DNA of 64,000 nt, from contig NZ_CM002299.1 of assembly GCF_000153125.2 (NCBI RefSeq), forward strand, positions 2,355,075 to 2,419,074. Direction: 5' to 3'. Source of the stretch: Congregibacter litoralis KT71 (lineage in GTDB: Bacteria > Pseudomonadota > Gammaproteobacteria > Pseudomonadales > Halieaceae). Under the pieces are notes generated by a model that made no database searches, was not told the origin of the DNA, and saw only the letters and a program-made list of their open reading frames with translations. Shown one piece after another: positions 1-64,000 of this stretch. Position 1 is the first letter of the stretch. Every line of letters begins with the position of its first letter. Both the position numbers and the translations under genes were made by a program.

Positions 1-1531
1 TGCTCTGCGTCGTTCCCAGGGTGACCAGCACCGAGAGGGTATTGTGGGTAATCTTCTCCACCTGGATGGAGTATTTTTCGTAGAGCGCTTTTTGAAGCTC
101 CCGGGCTCCGCATCCCCCCTGGCTCACGTCGATGGTGAGCTTTGTGGGATCGAGGCGCACGCCATCATCCCGCAATACCGCAGGCAACATGTCGTCAAGG
201 CTGAGCACGCGGAATCGCCCCGTAGCCGCAATGCCGTCGCGCAACTCCCGAGCAAAGCCAATGCAGCGATCCAAACGGGAAAAGCCCTCCATGCTCATCT
301 GTTTTCTGGCAACGTCCAGACTGGCAATAAGCCCGTACTGGGGGCTTGTGGAGGTATGCATGTTCAGGTGTTCTCGAAAGCGGGCCTCATCGAAGCGGGG
401 ATCTGCAACATGAATCATGCTTGCCTGGGAAAAAGCCGAGAGCATCTTGTGCGTGCTTTGGGTGACGTAGTCGGCACCGCTTTCCAGGGCGCAGGGTCGC
501 AATTTGGGATGAAAATAACCGTGGGCGTACCAGGCCTCATCCACCAATACCTTCATGCCCGCCGCATGAGCACGCCGGATAATAGGCTCCAGATCATAGT
601 AAAAACCATCGTAGCTGCAGGACGTGAGCACCAACAAAGCGGCGTCCGGATGGGCATCGATCGCCGCTTCGATACTCGCTTTACTGACGGGGCCGTAGAG
701 GCCGTAAGTCTCGTTTACGCTCGCCGGTAGATACACCGGATCGACGCCGGACATGATGGCTGCGTGATGCACAGACTTGTGACAGGCCTGATCCACGAGC
801 ATCTTGCCGCCGTTTCCGAGGACGTGCTGCACGATGACTTTATTCGCCATGGAGGTGCCGTTCGTCACAAAAAAAGTGTGTTTCGCCCCAAAAGCATCCG
901 AAGCGAGATCCTGAGCGGAGTGAATGACGTGGGAGGGCTCCAACAGGGAATCCAGTTCCTGCACCGACACGGACAGATCAGCATTAAAGACGTGCTCCCC
1001 CATCATGCGGTAGAAATCCGCCACCCAGGGACTTTCCCTCAAACCATCCCCGCTGGAATGTCCCGGTGTATGCCAGGCATCCCGGGCACCCTCCACATAG
1101 TCCCGCAGGGTATCGGCAAAGGGCGTGCTGGCCCGTTTTGCGATAGCACGGCGCAAGCGCCGCAGAAGGATTTCGGCGCGGGTATCATCGCGATCCACCA
1201 GCTCACAGCGCTCATCCGCTGATCGCTCTCCCGAGGAGACCGCTATGAAAATGTCGACTTCGCTGCGCAGACGCCGGAGCTTCGCAATAATGTTTGTGGT
1301 ATCCGGCAGGCTCGCCGCGTCTAAAACCACGCACTGCAAGCTGCCGTCCCGCTCCGCCTGCTCAAGAAGCGCCTCACAGCGGGAGAGGCCCTCCAGGCTT
1401 AACAAAAAGCGCTGAGAGTCCTCACTTCCCCGGGCTTCGAGCTCGCAAAGGCGGGAGCACAAGAGGTCCCGCCACTGCTGATCTCCACTGAGAATCAACG
1501 CCCGGCATTCGGGTAAGGGATGATCAGCCAC
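1..1531 (-). CDS. Orn/Lys/Arg decarboxylase-family PLP enzyme (C-terminus cut by window edge)
   Basis: Fold-type I PLP enzyme of the Orn/Lys/Arg decarboxylase major-domain family, expected to decarboxylate a basic amino acid to a polyamine precursor in the cytoplasm; the substrate cannot be read from sequence. About 510 codons are visible and the C-terminus lies beyond base 1. Visible motifs are 'DAWHTPGHSSG' (about residues 135-145), 'FVTNGTSMANK', 'VLVDEAWYAHG', and the PLP-lysine motif 'QSTHKMLSAFSQ' with K362. The N-terminal 100 residues resemble a receiver-like wing domain. The start is a GTG at 1531 inside the stop of the upstream acyltransferase gene (GTGGCTGA), with a GGGAG box about 11 nt upstream, so translation is probably coupled. 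It is the last gene seen of a three-gene overlapping chain (hydrolase, acyltransferase, decarboxylase). Family confident, specificity unknown. Confidence 0.85.
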   Translation of the reverse strand, partial: MADHPLPECRALILSGDQQWRDLLCSRLCELEARGSEDSQRFLLSLEGLSRCEALLEQAERDGSLQCVVLDAASLPDTTNIIAKLRRLRSEVDIFIAVSSGERSADERCELVDRDDTRAEILLRRLRRAIAKRASTPFADTLRDYVEGARDAWHTPGHSSGDGLRESPWVADFYRMMGEHVFNADLSVSVQELDSLLEPSHVIHSAQDLASDAFGAKHTFFVTNGTSMANKVIVQHVLGNGGKMLVDQACHKSVHHAAIMSGVDPVYLPASVNETYGLYGPVSKASIEAAIDAHPDAALLVLTSCSYDGFYYDLEPIIRRAHAAGMKVLVDEAWYAHGYFHPKLRPCALESGADYVTQSTHKMLSAFSQASMIHVADPRFDEARFREHLNMHTSTSPQYGLIASLDVARKQMSMEGFSRLDRCIGFARELRDGIAATGRFRVLSLDDMLPAVLRDDGVRLDPTKLTIDVSQGGCGARELQKALYEKYSIQVEKITHNTLSVLVTLGTTQS

Positions 1532-2306
1532 CGTCTGTGCTGCTCCCGGAAGTGTCGGAGTGCTCTTGGGAATAGGCCTCGGGGTCTATGCGGCGCATCT
1601 CCCCCTCGATCCAGGTCTCAACTTGCCTCATCAGGGCTTCGGGATCGCCGCCCGAGGCCTGGATGGGGGTACCGATGGAGACATCGATTTTTCCTGGAAT
1701 AAAAGAAAAGGACCGGCGCGGCCAGCACTGGCCGGAGCTCACCGCAATGGGTATGAGCCAGGCGTCCGTCGCCACCGCCAGACGACTTGCGCCATTTTTG
1801 TAGTTGCCCTGCCCTCCCCGCGCACTGCGGGTTCCCTCGGGAAACATAATAATCCAGCGTCCCTTATCCATCAGATTGACACCGAACTGCGCCACCTTGT
1901 TCCAGGCCTCGGAGCGTTTACTGCGATCGATGGGCACCATTTCGAGACGCGCCATACACCAACCGAAAATGGGAATCCGAAGAAGCTCTCTCTTAAAAAC
2001 GTAAGCGAGGTTATGCGGCATCATGCTGGGAAAGAAAAAGGTCTCCCAGGTAGATTGATGCTTTGACACGAGGATCACGCGGCGCATGTCGTCAGGTTCC
2101 GGTAGATTATCCGCTCCGTGAAGTTCGTAATCCACGCCCCCTATCCATCGCGCCGCGCCTATGACGCCGCGCAGCCAGGGCCGGGCGAAGTACGCCCACA
2201 GAGCGCCCGAGGAAAGAAACAGAGAAAAAACAACGAGACCAAGACCAATGGGGATAATGCTTATCACCATCCAGGCAAACACCAGCGACGAGCGGACAGC
2301 ATTCAT
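1524..2306 (-). CDS. 1-acyl-sn-glycerol-3-phosphate acyltransferase-like (PlsC/LPLAT family)
   Basis: 260-residue membrane-associated acyltransferase of the PlsC family, which transfers fatty acyl groups to lysophosphatidate or a similar lysophospholipid at the inner membrane. An N-terminal hydrophobic segment (residues 5-40) is followed by the catalytic 'HQSTWE' box (family pattern HX4D/E, here ending in Glu) and the 'FPEGTRS' glycerol-phosphate-binding box, at normal spacing. 'VPIDR' lies between them, as in related proteins. The ATG overlaps the upstream hydrolase stop by 4 nt (ATGA) and its own stop overlaps the next gene by 8 nt. It may be a second, non-housekeeping PlsC-type enzyme; the natural acyl acceptor is not evident. 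Confidence 0.9.
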   Translation of the reverse strand: MNAVRSSLVFAWMVISIIPIGLGLVVFSLFLSSGALWAYFARPWLRGVIGAARWIGGVDYELHGADNLPEPDDMRRVILVSKHQSTWETFFFPSMMPHNLAYVFKRELLRIPIFGWCMARLEMVPIDRSKRSEAWNKVAQFGVNLMDKGRWIIMFPEGTRSARGGQGNYKNGASRLAVATDAWLIPIAVSSGQCWPRRSFSFIPGKIDVSIGTPIQASGGDPEALMRQVETWIEGEMRRIDPEAYSQEHSDTSGSSTDGG

Positions 2307-3370
2307 GCGGCTTGCTCTACACTTGAGGGCAGCACCGCGTCGAGAAACTCTGCAATGTTGTCAAAGGCCTCCTCGGCCTCTTCAAGTTCCGGCGTAAACA
2401 TCTGCCAGACATGCACCATGTCGGGCCATGTCTGAAGCACCACCGGCGATTCCGCCGCCTGGGCCTTCGCCACATAGCGCCGCGCATCATCCAGGAGCAT
2501 TTCTGTGTCACTCGCCTGGACAAGAATCGGGGGTAGATTCGCCAGGGAGCCGCGCAGCGGCGAAATACGGGGATCGGCGGGCAGCATCCGCGACGTGGCC
2601 CAGGTGTACCAAAGGAGAAAAATATCCGGAACCTTTGCGAGGGTTCCGAAGGCCGGTCCGAGCATGGCATCGCTGGCGATGTTATGGCGGAGACTGGGCG
2701 CGTCAAGCACTGCGTCCGTCGCGGGCGATAAGGCGATGCCGGCATCTGCCTGGCGCAAATTCTGATCCCGCACCCAGGACAAAAGCGAGAGGGTCAGGTT
2801 GCCGCCGGCTGAGTCCCCGGCCACCACCAGCGTTTCTGCGGGTGAACGACCGTCGGGACCATTTTCCAGAATCCATCGGTACGCCCGTCGGCAGTCCTCG
2901 ATACCATCGATGCGCTTATGCTCGGGCATGAGGCGATAATCCAGAGCAAAGACCGACGCACCAGTGAGGCGCGCAAGGCGGTCGGTGATGGGTCGATGAC
3001 TCAGGGGGCTGCCGGCAATAAATGCGCCACCATGGAGGTACAGAATCCGCCGCCCGCTATCGTGCTCGGGCGCCAAAACCCACTCACCGCGCAGATCCGG
3101 TGTGGACAGTGCCAGAAACTCACTCTCGTAGTTGCGCTCCGCGCCCATCTTATCCATAAAGCCACGAATGGCTTGAACACGCTGACGACCGCGGCCATGA
3201 GCGCCTTCGCCAAACTCCCTCAGGGATGCGAGCACTTTCTCCATGGCCTCACTGGGCGGCCTTCTGCCTGGCTCGGGAACGGGCTGATCGAGATAAGACA
3301 GGTTCTCCCCTCGAAGCACGATGTAGGAAAACATGACGAAGGCCACGACCGTGATAACAAGCCAAAACAT
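2303..3370 (-). CDS. alpha/beta hydrolase, hormone-sensitive-lipase type
   Basis: 355-residue esterase/lipase of the HSL (bacterial family IV) group. It has an N-terminal membrane anchor (residues 2-20), the oxyanion-hole motif 'YLHGGAF', the nucleophile elbow 'GDSAGG', a 'DPRISP' segment typical of the family near the acid residue, and 'DMVHVWQMF' supplying the catalytic His. The family hydrolyses short- to medium-chain acyl esters; the substrate is unknown. It is the first gene of the overlapping chain with the acyltransferase and PLP decarboxylase, which suggests a joint role in membrane lipid or acyl-ester metabolism (inference). Confidence 0.88.
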   Translation of the reverse strand: MFWLVITVVAFVMFSYIVLRGENLSYLDQPVPEPGRRPPSEAMEKVLASLREFGEGAHGRGRQRVQAIRGFMDKMGAERNYESEFLALSTPDLRGEWVLAPEHDSGRRILYLHGGAFIAGSPLSHRPITDRLARLTGASVFALDYRLMPEHKRIDGIEDCRRAYRWILENGPDGRSPAETLVVAGDSAGGNLTLSLLSWVRDQNLRQADAGIALSPATDAVLDAPSLRHNIASDAMLGPAFGTLAKVPDIFLLWYTWATSRMLPADPRISPLRGSLANLPPILVQASDTEMLLDDARRYVAKAQAAESPVVLQTWPDMVHVWQMFTPELEEAEEAFDNIAEFLDAVLPSSVEQAA

Positions 3371-3517
3371 AAATCTAACTCCCGAGAATCGCTCAAGGGC
3401 GTGATTATCCCAGATACCGGTAGCCCTGAACCACCAAATCCGGCGCTATAATGGGGATTGACCGTTAATCCGTCTATCAAAGACGGACCTGCAGGGAACT
3501 TCCGTAAAAGCCTAGGG

Positions 3518-3880
3518 ATGACAAAAGACGACCCACAGAAGAAACCCAAACTCGGCGTCAAGTCAAAGGCGGCTATTCGTCGTGAGCTGGAGCAGGCCAC
3601 GGAGAAGTTTCTGAAAGTGGGTGGTCAGGTCAACAACGTGCCCCGCGGTGCCAGTGCCTGGGAGCCCGGTACACGGCCCGCACCCTCCCGACCGCTGTTT
3701 ACGGAACCTCCCAGCGAGCGCACCCCCGTACCCGAGGTGGTAGCAACGATCGAGGCGCGAAGAGAATCCCTGAAAGGATCCAGAAAGCCCGGCTCAAAAA
3801 CCGGACGGCGGCGGTCCCGAAAACAGGTGATCTATGACGATTTTGGTGAACCTCTGAGACACGTCTGGGTAGAGGAGTAA
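3518..3880 (+). CDS. small basic protein with SutA-like FLxxGGxV motif
   Basis: 120-residue Lys/Arg-rich cytoplasmic protein of unknown function. It opens with a charged helix ('KSKAAIRRELEQATEKFL') running into 'KVGGQVNNVPRG', then a Pro-rich middle and a highly basic 'KTGRRRSRKQ' stretch before the C-terminus. The 'FLxxGGxVxxV' core resembles the C-terminal part of the RNA-polymerase-binding regulator SutA of Pseudomonas; this is a motif-level resemblance only. The ATG at 3518 is preferred over an upstream one at 3458 because conservation-like composition begins there. Divergent from the hydrolase at 3370. A second small protein with the same motif lies at 50794. Confidence 0.65.
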   Translation: MTKDDPQKKPKLGVKSKAAIRRELEQATEKFLKVGGQVNNVPRGASAWEPGTRPAPSRPLFTEPPSERTPVPEVVATIEARRESLKGSRKPGSKTGRRRSRKQVIYDDFGEPLRHVWVEE

Positions 3881-3974
3881 GACGGCGGGGCCGCAGCCCG
3901 CCCCTGGACAAAAGGTGAACTGCCAGGCACAGGACTGCGTAAGCACAGCATCAGATTCAGAGTTCACAGTCCCC

Positions 3975-5387
3975 ATGATCAGTCTTAAAGAAACCATCCG
4001 AGTCCAGCGCCCCGTCGAGGAGTGCTTCGATTACACCGCAGACTTCCGTACCACGCCGGAATGGGACGCCACAGCTTTTAAAGCCCGCAAAATCAGCGAT
4101 GGCCCCGTCGGGCTGGGCACACAGTTCAAAGTGCGCTGCAGCCTGCCCCTGGGATCCATCGAGCTTCTCTATACCATCACGGAGTTTGAAGCGCCGAACA
4201 TGGTCACCCTGCAGGCAGAGAGCTGGCTGTTCTCCGCGGTGGACACCATCTACTTTGCAGAAGACGACGGTCAGACCCGCATCGATTACCACGCAGACTT
4301 CAGTTACAAAATGCCCCTCGCCGCCCTGGAGGGTGTACTGAAGTCCGGGATGGTGCGCATGGGCAAAAGTGCCCTACGTGGTCTCAAGCGTGCGCTGGAC
4401 GACAGCAACGAAGCTCCCGAAATATCTTCGGGCAGCGCCACCGCGGACCGGCTCCTCTGGCCCGGCCTGGCCATGTTCAGTAAGTGGGGTTACCGCCGGG
4501 GTAAAAAACACTGGGATCCCATGAGCGCCTCGCTCAAGGGGCAGAGGATTATCGTCACGGGCGCCACCTCCGGTCTGGGATTAGCCACGGCACGGGATCT
4601 GGCGGAACGCGGCGCGGAGTTGATACTGGTCATGCGAAACCGCGAGCGTGGCGAAGCGGTGGTCAGGGAATTAAAGGCCGAAACGGGGAACATGGCGATA
4701 CGTCAGGAGCTGGCGGATCTCTCCATCATGGCCGACGTCGACGCCCTCGCTGACCGACTCCTGAAAGCCGGCGAGCCCATCAATGTTCTGGTAAACAATG
4801 CGGGGGCTCTTTTCAATGACTGGGGTACCACACCCGAAGGCCTGGAGCAGAGCTTCGCACTTCTCCTTCTCAGCCCCTGGCGCCTGACGCGAGCGCTCAA
4901 ACCCCTGCTGCAAGCCGCCGGCGATGCCCGCGTGGTGAACGTGGTCTCCGGAGGCATGTACTCCCAGAAGCTTCGCGTGGATCGTCTTCAGGCGATCCCG
5001 GATAACTACTCGGGCGCCACAGCCTACGCGCGCTGCAAACGGGCACTCACGGTGGTTACGGAAGAGTGGGCCGAGAGCTGGGCCAGGGACGGTATCGTCG
5101 TCAACGCGATGCATCCCGGCTGGGCTGATACGCCGGGAGTGGAGTCATCCCTCCCCGCTTTCCACTCCCTGACCCGCTTTATTCTGCGAACCCCGGAGGA
5201 AGGCGCGGACACCATTATCTGGCTCGCAGCTGCCTCCGAGGCCGCCAAGGTCACGGGCAAGCTCTTTCTTGATCGCGAGCCACGCACAACGCATCTCCTG
5301 GCACGAACCCGGGAAGATGTATCTGAGCGGGAAAAGCTCATGGCGTTTCTCGAAGACTTTACCCTCGAAGACAGCATGGCTGCCTGA
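3975..5387 (+). CDS. SRPBCC (polyketide-cyclase-like) domain fused to a short-chain dehydrogenase
   Basis: 470-residue two-domain protein. Residues 1 to about 140 are an SRPBCC/START-like hydrophobic-ligand domain ('VQRPVEECFDYTADF', 'EWDATAFKARKIS'). After a linker, residues 175-470 are a complete NAD(P)-dependent SDR: 'TGATSGLGLATA' (TGxxxGxG cofactor loop), 'VNNAG', 'VVSGGMYS' (catalytic Ser) and 'YARCK' (catalytic YxxxK). The ATG at 3975 is chosen because 'MISLKETI' starts the first beta-strand of the SRPBCC fold. The reaction is probably NAD(P)-linked oxidoreduction of a hydrophobic alcohol or ketone, with the SRPBCC part binding the ligand (inference). The fusion is unusual, since SDRs are normally single-domain. 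Confidence 0.85.
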   Translation: MISLKETIRVQRPVEECFDYTADFRTTPEWDATAFKARKISDGPVGLGTQFKVRCSLPLGSIELLYTITEFEAPNMVTLQAESWLFSAVDTIYFAEDDGQTRIDYHADFSYKMPLAALEGVLKSGMVRMGKSALRGLKRALDDSNEAPEISSGSATADRLLWPGLAMFSKWGYRRGKKHWDPMSASLKGQRIIVTGATSGLGLATARDLAERGAELILVMRNRERGEAVVRELKAETGNMAIRQELADLSIMADVDALADRLLKAGEPINVLVNNAGALFNDWGTTPEGLEQSFALLLLSPWRLTRALKPLLQAAGDARVVNVVSGGMYSQKLRVDRLQAIPDNYSGATAYARCKRALTVVTEEWAESWARDGIVVNAMHPGWADTPGVESSLPAFHSLTRFILRTPEEGADTIIWLAAASEAAKVTGKLFLDREPRTTHLLARTREDVSEREKLMAFLEDFTLEDSMAA

Positions 5388-5401
5388 ATGGGTCCACGCC
5401 C

Positions 5402-5482
5402 CTAGGCAAAAGCAATGAGCGCCAGGGTGCCGTAGCCCACAAGAAGGGCCGCGGCGATGAGACCGGCGGTTTTCCAGTTCAT
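5402..5482 (-). CDS. 26-residue membrane miniprotein, coupled to the acyl-CoA dehydrogenase
   Basis: A short frame encoding 'MNWKTAGLIAAALLVGYGTL' plus six more residues and a TAG stop. Apart from 'NWK' at the N-terminus it is essentially one hydrophobic helix. The ATG overlaps the stop of the upstream acyl-CoA dehydrogenase as TGATG, the classic translational-reinitiation arrangement. No family is recognised. Reading-frame integrity is weak evidence at this length; the stop-start overlap and uniformly apolar composition are the arguments that it is real. Confidence 0.5.
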   Translation of the reverse strand: MNWKTAGLIAAALLVGYGTLALIAFA

Positions 5483-6618
5483 CAGGCCGCCGCTGCCGCA
5501 GACGGTCCATCCAGGAGTAATGCCGCAAGGGCTGCGCGATGCCAGGCGGCGTCACCCCAAAGCAACTGGCTGTGCTTCTGCCGTTTGAAGTACAGGTGCA
5601 CATAACATTCCCAGGTGAAACCGATGCCGCCGTGCATCTGAACGGTTCTGCCCGCGGCGAAGGCTGCTGTATCGCTCGCCGAGGACTTCGCCATGTGCGC
5701 CAGCTCCCGGGCGCGCTCGGGCTCATGATCGATAGCGCAGGCTGCGCTGTACAGCAGTGACTTGCTCTCATCGATGGCAATCATGACGTTGACCAGATCG
5801 TGTTTGACGGCCTGGAAAAAGCCCAGGGATCGATCGAACTGCTTGCGCTGCTGGGCGTATTCCACCGTCGTCTGCAAAAGCCACTCAGCGGCGCCGACCA
5901 TATCTGCGCTGAGCAACATCCACAGGGTAGGCAATGCGGCGTCCCAGGCTGCAGCGCCATGGGTCTCAATTCGATCGGCAGCGACGCCGTCAAAGGACAC
6001 TCGCGCCTGATCCCGGGTGAGATCGATGATGGCGTCCTGCCTCACCTCAACGCCATCGCTGGCAAGTTTTACCCAGAACAGCGTGGGTTCGCCCTCGTCC
6101 GTGGCGACGACCAGAACGCTATCGCATTTGCCGGCGTCCTGAACAAAAGAAGCCGTACCCATCAGCTTGCCATCCACCACCTTTACGGCACCGGGAACAG
6201 CGCTACCGGCGGGGTCCATCACGGCAATCGTTGCTGCGCAGCCGCCGGCTACTTCTGCCAGGGCCGCTTCCCCGGCCTGACCGCAGTGACTTAAAACGGC
6301 CGTGGCCTGCAGAGTTGTCAAAAGGGGTGAGGGAAACGCGGCGCGCCCGTTTTCTTCAAGAAGCGCTGCCACGGCAACCCAGGGCATGCCCACACCACCG
6401 GCGCTCTCCGGGACCGCCAGGGAGGTCCACCCCAGTGCCACCATTTCGTCCCATAGTTCTTTTCGCCATTTCACTTCCGGCGCCCGCTCGGGCACGTAGG
6501 CATCCGCGACAAGCGCATGAAGCTGGTCCACGGGCAGTTTTTCTGCAAAAAACCGGCGGGCGCCATCTTTCAGCATCCCCGCCTCTTCCTCAAATCCGTA
6601 ATTCTTTGGTTGTGCCAC
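5482..6618 (-). CDS. acyl-CoA dehydrogenase family protein
   Basis: 378-residue FAD-dependent acyl-CoA dehydrogenase that should introduce a 2,3-double bond into an acyl-CoA in the cytoplasm. The C-terminal domain has 'YAQQRKQFDRSLGFFQAVKH' (flavin/subunit contact) and 'QMHGGIGFTWE'; the N-terminal helical domain is shorter and more divergent. The GTG start at 6618 has a strong AAGGAGA box 5-6 nt upstream. It follows the second dehydrogenase gene by 27 nt, so the two probably form a heteromeric enzyme, as known for steroid side-chain (ChsE-type) acyl-CoA dehydrogenases. Divergent alpha and beta subunits in tandem is the usual signature, but the substrate here is inference. Confidence 0.9.
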   Translation of the reverse strand: MAQPKNYGFEEEAGMLKDGARRFFAEKLPVDQLHALVADAYVPERAPEVKWRKELWDEMVALGWTSLAVPESAGGVGMPWVAVAALLEENGRAAFPSPLLTTLQATAVLSHCGQAGEAALAEVAGGCAATIAVMDPAGSAVPGAVKVVDGKLMGTASFVQDAGKCDSVLVVATDEGEPTLFWVKLASDGVEVRQDAIIDLTRDQARVSFDGVAADRIETHGAAAWDAALPTLWMLLSADMVGAAEWLLQTTVEYAQQRKQFDRSLGFFQAVKHDLVNVMIAIDESKSLLYSAACAIDHEPERARELAHMAKSSASDTAAFAAGRTVQMHGGIGFTWECYVHLYFKRQKHSQLLWGDAAWHRAALAALLLDGPSAAAAA

Positions 6619-6645
6619 AAAAATCTCCTTCAGAGGCCGGCAAGT

Positions 6646-7881
6646 CTATTTAGACTTGGCTAGTCCCAGGACGCGTTCGCCCAGAATATTGCGCTGAATT
6701 TCGCTGGTACCCGCGGCAATGGTCATGCCGTAGGAGTTCATATAAGCCAGAGGCCATTGACCCCGCGCCGGCGCATTCTCATCCGCCAGGTACAGACTCG
6801 CCGCAGGTCCTTCCACCTCAAGAGCCAATGCGGCCGTGTCCTGGGCGATTTCTGACGCCAGAAGCTTGTTCTGCAAGGGCAGCCGCATGGGATGATCGAT
6901 CAGTGCCGGCACCCGGGATCGGCGCTGGTGCTCCTTGAGGGCCTCTTCACGAATAAGCTGTCGCACCATGCGATCTCGCAGCAGGGGATCGTCGGACGCC
7001 TGCTGTGCCCCCCTAGGGGTTTTTGTCGCCAGATCCATGACGTTTCGCGAACTGATGGACAGAGAGCTTTCGCTCTTCAGACCGCCGGCACGGGGGGTCA
7101 CCAACTCCCCGGCGCCCCGCTCATGCAGCAGGGTTGTCATCGCTACCTGCCAGCCCTTGCCCAGCTCGTCCAGGCGAAAACTGTCGTCTACCTCGAGGTT
7201 TTCGAAGAGCACCTCGTTGAAACCGGTCTCGCCAGTCATTTTAATCAGGGGCTTTACCGTGACCCCCTTGCCCAGCGCAGAAGCAATGGGCACAACAAAG
7301 TAAGACAGGCCCTCGTACTTGTGGCCTTTATCCGTGCGCAAAAGAATGATCATCCACTCGGCAAAGTGCGCCAGGCTGGTCCAGACCTTGTGGCCGTTAA
7401 TGATCCACTTGTCGCCCTTGGGTTCTGCAAAGGTCTGGACATTCGCGAGATCAGAGCCCGCGCCGGGCTCACTGAATCCCTGACACCAGATATCCTCACC
7501 GGAAAATAATCGCGGCAACAGTTGCTGTTTAAGCGCTTCCTTCCCGTGATGGAACACAGTGGGCGCGGCCATACCCAGGCCGATGACATTGGGATAATAG
7601 GGCGTTCGTGCCGCCACCAGTTCCTCATTGGCCACGCGCTGGCAGTCCTTGCGCCCACCGCCACCCACTTCCTTCGGATAGTCACAGCCCACAAGCCCCG
7701 CGTCGTAAGCGGACTTCTGCCAGCTTTGAAGATAGGCCATCTGCTCAGGAGTCATAATCTCCAGGGGCGACAGGGGCAAGCGTACCGTCGGCTCTCCCGG
7801 GTGATTATCTGCGATCCAGGCTTTACAGTAGCGACGAAACTCCGCCTGCTCCGCCGTGTCTTTGCGTTCACTGTCTGACAT
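6646..7881 (-). CDS. acyl-CoA dehydrogenase family protein
   Basis: 411-residue acyl-CoA dehydrogenase with clear domain order: helical N-terminal domain, middle beta domain with 'GFSEPGAGSDLANVQT' (FAD/substrate loop) and 'WIINGHKVWTS', and C-terminal domain ending 'AAGTSEIQRNILGERVLG'. It is the better-conserved member of the tandem pair. The ATG at 7881 has an AAGGA box 8 nt upstream. Co-transcribed with the downstream 378-residue paralogue; together they may form an alpha2beta2 enzyme for a bulky or branched acyl-CoA (inference). Confidence 0.93.
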   Translation of the reverse strand: MSDSERKDTAEQAEFRRYCKAWIADNHPGEPTVRLPLSPLEIMTPEQMAYLQSWQKSAYDAGLVGCDYPKEVGGGGRKDCQRVANEELVAARTPYYPNVIGLGMAAPTVFHHGKEALKQQLLPRLFSGEDIWCQGFSEPGAGSDLANVQTFAEPKGDKWIINGHKVWTSLAHFAEWMIILLRTDKGHKYEGLSYFVVPIASALGKGVTVKPLIKMTGETGFNEVLFENLEVDDSFRLDELGKGWQVAMTTLLHERGAGELVTPRAGGLKSESSLSISSRNVMDLATKTPRGAQQASDDPLLRDRMVRQLIREEALKEHQRRSRVPALIDHPMRLPLQNKLLASEIAQDTAALALEVEGPAASLYLADENAPARGQWPLAYMNSYGMTIAAGTSEIQRNILGERVLGLAKSK

Positions 7882-7947
7882 GCGTTTTTCCTTATCTCAA
7901 TGCGTCCAATGCGTCCTGCGCAACTCACGCTGCATTTATTGTCCCGC

Positions 7948-9366
7948 TTATCTGCGGTAGTTAAGTGCCGGCGCCCGGTCCCCTAATAGCGCCTCGTAGT
8001 CGAAGTCGTCGCCGCGACGCTCGGCAAACTCGGCTTTCGCGGCTTCGCGCAAAGCCTCGTCCGTGTATAACTTAACGGCGGCGCTGCTCAGGGCACGGGC
8101 CGCAAGATCGGCGCCTTTAAATCCGATCGACGAACCCGCAGCGGCAACGGCCTGCCAGCTGTGGCCGGCGGTGCCGGGCACGTAGGTGGCGGTCGTCAGA
8201 CCGACCGTCGGCACTGCAATGGAGACATCGCCCACATCCGTGGAGCCATAGCTCAGGGACAGGCTGTAGGGCTGTATTTCTTCCTGGGAGCCCAGTTCAC
8301 GCTTCGGGTTATCAAAGCTTTCGTATATTTCTTTCGCGAAGCGGTTTTCCTGGGCGCTATATGTGATGCCACCGATCTCGCGCATGGTGGCATCCATCAT
8401 TTTGTGTAGCGTTTCATTCACCAGCACAGGGTAGTTTCCGTGAATGATCTCCACCTCCAGCTCCGTGCCCGTGCCTTCCGCCGCCCCTCGCGCTGCGGCT
8501 TCCATGCGCTCCCACAAGGACCGTACGGTGTTGGCCTCGGGATGTCGCAGGTAATAAAAGACTTCCGCGTAATCGGGAACCACGTTGGGCGCGTTACCTC
8601 CGGAGGTAATAACATAGTGAATCCGGGTTTGCTGGGGCACGTGCTCACGCATCATATTGACCATGTAATTCATAGCTTCTACCGCATCCAGGGCTGAGCG
8701 CCCGCGCTCCGGCGCACCTGCAGCGTGGGCAGACACACCACGAAAGCGAAACTTTGCCGAGCGATTGGCAAGGGTCGTGGCCGCCGCCGCTGAATTCTTG
8801 TCCGAGGGATGCCAGTGCATGGCAAAATCCACATCATCAAAGAGACCGGCGCGAACCATGTAAACCTTGCCACTGCCGCCCTCTTCGGCGGGGGTGCCGT
8901 AGAAGCGAATCGTACCGGGCGTGCCGGTGCTATCCAGCCACTCTTTGACGGCAATGGCGGCAGCCGCAGAACCTGCGCCAAAGAGATTGTGTCCACAGGC
9001 ATGACCCGCTGATTTTTCTTCAAGAAGACTTCGCGTGGGTACAGAATCCTGGGTAATCCCCGGCAATGCATCAAACTCACCGAGGATCGCGAGAACGGGG
9101 CCACCGTCGCCGTAGCTGGCTACGAAGGCCGTGGGAATGTCCGCAACGCCGCTTTCAATCGCAAAGCCTGCTGCGGCCAATTGCTCCTGCAGGAGTGCGC
9201 TGCTACGCGTTTCCTGATAGCCCACCTCGGCAAACTCCCAGAGGGAGCGCGCCGTTTCGGCTGTTTGCTCGTAGTTGGCGTTAAGCCAGTCAAGGTGCGC
9301 TGACTCCTGGGCAACCGTGACACAACTCGCGGTGCCAAGTAGCGTGGCTAGGACTAGTTTTCGCAT
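7948..9366 (-). CDS. exported M20-family amidohydrolase (AbgB-like)
   Basis: 472-residue metallo-amidohydrolase with a Sec signal peptide ('MRKLVLATLLGTASCVTVAQ', likely cut after Ala-Gln), so it acts in the periplasm. M20/PepV-type features are 'AGHACGHNLFGAG' (metal ligands), 'TPAEEGGSGKVYM' (catalytic Glu region), 'FAMHWHP' and a lid domain around 'HAAGAPERGRSALDA'. Closest described family: p-aminobenzoyl-glutamate hydrolase subunit B / IAA-amino-acid hydrolases, cleaving N-acyl amino acids. The start at 9366 is preferred to an upstream one at 9444 because it directly precedes the signal peptide and has AGGGAGA 8 nt upstream. Most family members are cytoplasmic, so export is notable. Confidence 0.9.
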   Translation of the reverse strand: MRKLVLATLLGTASCVTVAQESAHLDWLNANYEQTAETARSLWEFAEVGYQETRSSALLQEQLAAAGFAIESGVADIPTAFVASYGDGGPVLAILGEFDALPGITQDSVPTRSLLEEKSAGHACGHNLFGAGSAAAAIAVKEWLDSTGTPGTIRFYGTPAEEGGSGKVYMVRAGLFDDVDFAMHWHPSDKNSAAAATTLANRSAKFRFRGVSAHAAGAPERGRSALDAVEAMNYMVNMMREHVPQQTRIHYVITSGGNAPNVVPDYAEVFYYLRHPEANTVRSLWERMEAAARGAAEGTGTELEVEIIHGNYPVLVNETLHKMMDATMREIGGITYSAQENRFAKEIYESFDNPKRELGSQEEIQPYSLSLSYGSTDVGDVSIAVPTVGLTTATYVPGTAGHSWQAVAAAGSSIGFKGADLAARALSSAAVKLYTDEALREAAKAEFAERRGDDFDYEALLGDRAPALNYRR

Positions 9367-9455
9367 ACATTTTCTCCCTGTTGGTATTCTTCTTGGCGTG
9401 CTGTCGCCGTCACTGACCGTCGGTTCATACGCTCGTGACATCATTCATTGGGGGA

Positions 9456-10724
9456 TCACGTTGATCCTGAGCCTTCTGCATAACAGCGATGAAGCTCGCT
9501 CATGATCAACGCGATCCCCGCTTCGATGGTTTCGCGATCCCCGGCATAGGATATTCGCAAACACTCCCTGCTGTGAGACCAGTCTTCACCGGTGCCGATA
9601 AAAAACTCATTGCCCGGCAGGACGATGACGCCCCGGGCTTTCAAGCGCTCGTAGAGGGTGAAGCTGTCGATCGGCAAACCCTCACACCACAGCCACAGAA
9701 AAAAGGCGCCCTCGGGCCGGTGAATCCATACGGGCAAGTTGCCCCGCCCCGCTTCAACGGCTCTCACGGCCAGTTGCTGTCGCTCCCTATAATAGGGCTG
9801 TATTTCCTGGCGACACAGGGCCATCAGCGAGCCGTCGTCGAGCATACCGCGGAGGAGCTGCGGCCCCAGGGTGCCACAGGCAAGACTGACCACGGTGTTG
9901 GCGCGGGCAAACGCCTGGGCGATATCGGGATGGGCGATAACAATGCCACTGCGCACCCCCGGCAGCCCCAGCTTGGAGAGACTGAGCATCAGGATGCCCT
10001 GCTCCGACCAGGACGCGCTTGCGGAGGGTTCTATGAGACCCGGAAAAGGATGACCGTAGGCTCCATCAATAATCAGGGGAATATCCCCTGCCCGGGCAAG
10101 TGCCTCGAGGAGCGCAACTTCTTCATCGGAAATCACATTGCCCGTGGGATTACTGGGACGGGAAACACAGAGCGCCGCGGCTGAGGAAGACACGGTCAGG
10201 GCCTCCCCGTCTACGTGGTACTTGAACTGTCCGCCATCTAGGCGCTCAATCCGAGGCCTCGTCGCGGAGAAAAAATTCTCACTGAGCCCGATGTCCCGGT
10301 AACCCACGTACTCGGGACACAGGGGCAGATGTATCTGGCGCTCGACCCCATCGGATCCCCGGCCCGCAAACAGGTTGTAAAGCACGAAAAACGCAGACTG
10401 GCTCCCATTGGCGAGGGCGATGTGCTCAGGTCCGACCGACCAGCCGTATTCCCGTGTCAAAAACCGCGCCAGCTCCCGGCGAAAAACCCGGTCTCCCTGG
10501 GGCTCCTGATAAATACCCAGCAACTGGTGACGTCGCTCTCTATCTGACGCCAGCGCTGTGAGACGCGCTGCAAAGGTGGCTTCCACGGACTCGATGCGAC
10601 CGGGATTGCCACCGCCCATAAACAGCAGCGTAGGATCATCGCTCAGGGCAGCACCGAGGTCGTCCATGAGACCGCTGATGCCGCTGTTGGCAGCAAATTT
10701 TTCGCCGAAGCTGGAAAGTCGCAT
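9456..10724 (-). CDS. avtA: valine--pyruvate aminotransferase (AvtA-like)
   Basis: 422-residue fold-type I PLP aminotransferase. 'MRLSSFGEKFAANSGISGLM' and 'FMGGGNPGRI' are characteristic of AvtA, which exchanges amino groups between valine/alanine and pyruvate/2-oxoisovalerate. Other motifs: 'LANGSQSAFFVLYNLF', 'CVSRPSNPTGNVISDEE', 'IIDGAYGHPFPG' (PLP-binding Asp), 'LSLSKLGLPGVRSG' (Schiff-base Lys) and a C-terminal 'LRISYAGD' (carboxylate-binding Arg). Length and motif order are normal. Separated by 90 nt from the exported amidohydrolase downstream, so probably its own transcript. Confidence 0.92.
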   Translation of the reverse strand: MRLSSFGEKFAANSGISGLMDDLGAALSDDPTLLFMGGGNPGRIESVEATFAARLTALASDRERRHQLLGIYQEPQGDRVFRRELARFLTREYGWSVGPEHIALANGSQSAFFVLYNLFAGRGSDGVERQIHLPLCPEYVGYRDIGLSENFFSATRPRIERLDGGQFKYHVDGEALTVSSSAAALCVSRPSNPTGNVISDEEVALLEALARAGDIPLIIDGAYGHPFPGLIEPSASASWSEQGILMLSLSKLGLPGVRSGIVIAHPDIAQAFARANTVVSLACGTLGPQLLRGMLDDGSLMALCRQEIQPYYRERQQLAVRAVEAGRGNLPVWIHRPEGAFFLWLWCEGLPIDSFTLYERLKARGVIVLPGNEFFIGTGEDWSHSRECLRISYAGDRETIEAGIALIMSELHRCYAEGSGST

Positions 10725-10755
10725 TGCGTGAGTGTACCTAAGGCCTCGTTACGGC

Positions 10756-10998
10756 CTAATAGTGCGGTGGCTTTTCTACGACGCTCTCGCCGGAGCTCGG
10801 ACCGTCATTCTCGTTTTCCCGCAGGGCCCGCAGTTGCTCGCCGAGTAAGGTGACCTGGCGCTGCAGGAGCAGAATATCCTGCTGCTGCGTGGCAAGGGCA
10901 TCGTTGAGCCGCTGCACGCTATCGTTCTGAAACGCCAGTTCTGCCTGAAGCTTAGCGATATCGGCTGCCGTTTGATCGTCGTCCACGGGGTTCACCAA
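10756..10998 (-). CDS. slyX: SlyX-like coiled-coil protein
   Basis: 80-residue protein, a single predicted coiled coil from about residue 12 to 62 ('IAKLQAELAFQNDSVQRLND', then a second heptad block) with the diagnostic C-terminal 'PPHY' of SlyX. Function of SlyX is unknown; in many gammaproteobacteria it lies near slyD. The first codon is a TTG (10998) followed by a GTG (10995); neither has a clear Shine-Dalgarno, so the exact start is uncertain. Divergent from the eIF1-like gene. Confidence 0.85.
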   Translation of the reverse strand: MVNPVDDDQTAADIAKLQAELAFQNDSVQRLNDALATQQQDILLLQRQVTLLGEQLRALRENENDGPSSGESVVEKPPHY

Positions 10999-11048
10999 AT
11001 TACAAAGCGCTGTACCCTACACTGCCCCCCAAGGCAGGAGCAATGTTC

Positions 11049-11417
11049 ATGAGTCGAGGCGCACAAGGCAAATCCCGCACCGTGTACAGCACGGACAAAG
11101 GCCGCCTTTGTCCCGACTGTGGCGTGGTGAAGGCTGACTGTCGCTGCAGGCTTTTAAAAGCTGCTGCGCCCGCAGGTGACGGCGTGGTACGCATCAAACG
11201 GGAAACCAAGGGTCGGGGCGGTAAAGCCGTGACCCTGGTGACGGGCCTCCCCGACGACGCGGCTACTTTGAAAAAACGGGCCAAGGTTCTCAAACAGCGC
11301 TGTGGCGTCGGCGGGGCCATCAAAGATGGGGTCATTGAGATCCAGGGCGACCAGCGCGAGATCATCAAAAGCATGCTTGAAGCCGAGGGATTAACGGTAA
11401 AACTTGCGGGCGGCTGA
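11049..11417 (+). CDS. yciH: SUI1/eIF1-like translation factor (YciH family)
   Basis: 122-residue protein of the bacterial SUI1 family, related to eukaryotic eIF1, which monitors start-codon selection on the 30S subunit. A Cys-containing N-terminal part ('CPDCGVVKADCRC', possibly metal-binding) precedes the SUI1 domain: 'IKRETKGRGGKAVTLVTGLP', 'LKQRCGVGGAIKDGVIEIQG', 'IIKSMLEAEG'. Two ATGs occur at 11043 and 11049; the AGGAG at 11036-11040 is only 2 nt from the first and 8 nt from the second, so 11049 is chosen. Confidence 0.9.
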   Translation: MSRGAQGKSRTVYSTDKGRLCPDCGVVKADCRCRLLKAAAPAGDGVVRIKRETKGRGGKAVTLVTGLPDDAATLKKRAKVLKQRCGVGGAIKDGVIEIQGDQREIIKSMLEAEGLTVKLAGG

Positions 11418-11783
11418 AGCCACGCCCCATTATTGGTTAATTTTTGATCAATCTCCCACGAAAATCACGCTCCGAACCGGGTTTTTGGCGTCAAACAGTG
11501 AAAAACAGTGAAAAACAGTGCCATTTAGCACCAATATACAAAAATAAGATAAATAAAATGCTCTAAACCCCTAATTTATATTGGATATTTAAAAATGGTG
11601 TGGTAAAAATGGAGCCATGGTGGAGAAAGTACCGCCTAAATACCGGTTGTTCCGGATGCTCCCGCCACAGGAGAGCGTCAGTCGCGTTGGGACGGGATGG
11701 GGACCAACCGGTAATAGCATGCAAACCGGTGACGAAATGCCAAAGAGCATTCGCGCCATGTTCCTGCGAGGAGCCTGCTATCT
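11418..11783. other. AT-rich intergenic region between yciH and a phage-like gene
   Basis: About 365 nt without a convincing gene. The first part up to 11600 is much more AT-rich than its surroundings and contains a 10-bp tandem repeat (11491-11520) and an inverted repeat CCAATATA (11531-11538) / TATATTGG (11577-11584). The right half reads like ordinary leader sequence; a CGAGGAG at 11767-11773 serves the next gene. An alternative frame from 11617 overlaps the next gene and looks spurious. Confidence 0.6.
11491..11520. repeat. 10-bp tandem repeat, three units
   Basis: Three consecutive 10-mers, the last two identical (AAAAACAGTG) and the first differing at two positions (TCAAACAGTG). One unit is close to a helical turn, so it could be a phased protein-binding site; simple slippage is equally possible. 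Confidence 0.8.
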
Positions 11784-12200
11784 ATGTACATCACGGCTGA
11801 ACACCTGCGCGAGCAGGTCATCAAACCCACCCTTGAATATCTCGGCGAGTGGTCATCGGAGGCGGAGCGAGAGCTGCTGGCGGCAGCGCTGCGAAAAACC
11901 GAGGGGGGAATGTTCTCCCGACGGGAGCGCGGTCTGGGATTGTTTCAGATCACCTCGAACCAGCATCGGGATCTTTGGGATCGCTACCTGGCTTTCCGTC
12001 CCGACATCGCAAGCCGGGTCCGCGGGCTGGCAAGTCAACGGGCTTTTCTGAGCAATCCCGACAGCGAGTTGCAGACCAACCTCAGCTATTGCACGGCCAT
12101 TGCCTGGCTGCTGTATCAGCAGGCACGGGTCCATAGTGACTGGCAGGATACAAGCACCCTGGGTGCCGTGGCAGGTTCAGCGGTCGCCGCTCACGCCTGA
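11784..12200 (+). CDS. phage-type structural/lysozyme-like protein, C-terminally shortened remnant
   Basis: 138-residue protein resembling a family found in tailed-phage structural clusters, characterised by an Glu-containing helix, a 'GLGLFQIT' segment, 'DLWDRYLAFRPDI' and 'NLSYCTAIAWLLYQQ'. Family members usually continue with a Tyr/Trp-rich block ('AxYWKxxYNT'-like); here that block is absent and the frame ends in an unrelated Ala-rich tail that runs into the convergent gene (overlap 12177-12200). No other phage genes are nearby, so this looks like a relic. SD: CGAGGAG, 10 nt before ATG. Family assignment rests on remembered motif order, not a search. Confidence 0.6.
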   Translation: MYITAEHLREQVIKPTLEYLGEWSSEAERELLAAALRKTEGGMFSRRERGLGLFQITSNQHRDLWDRYLAFRPDIASRVRGLASQRAFLSNPDSELQTNLSYCTAIAWLLYQQARVHSDWQDTSTLGAVAGSAVAAHA

Positions 12201-12812
12201 GCGCAGTTCCCGCTCCCAGCGACGCAGATCGTCGGGCGTATCGATGTCGTAAAGCATCGGCAACTCTGATGTGCCTAAGCCTGCCGAGCGCACACGCATC
12301 CTCGTAACTTCAAGCACCGCGTCGCTGCCCCAGGGCACGCCCGTCAGCATGTTCGCGGAGACTCTGCGGCAAGCAATAAGCACAAAGCCTCCGTCCTCCG
12401 CCGGCCCCAGCACGACGTCAGCACACTCAAGAGCATCAAAGGCTGCTTCCAGATAGTCCACCGACAGCACCGGGCAGTCACTGCCCACCAGCACCACCGC
12501 GTCCGCGCGCGTTAACCCATCACGGAGCGCGGCATGCATCCGCTCCCCAAGATCCTTTCCCTGCTGCAAAAAAGGTCCTTGCATGCCGAGGGCCAACGCC
12601 CGCGAGAGCACGTCATGCTCCCCCGCCCTGTCCAACCACAATTCCGCCACGCCGAGGGCAGACTGCGTCAATGTTGCCGCTGTGCTAAGGAGCAGGCGCT
12701 CGTGAACGGCACAGGATTCCGTCGCGCTAAGCTCGGTCTGGAGCCGTGTTTTTACCCGGCCCGGTTCAGGGTATCGGGCAAACTGCTGGAGAAGACAGGG
12801 AGAAGCGGTCAC
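12177..12812 (-). CDS. TIGR04282/DUF2064-family nucleotidyl- or glycosyltransferase-like protein
   Basis: 211-residue protein of the DUF2064 family (TIGR04282, named from arsenosugar biosynthesis loci). It shows the MobA/CofC-like fold signature: 'QQFARYPEPGRVKTRLQTEL' at the N-terminus, 'QGKDLGERMHAAL', 'VVLVGSDCPVL', 'VVLGPAEDGGFVLIA' and a C-terminal 'DIDTPDDLRRW'. Begins with GTG one base after the stop of the TIGR04283-type gene, so the two are translated as a pair. Actual product unknown; no arsenic methyltransferase or radical-SAM arsenosugar gene is present in the window. Confidence 0.88.
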   Translation of the reverse strand: MTASPCLLQQFARYPEPGRVKTRLQTELSATESCAVHERLLLSTAATLTQSALGVAELWLDRAGEHDVLSRALALGMQGPFLQQGKDLGERMHAALRDGLTRADAVVLVGSDCPVLSVDYLEAAFDALECADVVLGPAEDGGFVLIACRRVSANMLTGVPWGSDAVLEVTRMRVRSAGLGTSELPMLYDIDTPDDLRRWERELRSGVSGDR

Positions 12813-12813
12813 C

Positions 12814-13530
12814 TCATTGCCCGCCCGGGGAACCCTTCAGGGCATGCTTCCCGTAGTAATGCCGCCAGAGACGGTGCGGTGAGACGCCGGCAAAGAACGC
12901 CAGGCGCAGGGCCCACATACGGAAGATCGTCCGCCACAGACCCTTTTCATCCCAGCGCCGACCACTGGAATCTACCACCAGGGGCAGCATCCCGCCGGGA
13001 GCGTGGCGACGAAGGCGCTTACACAGCTCCACGTCTTCCATAAGCGGCATCGCGGCGAAGCCTCCAAGAACTTCAAAAAGCTCCCGCTCCACAATCAACA
13101 ACTGATCACCCGTGGCGATGCGCGTGACCCCGGAGCGGCGGTTCATAAACGCGCTCACCATTGCCAGCCCCGAGGAGCGGCCCTGCAGGGCAATACGACA
13201 GAACCCCCAACGAACATCACCGGCAAGCACGGCCCGCAATGCATTCGTGTCAAACCGGGGCTGCGTATCGGCGTGAAGAAACGCCAACCAGTGATTTTTT
13301 GCACAGGCAGCCCCCAGATTCATCTGCCGCGCCCGACCGGCCTCCCCAAGGAGTACCAGGTCCGCATTCATGAGAGCGAGAGAAACGCTACCGTCACGGC
13401 TGCCACCATCGACGACAATGAGCTCAGCATCGCCGAACTCACGGCGCAAACGGGAGAGTAGTTCGGGCAGCCTCGCGCCCTCATTCACCACGGGGATCAC
13501 AAAGCTCAGCGATGACGGCGAATCAGTCAA
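12814..13530 (-). CDS. TIGR04283-family glycosyltransferase (GT2 fold)
   Basis: 238-residue family 2 glycosyltransferase. 'SFVIPVVNEGARLPELLSRL' opens the nucleotide-sugar-binding fold, 'IVVDGGSRDGS' follows, 'FLHADTQPRFD' carries the metal-binding Asp box and 'PLMEDVELCKRLRR' the acceptor/catalytic acid. This subfamily is classed with arsenosugar biosynthesis but is usually found with DUF2064 proteins in genomes lacking arsenic genes. The likely start is a TTG at 13530 overlapping the lytic transglycosylase stop by 8 nt, with no clear Shine-Dalgarno; coupling is assumed. Confidence 0.88.
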   Translation of the reverse strand: MTDSPSSLSFVIPVVNEGARLPELLSRLRREFGDAELIVVDGGSRDGSVSLALMNADLVLLGEAGRARQMNLGAACAKNHWLAFLHADTQPRFDTNALRAVLAGDVRWGFCRIALQGRSSGLAMVSAFMNRRSGVTRIATGDQLLIVERELFEVLGGFAAMPLMEDVELCKRLRRHAPGGMLPLVVDSSGRRWDEKGLWRTIFRMWALRLAFFAGVSPHRLWRHYYGKHALKGSPGGQ

Positions 13531-15514
13531 TCGGCGCGGGGCTGGCTACACCCATCAGCTGGGTCTTTTCTCCCAGGCGATAATCAAAGACCACACTGTA
13601 AGCCAACACGGCTTTTACGTAGTCGCGGGTTTCACGATAGGGAATAGTCTCGATCCAGGCGTCCAGAGGAAGGTCCTCGCGCAACCAGTTTTTCACACGG
13701 TTCGGACCGGCGTTATAGGCCGCAAGTGCTACGGCACGATTACCATCAAAACGTTCCAGGAGTTGCGCGTAATACGCGCTGCCCAGGGTGATGTTGTATT
13801 CGATGTTATCCAGAGCCTTGGTGCTCGCGGGAACCCCGACTTTCCGTGCCACGGATCGCCCCGTTGCAGGCATCAGTTGCATAAGGCCCCTCGCGCCCAC
13901 GGGAGACCTCGCCGTCGGAGAAAACGCACTCTCCCGGCGCGCAATGGCCATCAGCTCACTGACCGGCAGGGACTGGGCCGCCGCCCGCTGGTAAAAGTCG
14001 TCCACAAAGGCCAGGGGAAAGCGCAGATCGAGGGCATTCCAATGCTGTCCCGCATTCGCAGCGTCAATGCTCAAGCGGTGCCAGCCCTGCTCTTTGGCAA
14101 TATTAGCCAGGGCGAGTTGCTGACGCTCATCGAGACGCCTCAGCGCATAGGTCCACTCAGATTCAGCGAGCCTGTTCTCCCCAAGGACGTTAAGCTCATG
14201 AACACGCCACAGAGAATCTGTAGTCCACGCCGGCAGATCCGAGATCGGCACAGCGTTCCCTGCCCCCGCCCTGTCCTGATAACTGTAGGGCAGACCCAGT
14301 TTGTCAGCGCTGAGAAACCCATAATAACTACGCTCCTGAGCCACAGCTGCATAGAGCAGTTCGGCGTCCGTCACGAGGCCCTGGGCTTCCAGGGAACGCG
14401 CATACCAGTAGCGCCAGGTGCCCTCTTCCTGCGCTGCCTGGCTGAGGGATATAAACTGTCGATCAATGGCGACCCAGTCCTGCTCCGCAATTGCCCAACG
14501 CAGGCGCAGGGTGGTGAGCTTGTCATCCGCCCACCGGGAAAGCCCTTCGTCCGCCCAGTCCCTGATGGCCTCATCCAGTTCCAGGAGGCCGCGGAAGGCG
14601 ATGGCCGAGACCACACGCCTGTGCTGCGCTTCGTCAAGGATCGTCTCATCAAGGGCCTGGAGCTGCCTGAGTGCGCGCGCGGGGTCGTAGCGCGAGAGGC
14701 GTTCCAAACCGAGGGTGATCACCTCCGCTTTCTGCGGATGATCAAGCCCTGCCGCCAGATCAACGCTGCGCTGGGGTTGACGGTAGCTGTGTCGCAAGAT
14801 GCCCAGGGCAGGCTGCAGCTCTTCGCTACCCAGAGACGCTATGTACCGCAGCAAGCCTCCCTCGCGAGCCGCGAAGACAAGCTTGGCCCTTTGCCAGACC
14901 AGGGTGTCGTCGAGTCCTCCCGCCGCCTGCCAGAGTTTGAAGAGGGGGTCACAGGCATCGTCAACAGAGCTGGGAGACACCCAGAGATTGCTGGCCAGTG
15001 CCCAGGCCTCCTCTTTGGCATCTCTCGCCCGTTTTGCCCGCGCGTAGTAGCAGCGAAGATTTTCACTGCGGGGCTCCCGCGTCGCCGCCTCAAGATAATC
15101 CCCCCAGCGCCGACGCTTCCCCGTCGTGCTCAGATAACTGCCGAGGTAGCGAACACCGAGGGGACTGTGGCTTTCCGCTGCAACGAACTTACGGGCCTGG
15201 CTCCCGGGCGTCATGGTAAGCCGTCGCATGAGGCGCTCGTAATCCAGATACGGCCCCAGGGGGTAGCCGTCGAGCTTTTTTCGCTCGCGATCAAAGGCGG
15301 ACCAGTTCCCCGCGTCCAGCATTTCCCGGGCGCGGAGAAAACCCTCGCGATCCGCTACGAGGGCGGAAGCTTCTGCCGAGGGATTGAATGCCGCCTCGTC
15401 GACCCCGGCGTGCGCCGGAGCCATGGTGGAGGTCGAAAGCAGAAACAGCAGTAACGATAAAGCTGCCCATGGAGGAATTTCACATGCCGATGGCGGTAAA
15501 CTTCGGTCATCCAC
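13523..15514 (-). CDS. slt: soluble lytic murein transglycosylase (Slt70-like)
   Basis: Large periplasmic lytic transglycosylase that cleaves MurNAc-GlcNAc bonds with 1,6-anhydro ring formation. A hydrophobic signal segment ('WAALSLLLFLLSTSTMAPAHA') leads to an alpha-superhelical U/L-domain region and then a C-terminal SLT domain: 'IARRESAFSPTARSPVGARG' (catalytic Glu in 'RRESAF'), 'GLMQLMPATG', 'NITLGSAYYAQLL' and 'ALAAYNAGPNRV'. The start is uncertain: the frame is open to an ATG at 15625, but that would overlap the divergent DUF481 gene and put 50 residues before the signal; a GTG at 15514 gives a more normal signal peptide and is used here. About 660 residues. Confidence 0.88.
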   Translation of the reverse strand: MDDRSLPPSACEIPPWAALSLLLFLLSTSTMAPAHAGVDEAAFNPSAEASALVADREGFLRAREMLDAGNWSAFDRERKKLDGYPLGPYLDYERLMRRLTMTPGSQARKFVAAESHSPLGVRYLGSYLSTTGKRRRWGDYLEAATREPRSENLRCYYARAKRARDAKEEAWALASNLWVSPSSVDDACDPLFKLWQAAGGLDDTLVWQRAKLVFAAREGGLLRYIASLGSEELQPALGILRHSYRQPQRSVDLAAGLDHPQKAEVITLGLERLSRYDPARALRQLQALDETILDEAQHRRVVSAIAFRGLLELDEAIRDWADEGLSRWADDKLTTLRLRWAIAEQDWVAIDRQFISLSQAAQEEGTWRYWYARSLEAQGLVTDAELLYAAVAQERSYYGFLSADKLGLPYSYQDRAGAGNAVPISDLPAWTTDSLWRVHELNVLGENRLAESEWTYALRRLDERQQLALANIAKEQGWHRLSIDAANAGQHWNALDLRFPLAFVDDFYQRAAAQSLPVSELMAIARRESAFSPTARSPVGARGLMQLMPATGRSVARKVGVPASTKALDNIEYNITLGSAYYAQLLERFDGNRAVALAAYNAGPNRVKNWLREDLPLDAWIETIPYRETRDYVKAVLAYSVVFDYRLGEKTQLMGVASPAPID

Positions 15515-15611
15515 AGACAGATATCGGTGAACAACGGTGAACAGTTTGGAGATGCTCCCGGGGGAAGACCTGCGCCCGACAGCAAGAGACCAATGGCGGC
15601 TGCAACGCGTG

Positions 15612-16634
15612 ATGATGGTAGTCATGCTCCTGTTGATCTGCGTTTGTCTGAGTGATTCGGCAGCGGCTCAGCGCAGAACCGATACTATCACTCTCTACAA
15701 CGGTGACCGAATTACCGGTGAAATAAAATCGATGCTCGGGGGCCGCCTGAGCTTTAAAACGGATGCCATGGGCACCCTGGACGTCGAATGGCAGGAAGTA
15801 GCCAGCATCGATTCAAACTTTAACTACGAACTGCGTCTTGATAACGGCCAACGCTTCTTCGGCAGCGTTAAACCCGGATCATTGCCCGGTACGGTATCCC
15901 TTGAGGATGTTTTTGGGACAAAGAATTTCGGCTGGCAGGAAGTTGTCGAGATCCGTCCTGTGGAAGAGAGCTTCGTGGATCGCATTGATATCTACGTGGC
16001 GGCGAATTATGCCTTTACCAAAGCCAGCGGCGTGGCGCAGACGGAGTTTCGTACGGATATCTCCTACGAAGATGAGGAATCCCTCAATGCCCTCACGAGT
16101 CGCATAACCATCTCCGATACGGACGATGACTCCACCTCCAGTTCCCGCATCAATCTTTCACGCAAAGTGTGGACGGACCGCGCGGCAAATTTCCGTCTGG
16201 TTTTCGGGGGCCACGAGACTAACGATGAACTGGGCCTTGATTATCGTATCTCCCTGGGAGCAGGCCTGGGACGCTACTTTTTGGAAAGTCCTCGAAGCGA
16301 ACTCATCGGCAGCATGTCCGTGCAGGGGCTGGAAGAACGGAGCATTGGCGGCGACACCCAGGAAAGCATCGAGGGGGTGCTCACCCTGGGCTACTCACGC
16401 TGGCGCTATGACAGCCCGGAGCTGAAGCTCAAGCTTGACGCCTCGCTCTATCCTTCGCTGACGGAAAACGGTCGTATGCGTGCTGATACCAGCGCTACCC
16501 TGCGATGGGAACTGGTGAGCGATCTCTTCTGGGACTTCAGCGCCTGGGGGAGTTTTGACAACTCTACGGTAGACATCGACGCCGCCGGAGAATTTGACTG
16601 GGGTGTTACCACCGGCGTCGGCTGGAGCTTCTAA
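15612..16634 (+). CDS. DUF481-family outer-membrane beta-barrel protein (YdiY-like)
   Basis: 340-residue exported protein. Signal peptide at residues 1-20 ('MMVVMLLLICVCLSDSAAAQ'), then a short domain with two repeats of the form 'TLYNGDRITGEIKSMLGGRL' / 'LRLDNGQRFFGSVKPG', then a DUF481 domain made of alternating beta-strands and ending 'TTGVGWSF', an aromatic C-terminus typical of Bam-assembled barrels. Related YdiY proteins are salt- or acid-induced, function unknown. ATG at 15612 chosen because the signal peptide starts there. Its stop codon abuts the stop of the convergent lipoprotein gene with no spacer. Confidence 0.87.
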   Translation: MMVVMLLLICVCLSDSAAAQRRTDTITLYNGDRITGEIKSMLGGRLSFKTDAMGTLDVEWQEVASIDSNFNYELRLDNGQRFFGSVKPGSLPGTVSLEDVFGTKNFGWQEVVEIRPVEESFVDRIDIYVAANYAFTKASGVAQTEFRTDISYEDEESLNALTSRITISDTDDDSTSSSRINLSRKVWTDRAANFRLVFGGHETNDELGLDYRISLGAGLGRYFLESPRSELIGSMSVQGLEERSIGGDTQESIEGVLTLGYSRWRYDSPELKLKLDASLYPSLTENGRMRADTSATLRWELVSDLFWDFSAWGSFDNSTVDIDAAGEFDWGVTTGVGWSF

Positions 16635-16862
16635 TCAGCGGATACGCCCGCCCACGGAAATACTCGTGCGCATACGTGGCTGACCCCAGCCGCCGTAACC
16701 GCCGTAATAGCCACCGCCGTAACCGGTGGACACGCCAACACTGCCGTAGACGTGAGGATCATCACAAGCACTGAGGGATAACACCGTGCCCGCGATCACC
16801 GCCAGGCCAAGACCGCGGAGTGCGCGACCTTGCCGTCTACGAGCTTTTCGTGACTTGGCCAT
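16635..16862 (-). CDS. small Gly/Tyr-rich lipoprotein
   Basis: 75-residue protein. A strongly basic n-region ('MAKSRKARRRQGRALRG') and hydrophobic core end in the lipobox 'LSAC', giving mature 'CDDPHVYGSVGVSTGYGGGY' and a further Gly/Tyr/Trp-rich stretch with an Arg-rich end. Asp at position +2 of the mature protein is the classic inner-membrane retention signal for Lol sorting in enterobacteria, so it may stay on the inner membrane. ATG with GAGGA about 9 nt upstream. No family recognised; starts one base after the VOC lipoprotein gene ends, so the two are co-transcribed. Confidence 0.75.
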   Translation of the reverse strand: MAKSRKARRRQGRALRGLGLAVIAGTVLSLSACDDPHVYGSVGVSTGYGGGYYGGYGGWGQPRMRTSISVGGRIR

Positions 16863-16863
16863 G

Positions 16864-17772
16864 TCAAATATCCTCTATGAGGGGCTGATCATTGCCCCAG
16901 GTTTGCAAAGCCACGGGAGCGCCCGAGGGACCGGCAATGACCGCCACATGGCCGCCTGCGGGACGCGCCACCGCCGACACCAGCACCTCCCCACCCAGCG
17001 CCGGCACCCTGGCCAGCAACAGCTCCAATCGCGCCAGGGTTTCCACCCGAAGATAGGGCATCCACAGGGAAGGCATATCGTCCTGGGGCAGGCTACGAAT
17101 GCCGCCGCGTGTCAGTTTACCGCTGCGTAGCAGTCGATACTCAATGGCATCGGCCCCGGCGACCCCCTCGCTGTCTCCAGCACTGGTATCGAGATTTCCC
17201 AGCCTGGCGTAAAAGTCCGCGGCGTCCACCACATCCGCGGTCCACAACTCATGCCACAGAAATGCGCCCTCAGGGGGCAGGAGTTCCTCATCAACAGGAT
17301 CGCCCGTCACGGTGGTCAAGGTGGCAAAATGCGCGCCCTGAGCATCGGCGAAAACGGCGATGGTGCCGCGATCGCCGATGGATACGGGCTCACGGAGAAC
17401 CTGGCCGCCCTCTTCCCTGACGATCGTGACAGCCACATCCGGGTCTGCCACGGAGAGCACCGACATCCATTGCGAGATGTCGCGCTGCGCGGCAAGTCCC
17501 GACTGATCCACCATACCCGCAATGGGTTTGCCGTCCAGGGAGATGACCCAATAGCTGGCGCCGAGGAGTTCCAGGGAGCGGAACTCCCAGCCAAACAGTT
17601 CGCCATAAAAAGCTTCGGTTCCGGCGGGATCGTCGGAGATCAGATCGTGCCAGATAAATTTGCCGGCGCGGCGCTCACCGTCAGTCTCGCTGGCCACCGG
17701 AGGCAGGTTGTACTGAATAGCTGAGCAGGCAGTGAGCACAAGCCCAAAACCAAACAAAAACAGTCGATGCAC
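16864..17772 (-). CDS. lipoprotein with two VOC (glyoxalase-like) domains
   Basis: 302-residue exported protein: signal 'LFLFGFGLVLTACSA' with lipobox LTAC, then two VOC-type domains, residues about 38-150 ('KFIWHDLISDDPAGTEAFYG', 'LFGWEFRSL') and about 168-300 ('GAFLWHELWTADVVDAADFY'). The paired beta-alpha-beta-beta-beta units resemble the hydroxylase/glyoxalase proteins of the 27-kDa antigen CFP30B type. Such proteins bind metals or small molecules; activity here unknown. GTG start. Ser at mature +2 suggests outer-membrane sorting. VOC proteins are usually cytoplasmic, so a lipoprotein form is unusual. Confidence 0.82.
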   Translation of the reverse strand: MHRLFLFGFGLVLTACSAIQYNLPPVASETDGERRAGKFIWHDLISDDPAGTEAFYGELFGWEFRSLELLGASYWVISLDGKPIAGMVDQSGLAAQRDISQWMSVLSVADPDVAVTIVREEGGQVLREPVSIGDRGTIAVFADAQGAHFATLTTVTGDPVDEELLPPEGAFLWHELWTADVVDAADFYARLGNLDTSAGDSEGVAGADAIEYRLLRSGKLTRGGIRSLPQDDMPSLWMPYLRVETLARLELLLARVPALGGEVLVSAVARPAGGHVAVIAGPSGAPVALQTWGNDQPLIEDI

Positions 17773-17903
17773 AGGTGCAGCTCTCTCAGACCATGGGCAT
17801 CACAGTATAACTGGGACTGTCGAGTAATGGCGGCGAACACGCGCATTCGGTAATCTTGCGCCCTTCGCCGATCCTTACTACCAATAACTCCCAGAGCTGA
17901 CCT

Positions 17904-18911
17904 ATGCACCTAGCCCGCTTTCCCCGTTTGCACTTCGCCCATCTCCCCACCCCCCTGGAACCCATGAAAAATCTTTCCAAAGCCCTGGGGGGACCGAATA
18001 TCTGGATTAAGCGCGACGACTGCACCGGTCTTGCGGGTGGGGGTAACAAAACCCGGAAACTTGAGTTCCTCATGGCCGATGCACAGCAACAGGGCGCGGA
18101 TACCATCATTACCCAGGGCGCAACGCAGTCAAACCACGTGCGCCAAACCGCGGCGATCGCAGCAAAGCTGGGCATGCATTGCGAGGTGGTCCTGGAAGAC
18201 CGGACCGGAAGCACCATCGACGACTACAACTACAACGGTAATGTGCTTCTGGATGAACTGTTCGAAGCCGCCATCAGCCGCGTTCCCGGCGGCACGGATA
18301 TGAACGAGGCCATGGACGATCTTGCCCACAGGCTCACAAGTGATGGCAAAAAGCCATACATCATCCCCGGCGGCGGCTCCAACCCCATCGGCGCCCTGGG
18401 CTATGTTCACTGCGCCATGGAGTTGCTCTATCAGGCGGACGTTCAAGGCCTGGCAATGGATCTGGTGCTGCACGGCACAGGCAGTGCGGGCACCCAGGCA
18501 GGTCTTGTCGCCGGTTTTGCCGGGAGCAACAGCCAGGTCCCGGTACTTGGGATCGGCGTCCGGGCGCCTAAAGAAAAACAGGAGGACAACGTTTTTTTAC
18601 TGGCAGAGCGCACCGCCGAATTACTCGGGATACCGGGTGCCGTTCAGCGTAAACACGTGGAGGCAAATTGCGACTATGTGGGTGAAGGCTACGGCATACC
18701 TACCGAGGGCACCATCGAGGCCATCGAGATCTTTGCCCGCACCGAGAGCATTCTCCTGGACCCCGTCTATTCCGGAAAAGGTGCTGCAGGTCTTGTTGAT
18801 CTTGTTCGTAAAGGGCATTTCCAAAAAGATCAGAACATCGTGTTTATACACACGGGGGGCGCCCAGGCACTGTTTGCCTATCGCGACGCCTTTGGCTACG
18901 GCAATCGCTAA
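17904..18911 (+). CDS. D-cysteine desulfhydrase / L-cysteate sulfo-lyase-type PLP enzyme
   Basis: 335-residue fold-type II PLP enzyme of the ACC-deaminase/DcyD/CuyA group. Motifs: '[20 protein letters not shown]' with the probable Schiff-base Lys49 in 'GGNKTRK', '[15 protein letters not shown]', '[16 protein letters not shown]', '[13 protein letters not shown]' (phosphate cup) and '[13 protein letters not shown]'. Known members eliminate H2S from D-cysteine (DcyD) or sulfite from L-cysteate (CuyA, marine sulfonate degradation). The two cannot be separated by eye; a marine host and a downstream racemase make both plausible. Operon with the racemase, 6-nt gap. Confidence 0.88.
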
Positions 18912-18917
18912 GGCCTT

Positions 18918-19622
18918 ATGAACCGCAGCAAAACCGTTGGGATTCTCGGGGGCATGGGACCGGCTGCGACCGTCGATCTGATGCAGAGGGTGATCGCTGC
19001 GACGCCTGCTTCGGACGACTGCGATCATATTCGTATGCTGGTGGACAACAATCCCAGAGTGCCCTCGCGCATCAAGGCGCTTATCGAGAAGACCGGCCCC
19101 AGCCCCGTACCTGCGCTTACGGCCATGGCACAGCAACTCGTCTCCCAGGGCGCGGATTTTCTGGCCATGCCCTGTAACACCGCCCACCATTTCTATCCAG
19201 AGCTTGCCGCCGCCGTGGACGTGCCCTTCCTGAACATCATGGAACTGGTCGCGAGGCACATCTGCGCATCGCAACCGGGTACGGCGCGCGTGGGACTCCT
19301 GGCATCGTCGGCGCTGTCACAAATCCGCTTGTACGAAGGGAGCTTTGATGCCCGAGGGATGACAGCGGTTTACCCCGAGGCATCGCAGCAAACCCGGCTC
19401 ATGGCGCTGATTCAGGCCATCAAGGCCAATCGGGGCGAGGACTGTGGCTACACCGCGTTTCAGGACTGTGCCGATCTCCTGGCATCTGCAGGCGTGGATT
19501 GCCTGCTCATCGCCTGCACGGAGCTCTCCGTGGTGTCCCGGCAACTCAAGAACGCCCTGCCCGTTTACGACGCCGCTGATATTCTGGCGCGGGAAGTCGT
19601 CGCTTACGCCGGGACGGAATAG
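18918..19622 (+). CDS. aspartate/glutamate racemase family protein
   Basis: 234-residue PLP-independent racemase of the Asp/Glu/hydantoin family. Both catalytic cysteines are visible: 'LAMPCNTAHHFY' (about Cys84) and 'LLIACTELSVV' (about Cys195). 'GILGGMGPAATVDLMQRV' is the typical N-terminus of aspartate racemases/YgeA. It inverts the alpha-carbon of acidic amino acids; because the upstream gene acts on cysteine or cysteate (an aspartate analogue), the substrate may be cysteate (inference). Same operon as the upstream lyase. Confidence 0.88.
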   Translation: MNRSKTVGILGGMGPAATVDLMQRVIAATPASDDCDHIRMLVDNNPRVPSRIKALIEKTGPSPVPALTAMAQQLVSQGADFLAMPCNTAHHFYPELAAAVDVPFLNIMELVARHICASQPGTARVGLLASSALSQIRLYEGSFDARGMTAVYPEASQQTRLMALIQAIKANRGEDCGYTAFQDCADLLASAGVDCLLIACTELSVVSRQLKNALPVYDAADILAREVVAYAGTE

Positions 19623-19625
19623 ACC

Positions 19626-20510
19626 CTAACGCGCAGACTCAATGGCTTCCCGAATGGCATCGGCTGTCATCCGGGCACGAAAGGCAATCATGCGCTCTCC
19701 CAGGGACACCACGTCCCTCAGCGGCGTCAGGGGCACGCCGTTAATGGATGCCAGGCCAGCCGCCACGCGCTCATCGAAGCGCACCTGGGTAGGATCAGTC
19801 ACCATCATCATGGCCGTCACCCAGATGTCGTCGTGATGGCCGTCTTTTTGTGTTTCATCAACACCCAGCACGTCGCGGGTGTAGTTTTCCGTCGCTTCCC
19901 ACCCCGGGTTGTAGAAGGCCTCGATGAAATGGAAACGGCTTGGCGTATCTGCAAAACGCGCGTTCAGGGTGGCCGCCACGTTCTTCATCCCTCGCTGATT
20001 ACCGCCACTGTCACCGATCATTACGATGTCGGTAAAACCGGATTGCCTGAGACTGCTCGCGATATCCGTAAGCAAGGCTTCGTAGGTACTCGCGCTCAGA
20101 CTGATGGTCCCCGGGAAACGCATAGCGCCTGTGGGAGGATCAATCCTTCCCTCGGGAACAAACTTCACAATGGGCGCACACAGCGCATTCCTGAGTTGGC
20201 TCGCTATTGCCGGGCAGCTGCCCTCAAGGATCACATTGTGTTTGCCCGTCGCAAGAAAAGGGCCATTTTCTTCAATGCCGCCCGTGGGGATGATGACCGT
20301 CGTATGGCCTGACGCGACGAGGTCACGGATCTCCATCCAGGTCAATTCTTCAAGCCAGTAGGATTGTCGTGCCGCTATGGGCCGCTCGCTGCCCAGCTTG
20401 GCCGCGAGAAGCTCGTCGGCCGGGGTCTGGGTAGGGTCCTGTGCGTGCACGGCCGCAGCGAAACACGCCAAGGAGCCTGTGAGGGCACTAATAAGAAATC
20501 TGTGCAGCAT
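19626..20510 (-). CDS. exported creatininase-family amidohydrolase
   Basis: 294-residue protein with a Sec signal peptide ('LISALTGSLACFAAAVHAQ'), then a creatininase fold: 'LTWMEIRDLVASGHTTVIIP', metal-binding 'TGGIEENGPFLATGKHN', 'IVMIGDSGGNQRGM' and 'DGHHDDIWVT'. The family opens lactams or cyclic amides (creatinine amidohydrolase, mycofactocin MftE, formamide hydrolases). Start at 20510: GGGAGC box about 6 nt upstream and signal peptide directly following; the frame is open further upstream but that stretch lacks protein-like character. Convergent with the racemase gene. Confidence 0.85.
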   Translation of the reverse strand: MLHRFLISALTGSLACFAAAVHAQDPTQTPADELLAAKLGSERPIAARQSYWLEELTWMEIRDLVASGHTTVIIPTGGIEENGPFLATGKHNVILEGSCPAIASQLRNALCAPIVKFVPEGRIDPPTGAMRFPGTISLSASTYEALLTDIASSLRQSGFTDIVMIGDSGGNQRGMKNVAATLNARFADTPSRFHFIEAFYNPGWEATENYTRDVLGVDETQKDGHHDDIWVTAMMMVTDPTQVRFDERVAAGLASINGVPLTPLRDVVSLGERMIAFRARMTADAIREAIESAR

Positions 20511-20841
20511 GTGCAGCTCCCGATTGTTGTCTGCGGTTGAAGTGACGGCGCATCGACGACCCATCGCCTCGCGAAGCATGAATGCTACCTGAAATCCGCG
20601 ACTATCGATGCCTGCACGCAGCGCAAATGCGCGTAAGCGGAGGCACATCGCCCCCGATACTTGACAGCGACCCGGCATTGTCCGGTAATGCGTCCGCGGC
20701 GTTCCCGCCCGGGGGCTGGGGCTGAGCCCGTTTTCCGAGCCGATGTTTGGCTATCCGTTTTGTCGGACCCTGTTTTTGTCGGGCTTTTGTTTGCCCCGGG
20801 CTTTCTTATCGCTGCTGCTTTGAACATGCTATGAGATATCT
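20511..20841. other. divergent intergenic region
   Basis: About 330 nt between the creatininase-family gene and the cytochrome c gene. It must hold the two divergent promoters. No RNA gene, strong repeat or recognisable operator was found. Confidence 0.5.
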
Positions 20842-22128
20842 ATGAGTTTTCTCCGCGCTTTTGCGTTTTTTGCCCTGACCGCGCTGTTGGTCACGGTGGT
20901 GCTTGTGTTGAAACCGGGTGCAAGGGAGACCGGCAGTGGCCCCCTGGCCGCGGAGACCATGAGCGAAGCTGAGCTTGTCGAGCGGGGAGCCTACCTCGCA
21001 TTGGCGGGCAATTGCGCGAGTTGCCACACCGCAGCGGGCGGCGAGTACATGGCCGGTGGCCTGGCCTTCGAAACACCTTTCGGCACCATTTACTCCACCA
21101 ATATTACGCCGGACGAGGCGACCGGCATCGGCGCCTGGAGCGACTGGGATTTACTGAACTCCATGCGCCACGGCATGCGCGCTAACGGTGATCACCTCTA
21201 TCCGGTGTTTCCCTACACCGCGTTTACCCAGGTGAGTAATGACGATGCTGCAGCCCTCTACGCCTATCTGCAGAGTATCCCGGCTGTGGCGAGAGAAAAC
21301 ACGGTCAACGAGGTCTCGTTTCCCTTTAATCAGCGCCCCCTGATGGCCATCTGGAAACTGCTGTTTTTTACCCCGGGTGCTTATGAAGTCGACGAGGGTA
21401 AAAGCGATGAATGGAATCGCGGGGCTTATCTGGTGGAAGCCCTTGCCCACTGCAGCGCCTGTCACACGCCCCGCAATATTCTGGGCGCAGAGAAAGCCTC
21501 GGCGCACATGGCCGGCGGCGAATACTTCGACCGGGTCATGCCGGACGTCTATAAACCCTGGTCTGCGCCCAATCTCACTGCGTCATCCCGGGGCCTTGGG
21601 GCCTGGACGACGGAAGACCTGAGCGCTTATCTGCAAACCGCACGGAACGACTTTCTGGAATCCTTTGGCCCCATGAATGAAGTGATATTACACAGCACGC
21701 GGCACCTGACAGCCGAGGACGTGAATGCCATGGCGGTTTACCTGAAGTCACTTCCGGGGGTAGAGCCCTCTCCCGTCAGCGAGCCCGACACCGTGGTTAT
21801 GGGACGGGGCCGCACGATTTACAATCTCCACTGCGGCACCTGCCATCTGCCCACAGGTGAGGGTGATCCGGAAATGGCGCCCCGATTAAATCGCGGTAGC
21901 CTCGTCGTGCAGGCCGAGAACCCCGCTTCCATGATCAATGCCATTCTTTACAGCCCCGAAGCGCCGAGGGCTGATTTGCCAGAGAAATGGCGTGAGCCCA
22001 TGGAAGAATTTCAGTACATACTGGATGACGAGGAGCTCGCTGCCGTCGCCACATTCATTCGCCATTCCTGGGATAACCGTGCGGGCCCCGTCACCCCCGA
22101 GCAGGTAGCGCGGCAGCGATGGGAATGA
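20842..22128 (+). CDS. membrane-anchored tri-heme cytochrome c
   Basis: 428-residue c-type cytochrome with an uncleaved N-terminal anchor or signal ('FLRAFAFFALTALLVTVVLV') and three CxxCH heme sites: 'CASCHTA' (about residue 58), 'CSACHTP' (about 205) and 'CGTCHLP' (about 332). This three-heme layout matches the cytochrome c subunit of membrane alcohol/gluconate/sorbitol dehydrogenases, which passes electrons to ubiquinone or a terminal oxidase. No cognate flavin or PQQ dehydrogenase is adjacent; instead it heads the DUF1592-DUF1552 cluster. Likely first gene of the operon; stop overlaps the next frame by 10 nt. Confidence 0.92.
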   Translation: MSFLRAFAFFALTALLVTVVLVLKPGARETGSGPLAAETMSEAELVERGAYLALAGNCASCHTAAGGEYMAGGLAFETPFGTIYSTNITPDEATGIGAWSDWDLLNSMRHGMRANGDHLYPVFPYTAFTQVSNDDAAALYAYLQSIPAVARENTVNEVSFPFNQRPLMAIWKLLFFTPGAYEVDEGKSDEWNRGAYLVEALAHCSACHTPRNILGAEKASAHMAGGEYFDRVMPDVYKPWSAPNLTASSRGLGAWTTEDLSAYLQTARNDFLESFGPMNEVILHSTRHLTAEDVNAMAVYLKSLPGVEPSPVSEPDTVVMGRGRTIYNLHCGTCHLPTGEGDPEMAPRLNRGSLVVQAENPASMINAILYSPEAPRADLPEKWREPMEEFQYILDDEELAAVATFIRHSWDNRAGPVTPEQVARQRWE

Positions 22129-23939
22129 GCAAGATCCCGGTACAAGCCCTCGCTGGTCACAATGGTATAGTGTCCACCCCGCAATACGAGGGTCGTTCCT
22201 TGATTAGCCCCGGTGACAAACGTTTCTCTTTCGGTGCACTGATCGCCACGGGGGTGGCCATCTGCCTGTTGCTTACCGCCTGCGGCGAAGCGCCTGAGCC
22301 CGAGGTTTCCGGCGCTTCAGAATTGCGTGTGCGGCTCCTCACCAGTGAGCAGTACAGCAACAGCATCGCGCACATATTCGGCAGCGACATCAGCGAGAGC
22401 GTGACTCCGCCCCTGCCTCCCCTACCGCGTAAAGACGGCCTTCTGGCCTCCGGCGCCGCATTTGTGGGTCTGACCTCTGATCAGGTGTCACAGATTCAGC
22501 AGGCTGCGGCCACAATAGCCGCGCAGGTCGTAGACAGGAATCACCGCACGTACCTCGTGCCCTGTGAGCCGGCGTCCGCAGTCAAGGCCGATGATAACTG
22601 TGCCACGGAATTCATTCAGGATACGGGCCGCATGTTGTTCCGGCGCCCGCTGGAAAGTCGGCGTCTTGCGGACCTCGTGGCAGTGGCCAACGGAGCAGCG
22701 GAAAAAACCGGCAGTTTCTACGAAGGTCTGGCTCTGGCTCTGGAAACCCTGCTCATCAGTCCCGAATTTTTGTTTGTCATGGACCGAGCCGAGCCCGATC
22801 CCGACCGTCCGGGCGCTCTGCGACTCGACGCCTATGCCCTGGCGTCCCGCCTGAGCTTTTTCCTTTGGAACGCCACGCCGGATAGCGCCTTACTCGATGC
22901 CGCCGCCCGGGGTGAATTGCACAGCGAAGCGGGACGGGCCGCGGCGGTCAATCGACTGTTGAACAGCCCCCGCCTCGAAACAGGCATGCGGGCATTCTTT
23001 GACGACATGCTCGCCTTTGACGACTTTGACAGCCTGGCAAAAGATCCCATTGTTTATCCCAAGGTAACGGCCCGAGCCCTTGCGGACGCCCGGGAACAGA
23101 CCTTGCGAACGATCATCGACCACCTGCTTCGTGAAGACGCGGACTACCGGGATCTTTTCACCACGCGAAAGACGCACATGTCCATGTCCCTGGCGGCGCT
23201 GTATGGCATTCCCACCCCTCAGGGCTGGAGTCCCTACGAGTTTGACGAAGACAGTCATCGCAGCGGATTGTTGACCCACGTCAGCTTTCTTGCGGCGAAC
23301 TCCCACGCCGTGCGCAGCTCCCCAACGCTGCGCGGCAAGGCCATGCGCGAGTTGCTCCTGTGTCAGCATGTGCCCGACCCTCCCCCCAATGTGGACTTTT
23401 CCAAACTCGAGGATGCCGGGAATGTCTCCACAGCGCGGGAGCGCCTGAAGGTACACAACACCAACCCCTCCTGTGCGGGCTGCCACCTGATTACCGACCC
23501 CATGGGGCTTGCCCTGGAAAACTTTGACGGCGCCGGCGGTTACCGGGAGACGGAAAACGGCGCTGCGCTAGATATCAGCGGTGAACTGGATGGGGTGTTC
23601 TTCGACGACATCGAGGGCCTGGGCACTGCGATGCGTAATCACCCCAAGCTGTCCGCCTGCCTGGTGAATCGCTTGTACGCCTATGGCACCGGCGGGCCCG
23701 TGTCTCTGCGCTATGATCGCGATATCCTCAAACGCTTCGAAGAGCGTTTTGTGTCCAACGGACACCGCGTACCTGCGCTGCTCAAGGATCTCAGCATGAG
23801 CCAGGAGTTTTCAGCCATCCGATTGCCGAGGCTTGCCAAGGAGAAGCCTGAGGAAACAAACTCAGCGCTGGCGGAAAGACTCATTGCGGGGCGTCAGGAC
23901 TTCACAACACGACGAGATCAGGAGGAGGCTAATCGATGA
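22119..23939 (+). CDS. DUF1592/DUF1588/DUF1585-type exported lipoprotein with CxxCH
   Basis: Up to 606 residues. A lipobox ('ICLLLTACGE') follows a hydrophobic stretch; then the domain string DUF1587/1595-like ('LRVRLLTSEQYSNSIAHIFG'), DUF1592 ('ALRLDAYALASRLSFFLWNA'), DUF1588 ('HRSGLLTHVSFLAANSH' and 'NPSCAGCHLITDPMGLALEN', a CxxCH) and DUF1585 ('LSACLVNRLYAYGTG'). The family is common in Planctomycetes and Myxococcota and is thought to be cytochrome-like, but has no established function. The first ATG (22119) lacks a Shine-Dalgarno; a TTG at 22200 has GAGGG 6 nt upstream and gives a normal-length lipoprotein signal, so it is an attractive alternative start. Confidence 0.9.
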   Translation: MGMSKIPVQALAGHNGIVSTPQYEGRSLISPGDKRFSFGALIATGVAICLLLTACGEAPEPEVSGASELRVRLLTSEQYSNSIAHIFGSDISESVTPPLPPLPRKDGLLASGAAFVGLTSDQVSQIQQAAATIAAQVVDRNHRTYLVPCEPASAVKADDNCATEFIQDTGRMLFRRPLESRRLADLVAVANGAAEKTGSFYEGLALALETLLISPEFLFVMDRAEPDPDRPGALRLDAYALASRLSFFLWNATPDSALLDAAARGELHSEAGRAAAVNRLLNSPRLETGMRAFFDDMLAFDDFDSLAKDPIVYPKVTARALADAREQTLRTIIDHLLREDADYRDLFTTRKTHMSMSLAALYGIPTPQGWSPYEFDEDSHRSGLLTHVSFLAANSHAVRSSPTLRGKAMRELLLCQHVPDPPPNVDFSKLEDAGNVSTARERLKVHNTNPSCAGCHLITDPMGLALENFDGAGGYRETENGAALDISGELDGVFFDDIEGLGTAMRNHPKLSACLVNRLYAYGTGGPVSLRYDRDILKRFEERFVSNGHRVPALLKDLSMSQEFSAIRLPRLAKEKPEETNSALAERLIAGRQDFTTRRDQEEANR

Positions 23940-25270
23940 GTAGAATGAATCGCCGCCGGTTTCTTCGCGGCACCCTGCAAGGCGCTGCCGTAAGCGTTGC
24001 CCTACCCTTTTTAGACGCCTTCCTTGATGGCAACGGAAAAGCCCTCGCATCGGGAGAATCCCTGCCCACACGCTTTGGCACCTGGTCCTGGGGACTGGGT
24101 ATGAATCGCGATGTCTTTGTTCCCAAGAAAACCGGCGCCAATTTTGATCTCCCGCCGGAAATCGCCTCTCTGGCGCCCGTGCAAAAGCACATCAACCTCT
24201 TCACGAATTTTGATGTGTTTAAGGACGATGCACCCAATCTCTGCCACCATTCGGGATGGGTGGTACTGCGTTCGGGCACCGCGCCGACCTCGCGCCCTAA
24301 TCGTCCCGGAGAGACCATCGATGTATCCATTGCGCGGAAACTTGGCAACGAAACGCGATTCCGCAGCCTCAGCGCTACCGCCACCGGCGATGTGCGGGAC
24401 AGCTTCAGCTACGAAGCGGGCAATTCCGTTAACGCCCCCGAATGGTCACCCCTACGTTTTTACCAGCGTTTGTTTGGCTCGGATTTCCAGAACCCCAACG
24501 CGGAAACGTTTACACCGGATCCGCGCGTGATGATCCGAAAGAGCGCACTCTCCTCGGTGCAGGAGGACGCGAAAAAACTGAATAAGTCCCTGGGAGCGGA
24601 GGACCGCGCCCGACTCGATCAGTACTTCACGGGGATTCGGGATCTGGAGCGTCGATTTGACCTGCAGCTCACAAAACCCGAGCCCCGGGAGGCCTGCGAG
24701 ATCATTGATCCCCCCGCAGACATGCCCAGCGGTCTGGATGCTGACCTGGTGTCCAAGCGCCATCGCATCATGACGGATCTGATGCTCATGGCCGTCGCCT
24801 GCGATCAGACGCGGGTCTTCAATATGTTCTACGCATCCGCGTTTTCCGCGACTACCAAGCCCGGTTACGACAAGCCCCACCACACGGCGACGCACGAAGA
24901 GGCCGTGGATGAAGAGCTTCGCTACCAGCCCAACGTGTCCTGGTATACCCGGCGTGCCATGGAGGAATGGGCCTATTATGTACAGGCTCTGGCGGACTTC
25001 CGTGAGGGCGACGGATCCCTGCTGGACAACTCTCTGATCTATGCCACCACGGACCAGTCCTTTGCGAAGATGCATGCCATCGATGGCATACCCATGTTCA
25101 CCGCGGGTAACGCCGGCGGCAAAATCAAGACGGGGTTGCATATCGACGGAGGCGGAAGCCCCGGCTGTCGCCTCGGTTACACGGCGCAGCGGCTCATGGG
25201 CCTCGATATCGCCAGCTGGGGAACAAAAAGCAATACGACGTCTGACGCCATCAGTGAAATACTTGTTTAG
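23936..25270 (+). CDS. DUF1552-family protein with Tat signal
   Basis: 444-residue protein that begins with a twin-arginine signal ('NRRRFLRGTLQG', then 'AAVSVALPFLDAFL') and a full DUF1552 domain: 'RFGTWSWGLGMNRDVFVPKK', 'HSGWVVLRSGTAPTS', 'LDQYFTGIRDLERR', 'DLMLMAVACDQTRVFNMFYA' and 'WAYYVQALADFREGDGSLLD'. DUF1552 proteins resemble the sulfatase/alkaline-phosphatase fold class of DUF1501 proteins and are almost always encoded next to DUF1592 proteins; no activity is established. Tat export implies a folded, perhaps cofactor-bearing protein. ATGA overlap with the upstream gene. Confidence 0.93.
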   Translation: MSRMNRRRFLRGTLQGAAVSVALPFLDAFLDGNGKALASGESLPTRFGTWSWGLGMNRDVFVPKKTGANFDLPPEIASLAPVQKHINLFTNFDVFKDDAPNLCHHSGWVVLRSGTAPTSRPNRPGETIDVSIARKLGNETRFRSLSATATGDVRDSFSYEAGNSVNAPEWSPLRFYQRLFGSDFQNPNAETFTPDPRVMIRKSALSSVQEDAKKLNKSLGAEDRARLDQYFTGIRDLERRFDLQLTKPEPREACEIIDPPADMPSGLDADLVSKRHRIMTDLMLMAVACDQTRVFNMFYASAFSATTKPGYDKPHHTATHEEAVDEELRYQPNVSWYTRRAMEEWAYYVQALADFREGDGSLLDNSLIYATTDQSFAKMHAIDGIPMFTAGNAGGKIKTGLHIDGGGSPGCRLGYTAQRLMGLDIASWGTKSNTTSDAISEILV

Positions 25271-26747
25271 CGTTCTGTTTGGGGCGGCCTCTCCCTACTC
25301 CCCGGCCATCGCGCGGCCCGCCGCGGCACGGCGCATTAACCCCGCCCTGCCGCGCCTGGCAGGCGCCTGTTGCCTGAGTCTCCTGACGATGAGCTTACTG
25401 TTGGCCGCTCCCGGCTCAAAGGGCGCGGAGGCAGACGGCGCCGGGCAAAGCGCCCCCCCCTTCCGCGAGGCCTACCGCGAAATCCCCATGCCCCCGCGAT
25501 TTCATGTAGAACATACGGAACTTGAAGGCCCCGTATTCGCCAACGAAGAAGGAAAAACCCTCTATACCTGGCCTCAGCTGAAGTTACGCAACGGCTACAG
25601 CGGTGAGGCGGCAGGTCAGATCGCCTGCTACGACGAAGTCGTGACGGTGAGCGCGGGTTTGATGAGCCCTTACCCCGCGGGCTTACAACTCCCGGAACTC
25701 GACTCCCGGCCCAGCTGCACCGATCTCTGGCCGCCGGTATTAGCTGCAACCGATGCGGAACCCATCGGTGAGTGGAGTCTGCTCCTGCGTAAGGACGGTG
25801 CGAGGCAATGGGCCTACCGGGAGCAGGCCCTCTACACATCCGTGCGCGACAAAAAACCTGGAGACACCTACGGCGGCTATCGTCGAAAACGCCGTGCTGA
25901 CGGCAGCGGCGACGGGGACTCCCCCGCGGGTCGCGTTCCTGCTGGCCCTCCGCCGCTGCTGCCCCCGGGCTTTGCGGTAAAAACCACCAGCATCGGACGG
26001 ATGCTCACCACCCATCAGAACTACGCCGTATATGCCTTTGACGGTGACAGCGCCGATAAAGTCGCCTGTGCAAAGGACTGCACGCGCGAGCGCCAGCCCC
26101 TTCTCGCACCGGCGCTGGCCAAGGGTTTCGGTGAGTGGTCTGTCCTTGAGCGAGCCCCCGGTGTACGCCAGTGGGTTTACCGCGATGCGCCGCTTTACAC
26201 CTACACCCTGGACCCTGAGCCCTGGAGTCAGGTGGGAAGCGACGCCGAGGGTTGGCGCAATGTCTTCACGCAGCGCGTTCCCCCGCTGCCGACAAGCTTC
26301 ACCCGCCAGCGCACCCTGGCGGGCATTGTTCTGGCCACCGCTGAAGGCAAAACTATCTATACCTATCAGTGTGGAGACGATTCCGTGGATCAGCTCGCCT
26401 GCGATCACCCCGAGGACACGCAGGTCTACCGCCTGGCGATTTGCGGCGGTGGCGACGCGGTACGCTGCCGGGAGCGTTGGCCCTACGTGGTCGCAGGACC
26501 TCGAGAGTCCAGCGTCAGCCGGGCCTGGCGCGTTGTAGAAATCAATCCAGAGACCGGTCGATTCGCCGACGCCGGAGACCCGGAGGCCCTGCGGGTCTGG
26601 GCTTACCGGGAGCGTCCGGTGTACACCTACGAGGGTGATAAGAAACCGGGCGATGTTCATGGCGGGGGCACCGGAGAATGGCGTGGTAAACGCAACGGTC
26701 TTCGCGCCCACTGGCTTCGGGATGATTATATGAGGGGTATTCAGTAA
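25254..26747 (+). CDS. exported protein with PF03640-type secreted repeats
   Basis: About 497 residues. Signal-like hydrophobic segment 'LSLLTMSLLLAAPGSKGAEA' follows a long basic n-region; then several units of the COG4315/PF03640 'secreted repeat': 'KTLYTWPQLKL', 'RQWAYREQALYTSVRDKKPG', 'RQWVYRDAPLYTYTLDPEP', 'KTIYTYQCGDDSVDQLACD', 'RVWAYRERPVYTYEGDKKPG'. The repeat is found in bacterial lipoproteins of unknown function, often near cytochromes. Paired Cys within some units suggests disulfides or metal/heme contacts. The frame is open from 25041, inside the DUF1552 gene; a GTG at 25254 is a more likely start but has no clear Shine-Dalgarno. Confidence 0.82.
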   Translation: MKYLFSVLFGAASPYSPAIARPAAARRINPALPRLAGACCLSLLTMSLLLAAPGSKGAEADGAGQSAPPFREAYREIPMPPRFHVEHTELEGPVFANEEGKTLYTWPQLKLRNGYSGEAAGQIACYDEVVTVSAGLMSPYPAGLQLPELDSRPSCTDLWPPVLAATDAEPIGEWSLLLRKDGARQWAYREQALYTSVRDKKPGDTYGGYRRKRRADGSGDGDSPAGRVPAGPPPLLPPGFAVKTTSIGRMLTTHQNYAVYAFDGDSADKVACAKDCTRERQPLLAPALAKGFGEWSVLERAPGVRQWVYRDAPLYTYTLDPEPWSQVGSDAEGWRNVFTQRVPPLPTSFTRQRTLAGIVLATAEGKTIYTYQCGDDSVDQLACDHPEDTQVYRLAICGGGDAVRCRERWPYVVAGPRESSVSRAWRVVEINPETGRFADAGDPEALRVWAYRERPVYTYEGDKKPGDVHGGGTGEWRGKRNGLRAHWLRDDYMRGIQ

Positions 26748-27799
26748 TGCTGCGCAGGCACGGCATGGAAGTTTCCGCTGCTCTCCTGATGCTGTTGGCG
26801 CTCGCGCCGGTTGTACAATCACAGTCTGGTGACTCCCCCCTCCGGAATGGAAAGATCGGCTATGCGATGACCGATCTGTTCTGGTCCGTCTATCAAACCC
26901 CTGACGCCAAAGAAGAGTGTCCCCGGGGCTTTAACGATGGCCCCCGGGAACAGTTTGAACAGCTATTCCCGGAACACAGGGAAATGACCGTTGAGGCGAC
27001 CCGCTTGAGTCAGGAGGCTCAGACCTGGCTGCCCGACACCGAGTCCGACGGATTCGAATTCAAGGCCGTCGAGGGTCCCTACTCCTGGGGTTTGAATCTT
27101 GATGATGCCGTTACTGAGGAGGACTTTGAGCATCCTGATGGCACAGCGGGGATTGATAACCAGGTGTACCGTGCCGTGGGTTGCGTCATCGGTTTCCGAG
27201 GTCCCGATGGAGTGGAATACATTTTTCAGAACAAGGCCATCCTTGACGAAAACTACAGTCGCATGATGATCGAAGTCAGTGACGTGGATGATCTGTATAA
27301 CGACGACTCGGTCACGGTCACTTTGTACCGCGGGCGGGACCGGTTACTCACGGACGCCACGGGGCTGAACGTAGTCCCCGGTGGCTCCCAGCGCGTTGAT
27401 CGACAATGGGGTGAGAGTCTCATGCGGCAGACCAGCGGCAGCATCGACAATGGCGTGCTGCGCACGGAACCCATCGACGAAGTCATCATTCCCTGGATGA
27501 ATCTCAACGTTCCGTCGGTGCAGATTATCCGGGATCTGCGTTTCGAACTGGCGCTGACGCCCGAGGGCGCGACGGGGATTGTCGCAGGCTATGCCGATAT
27601 CGATGCCTGGTACTACCAGCTGATTCGCAACGACTCCACGCACCACCTGAGTAACGGTCAGATTTCGGGCATCTCTCTTTACAAGGCCCTGCGTCGCTTT
27701 GGTGACGCCTATCCCGATCCCCGGACCGGCGCAGCAACCGCCATCTCCACCGCCTTGGACGTGAAGATGCGGCAGGTCTTTATCGTCGACAGCGAGTGA
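26747..27799 (+). CDS. secreted protein of unknown function in the DUF1592/DUF1552 cluster
   Basis: 350-residue protein with a Sec signal ('VSAALLMLLALAPVVQSQ'). The mature part is acidic and soluble, with 'YSWGLNLDDAVTEEDFEHPD', 'GIDNQVYRAVGCVIGFRGPD' and 'VIIPWMNLNVPSVQIIRDLR'. I do not recognise a family. Two cysteines (in 'KEECPRG' and 'AVGCVIG') could form a disulfide. Its ATG overlaps the PF03640-repeat gene's stop by one base (TAATG), so it belongs to the same translated string and is expected to act with those periplasmic proteins. Confidence 0.8.
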   Translation: MLRRHGMEVSAALLMLLALAPVVQSQSGDSPLRNGKIGYAMTDLFWSVYQTPDAKEECPRGFNDGPREQFEQLFPEHREMTVEATRLSQEAQTWLPDTESDGFEFKAVEGPYSWGLNLDDAVTEEDFEHPDGTAGIDNQVYRAVGCVIGFRGPDGVEYIFQNKAILDENYSRMMIEVSDVDDLYNDDSVTVTLYRGRDRLLTDATGLNVVPGGSQRVDRQWGESLMRQTSGSIDNGVLRTEPIDEVIIPWMNLNVPSVQIIRDLRFELALTPEGATGIVAGYADIDAWYYQLIRNDSTHHLSNGQISGISLYKALRRFGDAYPDPRTGAATAISTALDVKMRQVFIVDSE

Positions 27800-27806
27800 G
27801 AGCAGC

Positions 27807-30098
27807 ATGAAACGACAGCGTTCGCGGCATAGCGACCGCTTTTGGCCCATCGGTTCGCTTACCGTGGGCCTCACGGTGATGCTCCTGAGTGCCATTAACG
27901 TGGCACTTATGGACACGGGGCTTGGAAACGTTACGGAATTTTTTCTGGGGCTGGGTCTCGGCCTCGTGGCGGTCATCACCGGGGCCATCGTTGTTGCCCT
28001 CGCCCTGAAATTGACCCACAGCATCCCCTTCGCCGCTCTCAGCGTTGGGGGTGGTTCGATATTTGCGCTGTGGTATCTCAACAAAAACAGCCCTGCCCGT
28101 ATCGCCAGAACCCTCCTCGATGACCCTCAGTGGCAGCTTGACCTCTCCCGCGATGCCCTGTCCTTTGGCTCTCTCACAGGCCTGGTCCTGACCCTGGGAT
28201 TGCTGGCGGGTATTGTTTTTCTGGTGTGGAAAAAACACCTGACCCTGCTGCGGGCAGCGCACCGCGGCTTGCTGGTTCTCCTGACGGTGAGCCTGATAAC
28301 CGTAAGCGCGGGGACCCTGTGGTCCTTGATGAGTGATGGACACAATCCTTATCCCGATGACGGTGCTTTCCCCGAGCTCCTGACCATCGCTGACGATCCT
28401 GGCAACGCCGGCAATCCCGCCGCCCCCGGCCTGTACACGGTAAAGACCCTCACCTATGGGGCCGGCAATAATCTGCGACGCCCGGAGTTCGGCAGCAATC
28501 GGGACATAGACAGCCGCACCGTGGACGCCCGAAAGCTATTACCCCAGTGGGTATCTCTGAAAAAACGAATGCGCGAGTCCTATTGGGGCTTTGGTCTCGA
28601 AGAGGCTCCCCTCAATGGCCGCGTCTGGATGCCCGAGGGCGCAGGGCCTTTTCCCCTGGTGCTCATCGTCCACGGCAACCATGGCATGGAAGACTACTCC
28701 GATGATGGCTATGCCTACCTTGGCGAACTTCTTGCGAACCGCGGCTTCATCACCGTGTCCGTCGATCAGAATTATATCAATGGCAGCTGGTCCGGGGACT
28801 TTCAGGGCAAGGAAATGGCCGCCAGGGGGTGGCTGCTCCTGGAACACCTGGCGCAATGGCGGGATTGGAACCAGACACCGGGCCACCCCCTTGGCGACAA
28901 AATCGATATGAACAGGCTTGCGCTTATCGGGCACTCCCGTGGGGGTGAGGCGGTGTCCATCGCTCACAGCTTTAACCGCCTCAGCCACTTTCCCGATGAC
29001 GCCACCGTTGCCTTCGACTATGGCTTTAACATTCGCGCCCTCGTGGCCATTGCGCAGGTTGATCAGCGCTACCATCGCCGGGTGAAGCTGCAGGACGTGG
29101 ACTTTTTTACCATTCACGGAAGCTATGACAGCGACGAGCCCGCCTATCACGGGCTCCGACAGATGAACCGCATCAGCCTCAGCACCGCGGACTACCATTT
29201 CAAGGCAGGCGTTTATGTGCACGGCGCAAACCACGGCCAGTTCAACTCGGGCTGGGGGCGCTATGACTACTCTCCCCCGGGTGCCTGGAGCCTGAACACC
29301 GCGCCAATAATCCCCGGAGAGGACCAGCGCAAAGCCGCCAAAATCTACATTTCCGCCTTTTTAGAAGCATCCTTGCACGGTGACGGCCGGTTCCTGAGCT
29401 ACCTGAAGGATCCCCGTAGCCTTTCCCCCTGGCTGCCAAGGCAGAGCTATGTCCATCAGTTCATGGATTCAAGCTTTGCGCCCATCGCGGACTTTGAAGA
29501 GGACATTGATACGGCTACGGGCAGTGCCGATGGTGCCCGTATCAGCGTGAAAGATCTCGCTCTATGGCGCGAGGAAGCGCTGCAGCACAGAGACAAACGA
29601 CTTCAGGGCAGCAATGCCGTGGTCCTGGGCTGGGAGACTCCCGGCGCCAGCTATCTGATCAGCAACATTGATACCGGCCTGATCACCACGGAGCGTTCCC
29701 TGGTGTTTGCCGTGAGCGGTTCCCTCGAAAAATCTGCAGGCGCCCCTTCAGATTCAGAGAATGCAGAAACCGATGATTCCGCTGCCCCGACGGTCCCTGA
29801 CTTCAGCGTCAGCCTTATCGGAAAAAACGCGCAGGAAGCCACTGTGCTGGTTTCTGATTTCGCACAGCTCATACCGCCAGTGCGTGTCCAATACCTGAAA
29901 AATGCGCGGCGAAACAAAGCGCAGTACCACGCGCTCTGGGAGCCCGTGCTGCAGTATGTCGAAATCCCCTTCGCTGCGTTTACAAGCGTCAACCCATCGC
30001 TCTCTCTGGAAGACGTGCGCAGCCTCCGTCTGGACTTTGATCAGAGCGCGGCCGGCGTCCTCATCCTGGACAACATCGGCAGTGCCAGACGTTTATGA
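27807..30098 (+). CDS. polytopic-membrane alpha/beta hydrolase
   Basis: 763 residues. The N-terminal 175 residues contain four to five hydrophobic helices (about 15-35, 43-70, 73-92, 122-140, 152-170), and the rest is a periplasmic-facing alpha/beta hydrolase: 'FPLVLIVHGNHGMEDYSDDG' (oxyanion loop), 'LALIGHSRGGEAVS' with nucleophile Ser377, 'FFTIHGSYDSDEP' (acid) and 'VYVHGANHGQFNSGWGR' (catalytic His). It resembles chlorophyllase/PAF-acetylhydrolase-type enzymes; a beta-sandwich-like tail (about 640-763) follows. Seven nt after the preceding gene, last of the six-gene run. Confidence 0.85.
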   Translation: MKRQRSRHSDRFWPIGSLTVGLTVMLLSAINVALMDTGLGNVTEFFLGLGLGLVAVITGAIVVALALKLTHSIPFAALSVGGGSIFALWYLNKNSPARIARTLLDDPQWQLDLSRDALSFGSLTGLVLTLGLLAGIVFLVWKKHLTLLRAAHRGLLVLLTVSLITVSAGTLWSLMSDGHNPYPDDGAFPELLTIADDPGNAGNPAAPGLYTVKTLTYGAGNNLRRPEFGSNRDIDSRTVDARKLLPQWVSLKKRMRESYWGFGLEEAPLNGRVWMPEGAGPFPLVLIVHGNHGMEDYSDDGYAYLGELLANRGFITVSVDQNYINGSWSGDFQGKEMAARGWLLLEHLAQWRDWNQTPGHPLGDKIDMNRLALIGHSRGGEAVSIAHSFNRLSHFPDDATVAFDYGFNIRALVAIAQVDQRYHRRVKLQDVDFFTIHGSYDSDEPAYHGLRQMNRISLSTADYHFKAGVYVHGANHGQFNSGWGRYDYSPPGAWSLNTAPIIPGEDQRKAAKIYISAFLEASLHGDGRFLSYLKDPRSLSPWLPRQSYVHQFMDSSFAPIADFEEDIDTATGSADGARISVKDLALWREEALQHRDKRLQGSNAVVLGWETPGASYLISNIDTGLITTERSLVFAVSGSLEKSAGAPSDSENAETDDSAAPTVPDFSVSLIGKNAQEATVLVSDFAQLIPPVRVQYLKNARRNKAQYHALWEPVLQYVEIPFAAFTSVNPSLSLEDVRSLRLDFDQSAAGVLILDNIGSARRL

Positions 30099-30114
30099 CC
30101 GGCGAGTACTTTTG

Positions 30115-30154
30115 ACCGCTATGTCTTTTAACCGCTATGTCTTTTAACCGTTAT
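30115..30154. repeat. 16-bp tandem repeat at the end of the hydrolase gene
   Basis: Two exact copies of ACCGCTATGTCTTTTA (30115-30130, 30131-30146) followed by a half copy (ACCGTTAT). It sits between convergent stop codons and reaches the last codons of the minus-strand amidohydrolase. Probably slippage; no hairpin is formed. Confidence 0.8.
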
Positions 30155-31419
30155 TTCTGGATGCTGTAAGTAACGCCCGCCTTCATAACCAGGGTGATGT
30201 TACGCAGAGCAGCGATATCCTCCAGGGGATTGCCGCGCACCGCTATCAGATCCGCCAGGAGAGCGGACTTCACGCTTCCCACGGTGTCGCTGAGGTGAAA
30301 CAGCTCGGCGTTGCCCGCGGTGGCAGCGTGCAGGGCATCCCCGGGTGTCATGCCGTAGTCCACCATCATCTCCAGCTCCCGGACATTGTCGCCGTGGGGA
30401 TACACCCCCACATCGCCGCCGAAGCAGATGTCCACACCACTATCCAGCGCCGCCTGAAAAGAGGCACGTTTTTGGGTGATACGTGCCGGCTCGGGATCCC
30501 GGCCTTTTACCCAGCCACGATACCGGGAGATGGCGTCACCGGCCGCCAGGGTGGGACATAAGGCAACGCCATGCTTTTTCATAAGACGGAGCACCTCCGG
30601 CGTCGCGCCGTCGCCGTGCTCGATGGTCTCGACCCCGGCAAGCACCGCGCGACGTATAGCCTCGGACGTGGAGGCATGGGCCGCTACGCCGCGACCACTG
30701 CTCCGAGCGGTGTCAACAATCGTCTTGAGCTCTTCCTGGGAAAAGGTCGCCGCAGCGGTGCCCCCGGGGCCCCAACGATAATCGGCATAGACCTTCACAA
30801 AGTCGATATCACGACCGATCTGGCTGCGCACCACGCGAACCAGATCGTCGTAGCCATCCGCGGTTTCCGCTCCCAGGGGCACCGTAACACCCTCGTGAAA
30901 GCCCTTGGGGCCGTAGCTACCCGTGGCCACGATGGCGCGGCCGGCCACGAGCAATTTCGGTCCGGGAATCAGTCCCTTCGCGATAGCGTTGCGCACCGAC
31001 ACGTCGGCATATCCCGCACCCTCAGAGCCAAGATCGCGCATGGTCGTGACGCCGGCAGCAAGGCTGTCACGAACGTGATTGACGGCGCGCACCACCCGCT
31101 CGGCTTCTGACTCCTTGAGCACCTGATCATTCCAGGGCGTCTCGTTATAAGGGTGCAGAAGCACATGGGAGTGCCCCTCGATAAGCCCGGGCAACAGTGT
31201 CTGGCCCGCGAGTTCCAGGGTGCTTTCAACGGCAACATCGGGCGCCTCGCCGCGGGGACCCGCAAAGAGAATCGCTTCATCCGCCACAAGGACAATCCAG
31301 TCCTCGTGAAGCTCCCGGCCGTCGAACACCCGCTCAGGTTCCAATAAGGTGACATCGGCTCTTGCGGACAGACTCACCAGCAGCGCGTTGATGAGGACGA
31401 GGAGAAAAATACGGTTCAT
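30151..31419 (-). CDS. exported metal-dependent amidohydrolase (imidazolonepropionase/prolidase-like)
   Basis: 422-residue amidohydrolase-superfamily enzyme with Sec signal ('IFLLVLINALLVSLSARA'). TIM-barrel metal ligands are visible: 'IEGHSHVLL' (HxH), 'DFVKVYADYRW' (probable carboxylated Lys), 'VAAHASTSEAIRRA', 'ETIEHGDGA' and 'CFGGDVGVYPHGDN' (Asp). Similar proteins are Xaa-Pro or Xaa-Arg dipeptidases (Sgx9260-type) and often exported in marine bacteria. The start at 31419 is chosen because the signal peptide begins there. Located immediately downstream of tRNA-Arg on the same strand. Confidence 0.9.
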   Translation of the reverse strand: MNRIFLLVLINALLVSLSARADVTLLEPERVFDGRELHEDWIVLVADEAILFAGPRGEAPDVAVESTLELAGQTLLPGLIEGHSHVLLHPYNETPWNDQVLKESEAERVVRAVNHVRDSLAAGVTTMRDLGSEGAGYADVSVRNAIAKGLIPGPKLLVAGRAIVATGSYGPKGFHEGVTVPLGAETADGYDDLVRVVRSQIGRDIDFVKVYADYRWGPGGTAAATFSQEELKTIVDTARSSGRGVAAHASTSEAIRRAVLAGVETIEHGDGATPEVLRLMKKHGVALCPTLAAGDAISRYRGWVKGRDPEPARITQKRASFQAALDSGVDICFGGDVGVYPHGDNVRELEMMVDYGMTPGDALHAATAGNAELFHLSDTVGSVKSALLADLIAVRGNPLEDIAALRNITLVMKAGVTYSIQK

Positions 31420-31469
31420 AGGCAGCCTTGAACGACGCCCGAGGTCTCTACCCACCCGGGCTCTGAATG

Positions 31470-31546
31470 TGGTCCGCCTGGCAAGAGTCGAACTTGCGAC
31501 CTGCCGCTTAGGAGGCGGCTGCTCTATCCTGCTGAGCTACAGGCGG
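31470..31546 (-). tRNA. tRNA-Arg (anticodon CCU)
   Basis: Full cloverleaf on the minus strand. The acceptor stem pairs CCGCCTG with CAGGCGG, the discriminator is A, and the 3' CCA is encoded (31472-31470). The D-arm is GCTC/GAGC, the anticodon stem GCCGC/GCGGC encloses loop CTCCTAA (anticodon CCT, read as CCU), and the T-arm GCAAG/CTTGC encloses TTCGACT. Its 5' half (31513-31546) is duplicated exactly at 33497-33530, marking it as an integration site. Confidence 0.95.
31513..31546. repeat. 34-bp direct repeat, copy within tRNA-Arg (att-like)
   Basis: Starts AGGCGGCTGCTCTATCC and ends CTACAGGCGG. It spans the anticodon-loop edge to the tRNA 5' end and is identical to 33497-33530. Identity stops inside the anticodon loop, a known crossover site for tyrosine recombinases. 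Confidence 0.9.
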
Positions 31547-31858
31547 ATGATTGTAGGTAAGACTTCTTATATTTCTTTTTGCCCTAGCGATATCACCAGA
31601 GCGTGGAGATTGTATCAAAAGCCCCGCACGCGCACCGTGGAATAGACGGCGGAGACCGAAAACGCCGGCGAAGAACAAGTTAATCGCTAGAGGAGGTTTT
31701 AAGAAAGGGCAGAACCGGCGATGTCAAGATTTTTTACAGCCGAAGCTCACTCCAAATGTGCAGAAAAATCTAACCATATGTTTTTGTTATATTTCTTCGA
31801 AAACGGTATGCATTTAGCGTTACCAGGGGCGGTGGACTAAAACACGGAGCTCAATTAG
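31547..31858. other. AT-rich leader region inside the insertion
   Basis: 312 nt with no convincing gene. On the minus strand TACAAT just upstream of the tRNA 5' end could be its -10 element. The right part precedes the PEP-CTERM gene and has a GGAG about 10 nt before its ATG. A stretch rich in T and A (31725-31800) is likely promoter sequence. Confidence 0.5.
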
Positions 31859-32641
31859 ATGAACCCGATTTACACAACGACGAGAAAGTCTTTTTTAGGT
31901 GGCGCTGCGCTACTTGCTGCAACGGCGTTAATGCCCCAAACAGCGTCAGCGTCTCTGTGCATAGGGACGTGCGGAACGCTCGGCCCGGACGGAGATGTGA
32001 CTTCGTCCCCGCAAGGTGGTGATTACGATTTTGTGACCACGGATGGAGGCATAGTCGGCGCACCTAACTTGGGCGTGGGAGGAGAGACTAACGGATCGGT
32101 ATTCCAGACCGATATCTTTTCTGCAATGGCCGGCGATTTGTTGGATTTTTACTTTAACTTCGTGACTGCTGATGGTTCCTCAGAATTTAGTGACTACGCG
32201 TGGGCGAGGCTTCTGAATCCTGACCTTACAGAAAGTGCGTTATTGTTCACTGCTCGTACTGTCACAATAGGCTCAACAGTTCCGGGTTTTGGCTTACCGG
32301 CTATTTCAGCAACAATAACGCCGGCGAGCGCGGATATTATTGATAACGCCACTGATTGGAGCCCGCTGGGAAGTGATTCAGGGACCTGTTTCGACCTTGG
32401 CTGCGGAAGCACAGGTTGGATACGCTCAGAATTTGAAATCGCGAGTGCAGGCAACTACCTATTGGAATTCGGCGTGACCAATATTAGCGATGATGTTGTC
32501 AACACAGGCCTCGCCTACGACGGGATCACAGTAGGGGGGGAGCCAATCGAGCCGCCAAGCGATGTACCAGCCCCGGCCACCCTCGCACTGTTTGGTCTCG
32601 GCCTTGCCGGACTGGGTTGGAAGCGGCGCAAGAAGGCCTAA
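31859..32641 (+). CDS. PEP-CTERM-sorted secreted protein
   Basis: 260-residue exported protein. Signal peptide 'FLGGAALLAATALMPQTASA', acidic Gly/Ser/Thr-rich beta-type mature domain with four Cys in two pairs ('CIGTCG' and 'CFDLGCG'), and a C-terminal PEP-CTERM tripartite signal: 'VPAPATLALFGLGLAGLGW' then 'KRRKKA'. Such tails are processed by exosortase (EpsH/XrtA-type) for surface or exopolysaccharide-linked export; no exosortase is in this window. Codon choice is more AT-rich than neighbours, in line with acquisition on the tRNA-Arg insertion. It ends 21 nt before a strong terminator. Confidence 0.88.
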   Translation: MNPIYTTTRKSFLGGAALLAATALMPQTASASLCIGTCGTLGPDGDVTSSPQGGDYDFVTTDGGIVGAPNLGVGGETNGSVFQTDIFSAMAGDLLDFYFNFVTADGSSEFSDYAWARLLNPDLTESALLFTARTVTIGSTVPGFGLPAISATITPASADIIDNATDWSPLGSDSGTCFDLGCGSTGWIRSEFEIASAGNYLLEFGVTNISDDVVNTGLAYDGITVGGEPIEPPSDVPAPATLALFGLGLAGLGWKRRKKA

Positions 32642-32662
32642 GCAAGGACAAAACTCCTAACG

Positions 32663-32684
32663 GCCCGCTTCGGCGGGCTTTTTT
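32663..32684 (+). terminator. intrinsic terminator of the PEP-CTERM gene
   Basis: Perfect 6-bp GC stem (GCCCGC / GCGGGC) with a TTCG tetraloop followed by six T. Confidence 0.92.
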
Positions 32685-32944
32685 ATGCGCCCCGCTCCGA
32701 GCTCAGGTGGGGGGGCCTCGACGATGCCTGTATGGTCGAGGCAGCCCCGAGGATATCGACCAGTTCAATTCAAAAGTAATGATAGCCTCAGCGAGATTCT
32801 GTGTGATCTTTATAATCCGCTCCCGCTTTACAGACGTTACCAGCTACTATCTGGACCATCACCGCGTAGTACACGCTTTTTACCCATACGCTTTTCGGGA
32901 GCCTAGATCTCTGTGAAACTCTCCTGTGGAAATCTAGACGCTCC

Positions 32945-33094
32945 TCAGGCCAGTGCGGCGTTTATGATGGCCACAACGTAATCCTCGCTGAGTTCATCCG
33001 CTGGCAGTCCGCCGTGAGGGGCTACTGGCTCGTGGTCGGCGATGCCCTGCTGCTTCAGCCAGATAGGACTGTGTGGCTGGCAGTTCTCGCGAAC
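32945..33094 (-). pseudogene. possible C-terminal gene remnant
   Basis: 48 codons open between an in-frame TAA and a TGA, with no start codon in good context. The segment 'WLKQQGIADHEPVAPHGGLP' followed by 'ADELSEDYVVAIINAALA' has a host-like GC-rich third position and a plausible amphipathic C-terminal helix. No family is recognised. Confidence 0.25.
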
Positions 33095-33496
33095 TTAAGA
33101 TCGCACGAGTTGTTCCAGTGTGACTGTCTGAAGGTTTACTTCCGTGGGGGGGCGCCAACAGCGCGTACGGTCTCATCCCTCGGTGGGCTATGATCCTCAA
33201 AATTGTCGAAGCGCTCACTCGCTGCACCAACACCAGGCTCGAGATAGTGTGCGATGCTCTTAAAAAATCACTAGCCGCCCGATTTGTGGCAAATCAACTT
33301 TGTTTTGTAACCCCTAGTATTACCGCGCAAGATCAGGACCCGTGTCGAACTCAATGTATCTTGTGGCCTGCTATCCTCAGCGTGCTCAGTGCGCTGATTT
33401 ACCGTAACGCCTCTGAATAACCTATCTGTTAGTTCCATGCCTGCGCCCCGATGGCTCTTAAACTTCGCTACAGGTAGAAAGTCTAGAACCCCTAAA

Positions 33497-33530
33497 AGGC
33501 GGCTGCTCTATCCTGCTGAGCTACAGGCGG
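33497..33530. repeat. 34-bp direct repeat, distal copy (att-like)
   Basis: Exact copy of the tRNA-Arg 5' half. The flanking sequence on the left (33470-33496) no longer folds as a tRNA 3' half: the anticodon stem partner and T-arm are lost. It lies about 110 nt upstream of pilU. Confidence 0.9.
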
Positions 33531-33641
33531 GTGGAGACCGCAGTTTAGCGGAAACTCCCCAGGCACCCCAGCCTCAAAGAACGCTTTTCGCGCCCCACGA
33601 GCAATGCGATACTCAAAGCTTCAGCAAAAGAGGTAGCAGCG

Positions 33642-34763
33642 ATGAGCGACATGGATCTCGAAATTGCCCCCTATCTGGCCCTGATGGTCAATAAGGAAGG
33701 CGAAGACATCTATTTCCACTCGGGTGCAAAAATACTCATCAAAGGCCCCTTCGGCTTTGCCTGGCTCGGTGAGCAGCTGCAGCCAGGACAGGTAGACCAC
33801 ATTTTTCGGAGCATCGCCTCCGACAAAAAGATCATGGAGTTTGAGGAACACGGCGAGGTGGACTTCAGCCTCGGCGTTCCTAATCTGGGACGCTTCCGTG
33901 GCTCTGCTTTCCGCCAGCGCGGCGAGACCTCCCTGGTGTTTCGCTACGTGCGCAACGATATCCCCACGGTGGAGGAACTGGGACTACCCACCGTACTCAA
34001 CGACCTGGTGATGGAAAAAAATGGTCTTGTCGTCGTGGTCGGTGCCACGGGTTCGGGTAAATCGACATCCCTTGCCGCGATGATTGATCATCGCAATACA
34101 AATGCGGCGGGGCATATTCTCACGCTGGAAGATCCCATCGAATATCTCCATAACCACAAACGCTCCGTGGTCGCCCAGCGGGAGATTGGCGTCGACACGG
34201 AAAGCTATAGCACCGGTATACGCTCAGCGATGCGCTCCGCCCCCAACGTGATTCTCCTGGGGGAGATCCGCGACCACGAGACCATGGAATTTGGCCTCAA
34301 GTTCGCGAACACGGGTCACCTGTGTCTGACCACGCTTCACGCCAACAACGCGGTTTCTGCGCTTGAACGAATGATGACTTTTTTCCCGCCGGAAGATCAG
34401 GCCAACGAGGTGGTCAGAATCGCCCAGAACCTCCGGGGCATCATCTCCCAGCGACTGGTGCCCACCATAGACGGGGGCAAGTGCGCGGCCATGGAAGTCC
34501 TGGTAAACACTCCTCGCGTGCAGGACCTGATCACCAAGCAGGACCTTACGGAGCTACGCAACACCATTGAGCAGGGCAGCAAATACCAGATGCGTACCTT
34601 TGATCAGGCGCTCATTGCACTCTACGAAAAAGGCACTATTTCTGCGGAGACCGCTGTTGAGTACTCAGATTCCAAGAACAATGTGTCCCTGCATATTCGC
34701 CTGAATAAGGGCGACGCTTTTGACAACGTTGATCTGGAGCTCGATGAAATAGATCGTCGCTAG
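33642..34763 (+). CDS. pilU: PilT/PilU-family type IV pilus retraction ATPase
   Basis: 373-residue hexameric secretion-type ATPase that powers pilus retraction at the inner membrane. Walker A 'GATGSGKST' (134-142), Asp box 'LTLEDPIEYLHNH', Walker B 'ILLGEIRD' (about 204-211), and His box 'HLCLTTLHANN'. The N-terminal sequence, the longer acidic C-terminus ('DAFDNVDLELDEIDRR') and the 'MSDMDLE' start favour PilU over PilT. ATG with AGAGG 8 nt upstream. No pilT is adjacent, whereas pilT-pilU usually sit together; here it directly follows the tRNA-Arg insertion. Confidence 0.9.
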   Translation: MSDMDLEIAPYLALMVNKEGEDIYFHSGAKILIKGPFGFAWLGEQLQPGQVDHIFRSIASDKKIMEFEEHGEVDFSLGVPNLGRFRGSAFRQRGETSLVFRYVRNDIPTVEELGLPTVLNDLVMEKNGLVVVVGATGSGKSTSLAAMIDHRNTNAAGHILTLEDPIEYLHNHKRSVVAQREIGVDTESYSTGIRSAMRSAPNVILLGEIRDHETMEFGLKFANTGHLCLTTLHANNAVSALERMMTFFPPEDQANEVVRIAQNLRGIISQRLVPTIDGGKCAAMEVLVNTPRVQDLITKQDLTELRNTIEQGSKYQMRTFDQALIALYEKGTISAETAVEYSDSKNNVSLHIRLNKGDAFDNVDLELDEIDRR

Positions 34764-34867
34764 GAAGCGTGCTCCCGGCCCCTGCCGGGGCCTGGGAACC
34801 TCTTTTGACCTCCAGAATCCATGGAGAAGTGTATTCAGAGCTAATCCAGCCGACGTCAGGCTGGGGG

Positions 34868-35869
34868 CTAGCTCAGATCCAGACCAATCTTCCCAAAATG
34901 CTGACCACTTTCCTGATAGCGGAAGGCTTCGGTCAGCTCCTTGAGCTGAAAACTGCGATCCAGCACAGGACGCAATTCCCAGTCCTCAAAGGCTTTGGTC
35001 ATATTGGCCTGATGCTGTCGGGAACCCACGGTAATTCCCGACATGGTCGCATTGCGCTGAAAAAATTCCGCCAGGGGCACATCGCCGGAAATTCCCGTTA
35101 ACACCCCAATCATGCTGATGGCACCGCCAACACGAAGGGCCCGCACGGACTGGGTTACCGTGCCGGGGCCGCCCACCTCGACAACGAGGCTGACACCGCC
35201 GGTCAGCTCTGCCGCCCGACGGCCCCACTCCGGCTCCTCGCGGTAGTTGATAACCTCATCAGCGCCCAGTTCCTTGAGCTTCTGGAGCTTGGCTTCGCTC
35301 GAAGACGTCGCCAGGACTTTGCAACCAAGATGCCTGGCAATCTGCATAGCAAAAATACTGACACCCCCGGTGCCCTGCACAAGGACCCACTCCCCCTCTT
35401 GCAGACTCGTCTCCTCTACCAGCGCCCGCCATGCTGTCAGACCAGCGCAAGGCAGAGTCGCGGCCTCTGCAAAGCTCATATGCCCGGGCATGGGAGAAAA
35501 TGCGCTGGCGGCCATGGTGACGGTCTCACTGGCAAAGCCATCGACATGGTCCCCGGGCACTCCGAGAAGCCCCTCCAGAGTCGCACCGCCGTCCTCCCAG
35601 TTAGGAAAAAAACAGCTCATCACGCGATCACCCACAGCATAATCCGTGACCCCTTCACCCACTGCTGTCACCTCACCGGCGCCGTCGGACATGGGTATTC
35701 GGTGGTCGTCCACGGGCAGGAGCCCCGCCGCTACCAGATAGTCGTGATAGTTGAGAGAACTCGCCTGTACCCGTACCTGAACTTCGCCGGCATCGGGAGC
35801 CCGGGGTTCAGTCTCACCCAGGGTGAGGCCGTCCAGGCCGCCGGATTTTGTGACATAGATGTGTTGCAT
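34868..35869 (-). CDS. zinc-type MDR oxidoreductase (NAD(P)-dependent)
   Basis: 333-residue medium-chain dehydrogenase/reductase. GroES-like N-terminal domain ('SSLNYHDYLVAAGLLP', 'PMSDGAGEVTAVGEGVTDYA'), then a Rossmann domain with 'VLVQGTGGVSIFAMQIARHL' and 'GADEVINYREEPEWG'. The structural zinc Cys cluster is missing, placing it with zinc-independent quinone-oxidoreductase-like MDRs. ATG at 35869 chosen: AGGAG lies 6 nt upstream, within the alternative upstream ATG frame at 35890. Confidence 0.9.
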   Translation of the reverse strand: MQHIYVTKSGGLDGLTLGETEPRAPDAGEVQVRVQASSLNYHDYLVAAGLLPVDDHRIPMSDGAGEVTAVGEGVTDYAVGDRVMSCFFPNWEDGGATLEGLLGVPGDHVDGFASETVTMAASAFSPMPGHMSFAEAATLPCAGLTAWRALVEETSLQEGEWVLVQGTGGVSIFAMQIARHLGCKVLATSSSEAKLQKLKELGADEVINYREEPEWGRRAAELTGGVSLVVEVGGPGTVTQSVRALRVGGAISMIGVLTGISGDVPLAEFFQRNATMSGITVGSRQHQANMTKAFEDWELRPVLDRSFQLKELTEAFRYQESGQHFGKIGLDLS

Positions 35870-35937
35870 GCCTGTCTCCTGCGTTTGCATGTGAGATAAG
35901 AAATTTTCGCCCGCTTTCCCGCTACCGCGCAGAGCGC

Positions 35938-37221
35938 CTAGGACAGTTTGAGTTTCAGCGTATCCCGGGCTTCCCTTAACAGCGCTTCCTGAAAGTCAGG
36001 ATGGGCAATGGCAATAAGATCCTTTGCCCGTTGCCCCAGGGATCGCCCCCGCAGCTCCGCCACGCCAAACTCCGTGACAACATAATCGACCTGAGCACGG
36101 GTGGTGACCACGCCGGCGCCCGCTGCAAGAGTTGTTACCAGTCGCGAGAGCGCGCCTTTCTGCGCCGTACTGGGAAGAGCAATGATCGATTTGCCGTGCT
36201 CCGAATAGGTCGCTCCTAGAACAAAATCCACCTGCCCTCCCACGCCGGAATAGATCTGATGACCGATGGAATCAGCGCAGACCTGACCCGAGAGGTCGAT
36301 CTGCAGGGCACTGTTGATGGAGGTTACCCTGGAATTCTTGGCGATCACCGTCGGATTGTTTACAAACTCGATATCGAGAAAAGTCACTTCCGGGTTGTCA
36401 TGGACATGGGCATAGAGTGCATCGCTGCCCATGGTAAATCCGGTGACACTTCTGCCCGTGGCAATCTTCTTTCTGGCGTTGTTAATGACGCCGGATTCCA
36501 GGAGGGGTAGCACGCCGTCGGAAAACATTTCTGTGTGCACACCCAGGTCCTTATGGTCTCCCAGACAGCGCAGTGCTGCATCGGGGATCGCACCAATACC
36601 CATCTGCAAACAGGCGCCGTCATCCACGAGGCTGGCGACATTTGCCCCGATGCGGCTTTCTGTATCCGTACTGCCTTTGCTCACCACGTTGATCAGGGGC
36701 TCGGACTGCTGAAAGGCGCTATGTATATCCCGCACGTTAACGAAGCTGTCGCCATGGGTCCGCGGCATCAGGGGGTTAATGTGGGCGACAATCCTGCCCG
36801 CGACGTCGCAGGCCGCCTTCGTGGCTTCCACGGAAATCCCAAGGGAGCAATTGCCGTGGCGATCCGGGGGAGAAACCTGAATCAATGCCGTGTCCACCCG
36901 CTGCTCGCCCTTCCGAAACAGCTTGGGGATCTCCGAGAGGAACATCGGTACGTAGTCAGCACGGCCGTCGTTAATGAGTTTTCGCGTTTCCCGTCCTGCA
37001 AAAAAGCAGCGATGACGCAGATGACCCTCCAGGGCCGGCGCCGTGACCTGATCCGCGTGCTCCAGGTGCAATTGCATCAGGGTAACGTCCTTGCAGGAGG
37101 TGGCGTGTTCCGCCAGGGCATCCAGCAGGAGCACCGGCGTAGCCGCCATGGAGTGAGACCAAATGTACTCGCCACTCTGAATCCCGCCTACGGCTTCCAG
37201 GGCGCTATCGCAGTACTTCAT
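35938..37221 (-). CDS. acetyl-CoA hydrolase/CoA-transferase family protein
   Basis: 427-residue CoA-transferase of the 4-hydroxybutyrate/acetyl-CoA hydrolase family. Motifs: 'ALIQVSPPDRHGNCSLGISV', 'LQMGIGAIPDAALRCL', 'GVHTEMFSDGVLPLLESGVI' (active-site Glu in 'HTEM'), 'GVGGQVDFVLGA' and 'TEFGVAELRGRSLGQRA'. It moves CoA between short-chain acids through a glutamyl-CoA intermediate. The open frame extends to 37383, but that extension overlaps the upstream DUF3429 gene; ATG at 37221 gives the usual family length and has GGAAG 9 nt upstream. Confidence 0.9.
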   Translation of the reverse strand: MKYCDSALEAVGGIQSGEYIWSHSMAATPVLLLDALAEHATSCKDVTLMQLHLEHADQVTAPALEGHLRHRCFFAGRETRKLINDGRADYVPMFLSEIPKLFRKGEQRVDTALIQVSPPDRHGNCSLGISVEATKAACDVAGRIVAHINPLMPRTHGDSFVNVRDIHSAFQQSEPLINVVSKGSTDTESRIGANVASLVDDGACLQMGIGAIPDAALRCLGDHKDLGVHTEMFSDGVLPLLESGVINNARKKIATGRSVTGFTMGSDALYAHVHDNPEVTFLDIEFVNNPTVIAKNSRVTSINSALQIDLSGQVCADSIGHQIYSGVGGQVDFVLGATYSEHGKSIIALPSTAQKGALSRLVTTLAAGAGVVTTRAQVDYVVTEFGVAELRGRSLGQRAKDLIAIAHPDFQEALLREARDTLKLKLS

Positions 37222-37289
37222 GGGACCAGCTTCCGAAAGAAAGTGCACCGAGTCTAGCCTTCGACGCGCGCTTACCGCAACGGATTCCG

Positions 37290-37727
37290 CTAGGGCGTCG
37301 CCCGCATAGTCAGGCCGATGCTGAACATCAGATGGGTAAGCACTGCGATGAACGTCAACCAGCTTCGCATACGCGTGTACCAATCAGCCCGATGGGGAAG
37401 CTGACGCTCATACCAGAGGAGGGCAAGGTGTCCCAGCATCAGCAGCAGGGCTGCCAAAAGCGGCTGTGCTGTCAGCATCGCCAGCACAGCGAAGAGCACA
37501 ATACCATTGCTGATGAGAATAGCTGCGCCCTGCCCCGCCGCGGGCTCGGGAAGGGTTTCACCCCACAAGGTGCCGCCCAGAAAACACAGAATAGCTGTGG
37601 AATATAAAAGAAAGCTGCGCTGGGACAGGGCCAGGAGCAGGTCGTCGAGAAACATTACCCCGAGGGATGCAACGATAAAGGGTATCAACCCGGCGACACC
37701 CAGGGCCTGCATCAAACGCATGGACAT
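37290..37727 (-). CDS. DUF3429-family small membrane protein
   Basis: 145 residues with four to five transmembrane helices: 'LGVAGLIPFIVASLGVMFL', 'LYSTAILCFLGGTLWG', 'GIVLFAVLAMLTAQPLLAAL', 'LLMLGHLALLWYE', and a final helix near the C-terminus. 'YSxxIxxFLGGxxWG' is the family hallmark. Function unknown. ATG overlaps the upstream lipoprotein stop as TGATG, so the two are co-translated. Confidence 0.85.
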   Translation of the reverse strand: MSMRLMQALGVAGLIPFIVASLGVMFLDDLLLALSQRSFLLYSTAILCFLGGTLWGETLPEPAAGQGAAILISNGIVLFAVLAMLTAQPLLAALLLMLGHLALLWYERQLPHRADWYTRMRSWLTFIAVLTHLMFSIGLTMRATP

Positions 37728-38269
37728 CAGGCGGAGGGGGCCAGGCGTTCGATGCTCAGCACGATTTCACCGACGCGAAAACCGAACTTTCGCATTTGCG
37801 ATTCGTTGATAAGGACGTCGGGGGTGAGAAGATACATGCGATCGTCAATCTTGAGATTGATGGTGCCGTCGCCGTAGGGCACCTGGAGCACGTAGTCGAG
37901 AAACATCGCGTTCCCCGCCACACTGGCACGCCCCTCGCCTACCACATCGCCGGCGGTAGCAACGTACTGCCCATTACCCGCTGGCGTCAAAGTCCATACC
38001 CGCCGACTCTCTTCGCCATCGTCAAACAGGAAATCTTCTTCCAGGGTACCGATGCCGTCGGTCCAGTAGGCATTGATGTCTGCCGTGAAACGACGGATAA
38101 CCCTGCCGCCGCGATCTTTGAGAACGCCGCGGGCAACCAGCGGCCCGTCGAAGAACTGCTCCGGCTCAAACCTGGGCTCTTCCCCCGCATAGTCCTCAAC
38201 AGAGATGCTGCCGCAAGCCGTCAGCATCACTGACAGCGCAAGCAACAATACAGTCCGGGTAACACGCAT
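37727..38269 (-). CDS. DUF3833-family lipoprotein
   Basis: 180 residues. Signal 'RTVLLLALSVMLTACGS' with lipobox LTAC and Gly at +2, then a DUF3833 domain: 'FEPEQFFDGPLVARGVLKDR', 'GRVIRRFTADINAYW', 'GIGTLEEDFLFDDGEESRRV', 'WTL'. The domain resembles a lipocalin-like barrel; function unknown. ATG at 38269 used because the TTG at 38281 would add four residues before the basic n-region. Coupled to the DUF3429 gene. Confidence 0.87.
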   Translation of the reverse strand: MRVTRTVLLLALSVMLTACGSISVEDYAGEEPRFEPEQFFDGPLVARGVLKDRGGRVIRRFTADINAYWTDGIGTLEEDFLFDDGEESRRVWTLTPAGNGQYVATAGDVVGEGRASVAGNAMFLDYVLQVPYGDGTINLKIDDRMYLLTPDVLINESQMRKFGFRVGEIVLSIERLAPSA

Positions 38270-38378
38270 ACACACATCCAAATACCTTGATGGGAAACAT
38301 TACGCAGGGGGCCTCCGGGGGGATCACGTGGCACCCCGGGGGAAACCAATCGTTACGGCTGCGGCGCATATCGCAGGC

Positions 38379-38412
38379 AAAAAAAACCCGACCAAAAGGT
38401 CGGGTTAAAAAA
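38379..38412 (-). terminator. bidirectional-looking intrinsic terminator
   Basis: Stem AACCCGACC / GGTCGGGTT with an AAAA loop; A-runs on both sides give a T-tract for either strand. On the minus strand it ends the Pho-controlled 121-residue-protein gene, isolating it from the DUF3833 gene. Confidence 0.88.
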
Positions 38413-38516
38413 TACAGCCATCTGGGGGAGAGATGGTGTTTGCCGCAACGCTTGCGCGTTACTGGAGCTTGATACGCCCCCCCGAATGCGATCGGATCAC
38501 CCGATCAGAAAAAAGT

Positions 38517-38882
38517 TTACAGCGACACCGTCCGGCTTACCGCCTGGGTGCCGTAAGCACAGGTCTCGCTGTTACTGAAGCTTTCCAGGCGACTGTGGGC
38601 GATATCCCTATCGCCGGAAGACACACCAAAGAGCAGGCCGTCGATATAACCCAGGGCCTTGGCGTAAATCACATCAACCTGTGCATCGGAAAGATCGCCA
38701 ACGGCCTCATCAAAGCGTGCGTTGAACTGCTCTTCATTAAGATAGCCCAGGGCATCGTCGGCAAGAACGCAACCCAGGTGCTCTGCGGCGCTGAGTTCAA
38801 CCGAGCTCAGGGTGAGAGCCTGGGCCGGCAGGCTGACGATCGCTGCGACTAAGGCTGAAAAAACTACATTGTGGAGTTTCAT
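38517..38882 (-). CDS. small exported protein behind a Pho-box array
   Basis: 121 residues with a clean Sec signal ('NVVFSALVAAIVSLPAQALT', cleavage near Ala-Leu). The mature part of about 100 residues is helical and acidic ('LGYLNEEQFNARFDEAVGDL', 'AQVDVIYAKALGYIDGLLFG') with two cysteines ('HLGCVLAD', 'SETCAYG') that could form a disulfide. I recognise no family. The gene is monocistronic: its own promoter with eight 11-bp-spaced GTCA units lies upstream and a strong terminator downstream. The likely setting is the phosphate-starvation response in the periplasm (inference from the promoter). Confidence 0.8.
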   Translation of the reverse strand: MKLHNVVFSALVAAIVSLPAQALTLSSVELSAAEHLGCVLADDALGYLNEEQFNARFDEAVGDLSDAQVDVIYAKALGYIDGLLFGVSSGDRDIAHSRLESFSNSETCAYGTQAVSRTVSL

Positions 38883-38912
38883 AACGAAAAGACCAAAAGT
38901 TTGAATGCGTGC

Positions 38913-39012
38913 ACCATAACGGTGAAATATGACACTTATGTGTCACAAAAATGACAACTAGATGACATCAAGGTGACTATCAAATGACAAAAGCGCGACC
39001 GAAAAGTGACAG
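38913..39012 (-). promoter_or_regulatory. extended Pho-box array (eight 11-bp units) and -10 element
   Basis: Read on the minus strand from 39012, eight consecutive 11-mers each place GTC(A) at the same phase: ctGTCActttt, cgGTCgcgctt, ttGTCAtttga, taGTCAccttg, atGTCAtctag, ttGTCAttttt, gtGaCAcataa, gtGTCAtattt. The PhoB box is defined as direct 11-bp repeats of TGTCA plus an AT-rich spacer. The last TGTCAT (38934-38929) is followed after exactly 10 nt by TATGGT (38918-38913), the expected -10 position of a class II PhoB promoter. Confidence 0.85.
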
Positions 39013-39115
39013 TAAACATGAGTGAGAATCATTTTTTGCCACGGTGGAAATTCAGCCGCTGTGCGTCAGGCGTTAACGGCTATTGCAAGGCTCCATGTGC
39101 TGACATTGTCAGACC

Positions 39116-40960
39116 TCAGCGACTTCCGATTGCCGCGCGTATCTCATCGAGAATACTCGGATCATCAATGGTCGCGGGCACCTTAAACGGCTGTCCGTCG
39201 GCGATATCGCGCATGGTGCGGCGCAGAATCTTCCCCGAACGGGTTTTTGGCAATCGTTTGACGATGTAGCACTGCTTAAAGGCCGCAACGGGACCAATAG
39301 CCTCCCGGACAGAGGCAACGACCTCCGAGACAATATCCCCGTCAGGGCGGGACACACCGTCGGAAAGGACGATCAACCCCAGGGGCAGCTGCCCCTTGAG
39401 GGCATCCGCCACACCGATAACCGCACACTCAGCAACATCCGGATGCGCAGCCAGAACCTCCTCCATGGCGCCGGTGGACAGGCGATGACCGGCGACGTTA
39501 ATGACATCATCGGTTCTCGCCATGACGAACACGTAGCCATTGTCATCGATGTAGCCCGCGTCTCCCGTCTCGTAAAAGCCGGGGAAGCGTGAGAAATAGG
39601 CGCTCTCAAAACGCTCGTCGGCATTCCACAGCGTCGTAAAGGTGCCCGGCGGCAGGGGCAGGCGTATAGCGAGAGCTCCAATAATGTTCGCCTCTACAAG
39701 TTCGCCCTGCTCATCGAGAACCACCACGTCATAGCCCGGCACCGCCCGTGCCGGTGATCCGGGTACTACCGGCAAGGCTTCCAAACCCAGACAGTTTGCA
39801 CAGATGGGCCAGCCCGTCTCTGTCTGCCACCAGTGGTCAATCACCGGTACGGACAGTTGCTCCTCCGCCCAGTGAAGCGTGTCGGGATCACAGCGCTCTC
39901 CTGCGAGGAACAGAGCTTTTAGACCCGTGAGATCGTAATCAGCCATGAGCTGTGCATGGGGGTCTTCCTTTCGGATAGCCCGAAAAGCCGTGGGCGCCGT
40001 GAACAACACGCGAACATTGTGCTCCTCTATAACCCGCCAGTAAGCCCCGGCATCCGGTGTACCCACGGGTTTACCTTCGTAGAGCAGTGTCGTGTTACCA
40101 CTGAAGAGCGGGCCGTAAACGATGTAACTGTGCCCTACAACCCAGCCCACGTCGGAGGCCGCCCAGAAGACCTCTCCCGGCGACACGTTGTAGATACTTT
40201 TCATACTCCACTTCAGGGCAACGATGCCGCCGGCAGTATCGCGGACGACGCCTTTGGGTTGCCCCGTGGTGCCCGATGTGTAGAGGATGTAGAGGGGATG
40301 ATTTGCCGGCACAGGCACACAATCATGAAGGGGAGCATCCGGCACCACATCGTGCCAGGCAAGATCCCTCCCCTCGACCATGGCTGCCTCAAGCTCCGGA
40401 CGATGGACCACGATGCAACAATCGGGCTTGTGCGCCGCCTGATCAATAGCATCGTCCAGGAGGGGCTTGTAGGCGACAACGCGGCTGGGTTCGATACCGC
40501 AGGACGCCGAGAGAATCAGCCTGGGTGTGGCATCATCGATGCGCACAGCGAGCTCATGGCTGGCGAAGCCCCCGAACACCACGGAGTGCACGGCGCCGAG
40601 ACGCGCACAGGCAAGCATGCCAATAACCGCTTCCGGAATCATGGGCATGTAAATCAGCACACGATCCCCTATGGACACACCCTGCGCAGCCATAGCACCG
40701 GCGCACCGGGCCACGGCCTCAAGCAACTGTGCATAGCTATAGCTACTTTTGTGGTTTGTCACGGGACTGTCGGCAATGAGCGCAAGCTGATCCCCGCGGC
40801 CCTGGGACACGTGTAAATCCAGCGCGTTGTAGCAGGCGTTAGTTACGCCGTCGGGGTACCAGCGATAGAACGGCGGACGAGACTCATCCAACAGTCGTGA
40901 GGGTGCCTCATACCAATAGATATTTTGCGCTTCCGACATCCAGTCAACAGTTACTGTCAT
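39116..40960 (-). CDS. prpE: propionyl-CoA synthetase (PrpE-like)
   Basis: 614-residue ANL-superfamily acyl-CoA synthetase that activates propionate (or acetate) with ATP and CoA. Motifs: 'YILYTSGTTGQPKGVVRDT' (P-loop, with 'GVVRD' typical of PrpE), 'WWQTETGWPI', 'YETGDAGYIDDNGYVFVMAR' (A7/A8), 'DDVINVAGHRLSTGAMEEVL' and 'LPKTRSGKILRRTMR' (A10 catalytic, acetylatable Lys). The 'WYPDGVTNACYNALDLHV' N-terminus also matches propionyl-CoA synthetases. Full length. No methylcitrate-cycle genes are adjacent. Confidence 0.92.
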   Translation of the reverse strand: MTVTVDWMSEAQNIYWYEAPSRLLDESRPPFYRWYPDGVTNACYNALDLHVSQGRGDQLALIADSPVTNHKSSYSYAQLLEAVARCAGAMAAQGVSIGDRVLIYMPMIPEAVIGMLACARLGAVHSVVFGGFASHELAVRIDDATPRLILSASCGIEPSRVVAYKPLLDDAIDQAAHKPDCCIVVHRPELEAAMVEGRDLAWHDVVPDAPLHDCVPVPANHPLYILYTSGTTGQPKGVVRDTAGGIVALKWSMKSIYNVSPGEVFWAASDVGWVVGHSYIVYGPLFSGNTTLLYEGKPVGTPDAGAYWRVIEEHNVRVLFTAPTAFRAIRKEDPHAQLMADYDLTGLKALFLAGERCDPDTLHWAEEQLSVPVIDHWWQTETGWPICANCLGLEALPVVPGSPARAVPGYDVVVLDEQGELVEANIIGALAIRLPLPPGTFTTLWNADERFESAYFSRFPGFYETGDAGYIDDNGYVFVMARTDDVINVAGHRLSTGAMEEVLAAHPDVAECAVIGVADALKGQLPLGLIVLSDGVSRPDGDIVSEVVASVREAIGPVAAFKQCYIVKRLPKTRSGKILRRTMRDIADGQPFKVPATIDDPSILDEIRAAIGSR

Positions 40961-41065
40961 AGGGGTAAAGTCCTTCCCGCAGCCTTTAGCAAAGCCTAGC
41001 TATCCCGCCGGGCCGCCGCTATTGGACAATGGTAGTAAGCGCTTTTAGGAAACGCCGTCCGATGC

Positions 41066-42748
41066 TCAGGAGACCGCCCGATGTCGGCGAATCCAATCGA
41101 GTAGCTGCGCCGTCGAAGGGTCCAGTTCGCTCTCTCCCCCTCCCGGCGCCGGTTTTACGGCACCGTTGATGAGAGGCAGGAGCTCGCTGGCCAGTTGCTT
41201 ACCCAGCTCCACGCCCCATTGGTCAAAGGAGTTGATGCCCCAGATGACGCCCTGCACAAAGATTTTATGCTCGTACAGCGCCACGAGTGCCCCGAGACTT
41301 TCGGCGGTAAGGCGCTCCATAAGAATTGTATTGCTGGGTCGATCACCCTCAAATACTTTATGGGGAGCGAGGGCCTCTGCAGCGGCGGCATCCATGCCCT
41401 GGGCGACCAGCTCCCTACGTACCTGATCCAGAGACTTACCGCACATCAACGCCCGGGGCTGGGCCAGCAGATTTGCAAGAAGCTTGGGATGATGATCACC
41501 TAGTTCCCCTTGAGAGTTCACCGCAGCGATAAAGTCACAGGACACCAGGTCCGTACCTTGATGAAGCAGTTGGTAAAAAGCGTGTTGTCCGTTGGTACCC
41601 GCCTCGCCGAAAATCACCGGCCCTGTTTTCAGGGCACTCCAGTGGCCATTCAGACAGGCCGATTTACCGTTGGACTCCATGTCGGCCTGTTGCAGGTAAG
41701 CGGGCAGCCGGTGCAGGTGCTGGTCATAGGGAAGAATCGCGTGTACACCGATATCCTCCAGGTTTCGGTTCCAGATACCGATGAGCGCCAACAGCACCGG
41801 CATATTGTCGCCAGGAGCCGCATGACGAAAGTGCTCGTCCATCGCAAAAGCCCCACCGAGAAGCTCAAGGAAGTGAGACCTGCCCACCTGGAGCGCAATA
41901 GACAGACCGATGGAAGACCACAGGGAGTAACGCCCCCCCACCCAGTCCCAAAAGCCAAAGGTGTTTTCCGGCGCGATACCAAAGGCCGCCACAGCCTCTT
42001 GATTGGTCGACAGCGCCACAAAATGATCCCTTACGCCCTCGCGGCTGCCGCCTTGAGCAAGAAACCAGTCCAGGGCGCTCTGGGCATTGGTCATGGTTTC
42101 CTGGGTGCTGAAGGTTTTGGACGCCACGATAAACAGCGTTGTCTCGGGGTCCAGCTGTACGAGGGTGTCACCCAGGTGCTGCCCGTCCACGTTGGAGACA
42201 AAGAAGCTTCTCCGCCCGGCAATCCAATAGGGTCGTAAGCCCTCAACGATCATTACGGGCCCCAGGTCAGAACCACCGATGCCGATATTGACCACGGTGG
42301 TGAGAGGTTTACCCGTCGCGCCCACACGCTTGGCGTTGTGAATATCATCGACGAAGGACAACATGCGATCCCTTTCGCGGGTAGCGACGGCGCAGACATC
42401 CTCGCCATCAATCAGCAGTTCCCGTCCCGAGCGATCCCGCAGTACCGTGTGCAGAACCGCTCGATCCTCCGTGGCATTGATACGATCACCGCGGAACATC
42501 GCAGCAATGCGTTCGGGCACGTCGCAGGCATCCGCCAACTTAAGGAGCAGGTCCACCGCAGTGCGCGATACGTGGTTCTTCGAGTAATCAAGATAGAGCC
42601 CGGCCGCCTCCAAAGAAAAATCCCGGGCCCGCTCTGCATCGACATCAAAGAGTTCCAGCGTGGGCACATCGGCAAGCGCCTCCTGTTCCAAACGCAAGGC
42701 ATCCCAAATCACCTCGCCGCTCTCTTTAACCCTCGCCTCGCTACTCAT
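41066..42748 (-). CDS. pgi: glucose-6-phosphate isomerase
   Basis: 560 residues; interconverts glucose-6-phosphate and fructose-6-phosphate. Family signatures are intact: 'VVNIGIGGSDLGPVMI', 'FIVASKTFSTQETMTNA', 'FWDWVGGRYSLWSSIGLS', 'GEAGTNGQHAFYQLLHQGTD', 'SFDQWGVELGKQLA' (signature 2). Length is normal for the proteobacterial enzyme. Monocistronic as far as visible: about 105 nt from prpE and 187 nt from the divergent P450 gene. Confidence 0.97.
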   Translation of the reverse strand: MSSEARVKESGEVIWDALRLEQEALADVPTLELFDVDAERARDFSLEAAGLYLDYSKNHVSRTAVDLLLKLADACDVPERIAAMFRGDRINATEDRAVLHTVLRDRSGRELLIDGEDVCAVATRERDRMLSFVDDIHNAKRVGATGKPLTTVVNIGIGGSDLGPVMIVEGLRPYWIAGRRSFFVSNVDGQHLGDTLVQLDPETTLFIVASKTFSTQETMTNAQSALDWFLAQGGSREGVRDHFVALSTNQEAVAAFGIAPENTFGFWDWVGGRYSLWSSIGLSIALQVGRSHFLELLGGAFAMDEHFRHAAPGDNMPVLLALIGIWNRNLEDIGVHAILPYDQHLHRLPAYLQQADMESNGKSACLNGHWSALKTGPVIFGEAGTNGQHAFYQLLHQGTDLVSCDFIAAVNSQGELGDHHPKLLANLLAQPRALMCGKSLDQVRRELVAQGMDAAAAEALAPHKVFEGDRPSNTILMERLTAESLGALVALYEHKIFVQGVIWGINSFDQWGVELGKQLASELLPLINGAVKPAPGGGESELDPSTAQLLDWIRRHRAVS

Positions 42749-42935
42749 AACGCTCCGCTCGTCTATCTGCTTTACTTCCCCTCATGATAAACCCCATGGG
42801 CGGCAAATATGAGCGCCGGGAAGAACATCACAGGCGCAGACCTCAAGCCTGAGAGAACATCTTATCGCTCTGCAGCGCGGGCGTAGCCCTACCGCATGAC
42901 TTTGCTTACAATCAGGCACAGTACAACAACAAGAG

Positions 42936-44222
42936 ATGTCACCCATGAACGCACCGGCACCTGCCTCCCCGAAAATACCCGAGCACGATCCAGAACAGGT
43001 CAAGGTAGACCCCTACTCCGTACCCCTGGAAAAGCTTGACGTGTCCAACCCCTATCTTTTCGAAGCGGATGTCCATTGGCCCTGGTTCAAACGCCTTCGC
43101 GACGAGGCGCCGGTGCACTTCTGCGCCGAGAGCGAGTTCGGGCCCTACTGGTCCATAACGCGCTACGAAGACATCATGACGGTAGACACGTCGCACAAGA
43201 TCTTCTCCTCGGAACCGGCGATCACCATCCGCGATCAGGACGATGATTTTCAGCTGCCCATGTTTATTGCCATGGACCGGCCGAAGCACGATGTACAGCG
43301 CAAGACCGTGAGCCCTACGGTAGGGGGCGAAGCGCTGCGGGAATTTGAACCCATCATCCGCGAGCGCACCCGCGATGTGCTGGACAATCTGCCCGTGGGT
43401 GAGCCCTTCAACTGGGTGGAGCGAGTCTCCATCGAGCTCACCACGCGGATGCTGGCGACCCTATTCAACTTTCCCTATGAGGAGCGGAGCAAGCTCACCT
43501 GGTGGTCTGACATGACCACAACCCTCCCCGGGCAGGGCATGGTCGAGACCGAGGACGAGTGGAAGCAGGAAATGCTGGGCTGCCTGGAGTACTTTATTGG
43601 CCTCTGGAACCAGCGGGCAAAGGAGCCCCCCTCAAACGATTTTATTTCCCGTCTTGTCCACGGCGAGCAGACCAAGGACATGGAACCCATGGAGTATCTG
43701 GGCAATCTGCTGCTGCTGATTGTGGGTGGTAATGACACGACGCGCAGTACCATGAGCTCCAGCGTGCTCTGCCTGGACCGCCATCCCGAGCAGTTTGCCG
43801 ACATGAAGAAGAATCCCGACCTGATCCCCGACATGGTGTCCGAGACCATCCGCTGGCAGACGCCTCTGGCGCACATGCGCCGCACAGCTCTCGAAGATAC
43901 CGAACTGGGTGGTCAGCAGATCAAGAAAGGCGACAAGGTTGTGATGTGGTATGTATCGGGCAATCGTGACGAACGCTTCTTTGATAATCCCGATGCCTAC
44001 GATATTCATCGCGAGAATCTGCGCAAGCACCTCTCCTTTGGTTTTGGCATCCACCGCTGCATGGGTAACAAGCTGGCGGAAATGCAGTTGCACACGCTCT
44101 GGGAAGAGATTCTCGAGCGCTTCGACCGCATAGAGGTCGTTGGCGAGCCCGAGCGGACCTTGTCAGTGTTTGTCAAAGGCTATAAATCACTGAACGTTAT
44201 TCTGCACCCCAAAAGCGCCTGA
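42936..44222 (+). CDS. cytochrome P450, CYP153-like
   Basis: 428-residue soluble bacterial P450. I-helix 'LLLIVGGNDTTRSTMSSSVL', ExxR in 'SETIRWQTPLAHMRRTA', heme-binding 'FGFGIHRCMG' with thiolate Cys375, and a C-terminal 'VVGEPERTLSVFVKGYKSL'. These segments match CYP153, which hydroxylates medium-chain alkanes and fatty acids at the terminal carbon. Such enzymes need a ferredoxin and reductase; neither lies next to the gene. ATGs at 42936 and 42945 are both possible. Ends 20 nt before a strong terminator, so it is transcribed alone. Confidence 0.92.
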   Translation: MSPMNAPAPASPKIPEHDPEQVKVDPYSVPLEKLDVSNPYLFEADVHWPWFKRLRDEAPVHFCAESEFGPYWSITRYEDIMTVDTSHKIFSSEPAITIRDQDDDFQLPMFIAMDRPKHDVQRKTVSPTVGGEALREFEPIIRERTRDVLDNLPVGEPFNWVERVSIELTTRMLATLFNFPYEERSKLTWWSDMTTTLPGQGMVETEDEWKQEMLGCLEYFIGLWNQRAKEPPSNDFISRLVHGEQTKDMEPMEYLGNLLLLIVGGNDTTRSTMSSSVLCLDRHPEQFADMKKNPDLIPDMVSETIRWQTPLAHMRRTALEDTELGGQQIKKGDKVVMWYVSGNRDERFFDNPDAYDIHRENLRKHLSFGFGIHRCMGNKLAEMQLHTLWEEILERFDRIEVVGEPERTLSVFVKGYKSLNVILHPKSA

Positions 44223-44242
44223 GCACTCATTAGCCAAGGCGA

Positions 44243-44275
44243 AACCGCGGGCCCTGAGGGCTCGCGGTTTTTTTT
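44243..44275 (+). terminator. intrinsic terminator of the P450 gene
   Basis: Twelve-pair stem (AACCGCGGGCCC against GGGCTCGCGGTT, one G-T pair) closing a 3-nt loop, followed by eight T. Confidence 0.93.
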
Positions 44276-44348
44276 GCTTCGCATTTAGAAGAGCCTGGTG
44301 ATCGTGCGTTTGGCATGGCGTGGACGCTGCCGGAGGATAAATCACAGG

Positions 44349-44375
44349 CAAAAAAAAGGCGGCCCGAAGGCCGCC
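44349..44375 (-). terminator. intrinsic terminator of the TonB-receptor/lipoprotein operon
   Basis: Stem GGCGGCC / GGCCGCC with a 4-nt loop; on the minus strand it is followed by a run of eight T. It lies 24 nt after the lipoprotein stop codon. Confidence 0.92.
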
Positions 44376-44398
44376 AGAACACTCACTTCAGAGTTACT

Positions 44399-47284
44399 TT
44401 AGAGTGAACCTTCAACAGTCCAACCAGCCCACCAGGGATCTGAACCGTCAGGGTTCACGGCACCGCTGTAATCCGTGGGATCAAAGAAGTCCGGATCGAA
44501 GTCCTGGGGATCACCACCAGACACGCTGGGCAGCGCGAAGGAGCCACCGATGGCGTCCCAATCGATTGGGGTGAGGCCAGAGGCCGCCGCAGCCTGGGAG
44601 GACAGGATGTCATCCAACGCTGCCGCTTCTACAACCACAGAGCTGTTACCTACACTCGGCTCATTTGACAGTGTTCCACCCGCACCAGACTCATTTGCAC
44701 AGTCCTGCACCCAGTTGTTGAACACCAGGGCGGTGTTGATGTTGGTCTCGGCGCCATCTTCGATCTGCGCACAGGTATCAAAGGTACCCGTCGCATCGTC
44801 GGCAACCGTGATCACCATATTGTGGAAGAAGCCACCGGTGCTGTCTTTGAAGCGCATGATGAAGGGAGAGTCGTCCGCCTGCTTGTCCGCGATCACCGTG
44901 GTGTTGACCACCGTGGGCTTGGACAACCATGCGAGAGAGCCTTCCGTATCCATCTCAAAGGCTTCACCGCTACCCTGGCCATGCTGCTTCACGAGCACAT
45001 ACTGCATGTTGCCCTGGAAGCCTTCATCCCAATCGACAGAGTCATCGTTAGCGTTCACGACCACCAGGTGCTTCACGTTGGCGGTACCGCCGTAGAACTC
45101 CACACCATCGTCCGTCGTCTCGTAGATCTGGATGAAGTCAAACTCCGTGCCGGAACCAACAGCATTCAAGCTCAGGGCGTTGATCTCGTCACCGTCAGAG
45201 TTAATGGCAACACCGTTCTCCGCAAGGATCACGTAGCGCATGACACCACTGTCGTCCGCAGGATTCTCACCACCGATGAAGCCCGCTTCGCCCTCACCAT
45301 CAACGTTACAGGGTGTAGAGTCACAGGCATTGTGCGGAGCAAAACCACTGATCTGCACGCCGCCCCACTCGCCCGGTCCGACGATATCGTCGTCAACGGA
45401 AGAGAACACGATGGGCGCCATGGCCGTACCTACAGCGTTGATCTTGCTGCCGCGCGTAATGTGGAGCACAGAGGCCGCCAGGGGATCATCAGAGGGCAGG
45501 CCCACAACGGATACACCCGGAGCGATAGTCAGCGTTGCATTCACCAGAGAAGCACCACCCTGACAGGTCGTCGCGTCGGTCAGGAGGCAGTTACCGTTAC
45601 CGATGTTCACCCGTCCATCCAGCTGATAGACATTACCGGCCGTCAGCGTCAGATCACTGAGATAGGTACCATTGAGACGGCATACACCAGCCTCAACTTC
45701 TTCCGTGCCTGCGGGGCAGCCTTCGACTACGGGAGGAATAGCGTTACCCGCACCGAAGTCCAGGGTCCAGCCGGCCCACCAGGGGTCAGATCCATCAGGA
45801 TTCACCGCACCCATGTACGTCGTGGGCTCAAAGAAGCTCGCATCGAAGTCTTGAGGATCGCCGTCCGCCATGCTGGGCAAATCAAAGGCAGCGCCAATGG
45901 CATCCCAATCGATGGCCGTGATACCTGAGGCCGCAGGCGCCTGAGACGCCAGGATGTCATCCAGGGCCGCCGCTGCAATAACGACAGAATCGTTATCAAC
46001 GGAGGGCTCATTGGACAGCATGCCACCCGCACCAGAGATGTTGGAGCAATCCTGGATCCAGTTATTGAACACCAGAGAGGTATTGATGTTGGCCTCGGCA
46101 CCGTCTTCGATCTGTGCACAGGTGTCGAAAGTGCCCGTCGCATCGCCGGCAACAGTCATAACCATGTTGTGGAAGAATCCACCGGTGCTGTCCTTGAAGC
46201 GGGTGATGAAAGGCGAGTCGTCGGCCTGCTTATCAGCGATGACCGTGGTGTTTACTATTGTTGGCTTGGACAGCCAGGCGAGAGAGCCCTCGGTATCCAT
46301 TTCAAACGCTTCACCGCTGCCGTCGCCGTGCTGCTTGACGAGAACAAACTGCATGTTGCCCTGATACCCTTCGTCCCAGTCAACGGAGTCATCGTTGGCA
46401 TTGGAAACGACGAGGTGCTTGATGTTGGCTGTGCCTCCATAAAACTCCACACCGTCGTCCGATGTCTCGTGGATCTGAATGAAATCAAACTCCGTGCCAG
46501 AGCCCACGGCATTCAGGCTGAGACCATTGATCTCATCACCGTCGGAGTTAATGGCAACACCGTTTTCCGCAAGAACCACATAGCGCATCACGCCGCTGTT
46601 GTCCGCAGGATCATCACCACCTATAAAGCCTGCTTCGCCCTCACCGTCCACGTTACAGGGATCAGTGTCACAGGCGTTGTGGGGTGCGAAACCAGAAATC
46701 TGCACGCCGCCCCACTCGCCGGGTGTGGAAAAGTCCGGGTCAACGGAAGAGAAGATAATAGGCGCTGCAGCAGTACCCACAGCGTTAATGGAACTACCGC
46801 GGGTGATGTGGAGCACCGCCGCACTCAGGGGATCATCTGAAGGGAGACCCCGTACGCTGACACCGGGCTCAATGGTCAATGTCGCGTTGACCAGGGCATC
46901 ACCGTTGTCACAGGTCGTAGCGTCTGCGAGGAGGCAGTTGCCGTTACCGATGTTAACCCGACCATCCAAATGATAAACGTTGCCCGCAGCCAGAGTCAGA
47001 TCACTCGTATAGGTGCCGCTGAGCAAGCAGGTTCCTGAGGCCACCTCTTCGGTCCCCGTGGGACAGGCCGTGGGATCGGTACCGCCATTGCCGCCACCAT
47101 TGCCACCGTCATCGCCGCCGTCACCGCCATCGCTACAGCTGCCATCGCCGTTGCAGACGTTGCCGCCGCCGGTATCAGTCGTTGGCGCTTCGATAATAAT
47201 CGATGCGCTATCGCCCTCGGAGCAACCGGACAGGCCCACCAGGGCCCCGGAGGCTACGAGAGCTAATACAAACTGCTTGTTCAT
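44399..47284 (-). CDS. outer-membrane lipoprotein made of two tandem ~440-residue repeats
   Basis: 961 residues. Signal 'FVLALVASGALVGLSGCSEG' with lipobox LSGC and Ser at +2 (outer-membrane sorting), then an Asp/Gly-rich flexible linker (about 38-70), then two copies of one domain (about 74-522 and 523-961). Each copy starts 'CPxGTEEV', continues 'GNVYxLDGRVNIGNGNCLL', 'GEWGGVQISGFAPHNACD', 'CNVDGEGEAGFIGG', 'DDGVEFYGGTANxKHLVV', 'NDDSVDWDEG' and closes with 'GAVNPDGSDPWWAGWT'. The periodic short strands suggest a parallel beta-helix; many Asp/Asn could bind calcium. No catalytic motif recognised. ATG at 47284 with GGGAG 8 nt upstream. Co-transcribed with the TonB receptor, probably as its substrate-capturing partner (inference). 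Confidence 0.85.
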   Translation of the reverse strand: MNKQFVLALVASGALVGLSGCSEGDSASIIIEAPTTDTGGGNVCNGDGSCSDGGDGGDDGGNGGGNGGTDPTACPTGTEEVASGTCLLSGTYTSDLTLAAGNVYHLDGRVNIGNGNCLLADATTCDNGDALVNATLTIEPGVSVRGLPSDDPLSAAVLHITRGSSINAVGTAAAPIIFSSVDPDFSTPGEWGGVQISGFAPHNACDTDPCNVDGEGEAGFIGGDDPADNSGVMRYVVLAENGVAINSDGDEINGLSLNAVGSGTEFDFIQIHETSDDGVEFYGGTANIKHLVVSNANDDSVDWDEGYQGNMQFVLVKQHGDGSGEAFEMDTEGSLAWLSKPTIVNTTVIADKQADDSPFITRFKDSTGGFFHNMVMTVAGDATGTFDTCAQIEDGAEANINTSLVFNNWIQDCSNISGAGGMLSNEPSVDNDSVVIAAAALDDILASQAPAASGITAIDWDAIGAAFDLPSMADGDPQDFDASFFEPTTYMGAVNPDGSDPWWAGWTLDFGAGNAIPPVVEGCPAGTEEVEAGVCRLNGTYLSDLTLTAGNVYQLDGRVNIGNGNCLLTDATTCQGGASLVNATLTIAPGVSVVGLPSDDPLAASVLHITRGSKINAVGTAMAPIVFSSVDDDIVGPGEWGGVQISGFAPHNACDSTPCNVDGEGEAGFIGGENPADDSGVMRYVILAENGVAINSDGDEINALSLNAVGSGTEFDFIQIYETTDDGVEFYGGTANVKHLVVVNANDDSVDWDEGFQGNMQYVLVKQHGQGSGEAFEMDTEGSLAWLSKPTVVNTTVIADKQADDSPFIMRFKDSTGGFFHNMVITVADDATGTFDTCAQIEDGAETNINTALVFNNWVQDCANESGAGGTLSNEPSVGNSSVVVEAAALDDILSSQAAAASGLTPIDWDAIGGSFALPSVSGGDPQDFDPDFFDPTDYSGAVNPDGSDPWWAGWTVEGSL
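44402..47065 (-). repeat. internal gene duplication (two ~1.3-kb units)
   Basis: 47065-45719 and 45718-44402 encode near-parallel domains; long stretches differ at few positions (for example 'SLAWLSKPT' and 'TTVIADKQADDSPFI' occur in both). The nucleotide copies have diverged mainly at synonymous sites. Confidence 0.9.
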
Positions 47285-47336
47285 CACTATACTCCCTAGT
47301 GGATTTTATCGACCCGATTGGGTCCTCTAGTACTGC

Positions 47337-50300
47337 TTAGAATTCCCAGTCGAGTCCGATCTGGAAAGTAGTGCCCTTTTCATAGAACTGGAAAACTTCA
47401 CCGCCCTGGGTGTATTCCACTTCCGCATCAAAAATGTTTTCGATACGCGCCTTCAGGGACGCCGTCTCTGAAATGTCGTAGCGATACACGAGATTCATTT
47501 CACCCCGCTCCTCCAGGAGCACATTGGGTAAGCCGAGAATTCCCACGTCGGCGATGGATTCACCGTTATGGTTGTAGAGAAGCGTCAGTTGATGTCCGCC
47601 GGGAACATTGTCGTAGCCGATGACAAAGTTTGCGGTGTATTCGGGCTGCCCCTGGAGTGCGCGGGCATCGCCACTGAGAAGCGTGACCTCAGACTCGATG
47701 TAAGCAGCGTTGAAGGACACAAAGAGCGTGTTGTTGTAATCATCCGTCAACAGGAACTCTTTCCGGCCCTCGACTTCAAATCCGTAAAGCTCCGCCGCTT
47801 CGGAATTCTGAAAGGTCCGGGAGTTACTGGCGGTTCCCGATGCGGCCTGATAAACACGCTCGATGGGGTCCGTCATGTCCTTGTAGAACACCGCCGCCGA
47901 AACATTGTCAGTATCGTTATCACCGAAATACCACTCCCAGCGAAGATCGGCGTTGAAAACGTCGGAGACCGTGAGATTGGGATTACCACGAACACGCACG
48001 TTGAATTCGTTATCGAAGAAAACCGCGTTAGAGGCTTCCTTGAAATCCGGTCTCGCCACGGTCTGGCTGATGGCCAGGCGCAACTGCTGGGTATCGGAGT
48101 AGAACCAGTTGATGCCCAGGGCCGGCAGGAAGCTGCCCTCGTCAACGATGCCCTGAACAGGGTTACCCGTTGTAAGGTCAAAGGTATCTGTCACCTGCTC
48201 GTACTGCTCGTACCGAGCGCCTGCAATCACTTCCCATACGCCGTCAAAGGTATGGTCGTACATGGCATAGATGCTGTTGTAATCCAGCTTCGCCTCGTAT
48301 TCGTCCGATACCTGGGTACGCACCTGAAAGAGAAAGCCGGTCGTCGGACTGTCCTGAACACCGCCCTGGGTATTGTCTTCGCAGGTAACCGTTCCGGGCC
48401 CCTCGCCACAGACAAAAATATTGTCCGTCACCAGAACATTCGGCGACGCGCTCAGGGTGGCATCAGCGCCGTTGTTAAAGTAACCGTAGGTGGCACTGTC
48501 GGCGTCACGCTCGCGGTAGATAGCCTGGGCACCAAAGCGGAGCTGTCCAAAACTCGCACCGTCATCGTACAGATCCCAGGTAATATCAAAGGAGCCGTCG
48601 AAGTTGTTATCCGTCAGATCATCCCAGCGTTTGGAGGAGCTACCCGAGGAAAAGAAGAAACCGTTGAGGAGATCGCCCTGCTCGTCGTTGGGGCTGGAAA
48701 AATCGTAGCCCGCGCGTAAATCCGCCGGCTCTGTGAGATTCGCCTCGGCGTTAAAACGAACATCGGTTCGACCCGGCACATATCGGCGGGCCTGGCTGCC
48801 TGTAAACTGCCATTCGCCAAAGATAGATCCGTCTTCGTTTAAAAAGTGAGAGCCGACAATTTGCGTGGAGAAGAACTGTCGCTCTTCCCACTGACTCGTT
48901 GCCTGATACACCGAGCGAAACTCATCGCCCTCGCGACCTACGGAGCGTTCTACAAAACTCTCCGTCGAGCGGGACATCACATTGTTCCACTCAAAAGTGT
49001 TGTTGCCGATGTTGTAGCCGATGGACACAAGTCCGGAGATATCGATGTTCTGAGAATAGGACTCGTAACTCTGATCGTCCGCGACGATCCCGCTGGCGCT
49101 ATAGGTCCGTCGAATACCGTTACCCCGCTGCGACCACTCATTGGAGTAGTTCACCGCCGCATAAAATCCGAGCTCACCCTCACCCAGGTAGAACAGGTCA
49201 CCGTAGTTAACGCCGAGGCCGCCGTTAGGTGTGGTTTCGGAAAAATCGAGGTCCCAGTCCTGGGAAAGCAGTACACCGGCGGAGCGCTGAAGCTCTCGGA
49301 GAACGCTTTGCTGCAGCGTAAAGGTATTACCTTCATCATCGGTAAAAGTTCCGCCGTCGGACACAATGTCGCCGATGGTGGATACGAGAATATTTTCTTT
49401 TCTCGAGCCGTCGTCCCAGCCGATAAAATCGAAAGTGCCATCGGCGGGGTCAACAGCGACGGTGTTTCCGGTCAAGTCAGTCACGTAACCCAGGGACGCC
49501 GTAATGCTCCCCGCACGCTCGTCAGGAAAGGTCTTGGTGTTGATTACCAGATTACCGCCTGTGGACTCGCCTGGCATGAACGGCAGGAAGGTCTTCTTGA
49601 TATCCAGCTGGTTAACGAAATTGGAGGGAAACAAATCCAGGGGAACCGTACGCTTGGTCGGGTTCGTCGACGGCATCGTGGCGTTGTTCAGGGTGGACGT
49701 GACGTAGCGTCCTCCGAGGCCACGGATAAAGACGTATTTGTCGTCCTGCACCGCAACGCCGGGCACGCGAATCACCGATGCGGCGACGTCGGAGTCCCCA
49801 AAGCGCGCGAGCTCCTCGACACCCAGGGTGTCGACAATCAGGTTGGTGTCCCGCTCCGACAGTTCAAAACCGCTGGCGTCGAAGGTTCCAAGGACAAAGA
49901 CTTCCTCGATTTGCGGTGCGGCAATAGAAAAGCCTGCGTCAGCCTCGGGCAAATTAATTTGCACCCCGCGCGTTACGCCCCCGACCACGCGCACAGAGCG
50001 AGAGACACCGTTGGTGGTGACCCGATAGATACCGCGAGGAACCGTCTTGGTCGCAACACCCTGGGCATTGGTGGATACCCCCCCCTGGCCGTTGGAAATC
50101 ACCACTAGCTGGCTGGCGGCGGCATCAGAGCCCTTGCGCACGGTAATCTGCAGCTCACCTGTGGGCACTTCCCGGCGGTCCGCCGTGGACTCTGTGCGGG
50201 AATACACCTCAACGATGGACTGATTGTCACCGCTTCCCAGATTGACGATCACATCGACAAGTTGCCCGGATGCGGAGGAAAAACGATCACGCTGCTTGGC

Positions 50301-50543
50301 ACCGTCGGCGCTCGTAACGGTAAGCACCCGCTGCCCGCTGCCGGGGAGGTCGACAAACAGGGACCCATCCCGTCGAGTGACCCCGACGGCTTCGCCGTCA
50401 ATGGCCACGGCGGCACCGGCGACGGCAGCGCCCTGATCGAACACATAGACAAGAAGTTCGTCCGCAGCCTTGGCTGGGTGAGTGAAGCACAGGAGGAACA
50501 GCAAAACTGGCAGAAAACGCCGGGCGCCAAACACTTGTGTCAT
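47337..50543 (-). CDS. TonB-dependent receptor with N-terminal carboxypeptidase-like domains
   Basis: 1068 residues; outer-membrane active transporter driven by TonB-ExbBD. Signal peptide 'FLPVLLFLLCFTHPAKA'; two small beta-sandwich (carboxypeptidase-regulatory-like) domains at about 28-95 and 128-200; plug domain with 'DSDVAASVIRVPGVAVQDDK', 'YVFIRGLGGRYVTSTLNN' and 'MPGESTGGNLVINTKTFPDE'; a 22-stranded barrel ending 'FQIGLDWEF'. The plug resembles receptors of the large-substrate type in Caulobacter-like and marine bacteria rather than siderophore receptors. ATG with AGAGG about 5 nt upstream. A Pho box lies upstream and the duplicated lipoprotein gene follows after 52 nt. Confidence 0.92.
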   Translation of the reverse strand: MTQVFGARRFLPVLLFLLCFTHPAKAADELLVYVFDQGAAVAGAAVAIDGEAVGVTRRDGSLFVDLPGSGQRVLTVTSADGAKQRDRFSSASGQLVDVIVNLGSGDNQSIVEVYSRTESTADRREVPTGELQITVRKGSDAAASQLVVISNGQGGVSTNAQGVATKTVPRGIYRVTTNGVSRSVRVVGGVTRGVQINLPEADAGFSIAAPQIEEVFVLGTFDASGFELSERDTNLIVDTLGVEELARFGDSDVAASVIRVPGVAVQDDKYVFIRGLGGRYVTSTLNNATMPSTNPTKRTVPLDLFPSNFVNQLDIKKTFLPFMPGESTGGNLVINTKTFPDERAGSITASLGYVTDLTGNTVAVDPADGTFDFIGWDDGSRKENILVSTIGDIVSDGGTFTDDEGNTFTLQQSVLRELQRSAGVLLSQDWDLDFSETTPNGGLGVNYGDLFYLGEGELGFYAAVNYSNEWSQRGNGIRRTYSASGIVADDQSYESYSQNIDISGLVSIGYNIGNNTFEWNNVMSRSTESFVERSVGREGDEFRSVYQATSQWEERQFFSTQIVGSHFLNEDGSIFGEWQFTGSQARRYVPGRTDVRFNAEANLTEPADLRAGYDFSSPNDEQGDLLNGFFFSSGSSSKRWDDLTDNNFDGSFDITWDLYDDGASFGQLRFGAQAIYRERDADSATYGYFNNGADATLSASPNVLVTDNIFVCGEGPGTVTCEDNTQGGVQDSPTTGFLFQVRTQVSDEYEAKLDYNSIYAMYDHTFDGVWEVIAGARYEQYEQVTDTFDLTTGNPVQGIVDEGSFLPALGINWFYSDTQQLRLAISQTVARPDFKEASNAVFFDNEFNVRVRGNPNLTVSDVFNADLRWEWYFGDNDTDNVSAAVFYKDMTDPIERVYQAASGTASNSRTFQNSEAAELYGFEVEGRKEFLLTDDYNNTLFVSFNAAYIESEVTLLSGDARALQGQPEYTANFVIGYDNVPGGHQLTLLYNHNGESIADVGILGLPNVLLEERGEMNLVYRYDISETASLKARIENIFDAEVEYTQGGEVFQFYEKGTTFQIGLDWEF

Positions 50544-50614
50544 TACGACCTCTAAGTCAGGAATTTTGACGTGGCGACACGCAGCTGCGCGCCAGCCATG
50601 AAAGCAATCCGCGC

Positions 50615-50670
50615 ATCCTAGGGGCGTAATGTGACGCTTATGTTATCGAGATATGACAAATTTATGACAA
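50615..50670 (-). promoter_or_regulatory. Pho box and -10 element of the TonB-receptor operon
   Basis: Minus strand from 50670: ttGTCATaaat, ttGTCATatct, cgataacataa, gcGTCACatta, then 6 nt and TAGGAT. The first two 11-mers are a near-consensus PhoB box; a degenerate third and a partial fourth unit keep the 11-bp phase. The fourth GTCAC is followed after exactly 10 nt by TAGGAT (50620-50615) as -10, the same geometry as the array at 38913-39012. The start codon lies about 70 nt downstream. Confidence 0.82.
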
Positions 50671-50793
50671 CGATCGGCGGGTCTTTTCACTGCCGAGCGG
50701 TCACAAAAACTTCAAAAAATTATCTTTTTTCTGCAATCAGGGACTTAGAGGATAGTCCGAGATTTTTTGGAGATCGATCTGGAGAGCGACCCC

Positions 50794-50979
50794 ATGGAAA
50801 AATCGTCAAACATCAATACTGCGGAAAAACAGCGGCTCCGGGAGAGCATTGCGGAGCAGGTGCGCAATTTTCTCGAGGGCGGCGGCAACATCGACGTGGT
50901 AGAGCATACGCCCTCAAGAAACAGCGCTTATCGCGGCAGTATCTGGGATAACGCTGACCCAACGCCGCTGCTGGACTAG
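50794..50979 (+). CDS. small protein with SutA-like FLxxGGxIxxV motif
   Basis: 61 residues: a charged helix ('TAEKQRLRESIAEQVRNFLE') then 'GGGNIDVVEHTPS' and a tail 'YRGSIWDNADPTPLLD'. The order helix, FLxxGGxV/I, then a YxGS-like tail recalls the C-terminal half of Pseudomonas SutA, an RNA-polymerase-binding regulator active in slow growth. This is motif-level only. ATG at 50794 has GGAGAG 7 nt upstream; an in-frame upstream ATG (50767) has none. Divergent from the TonB-receptor operon. Confidence 0.7.
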   Translation: MEKSSNINTAEKQRLRESIAEQVRNFLEGGGNIDVVEHTPSRNSAYRGSIWDNADPTPLLD

Positions 50980-51013
50980 GGTAAGCGCCCCGGGCTGTCC
51001 TGCGGGGTTCTCC

Positions 51014-52327
51014 TTAATTTCCGGGGAGACTTATGTCGCCCCGGGCTATTCGGTAGAGCAAAATCGCTACACGCTGGGTCTGCTGGGGCAAGGTACGCAG
51101 GTCAGCGACTTCATCGACCGTGTGCCCGCCATCGCCCATGAGACCCAGGCCATCGAGCGCCGCGCTTACCCGACTAGCCACAAAGGAAATATCGGCCGCG
51201 CCCGCTCGCCGGGGATCCACAGCAGCGACCTTGCCATAACCCAGCGCTTCGCTGATCGCGCTGTAATGCTTCAGCAACTCATCATTGCCCGGACTGGGAG
51301 CCATGGGGGGATAACCGTGATTAAAATTCAGGGTCGCAGCGGTTTGGGAGAGATTGTCACCAGCAATGTCGCGCATCAGTTCCTCGGCGCGGGCGATTTG
51401 TGCAGGACTGATAGCGCGCAAACCGCCGCTGACCACCGCGGTTTGTGCGATGACGTTGTTTTTTCCAAAGACCTTACCCCGGGTGTTGCCCTCATCGTGG
51501 TCCATATCGGTACCCGCCATGACCAACCCGGGGTTAAAGGTGAGGTTGGGAATCGCCGACAAAGCCTTTCGCCAGCCGTCCAGGATACGGGCCGCTTCCA
51601 GGGCCGCCCCGAAACCAATGTCCTCACGGAAGATCTGTGAAGAATGCGCCGGCTTCCCGGTTACCGTCAGCTGCCACTCGCTGGAGCTGCGTCGGGCCGT
51701 CACCGCCGTACCCGGATCGCCGTCGCCATCTTCAAAACCCAGGGCGATATCCGCCCAGTCGGCGGCGGCAATGAGCTCGGCGTTTGCGACATCAAGGGGG
51801 CGTCCCCGGGATTCCTCGTCGCCCGTGAGAATCACGCGCAGTTGCAGTTCGTCGAGAACGCCGGCCGCATCCAGGGCCTTTGCGGCCTGCAGGATGATGA
51901 CATCGCCGCCTTTCATGTCGGTGATGCCCGGCCCTGCGGCATGATGCTCATCGACACGCTGAAAGCGCTGAAAACTGCTGTCTTTTGCAAAAACCGTATC
52001 GATATGCCCGATGAGCAGTACCTTGGGCCCCCGGGACCCATGTTCGGCAAGGAGATGCCCTCCCCGACCAAAGGGCGCACCATCTACCCAGCGGGTGGCA
52101 AAACCCGCATCAGCAAAGGCTTTGGCAAACAGCTCGCCCACTTCTTTTACGCCCCCGGTGTTCATGGTCCCGCTATTAATATTCACCGCCTGTTCCAGCA
52201 GCGCCAGGGCTTCTTGTTCACCGCGATTCACGGCATCGCGAATAGCCGACTCTGTTTCATCCAGGGCATAGGCACTGGAAAGTAGGCTGATGAACAAAAA
52301 GATGCCGCACAATCCTCGAAAAGGCAT
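51014..52327 (-). CDS. exported M20-family carboxypeptidase (CPG2-like)
   Basis: 437 residues; periplasmic zinc exopeptidase of the M20A glutamate-carboxypeptidase group. Sec signal 'GLCGIFLFISLLSSAYA'; metal site 'LIGHIDTVF' (HxD), 'GPGITDMKGGDVI' (Asp), 'LTGDEESRGRP' (catalytic Glu and metal Glu), 'GFEDGDGD', dimerisation domain around 'GKPAHSSQIFREDIGFGA', and C-terminal 'MGDGGHTVDE' (metal His). It removes C-terminal Glu or similar from peptides or folates. Monocistronic; divergent from rmf. Confidence 0.92.
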   Translation of the reverse strand: MPFRGLCGIFLFISLLSSAYALDETESAIRDAVNRGEQEALALLEQAVNINSGTMNTGGVKEVGELFAKAFADAGFATRWVDGAPFGRGGHLLAEHGSRGPKVLLIGHIDTVFAKDSSFQRFQRVDEHHAAGPGITDMKGGDVIILQAAKALDAAGVLDELQLRVILTGDEESRGRPLDVANAELIAAADWADIALGFEDGDGDPGTAVTARRSSSEWQLTVTGKPAHSSQIFREDIGFGAALEAARILDGWRKALSAIPNLTFNPGLVMAGTDMDHDEGNTRGKVFGKNNVIAQTAVVSGGLRAISPAQIARAEELMRDIAGDNLSQTAATLNFNHGYPPMAPSPGNDELLKHYSAISEALGYGKVAAVDPRRAGAADISFVASRVSAALDGLGLMGDGGHTVDEVADLRTLPQQTQRVAILLYRIARGDISLPGN

Positions 52328-52588
52328 AGGGGGAGTCCTTGTTGTCGATAGTAGATGGTGGATGAGTAATGCTTAATTGCGCAACGAACGCCATGGTGCC
52401 CTGAGTGCCCGGCGATCACAAATTCGCCCCGGGAGTACGCCAAACGGGGGTCACCGCCTAAATTGTGAATTCTTTATATCATTGCGACATACGCATGCTT
52501 GTATCCGTAACAAAAAAATAGTAGCGCAAAGGAATCATCTCTGCTTATATACAGACAAGCCCCTATGTAAAACATGAGAGGAATAGCG

Positions 52589-52792
52589 ATGCGCCGACAG
52601 AAACGCGATATGACTGCTCGAGCTTACGAGCGTGGTTATCAGGCAGGAGTATCAGGTCGGAGCAGCGAAAGTTGTCCGCACACAACGGAACAACAGCGCA
52701 TCAATTGGATTACCGGCTGGCGCGAAGGCCACGCCGATCAGCTGGACGGACTCATCGGCGTTTCAGGAGTGCATCGCCTGCGCATGCAGTGA
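52589..52792 (+). CDS. rmf: ribosome modulation factor
   Basis: 67 residues. 'MRRQKRDMTARAYERGYQAG' and 'SGRSSESCPHTT' then 'RINWITGWREGHAD' match RMF throughout ('GYQAGxxGRSxExCPxxxxxxRxxWxxGWREAxxD'). RMF binds 70S ribosomes in stationary phase and drives 100S dimer formation. About 12 residues longer at the C-terminus than the E. coli protein. ATG 52589 has GAGAGGAA about 6 nt upstream; an in-frame ATG at 52574 is less likely. It is followed after 10 nt by a PAS-GGDEF-EAL gene. Confidence 0.93.
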   Translation: MRRQKRDMTARAYERGYQAGVSGRSSESCPHTTEQQRINWITGWREGHADQLDGLIGVSGVHRLRMQ

Positions 52793-52802
52793 TGCCCGCC
52801 CC

Positions 52803-55634
52803 ATGACTCCCGATCTCAAGCTGTCGGGAGCGGTGGAGCTTTACAGCGAGGCCATTGCGGCACTCGATCTGGGCGTGGTTATCTACGAGGCAGTAGACAT
52901 CGGTGCAGATTTCCGCATTCTCACCATGAACCCCGCCGCCCTTCGTATAAGCGAAGTCGCAGGCTCCGATGTCGTCGGCAAGCTACTCTCAGAGGCGTTT
53001 CCCGGTGCCCGGGATATGGGAGTGACCGACGCCCTCAACCGGGTCTTGAGGTCCGGAAAAGCAGAAAAACTCCCAGCCCTGCAGTATTCCGACGCCACAC
53101 AGAAGACCGACCTTCATCATCGCTGGTTTCAAAACGACATCTACGCCCTGGCCGACCGCCGACTTATGGCGGTTTACAGCGACGTCACAGACGCCAAGCA
53201 GGCGGACCGTGATCTGGGAGAACGCGTAAAAGAGCTCCGGGGACTCTATGAGATTCATCGCCGATCCCAGACCGACACCGACTTGGACCAGTATGCCCAG
53301 CACGTCTGCGATGAGCTTGTGCGCTCCATGCAGGCCCCTGCGGATGTCCGCGCGAGCCTGGTCATCCATGGCAGGACCTGGTGCGCGGGCAAGGACCCTT
53401 GCGAGGGCCCACGCCTGAGAGTGCCCATCGGCGGTGAAAAAAAATCCCCGGGCTCTATTGAAGTTACCTTCAGCGAGGCCACCCCACCATTACCCGAGGA
53501 GCTTGAATTCCTCAAAGGCACGGCTTCATCCGTAAGTCTCTGGCTCTCAAACCGAAAAGCCCTCGATAACGCCATTACCCTGGAACGCGTATTAGGTTCC
53601 ACGGATAGTGAAGTTGCCCTCCTGAACGAACACTTCGTCTATCAGATTGTGAATCCCGCCTACGCAGCCCGTCATGGACTTACCGTGAGCGACATCACGG
53701 GCCAGCCCATCGCCAAAGTGCTGGGTGACGAATACCCGAGCAGCGGCATCGAAGAGAAGCTCAAGGAAGCACAGCAGGGAAACAGGGTGCGCTTCCAGCA
53801 GTGGCGGGAGACGCCGGAAGGCCCCCGTCGTATCGACGTCACCTTCGCGCCCTATTCCGATACCCAGGTCCCTCGCGGGGTCGCCGTAAGCATCCACGAC
53901 ATCACCCCGCTTCATGAGGCCGAGGCAAAACTCAGGCGCGTGGCAGAGGTGTTCAGCTCTTCCGCCGAGGCGGTGATGATGACTGAACTTGACGGCTCAA
54001 TTATCGATGTGAATAACGCCTTCACGGAGATTACCGGCTATGCCCGAAATGAAGCCATCGGGGAGACCCCAGAGATCATTTCGTCTGACCAGCACAGCCC
54101 GCAGTTTTTCCAGGAAATGTTCCGCATCATCGACGCACAGGGGCGCTGGCAGGGAGAGGTCTGGAACCGTCGTAAAAATGGCGATCATTTTCCTTGCCTT
54201 CTTACCGTCTCCGCCGTGCGCGACGAAAAGAGCCGGGTAACCGGCTATGTCGCCAGTTTCAGCGACATCACCACCATCAAACAGAACGAGCACCGCCTGG
54301 AACTCCTCGCTCGCCAGGATCCGCTCACGGGACTACCCAACCGCACACATCTTCGGCACACCCTGGACAGCCGCCTGGCGCGCGCGGCACCGGGGAACCG
54401 CTCCACCACGATCCTTTTTATCGACCTGGATCAGTTCAAGGACGTCAACGACAGCCTCGGCCACAGCGCAGGCGATGAGCTGCTGAAAGTCTGCAGTAGC
54501 CGCCTCCTGGATTCCCTCCGTGACGACGATATTCTTGCGCGGGTAGGTGGTGACGAGTTTGTGGCTCTGCTATTTGATGTTCCCGGCTACGAAAATGTAT
54601 CGACCATCGCGAGCAAATTGATCGCTGTGCTTGAGGAACCCATCGCCATAGGCGGTGAAACCGTGCGCGTTTCCGCCAGCATCGGTATTTGCCGCTACCC
54701 CGAAGATGGCGCTGACACAGAGACTCTCCTGCGCAACGCAGACACCGCGATGTATGCCGCAAAAAAAGCCGGCCGGGGTACCTGGGAATGCTATTCACAA
54801 GCCATGACCGATGTAGCAACACGTCACCTGCTGCTATCCGGGGCTTTTCGCGAAGCGCTCACGGCTAACGACCTGGAGATTGTGTATCAGCCCAAGTACG
54901 ACGCGGATAGCCTCGCCCTCACGGGCTTCGAAGCCCTGAGCCGCTGGACATCGCCCGATTTTGGCAATGTCAGCCCCGAGGAGTTTATCGCCATCGCCGA
55001 AAATAACGGTCTCATCGTAGAGCTGGATTACAAGGTCTTAGGTGGCGTTTGCGCACAGTTGTCACGGTGGCGGGCTGCTCGGTTGCTGCCCCCCAAGATC
55101 GCGGTCAACGTCAGCGGGCGCACTTTGCAACAGGCGGATTTTTATCAACGGCTGCGCGATATCCTTGAGCACCACGATGTGTCGGGGGAGAGCCTGGAGC
55201 TGGAACTCACGGAAACCGCCCTCCTCCCTCAGCCGGAGAAACAGGCAGGTGTTCTCGACCAGATTCGGGCCCTGGGGCTTACCATCTCCATCGATGACTT
55301 TGGCACGGGCTATTCGTCCCTGTCCTACCTCCAGCGGCTACCGGTTGCCACGCTGAAAATCGATGCCTCTTTCGTGCGCGAGCTGTCCGTCAGCAAAGAC
55401 GCCGATGCTATCGCCGAAGCCATCATCGCCATGGCCCGGGCCCTGGATATGGGCATCGTGGCAGAGGGCGTGGAATCCGAGCAACAGGCGCGCTTTTTAC
55501 GGGAGCGCGGCCCCATGTCCGTACAGGGATTTTTGTACAGCAAGGCGGTCAGCGCGCAAGCCGCCACAGACATGCTGCCGGGCGATGCAAGACACACCGA
55601 CCGCGGCGAAGCCTTGTTATCCTCCCAGAGCTAA
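52803..55634 (+). CDS. PAS-GGDEF-EAL cyclic-di-GMP signalling protein
   Basis: 943 residues, no membrane helix seen, so cytoplasmic. Three PAS-type sensor domains (about 15-130, 260-385 and 385-500), the last with 'SSAEAVMMTELDGSIIDVNN' and a PAC tail. GGDEF domain: 'ARQDPLTGLPNRTHLRHTLD', 'FIDLDQFKDVNDSLGHSAGD', intact 'GGDEF' at 582-586. EAL domain: 'LTGFEALSRW' (EAL at 710-712), 'VNVSGRTLQ', 'LELELTETALL', 'ISIDDFGTGYSSLSYLQRLP', 'LKIDASFVREL', 'VAEGVESEQQ'. Both active sites look complete, so it could make or degrade c-di-GMP; net direction cannot be predicted. Start at 52803, 10 nt after rmf; probably co-transcribed with it. Confidence 0.93.
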   Translation: MTPDLKLSGAVELYSEAIAALDLGVVIYEAVDIGADFRILTMNPAALRISEVAGSDVVGKLLSEAFPGARDMGVTDALNRVLRSGKAEKLPALQYSDATQKTDLHHRWFQNDIYALADRRLMAVYSDVTDAKQADRDLGERVKELRGLYEIHRRSQTDTDLDQYAQHVCDELVRSMQAPADVRASLVIHGRTWCAGKDPCEGPRLRVPIGGEKKSPGSIEVTFSEATPPLPEELEFLKGTASSVSLWLSNRKALDNAITLERVLGSTDSEVALLNEHFVYQIVNPAYAARHGLTVSDITGQPIAKVLGDEYPSSGIEEKLKEAQQGNRVRFQQWRETPEGPRRIDVTFAPYSDTQVPRGVAVSIHDITPLHEAEAKLRRVAEVFSSSAEAVMMTELDGSIIDVNNAFTEITGYARNEAIGETPEIISSDQHSPQFFQEMFRIIDAQGRWQGEVWNRRKNGDHFPCLLTVSAVRDEKSRVTGYVASFSDITTIKQNEHRLELLARQDPLTGLPNRTHLRHTLDSRLARAAPGNRSTTILFIDLDQFKDVNDSLGHSAGDELLKVCSSRLLDSLRDDDILARVGGDEFVALLFDVPGYENVSTIASKLIAVLEEPIAIGGETVRVSASIGICRYPEDGADTETLLRNADTAMYAAKKAGRGTWECYSQAMTDVATRHLLLSGAFREALTANDLEIVYQPKYDADSLALTGFEALSRWTSPDFGNVSPEEFIAIAENNGLIVELDYKVLGGVCAQLSRWRAARLLPPKIAVNVSGRTLQQADFYQRLRDILEHHDVSGESLELELTETALLPQPEKQAGVLDQIRALGLTISIDDFGTGYSSLSYLQRLPVATLKIDASFVRELSVSKDADAIAEAIIAMARALDMGIVAEGVESEQQARFLRERGPMSVQGFLYSKAVSAQAATDMLPGDARHTDRGEALLSSQS

Positions 55635-55659
55635 CGCGCCCTCTATCTGCGTCCTCTCG

Positions 55660-58600
55660 TCAGACCCTACGGCTACTCTGAGCCAGATCCAGGAGTTCCC
55701 GATTGGCAACAGCGAACATCGCAAAGTCCGGCGAAGCGGTGGTGTGGAGCTCACTGAGCATGTCCTTCCAGCGCTTAAGTAAGGCACTCTCCTGCTCTTC
55801 CCAGGCCGTAATACAGGCAACAACGTCACGGTCCTCACAACGCAGACGAAGCACTCCCTGGGCCAGGGTGCACTGCTGCCACTGGAGGTCTTCCATGTAC
55901 GCCTCTCGGGCCATGGCCTGCCATTCATTCTCGACTTTGCTGCCCAACACCTGAGCACCAAACCAATCCAGCTCCAGACGCTCCCCTAAATGGTAATAAA
56001 GCGTTGCAACTTCCATGAGATCATTTTCCGTCTGCGCGGCGACATCCACGATGGCAAGAGCCGTCGCCGCGTGCATGCAACCCGCAACACGGGCGGCGGT
56101 CTCGGCGCTGACGCCGGCGTCCACATAATGCTCCAGGCGGGCCTCGTATTGTTCCGCCGCACGACCGCGAAGGAGCTCCGGCAGCGCCACCTGCATTTGG
56201 GACACTCCGTGAACAAATTCATCGATCATGCTGGAGGGGGTTATCTGGTGACGACGGTTACGCAGTACCCAGCGCGTTGCTCGCTTCACCAGACGAATAA
56301 CGTCGAGCATCATTTCTATCTGCACATCGGACTTCACCACAAAATCCAGAGCTTCGATGTCATCCCACAGCGAGGAAACAGCAAAAATATCCATCACCGC
56401 CTTGTAAGCACGTGCCACATCAGCCACCGGCGCACCCGTGGCCTTCTGCTGCCGCAGAACGAAGTTCAGTCCCATGCGATTCACGATGTCATTGGCAACC
56501 TGGGTGCACATAATTTCCCGGCGAAGACGGTGCTCGGCCATGTCTTCGGGGTAGATCTCCTGGAGTTTGGGCGGGAAAGCCGTGGCCACCGCACTGAGCA
56601 AGTGGGCGTCACTACCCAGATCCGAGGCAATCAACTCCTCTTTCAAAATCGCCTTGCTATAGGAAATGAGTACCGAGAGCTCCGGCCGCGTGAGACCAAT
56701 ATCCTGGGTGCGTCGGTCCGCAAGGGCTTCATCCGTGGGTAAAAACTCCAGCTCCCGATCGAGTCGACCGGCGTTCTCCAGGGTGGAAATCAAGCGCCGG
56801 TACTCGCCGCTGCGCACCCGTGCCTCGCGCTCCGCAATACTGATGGCCTGTACCTGTCGATAGTTGTTGGCAAGCACCAATTCGGACACGGACTCGGTCA
56901 TGTCTTCTAAAAGCTGATTGCGGTGTTTCTCCGTGAGATCTCCCCGGGCCACAATGGCATCCAGCAAAATCTTGATATTGACCTCGTGGTCCGAGCAGTC
57001 GACGCCCCCGGCATTGTCGATAAAGTCGGTATTGGAGCGACCGCCGATAAGCGCGAATTCGGTTCGCGCAAGCTGCGTGATACCAAGATTACCGCCCTCA
57101 CCAATCACCTTGCAGCGCAAATCCCGGGCGTCCACACGCAGACCGTCGTTCGCTTTGTCGCCTACATCTGTATGGCTCTCCAGACTGGATTTAACATAGG
57201 TGCCGATACCACCATTCCACAGGAGATCCACCTCGGACCGCAGGATGGCACTGATAAGCTCCGTCGGCGTCATCTGGTTAACAGTGATACCGAAGCGCGC
57301 CTTCATAGGCTCCGAAATCGCTACGGATTTGGCGTTGCGGCTGAATATGCCACCACCCTCGGAGATCAGGGACGTATCGTAATCCGACCACCCCGACCTG
57401 GGGAGTGCGAAGAGGCGCTCCCGCTCGGCGTAGCTTTTCTGCGCATCGGGATCAGGGTCGACAAAAATATGCATATGGTTGAACGCCGCCACCAGGCAAA
57501 TATGCTGTGACAGCAGCATGCCATTGCCAAACACGTCGCCGGACATATCACCGATACCCACCACGGTGAAATCGGTGGTCGCGACGTTGACATCCATCTC
57601 CCGGAAGTGGCGCTCCACGGACACCCAGGCGCCCCGGGCGGTGATGCCCATTTTCTTGTGGTCGTAGCCCACGCTGCCACCGGAGGCGAAGGCATCGCCA
57701 AGCCAGAATCCATAGTCATCGGAGAGCGAGTTGGCGATATCGGAGAAGGTCGCCGTGCCCTTGTCCGCTGCAACCACGAGATAGGGATCTTCATCGTCCT
57801 TGCACACGGTCAGCGCCGGACGCACGATACGGTCTTCTTCCCGGTTGTCGGTGATATCCAGAAGCCCACGGATAAAGGTCTTGTAACAGGCCACGCCCTC
57901 TTCCTGGACTTCGTCGCGACTCATTTCCGGTCGCAGGCGCTTGGCTACAAATCCGCCTTTGGCACCCACGGGTACGATCACCGCGTTTTTTACCTGCTGC
58001 GCTTTCACCAGTCCGAGGACCTCCGTGCGGAAGTCTTCCAGGCGATCGGACCAGCGCAAGCCACCCCGCGCAACCTTGCCTCCGCGCAGATGGACGCCCT
58101 CGACCTGTGGAGAATAGACAAATATCTCGTAGAGGGGCACGGGCCGCGGAATCTCGGGAATATCTCCGGGCCGCAGCTTGAAAGAAAAGTAGGACTTGCT
58201 GTCTCCCAGCTCTCCCTGCTGGAAAAAGTTGGTGCGCACCGTCGCCGTGATCAGCTCTACGTACTGGCGGATAATGCGGTCCTGGCCAAGGTTTTCCACC
58301 TCATCCAGAGCCAGAAGTATGCGCTCGCGCACCGCCGCCTCCCGCTGGTCCCGCCACTCGTCATCGCCATCAAACACCGGGGAAAAACGGGTAAGAAATA
58401 GCTCGACTATACTGGCAGAAATGGGCAAATGCGCGGCCATGGTCTCGGCGATGTAACTGCGCGAGTAAGGAAAATTGATCTGTCCGAAGTAACAGGCATA
58501 GGCGCGAAGCAGAGCGATCTCCCGCCAACTCAAACGACTGCCGAGGAGAAGGCGGTTGAAGGAGTCGCTCTCGGCCTGGCCGTACCAGATCCGGGAAAAA

Positions 58601-60489
58601 GCATCCTCGAACTCTTCTTTTACCTGCTCCAGATCAATATTTTTAGCCAGGGAATAAATGAGGCTGAACTCCTGGATCCAATAGCGACCCTCTGATGCCG
58701 AGCGCACGGGATAGGCCCGCTCTGCCACCACGCGCAGACCCAGGTTCTCCAGAATGGGCAGGACATCGGAGAGTGGCAGGGGCGACCCCATGCGGTAGAG
58801 ACGCAGCTTCAGGTGATCATCTTTCTCTTCCAGGAGGCGGTAGAGATTCATGCCCAGGCGATCACTGCCGTTAAGCCCGAGAATATGCTGGATATCCAGC
58901 ACGGCCACCCGGGGATCAAAGTCGTCACGATAACCGGGGGCAAAGCCCTCGCCCAGCTCTCTCATCAGCTGTTCGCCGCGCTCTTCGCCGAACTCTTCCA
59001 GCAATCGAAGCCGCAGTCGATCCTTCCACGCTAGGGTTGCCTGCACGATCTGCTCCTCGATTTCATTGACGTCATATTCATGATTTTGTGACGGATCCAC
59101 ACGCAAAACGAAGTACACGCGCACCAGCACAGACTCGGTGAACTGCGTGTTGAACTCCGATTCCTCTGCGGAAAAAGCCCGGGACAAAATGCGCTGGATA
59201 TTGATCCGCCGTCGCGTGGTGTAGCGGTCCCGGGGCATGTAAAGCAAACAGTTCACAAACTTGCCGTGCGCATCCTTGCGCACAAACAAGCGCGTATGGC
59301 GACGCTCCTGAATGCGATTCACCGCTGCGGTTGTCGCGTACAAATCAGCCGTGGACGACTGAAACAGCTCATCTCGGGGCATAAGCTCCAGAACGCGTTT
59401 CAGCTCCCGACCGTCGTGCTCCTCTGCCGCGAGCCCCGAAAGCTCCAGCACCTGGCTGACCTTGCGGCGGAGGATAGGTATCTCCGCAGGATCCATGTTG
59501 TACACGGCAGCCGTGTAATGCCCGAGAAAGCGATGCTGCCCCGTGACCGCTCCGGCCTCGTCATAGGTTTTGATTTCCACGTAATCCGGATAAGCCTGGC
59601 GATGGACCCGCGCTCTCCGCCGTGACTTCCCGAAGCTCAGCTGACGACGATGGGATTCCTCGGAGGCCATGGTCGCCAGGTCGTGCTTGAGGTCCACAGC
59701 GCCGCGGGTTTCGAGACCGCGGAGAACACCGAGGTTACAGCTGCTGTCAACGTGAACATCGCTATCCTCAACGCGGAGATACTCGTAGCCCAGGAAGGTC
59801 ATATGATCGCTGCGCAACCACTCAATAAAAGCGGTTGCCTCGTCGCGAAAATCCTCACTGACGCAGGCGGCGTTCGTGATGCTCTGACGGGCCTCTTCCA
59901 GACGCTCACGCATGGCGCCAAAATCGTTAACCACCATAGCGACTTCTTCGAGAATCTGTTCGAGAGTGTCGCGCAGATCATTCAGCTCGCTAAGATCACT
60001 GTGTCGCGTAATCTCGAAATACAGCAGACTTTCGGCAGAGGCGTCTGCCTTCTCTTCGCCGGGCGGCAGGAGTGTCTGCAGCTCACCGGCAGCATCACGC
60101 TCCACGCGCAGGTTACAACTCGCGAGGCAGTGAATTCCGAGGTTGCGCTGATTGATTTCGCCCCGCACGGAAGCCGTGCAAAACGGCATATCGCGACAGA
60201 GTATCGCCACGATGGTGGAGGTGCTTTCCCAGCCATGGCTACTGATCTGGGGATTGAGAAGACGTACCTTCGGCCCCTCACCGGACCAGCTCTGCATAAA
60301 CCGCAAAAGACCGTAGAGCAGTCCGTAGAGATTGTCGGGAGAACGATCGCGCATGTCTTCCGCAGAGAAACGGCTGAAAAAGGAATCGGAAAGACGACGG
60401 AGATCATCCCCATGGGCAGCGTCCGCCCGCCTGGCAACGATCCCTGCAATATCATCAAGCAAAGCCTGCTTGAGTGTCTCCCATGCCAT
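55660..60489 (-). CDS. gdhB: NAD-specific glutamate dehydrogenase, large (180-kDa) type
   Basis: 1609 residues, the size of the L_180 class found in Pseudomonas, Streptomyces and Caulobacter; it oxidises glutamate to 2-oxoglutarate and ammonia with NAD. N-terminal ACT-like regulatory part followed by a catalytic domain with 'RGGKVARGGLRWSDRLEDFR', 'VIVPVGAKGGFVAKRL', 'VIGEGGNLGITQLARTEFAL' and 'TDFIDNAGGVDCSDHEVNIK', then a C-terminal helical region. ATG at 60489 has a GGGGGA box about 8 nt upstream and is preferred to the open frame reaching 60684. Monocistronic. Confidence 0.95.
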   Translation of the reverse strand: MAWETLKQALLDDIAGIVARRADAAHGDDLRRLSDSFFSRFSAEDMRDRSPDNLYGLLYGLLRFMQSWSGEGPKVRLLNPQISSHGWESTSTIVAILCRDMPFCTASVRGEINQRNLGIHCLASCNLRVERDAAGELQTLLPPGEEKADASAESLLYFEITRHSDLSELNDLRDTLEQILEEVAMVVNDFGAMRERLEEARQSITNAACVSEDFRDEATAFIEWLRSDHMTFLGYEYLRVEDSDVHVDSSCNLGVLRGLETRGAVDLKHDLATMASEESHRRQLSFGKSRRRARVHRQAYPDYVEIKTYDEAGAVTGQHRFLGHYTAAVYNMDPAEIPILRRKVSQVLELSGLAAEEHDGRELKRVLELMPRDELFQSSTADLYATTAAVNRIQERRHTRLFVRKDAHGKFVNCLLYMPRDRYTTRRRINIQRILSRAFSAEESEFNTQFTESVLVRVYFVLRVDPSQNHEYDVNEIEEQIVQATLAWKDRLRLRLLEEFGEERGEQLMRELGEGFAPGYRDDFDPRVAVLDIQHILGLNGSDRLGMNLYRLLEEKDDHLKLRLYRMGSPLPLSDVLPILENLGLRVVAERAYPVRSASEGRYWIQEFSLIYSLAKNIDLEQVKEEFEDAFSRIWYGQAESDSFNRLLLGSRLSWREIALLRAYACYFGQINFPYSRSYIAETMAAHLPISASIVELFLTRFSPVFDGDDEWRDQREAAVRERILLALDEVENLGQDRIIRQYVELITATVRTNFFQQGELGDSKSYFSFKLRPGDIPEIPRPVPLYEIFVYSPQVEGVHLRGGKVARGGLRWSDRLEDFRTEVLGLVKAQQVKNAVIVPVGAKGGFVAKRLRPEMSRDEVQEEGVACYKTFIRGLLDITDNREEDRIVRPALTVCKDDEDPYLVVAADKGTATFSDIANSLSDDYGFWLGDAFASGGSVGYDHKKMGITARGAWVSVERHFREMDVNVATTDFTVVGIGDMSGDVFGNGMLLSQHICLVAAFNHMHIFVDPDPDAQKSYAERERLFALPRSGWSDYDTSLISEGGGIFSRNAKSVAISEPMKARFGITVNQMTPTELISAILRSEVDLLWNGGIGTYVKSSLESHTDVGDKANDGLRVDARDLRCKVIGEGGNLGITQLARTEFALIGGRSNTDFIDNAGGVDCSDHEVNIKILLDAIVARGDLTEKHRNQLLEDMTESVSELVLANNYRQVQAISIAEREARVRSGEYRRLISTLENAGRLDRELEFLPTDEALADRRTQDIGLTRPELSVLISYSKAILKEELIASDLGSDAHLLSAVATAFPPKLQEIYPEDMAEHRLRREIMCTQVANDIVNRMGLNFVLRQQKATGAPVADVARAYKAVMDIFAVSSLWDDIEALDFVVKSDVQIEMMLDVIRLVKRATRWVLRNRRHQITPSSMIDEFVHGVSQMQVALPELLRGRAAEQYEARLEHYVDAGVSAETAARVAGCMHAATALAIVDVAAQTENDLMEVATLYYHLGERLELDWFGAQVLGSKVENEWQAMAREAYMEDLQWQQCTLAQGVLRLRCEDRDVVACITAWEEQESALLKRWKDMLSELHTTASPDFAMFAVANRELLDLAQSSRRV

Positions 60490-60718
60490 GGCTCGTCCCC
60501 CTTCGCCCTTGCACTCGTTGTAACGGTGAGTGTATCGCAAAGGCCATCGTCGTGAGTGAGATAGCGGGGGGAACTTTCCCACATTCTCCCAGTCGATTAG
60601 ACGTGTCTTCGGGTGCCCCGGAGCGCTTACTCCGCTAGAATCGCACCCTTTCCATGGGGCTTGTGCGAAGCTGCCCCCTGACATTCTTTACGCTGATAGA
60701 CAAATAACGGGAGAGACC

Positions 60719-61675
<957 letters not shown>

Positions 61676-61682
61676 TAATCCC

Positions 61683-62672
61683 ATGCTGACGCTGGACCCC
61701 TCCCAACCTGCCCGGGGCGCTACGGTGGATATCGCGCGCTTACTGGCGCTGCGCTTCCCTGCGCGCCAGCTGGACATTCGCCGTCGGCGTCGGGCTCTGG
61801 CCCAGCTTTCCGGCGGACAGCGTTCAAATTTTCGCGGCCGCGGCATCGAGTTTGAAGAGGTACGAGGCTACCAACCGGGCGACGATATCCGCGCCATCGA
61901 CTGGCGGGTCACGGCGCGCACCGGCGAGGCCCACACCAAGATGTTTCATGAGGAGCGCGAGCGCCCGGTGCTACTGGTGGTCGATCAACGCTCGTCCATG
62001 CAGTTTGGCACGCAAAACTGCTTCAAAATCGTCCTCGCGGCTGAGTTGGCGGCACTCCTTGCCTGGAGTGCTCTGGGTAGCAATGAGCGCGTAGGTGGTT
62101 TTCTCATGCGTGACAGGGACCACTGGGAAATGCGTCCCCGCAACAGCCGACGCACGGTCCTCGCACTACTCTCCGCCCTGGCCGAAACTCCCGCCCCCGC
62201 GGAGGCCGGCACCGTGAACAACCGCTTTAGCACGCTCCTGCGCAGTGTTCGCAGAGTGGCGCGTCCGGGTTCCAGCGTATTTCTCGTGAGCGACTTTGAG
62301 GGAGCTGAGGAGGACGAGGCCCGCGAGGAATTTTTTCAATTGGCGCGCCACGTAGAGGTCACGGCAATCCACTGCAGCGATCCCCTGGAGTCACAACTGC
62401 CCCCTGCGGGTCGCTACAGCGTCACCGATGGCCACGCGCGCGCCGAGTTGGATACGGGAGTCGCAGGATTGTCCCAGCGCTTTTCCGAGCTCTACAGCCA
62501 GCGGGTCGACAGCTACCAGGCGCAGCTTCAGCGTCTGGGGATTCCCATGCTTCGCGCCAGCACCACTCAGGCACCCCTGACTCTCCTGAGAAATATCTAC
62601 GGGAGCACCCAGGCATCACCGGACGCGGTAGCGACCCATCCCCCGACACCGTCAGAAAGCCATGGAAGCTGA
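61683..62672 (+). CDS. DUF58-family protein
   Basis: 329 residues; VWA-related fold of the DUF58 family that always accompanies MoxR ATPases. Hallmark: 'GRGIEFEEVRGYQPGDDIRA' then 'IDWRVTARTGEAHTKMFHEE', 'LLVVDQRSSMQFGT' (VWA-like metal site). ATG at 61683 chosen, 7 nt after moxR. Its 3' end overlaps the DUF4381 gene by 11 nt. Probably a cytoplasmic or membrane-peripheral client/adaptor of the MoxR ATPase. Confidence 0.92.
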   Translation: MLTLDPSQPARGATVDIARLLALRFPARQLDIRRRRRALAQLSGGQRSNFRGRGIEFEEVRGYQPGDDIRAIDWRVTARTGEAHTKMFHEERERPVLLVVDQRSSMQFGTQNCFKIVLAAELAALLAWSALGSNERVGGFLMRDRDHWEMRPRNSRRTVLALLSALAETPAPAEAGTVNNRFSTLLRSVRRVARPGSSVFLVSDFEGAEEDEAREEFFQLARHVEVTAIHCSDPLESQLPPAGRYSVTDGHARAELDTGVAGLSQRFSELYSQRVDSYQAQLQRLGIPMLRASTTQAPLTLLRNIYGSTQASPDAVATHPPTPSESHGS

Positions 62673-63132
62673 TGCCATTATTGACATGCTCGAGCCCCTG
62701 CGCGAGCCCGAGGCAGTCTCCTGGTGGCCACCGGCGCCGGGATGGTGGCTCCTCGCGGTGTTAGCACTGGTCCTGATGATCTATGGCCTGATCCGCCTGT
62801 GGCGCTTTCACCAGCGGGCCGCACCCCTGCGGGCGGCCCGGCGGGAATTTCAGTCTCTGGAGGTTGCAGTGCTGTCGGATGCGGAGCGCGCAGCGGCCTT
62901 GGGAGTACTCCAAAGACGTCTGGCCATCAGTGTCGCCGGCCGCAGGGCCTGCGCCGGCCTGACAGGACAGGCCTGGGCCGATTTTTTAAACTCCCTAGCA
63001 AAAGGCCGGGGGCCCTATTTTGATGCCACCCTCGCCGATATCGCCTACGGGCCCGAGGTCAGCGCCCAGGACTGTGAAGATGCGCAGGAAGCGACGCGAC
63101 GCTGGCTCCGGGAACTGGAGCGGCCCCGATGA
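62662..63132 (+). CDS. DUF4381-family membrane protein
   Basis: 156 residues with one transmembrane helix ('WWLLAVLALVLMIYGLIRLW') after a short Pro/Trp-rich N-terminus ('REPEAVSWWPPAPG'), the usual DUF4381 layout, and a cytoplasmic helical tail. Located between DUF58 and VWA genes, as in other Bat-type operons. Function unknown. Overlaps both neighbours (11 nt and 4 nt). Confidence 0.9.
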   Translation: MEADAIIDMLEPLREPEAVSWWPPAPGWWLLAVLALVLMIYGLIRLWRFHQRAAPLRAARREFQSLEVAVLSDAERAAALGVLQRRLAISVAGRRACAGLTGQAWADFLNSLAKGRGPYFDATLADIAYGPEVSAQDCEDAQEATRRWLRELERPR

Positions 63133-64000
63133 TTACCTTCCTATGGCCCTGGATGTTGCTGATGTTGCCCCTGCCCTGGCTCGTGCGCCGCTTTGCACCG
63201 CCGCGCACCGTCGAAAGGCCGGCGCTGCGGGCACCGTTTTTTCGCCACTGGCAGAGCCTCGCGGATAGAGACCAGCAGTCAATCGTCAGCACCGCGCGCC
63301 GCGTCCCCGCCGTCGCGCTATGGGTGATCTGGCTGTCGCTGCTGCTGGCCGCCGCGCGTCCCCTATGGGTCGGTGATGCCATCGAACTGCCCAACAGCGG
63401 CCGGGATCTCATGCTCGCCGTTGATATTTCAGGCAGCATGCGCGTCGAGGATATGCAGGTGGGCAACCGCATGGCCCGACGTATTGATGCGGTGAAACAA
63501 CTGGGCAGCGACTTCATGTCCCGGCGCAGCGGCGATCGCCTGGGGCTGATCCTCTTCGGTAGTCGCGCGTATCTGCAATCGCCCCTGAGCTTTGATATTC
63601 AGACCGTGCAGCGTTTTCTTCTCGAGGCACAGATTGGTTTTGCAGGTCAGGAAACCGCCATCGGTGATGCCATCGGCCTCGCGGTCAAACGTTTGCAGGA
63701 GCGGCCTGCCAGCAGCCGCGTGCTCGTCCTGCTTACCGACGGCCAGGACACCGCAAGCACCGTGGATCCCTTGGAAGCGGCCAATCTGGCGGCGGATCTG
63801 GGTGTCCGCATCTACACCATTGGTATCGGCGCTGACTCTCTCACCCTGCCGGGCCTCCTGGGCTCTCCCCTGGGCGCACGGACGGTGAATCCCTCGGCGG
63901 ATCTCGATGAAAGCACACTTATTGAGATTGCCAGGAGCACCGGTGGTCAGTATTTCCGCGCCCGGGATCCCGAAGAGCTGGCCACGGTCTACCGGCTGCT
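63129..64000 (+). CDS. VWA-domain membrane protein (BatA-like), cut by the window edge
   Basis: 290 codons visible. N-terminal helix 'FLWPWMLLMLPLPWLVRR', second helix 'VALWVIWLSLLLAAARPLWV', then a von Willebrand A domain with the MIDAS motif 'LAVDISGSMRVEDM' (DxSxS), 'GDRLGLILFGSRAYLQSPL' and 'VLLTDGQDTAS' (Asp). Matches BatA/BatB of the Bacteroides aerotolerance operon and its proteobacterial relatives. ATGA overlap with the DUF4381 stop. The C-terminus and later operon members lie beyond 64000. Confidence 0.92.
   Translation, partial: MITFLWPWMLLMLPLPWLVRRFAPPRTVERPALRAPFFRHWQSLADRDQQSIVSTARRVPAVALWVIWLSLLLAAARPLWVGDAIELPNSGRDLMLAVDISGSMRVEDMQVGNRMARRIDAVKQLGSDFMSRRSGDRLGLILFGSRAYLQSPLSFDIQTVQRFLLEAQIGFAGQETAIGDAIGLAVKRLQERPASSRVLVLLTDGQDTASTVDPLEAANLAADLGVRIYTIGIGADSLTLPGLLGSPLGARTVNPSADLDESTLIEIARSTGGQYFRARDPEELATVYRL

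Follow-up and report, generated by a model that had tools for sequence, protein, structure and literature searches.

The window, a stretch of 64,000 nucleotides from the genome of Congregibacter litoralis KT71 (a single 4.35-Mb contig), contains an array of eight Pho-box units between a gene of the acyl-CoA synthetase type (39116-40960) and a gene of 121 codons (38517-38882, minus strand). The former was assigned by resemblance, and one of its homologues matches AMP-binding and ACAS_N; the product of the latter belongs to an unnamed family and is predicted by eye to be exported (signal-like N-terminus). The array, a candidate PhoB operator, was located by direct reading and with a phoB-trained matrix and occupies positions 39011-38924 of the minus strand. 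In minus-strand order its units are TGTCACTTTTC (39011-39001), GGTCGCGCTTT (39000-38990), TGTCATTTGAT (38989-38979), AGTCACCTTGA (38978-38968), TGTCATCTAGT (38967-38957), TGTCATTTTTG (38956-38946), TGACACATAAG (38945-38935) and TGTCATATTTC (38934-38924). They are contiguous and exactly 11 bp long each and include at least two direct CTGTCAT-type repeats at 11-bp spacing; GTCA is present in six of the eight, while the second unit carries a degenerate GTCG and the seventh GACA. The first-pass annotation had described GTC(A) at eight 11-bp steps with one degenerate and one inverted unit. Count, coordinates and the degenerate unit proved to be correct, but the supposedly inverted seventh unit looks like a one-base variant and not like a flipped unit, since two congeners, G001 and G003, have GACA at this position too and TGACAC is one of the units of E. 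coli ugpB. A -10-like TATGGT (38918-38913, minus strand) is located 5 nt past the last 11-mer. A terminator-like hairpin with a T run (38385-38406, minus strand), about 110 bp past the stop codon of the 121-codon gene, may end a single-gene transcript; the number of terminator-type hairpins in the stretch exceeds the shuffle mean weakly (2 vs 1.1). Rfam yielded no match on the array region.

The three-unit pattern with at most one mismatch has six matches in the window, all of them inside the array, whereas dinucleotide shuffles gave a mean of 0.17 and none of 100 reached six. When the window was simulated 100 times with a Markov model and units were counted if they carried at least three of the four GTCA letters, the longest in-phase run was three (56 simulations), four (40) or five (4), but never eight. 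Genome G207 demonstrates that GTCA can recur in perfect 11-bp tandem repeats with no evident Pho context, which would be compatible with a low-complexity repeat of no regulatory meaning. Shuffles and simulated windows nevertheless rule out a chance origin of the array, the matrix scores and the conservation of boxes upstream of the homologues (see below) contradict it as well, and we regard this explanation as virtually excluded.

The box was sought upstream of phoB in the host and in 30 relatives; 29 of these 31 promoters scored above the 95% shuffle level, and the unit matrix was trained on 58 units from the 29 phoB promoters that passed the seed cut-off, including that of the host, which contains CTGTCATCTTTGTGTCAT. 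A scan with a PhoB matrix, as proposed in the first-pass annotation, did not reveal low scores throughout; units 1 to 8 reach 11.4, -2.0, 14.5, 1.4, 12.2, 14.4, 3.2 and 14.5 bits, and all eight rank in about the top 1% of the positions on both strands of the window, five of them in the top 0.01%. The array thus resembles the phoB-promoter boxes of the host and its relatives, and it represents the best chain of the window at two, four, six and eight units. The runner-up is a four-unit box (50669-50626) in front of a gene for a TonB-dependent receptor. The host harbors phoB, phoR, pstS, pstC, pstA, pstB and phoU in one run of genes in this order. PhoB, PhoR, PstA, PstB and PhoU exceed their model cut-offs, and PstC and PstS, which fall below theirs, are encoded in the same run. 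PhoB of the host is 56% identical to its E. coli equivalent, and the stretch NVYVEERTVDVHIRRLRKAL, which we take to be the part that holds the recognition helix, agrees in 19 of 20 residues.

Homologues of the 121-aa protein are present in 42 of the 140 genomes of the family (Halieaceae, GTDB). Among the 390 genomes sampled from the order, they were detected in 12, all of which belong to the 18 genomes of the same family, and in none of the other 372. The upstream regions of 41 homologues were covered (L084 was left out for want of a local tblastn match). All 41 regions have a best two-unit score above the 95% shuffle null, and for 40 of them it is also above the 99% null. The controls, 161 other mechanical open frames from 20 loci, provided six upstream regions above the 95% null and four above the 99% null; four exceed a score of 10, and the high-scoring regions include those of a phoB copy and, by eye, of a PstS gene. 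The difference corresponds to a Fisher p of about 1e-36 if kinship is ignored, and the homologues are not independent, many of them coming from few genera. The conservation of array and gene, another check suggested by the first-pass annotation, is thus documented for the 11-bp phase by in-phase boxes at all 41 homologues, but their number is variable. Apart from the eight units of the host, five homologues have chains of four, 21 of three and 14 of two, and within the genus G001 and G003 possess four units and G002 three. The alignment with G001 shows that the three proximal units agree and that the upstream units of the host are extra. Since the other 40 homologues are equipped with two to four units, PhoB control is predicted to be old and the eight-unit length to be lineage-specific. 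A second cluster, located 140-255 nt upstream, provides the best site in several genera. Weak gene-proximal boxes were observed in L065 (8.9), L072 (7.4), L077 (8.0) and L046, the homologue of G002 from the same genus, which scores 6.7 only. The intergenic region of L046 also contains about five imperfect repeats of about 15 bp (similar to CTGTCACTTAGGCAA, by eye) beside its weak Pho box.

The position of the -10 element is also conserved. Of 31 testable promoters, 20 have a TANNNT motif exactly 5 nt past their last unit, compared to an expectation of 2.3; five offsets were permitted in the search, these 20 share a single one, and 10 of the 41 promoters were skipped due to weak or truncated context. 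Nine of the remaining 11, including that of the window, fit by eye if the count is extended by the next unit or the next two in phase. The combination of a box with a TANNNT at fixed spacing corresponds to the layout of a PhoB-activated promoter. A sigma-70 scan found no -35/-10 pair at the array; this absence fits the layout but has little weight, since shuffles average only 0.4 pairs.

The claim of the first-pass annotation that the exported 121-aa protein is under PhoB control is therefore backed by the matrix, the boxes of 41 homologues, the fixed -10 spacing and the presence of a canonical phoB-phoR-pst-phoU operon, and we consider it almost certain, as far as sequence can tell, that PhoB controls the gene through the array. 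When phosphate is scarce, PhoR would phosphorylate PhoB, whose dimers would bind head to tail on the 11-bp units. The promoter-proximal units would stand in for a -35 element, and RNA polymerase would start from the TATGGT -10, resulting in synthesis of the small exported protein. The upstream extension to eight units would add cooperative binding, and thereby probably lead to a higher or sharper induction. The explanation as a whole, which comprises a PhoB operator, an effect of its length and an uptake role of the protein, is the best one and is held with good confidence. The DNA itself shows the repeats and their phase, the matrix score, the spacing to the -10, the conservation and the linkage of the genes, and it is from these that we infer PhoB binding, induction, an effect of array length and the role of the protein.

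Another member of the OmpR/PhoB family, for example an ArcA-like or a CusR/CopR-like regulator, might read the array instead of PhoB. ArcA, which belongs to the same superfamily, binds 11-bp direct repeats as well, and 92 of 158 sites have been described to consist of three to five elements (PMC3798270). Furthermore, the host contains additional members of the family, and two GTCA-like units are located upstream of a heavy-metal-type one. However, ArcA is a different regulator with a different signal, and the excerpts of PMC3798270 report no conserved promoter position for its sites. The matrix (the sole one used) was built from phoB promoters, such boxes precede genes for PhoX, alkaline phosphatase and porins and, by eye, for PstS, and the DNA-binding part of the host PhoB is close to that of E. 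coli. Recognition by another regulator is hence very unlikely, and PhoB remains our preferred candidate.

The first-pass annotation considered the array to be unusually long because classical PhoB boxes have two to four units. This range is too narrow. With the same phoB-trained matrix, and with gaps tolerated to -8, E. coli ugpB exhibits one chain of six in-phase 11-bp units that includes TGACAC, and five of the six exceed the cut-off. The gene, which encodes a glycerol-3-phosphate binding protein, is PhoB-activated (PMC10294691) and has been described to possess "multiple PHO boxes" (PMC4415409), but its units are fewer and weaker than those of the array. E. coli pstS has tandem 11-bp units too, with one chain of five, four of them over the cut-off, but they are arranged in separated clusters and not in one run of eight; phoA shows a pair with one unit over the cut-off. 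A second eight-position chain is present in the host itself near position 3498682 (L027/L028). It was found with a looser unit cut-off (-8), overlaps two mechanical open frames and is weaker, seven of its units scoring about -1 or more and the remaining one -4. Judged by eye, the product of the gene behind it is similar to choice-of-anchor I proteins (the Pfam runs covered L132 and L123 instead).

The five-unit pattern with at most three mismatches has 137 matches in 58 of the 140 family genomes, overlapping registers of one array being counted separately, compared to 52 matches in 38 genomes for the reversed-pattern control. Thirty of the matches were inspected as loci, and 13 have a negative five-unit matrix sum and are not Pho-like. 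The genes behind some of the 30 encode PhoX (according to Pfam in L138, and judged by eye in L139 and L141), an alkaline phosphatase (L145), choice-of-anchor I proteins (L123 and L132), a TonB receptor (L146) and the porin of L134. Those behind others encode T2SS protein C (L128) and UDP-glucose dehydrogenase (L119), and a number of matches that are at least partly Pho-like are located in front of genes with no evident Pho role. The seven-unit pattern occurs in 12 of the 390 order genomes, and several of these cases are plain tandem repeats. One example is the perfect 11-bp GTCACGAGTAC tandem repeat of G207 (L180), which forms a long in-phase GTCA array. The matrix sum of the window array is 70, followed by the perfect repeat of G207 with 35 and L179 with 25. 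The second host chain and the five-unit matches rule out that long arrays are confined to the locus of the 121-aa protein. Together with the E. coli chains they document that the array is the longest strong one seen, but of a known kind; it is long, but has precedents. Among the titles and abstracts of the literature matches listed, nothing was found on the array or the 121-aa protein, and no paper of the collection searched pairs Halieaceae with PhoB.

The functional relevance of this length is less evident than PhoB control. It is conceivable that PhoB control depends on two to four proximal units only and that the additional ones further upstream arose as a neutral expansion specific to the lineage. 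The other 40 homologues covered manage with two to four units, the upstream units are missing from the congener G001, the array itself has a degenerate second and a weak fourth unit, and the eight units are not kept even within the genus, so that the length may be neutral. On the other hand, the spacers differ between the units, which argues against recent slippage, units 1 and 3 in the upstream part retain scores of 11 and 15 bits, and the host has its second, weaker eight-position chain. A neutral expansion is accordingly a substantial possibility, albeit short of an even one, and the balance leans slightly towards an effect of the extra units on the response. With their two to eight PhoB units in phase, the promoters of the homologues represent a natural series for measuring directly what extra units do. 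This series also bears on how common multi-repeat operators are among regulators of the PhoB type, a point that is termed unclear in PMC3798270.

The statement of the first-pass annotation that the 121-aa protein matches no known family was confirmed. Pfam and NCBIfam provided no family at E up to 1, and a Pfam search with 29 relatives at E up to 10, whose filters drop most weak matches, returned scattered weak rows from nine families, none of them Rap2/Tai4-like. Conserved features of the family are the cysteines C38 and C108 and an A-GY-DGL-F stretch. Its profile matches 462 database proteins, and among the 120 listed the named ones are hypothetical or uncharacterized with the single exception of P0014, whose name "ABC-type substrate-binding" was not credited. 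Proteins of C. brevis and C. variabilis are among the database matches. The AlphaFold model is a four-helix bundle (mean pLDDT 85.7, pTM 0.70). A sequence search of the PDB with the family profile gave a best E of only 0.07, and two fold comparisons revealed weak matches, in which Rap2a (the top Foldseek row), Rap2b and Tai4 recur in both among unrelated rows. The protein might accordingly be a periplasmic inhibitor or immunity-like protein that is made in phosphate starvation, and the Rap2/Tai4 periplasmic immunity proteins are likewise small and helical. However, no sequence relationship to them was found, and we regard this role as unlikely. Irrespective of its function, an unnamed gene family thereby becomes a likely part of the response to phosphate starvation in a clade of coastal marine bacteria.

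An accessory role in phosphorus uptake is favored because of the genes that accompany the family. The gene of the TonB-dependent receptor (47337-50543, minus strand) is followed at a distance of 49 bp by that of a large lipoprotein (44399-47287, minus strand; lipobox by eye), whose listed homologues carry PF28492, and both are located 5.5 kb from the 121-aa gene. The four-unit box upstream of the receptor gene (50626-50669, minus strand) has a degenerate third unit, and the region 44399-50543 with this box is a likely phosphate-starvation uptake operon. SusCD-like systems are pairs of a receptor and a lipoprotein. The adjacent receptor and lipoprotein genes of the window are reminiscent of them, but the lipoprotein belongs to the family PF28492. 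Homologues of the receptor with 27-46% identity are encoded near the 121-aa gene in other genera. Among 20 longer loci, which we chose from the 42 and in which the receptor family is loosely clustered, receptor and lipoprotein are both present in 14, one of them in three and neither in three. Nine of the 12 testable upstream regions of the receptor operon reach the 95% null and six the 99% null. A second small exported protein (alignment A3) is found in 41 of the 42 genomes with the 121-aa protein and in 30 of the 98 others, and its gene lies within 1 kb of the 121-aa gene in 15 cases (by eye). In G051 (L076/L160), the homologue is directly adjoined by the gene of a second regulator of the PhoB type, which exceeds the model cut-off, and genes for receptor and lipoprotein are adjacent as well.

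These linkages with the receptor and lipoprotein, the second small protein and the phoB-type gene of G051 suggest that the 121-aa protein may be an accessory of a PhoB-controlled outer-membrane uptake set, which is our best guess on its role but a rather doubtful one. Still more speculative, and doubtful in a higher degree, is the proposal that it is a dedicated periplasmic part of an undescribed, family-typical phosphorus-scavenging outer-membrane system, composed of TonB receptor, PF28492 lipoprotein and second small exported protein, and that the eight-unit array would place the gene among the most steeply phosphate-controlled ones of the cell. A DUF3833 gene is located near the homologue in 17 of the 42 short loci.

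Same-strand Pho boxes in front of the gene for the second small exported protein reach the 95% null in three of 10 linked and five of 12 unlinked loci, and the 99% null in none of the 22. Pairs of Pho boxes in reverse orientation were observed upstream of this gene (L197, L199-L207), with scores of at least 10 in 10 of 12 loci. None of those 10 loci contains an obvious long open frame, and Rfam gave no match in the four scanned; the pairs possibly serve a small gene or RNA. In G004, a genome without the 121-aa protein, a five-unit array (L117) lies between a PrpE-like gene and a divergent gene for the second small exported protein.
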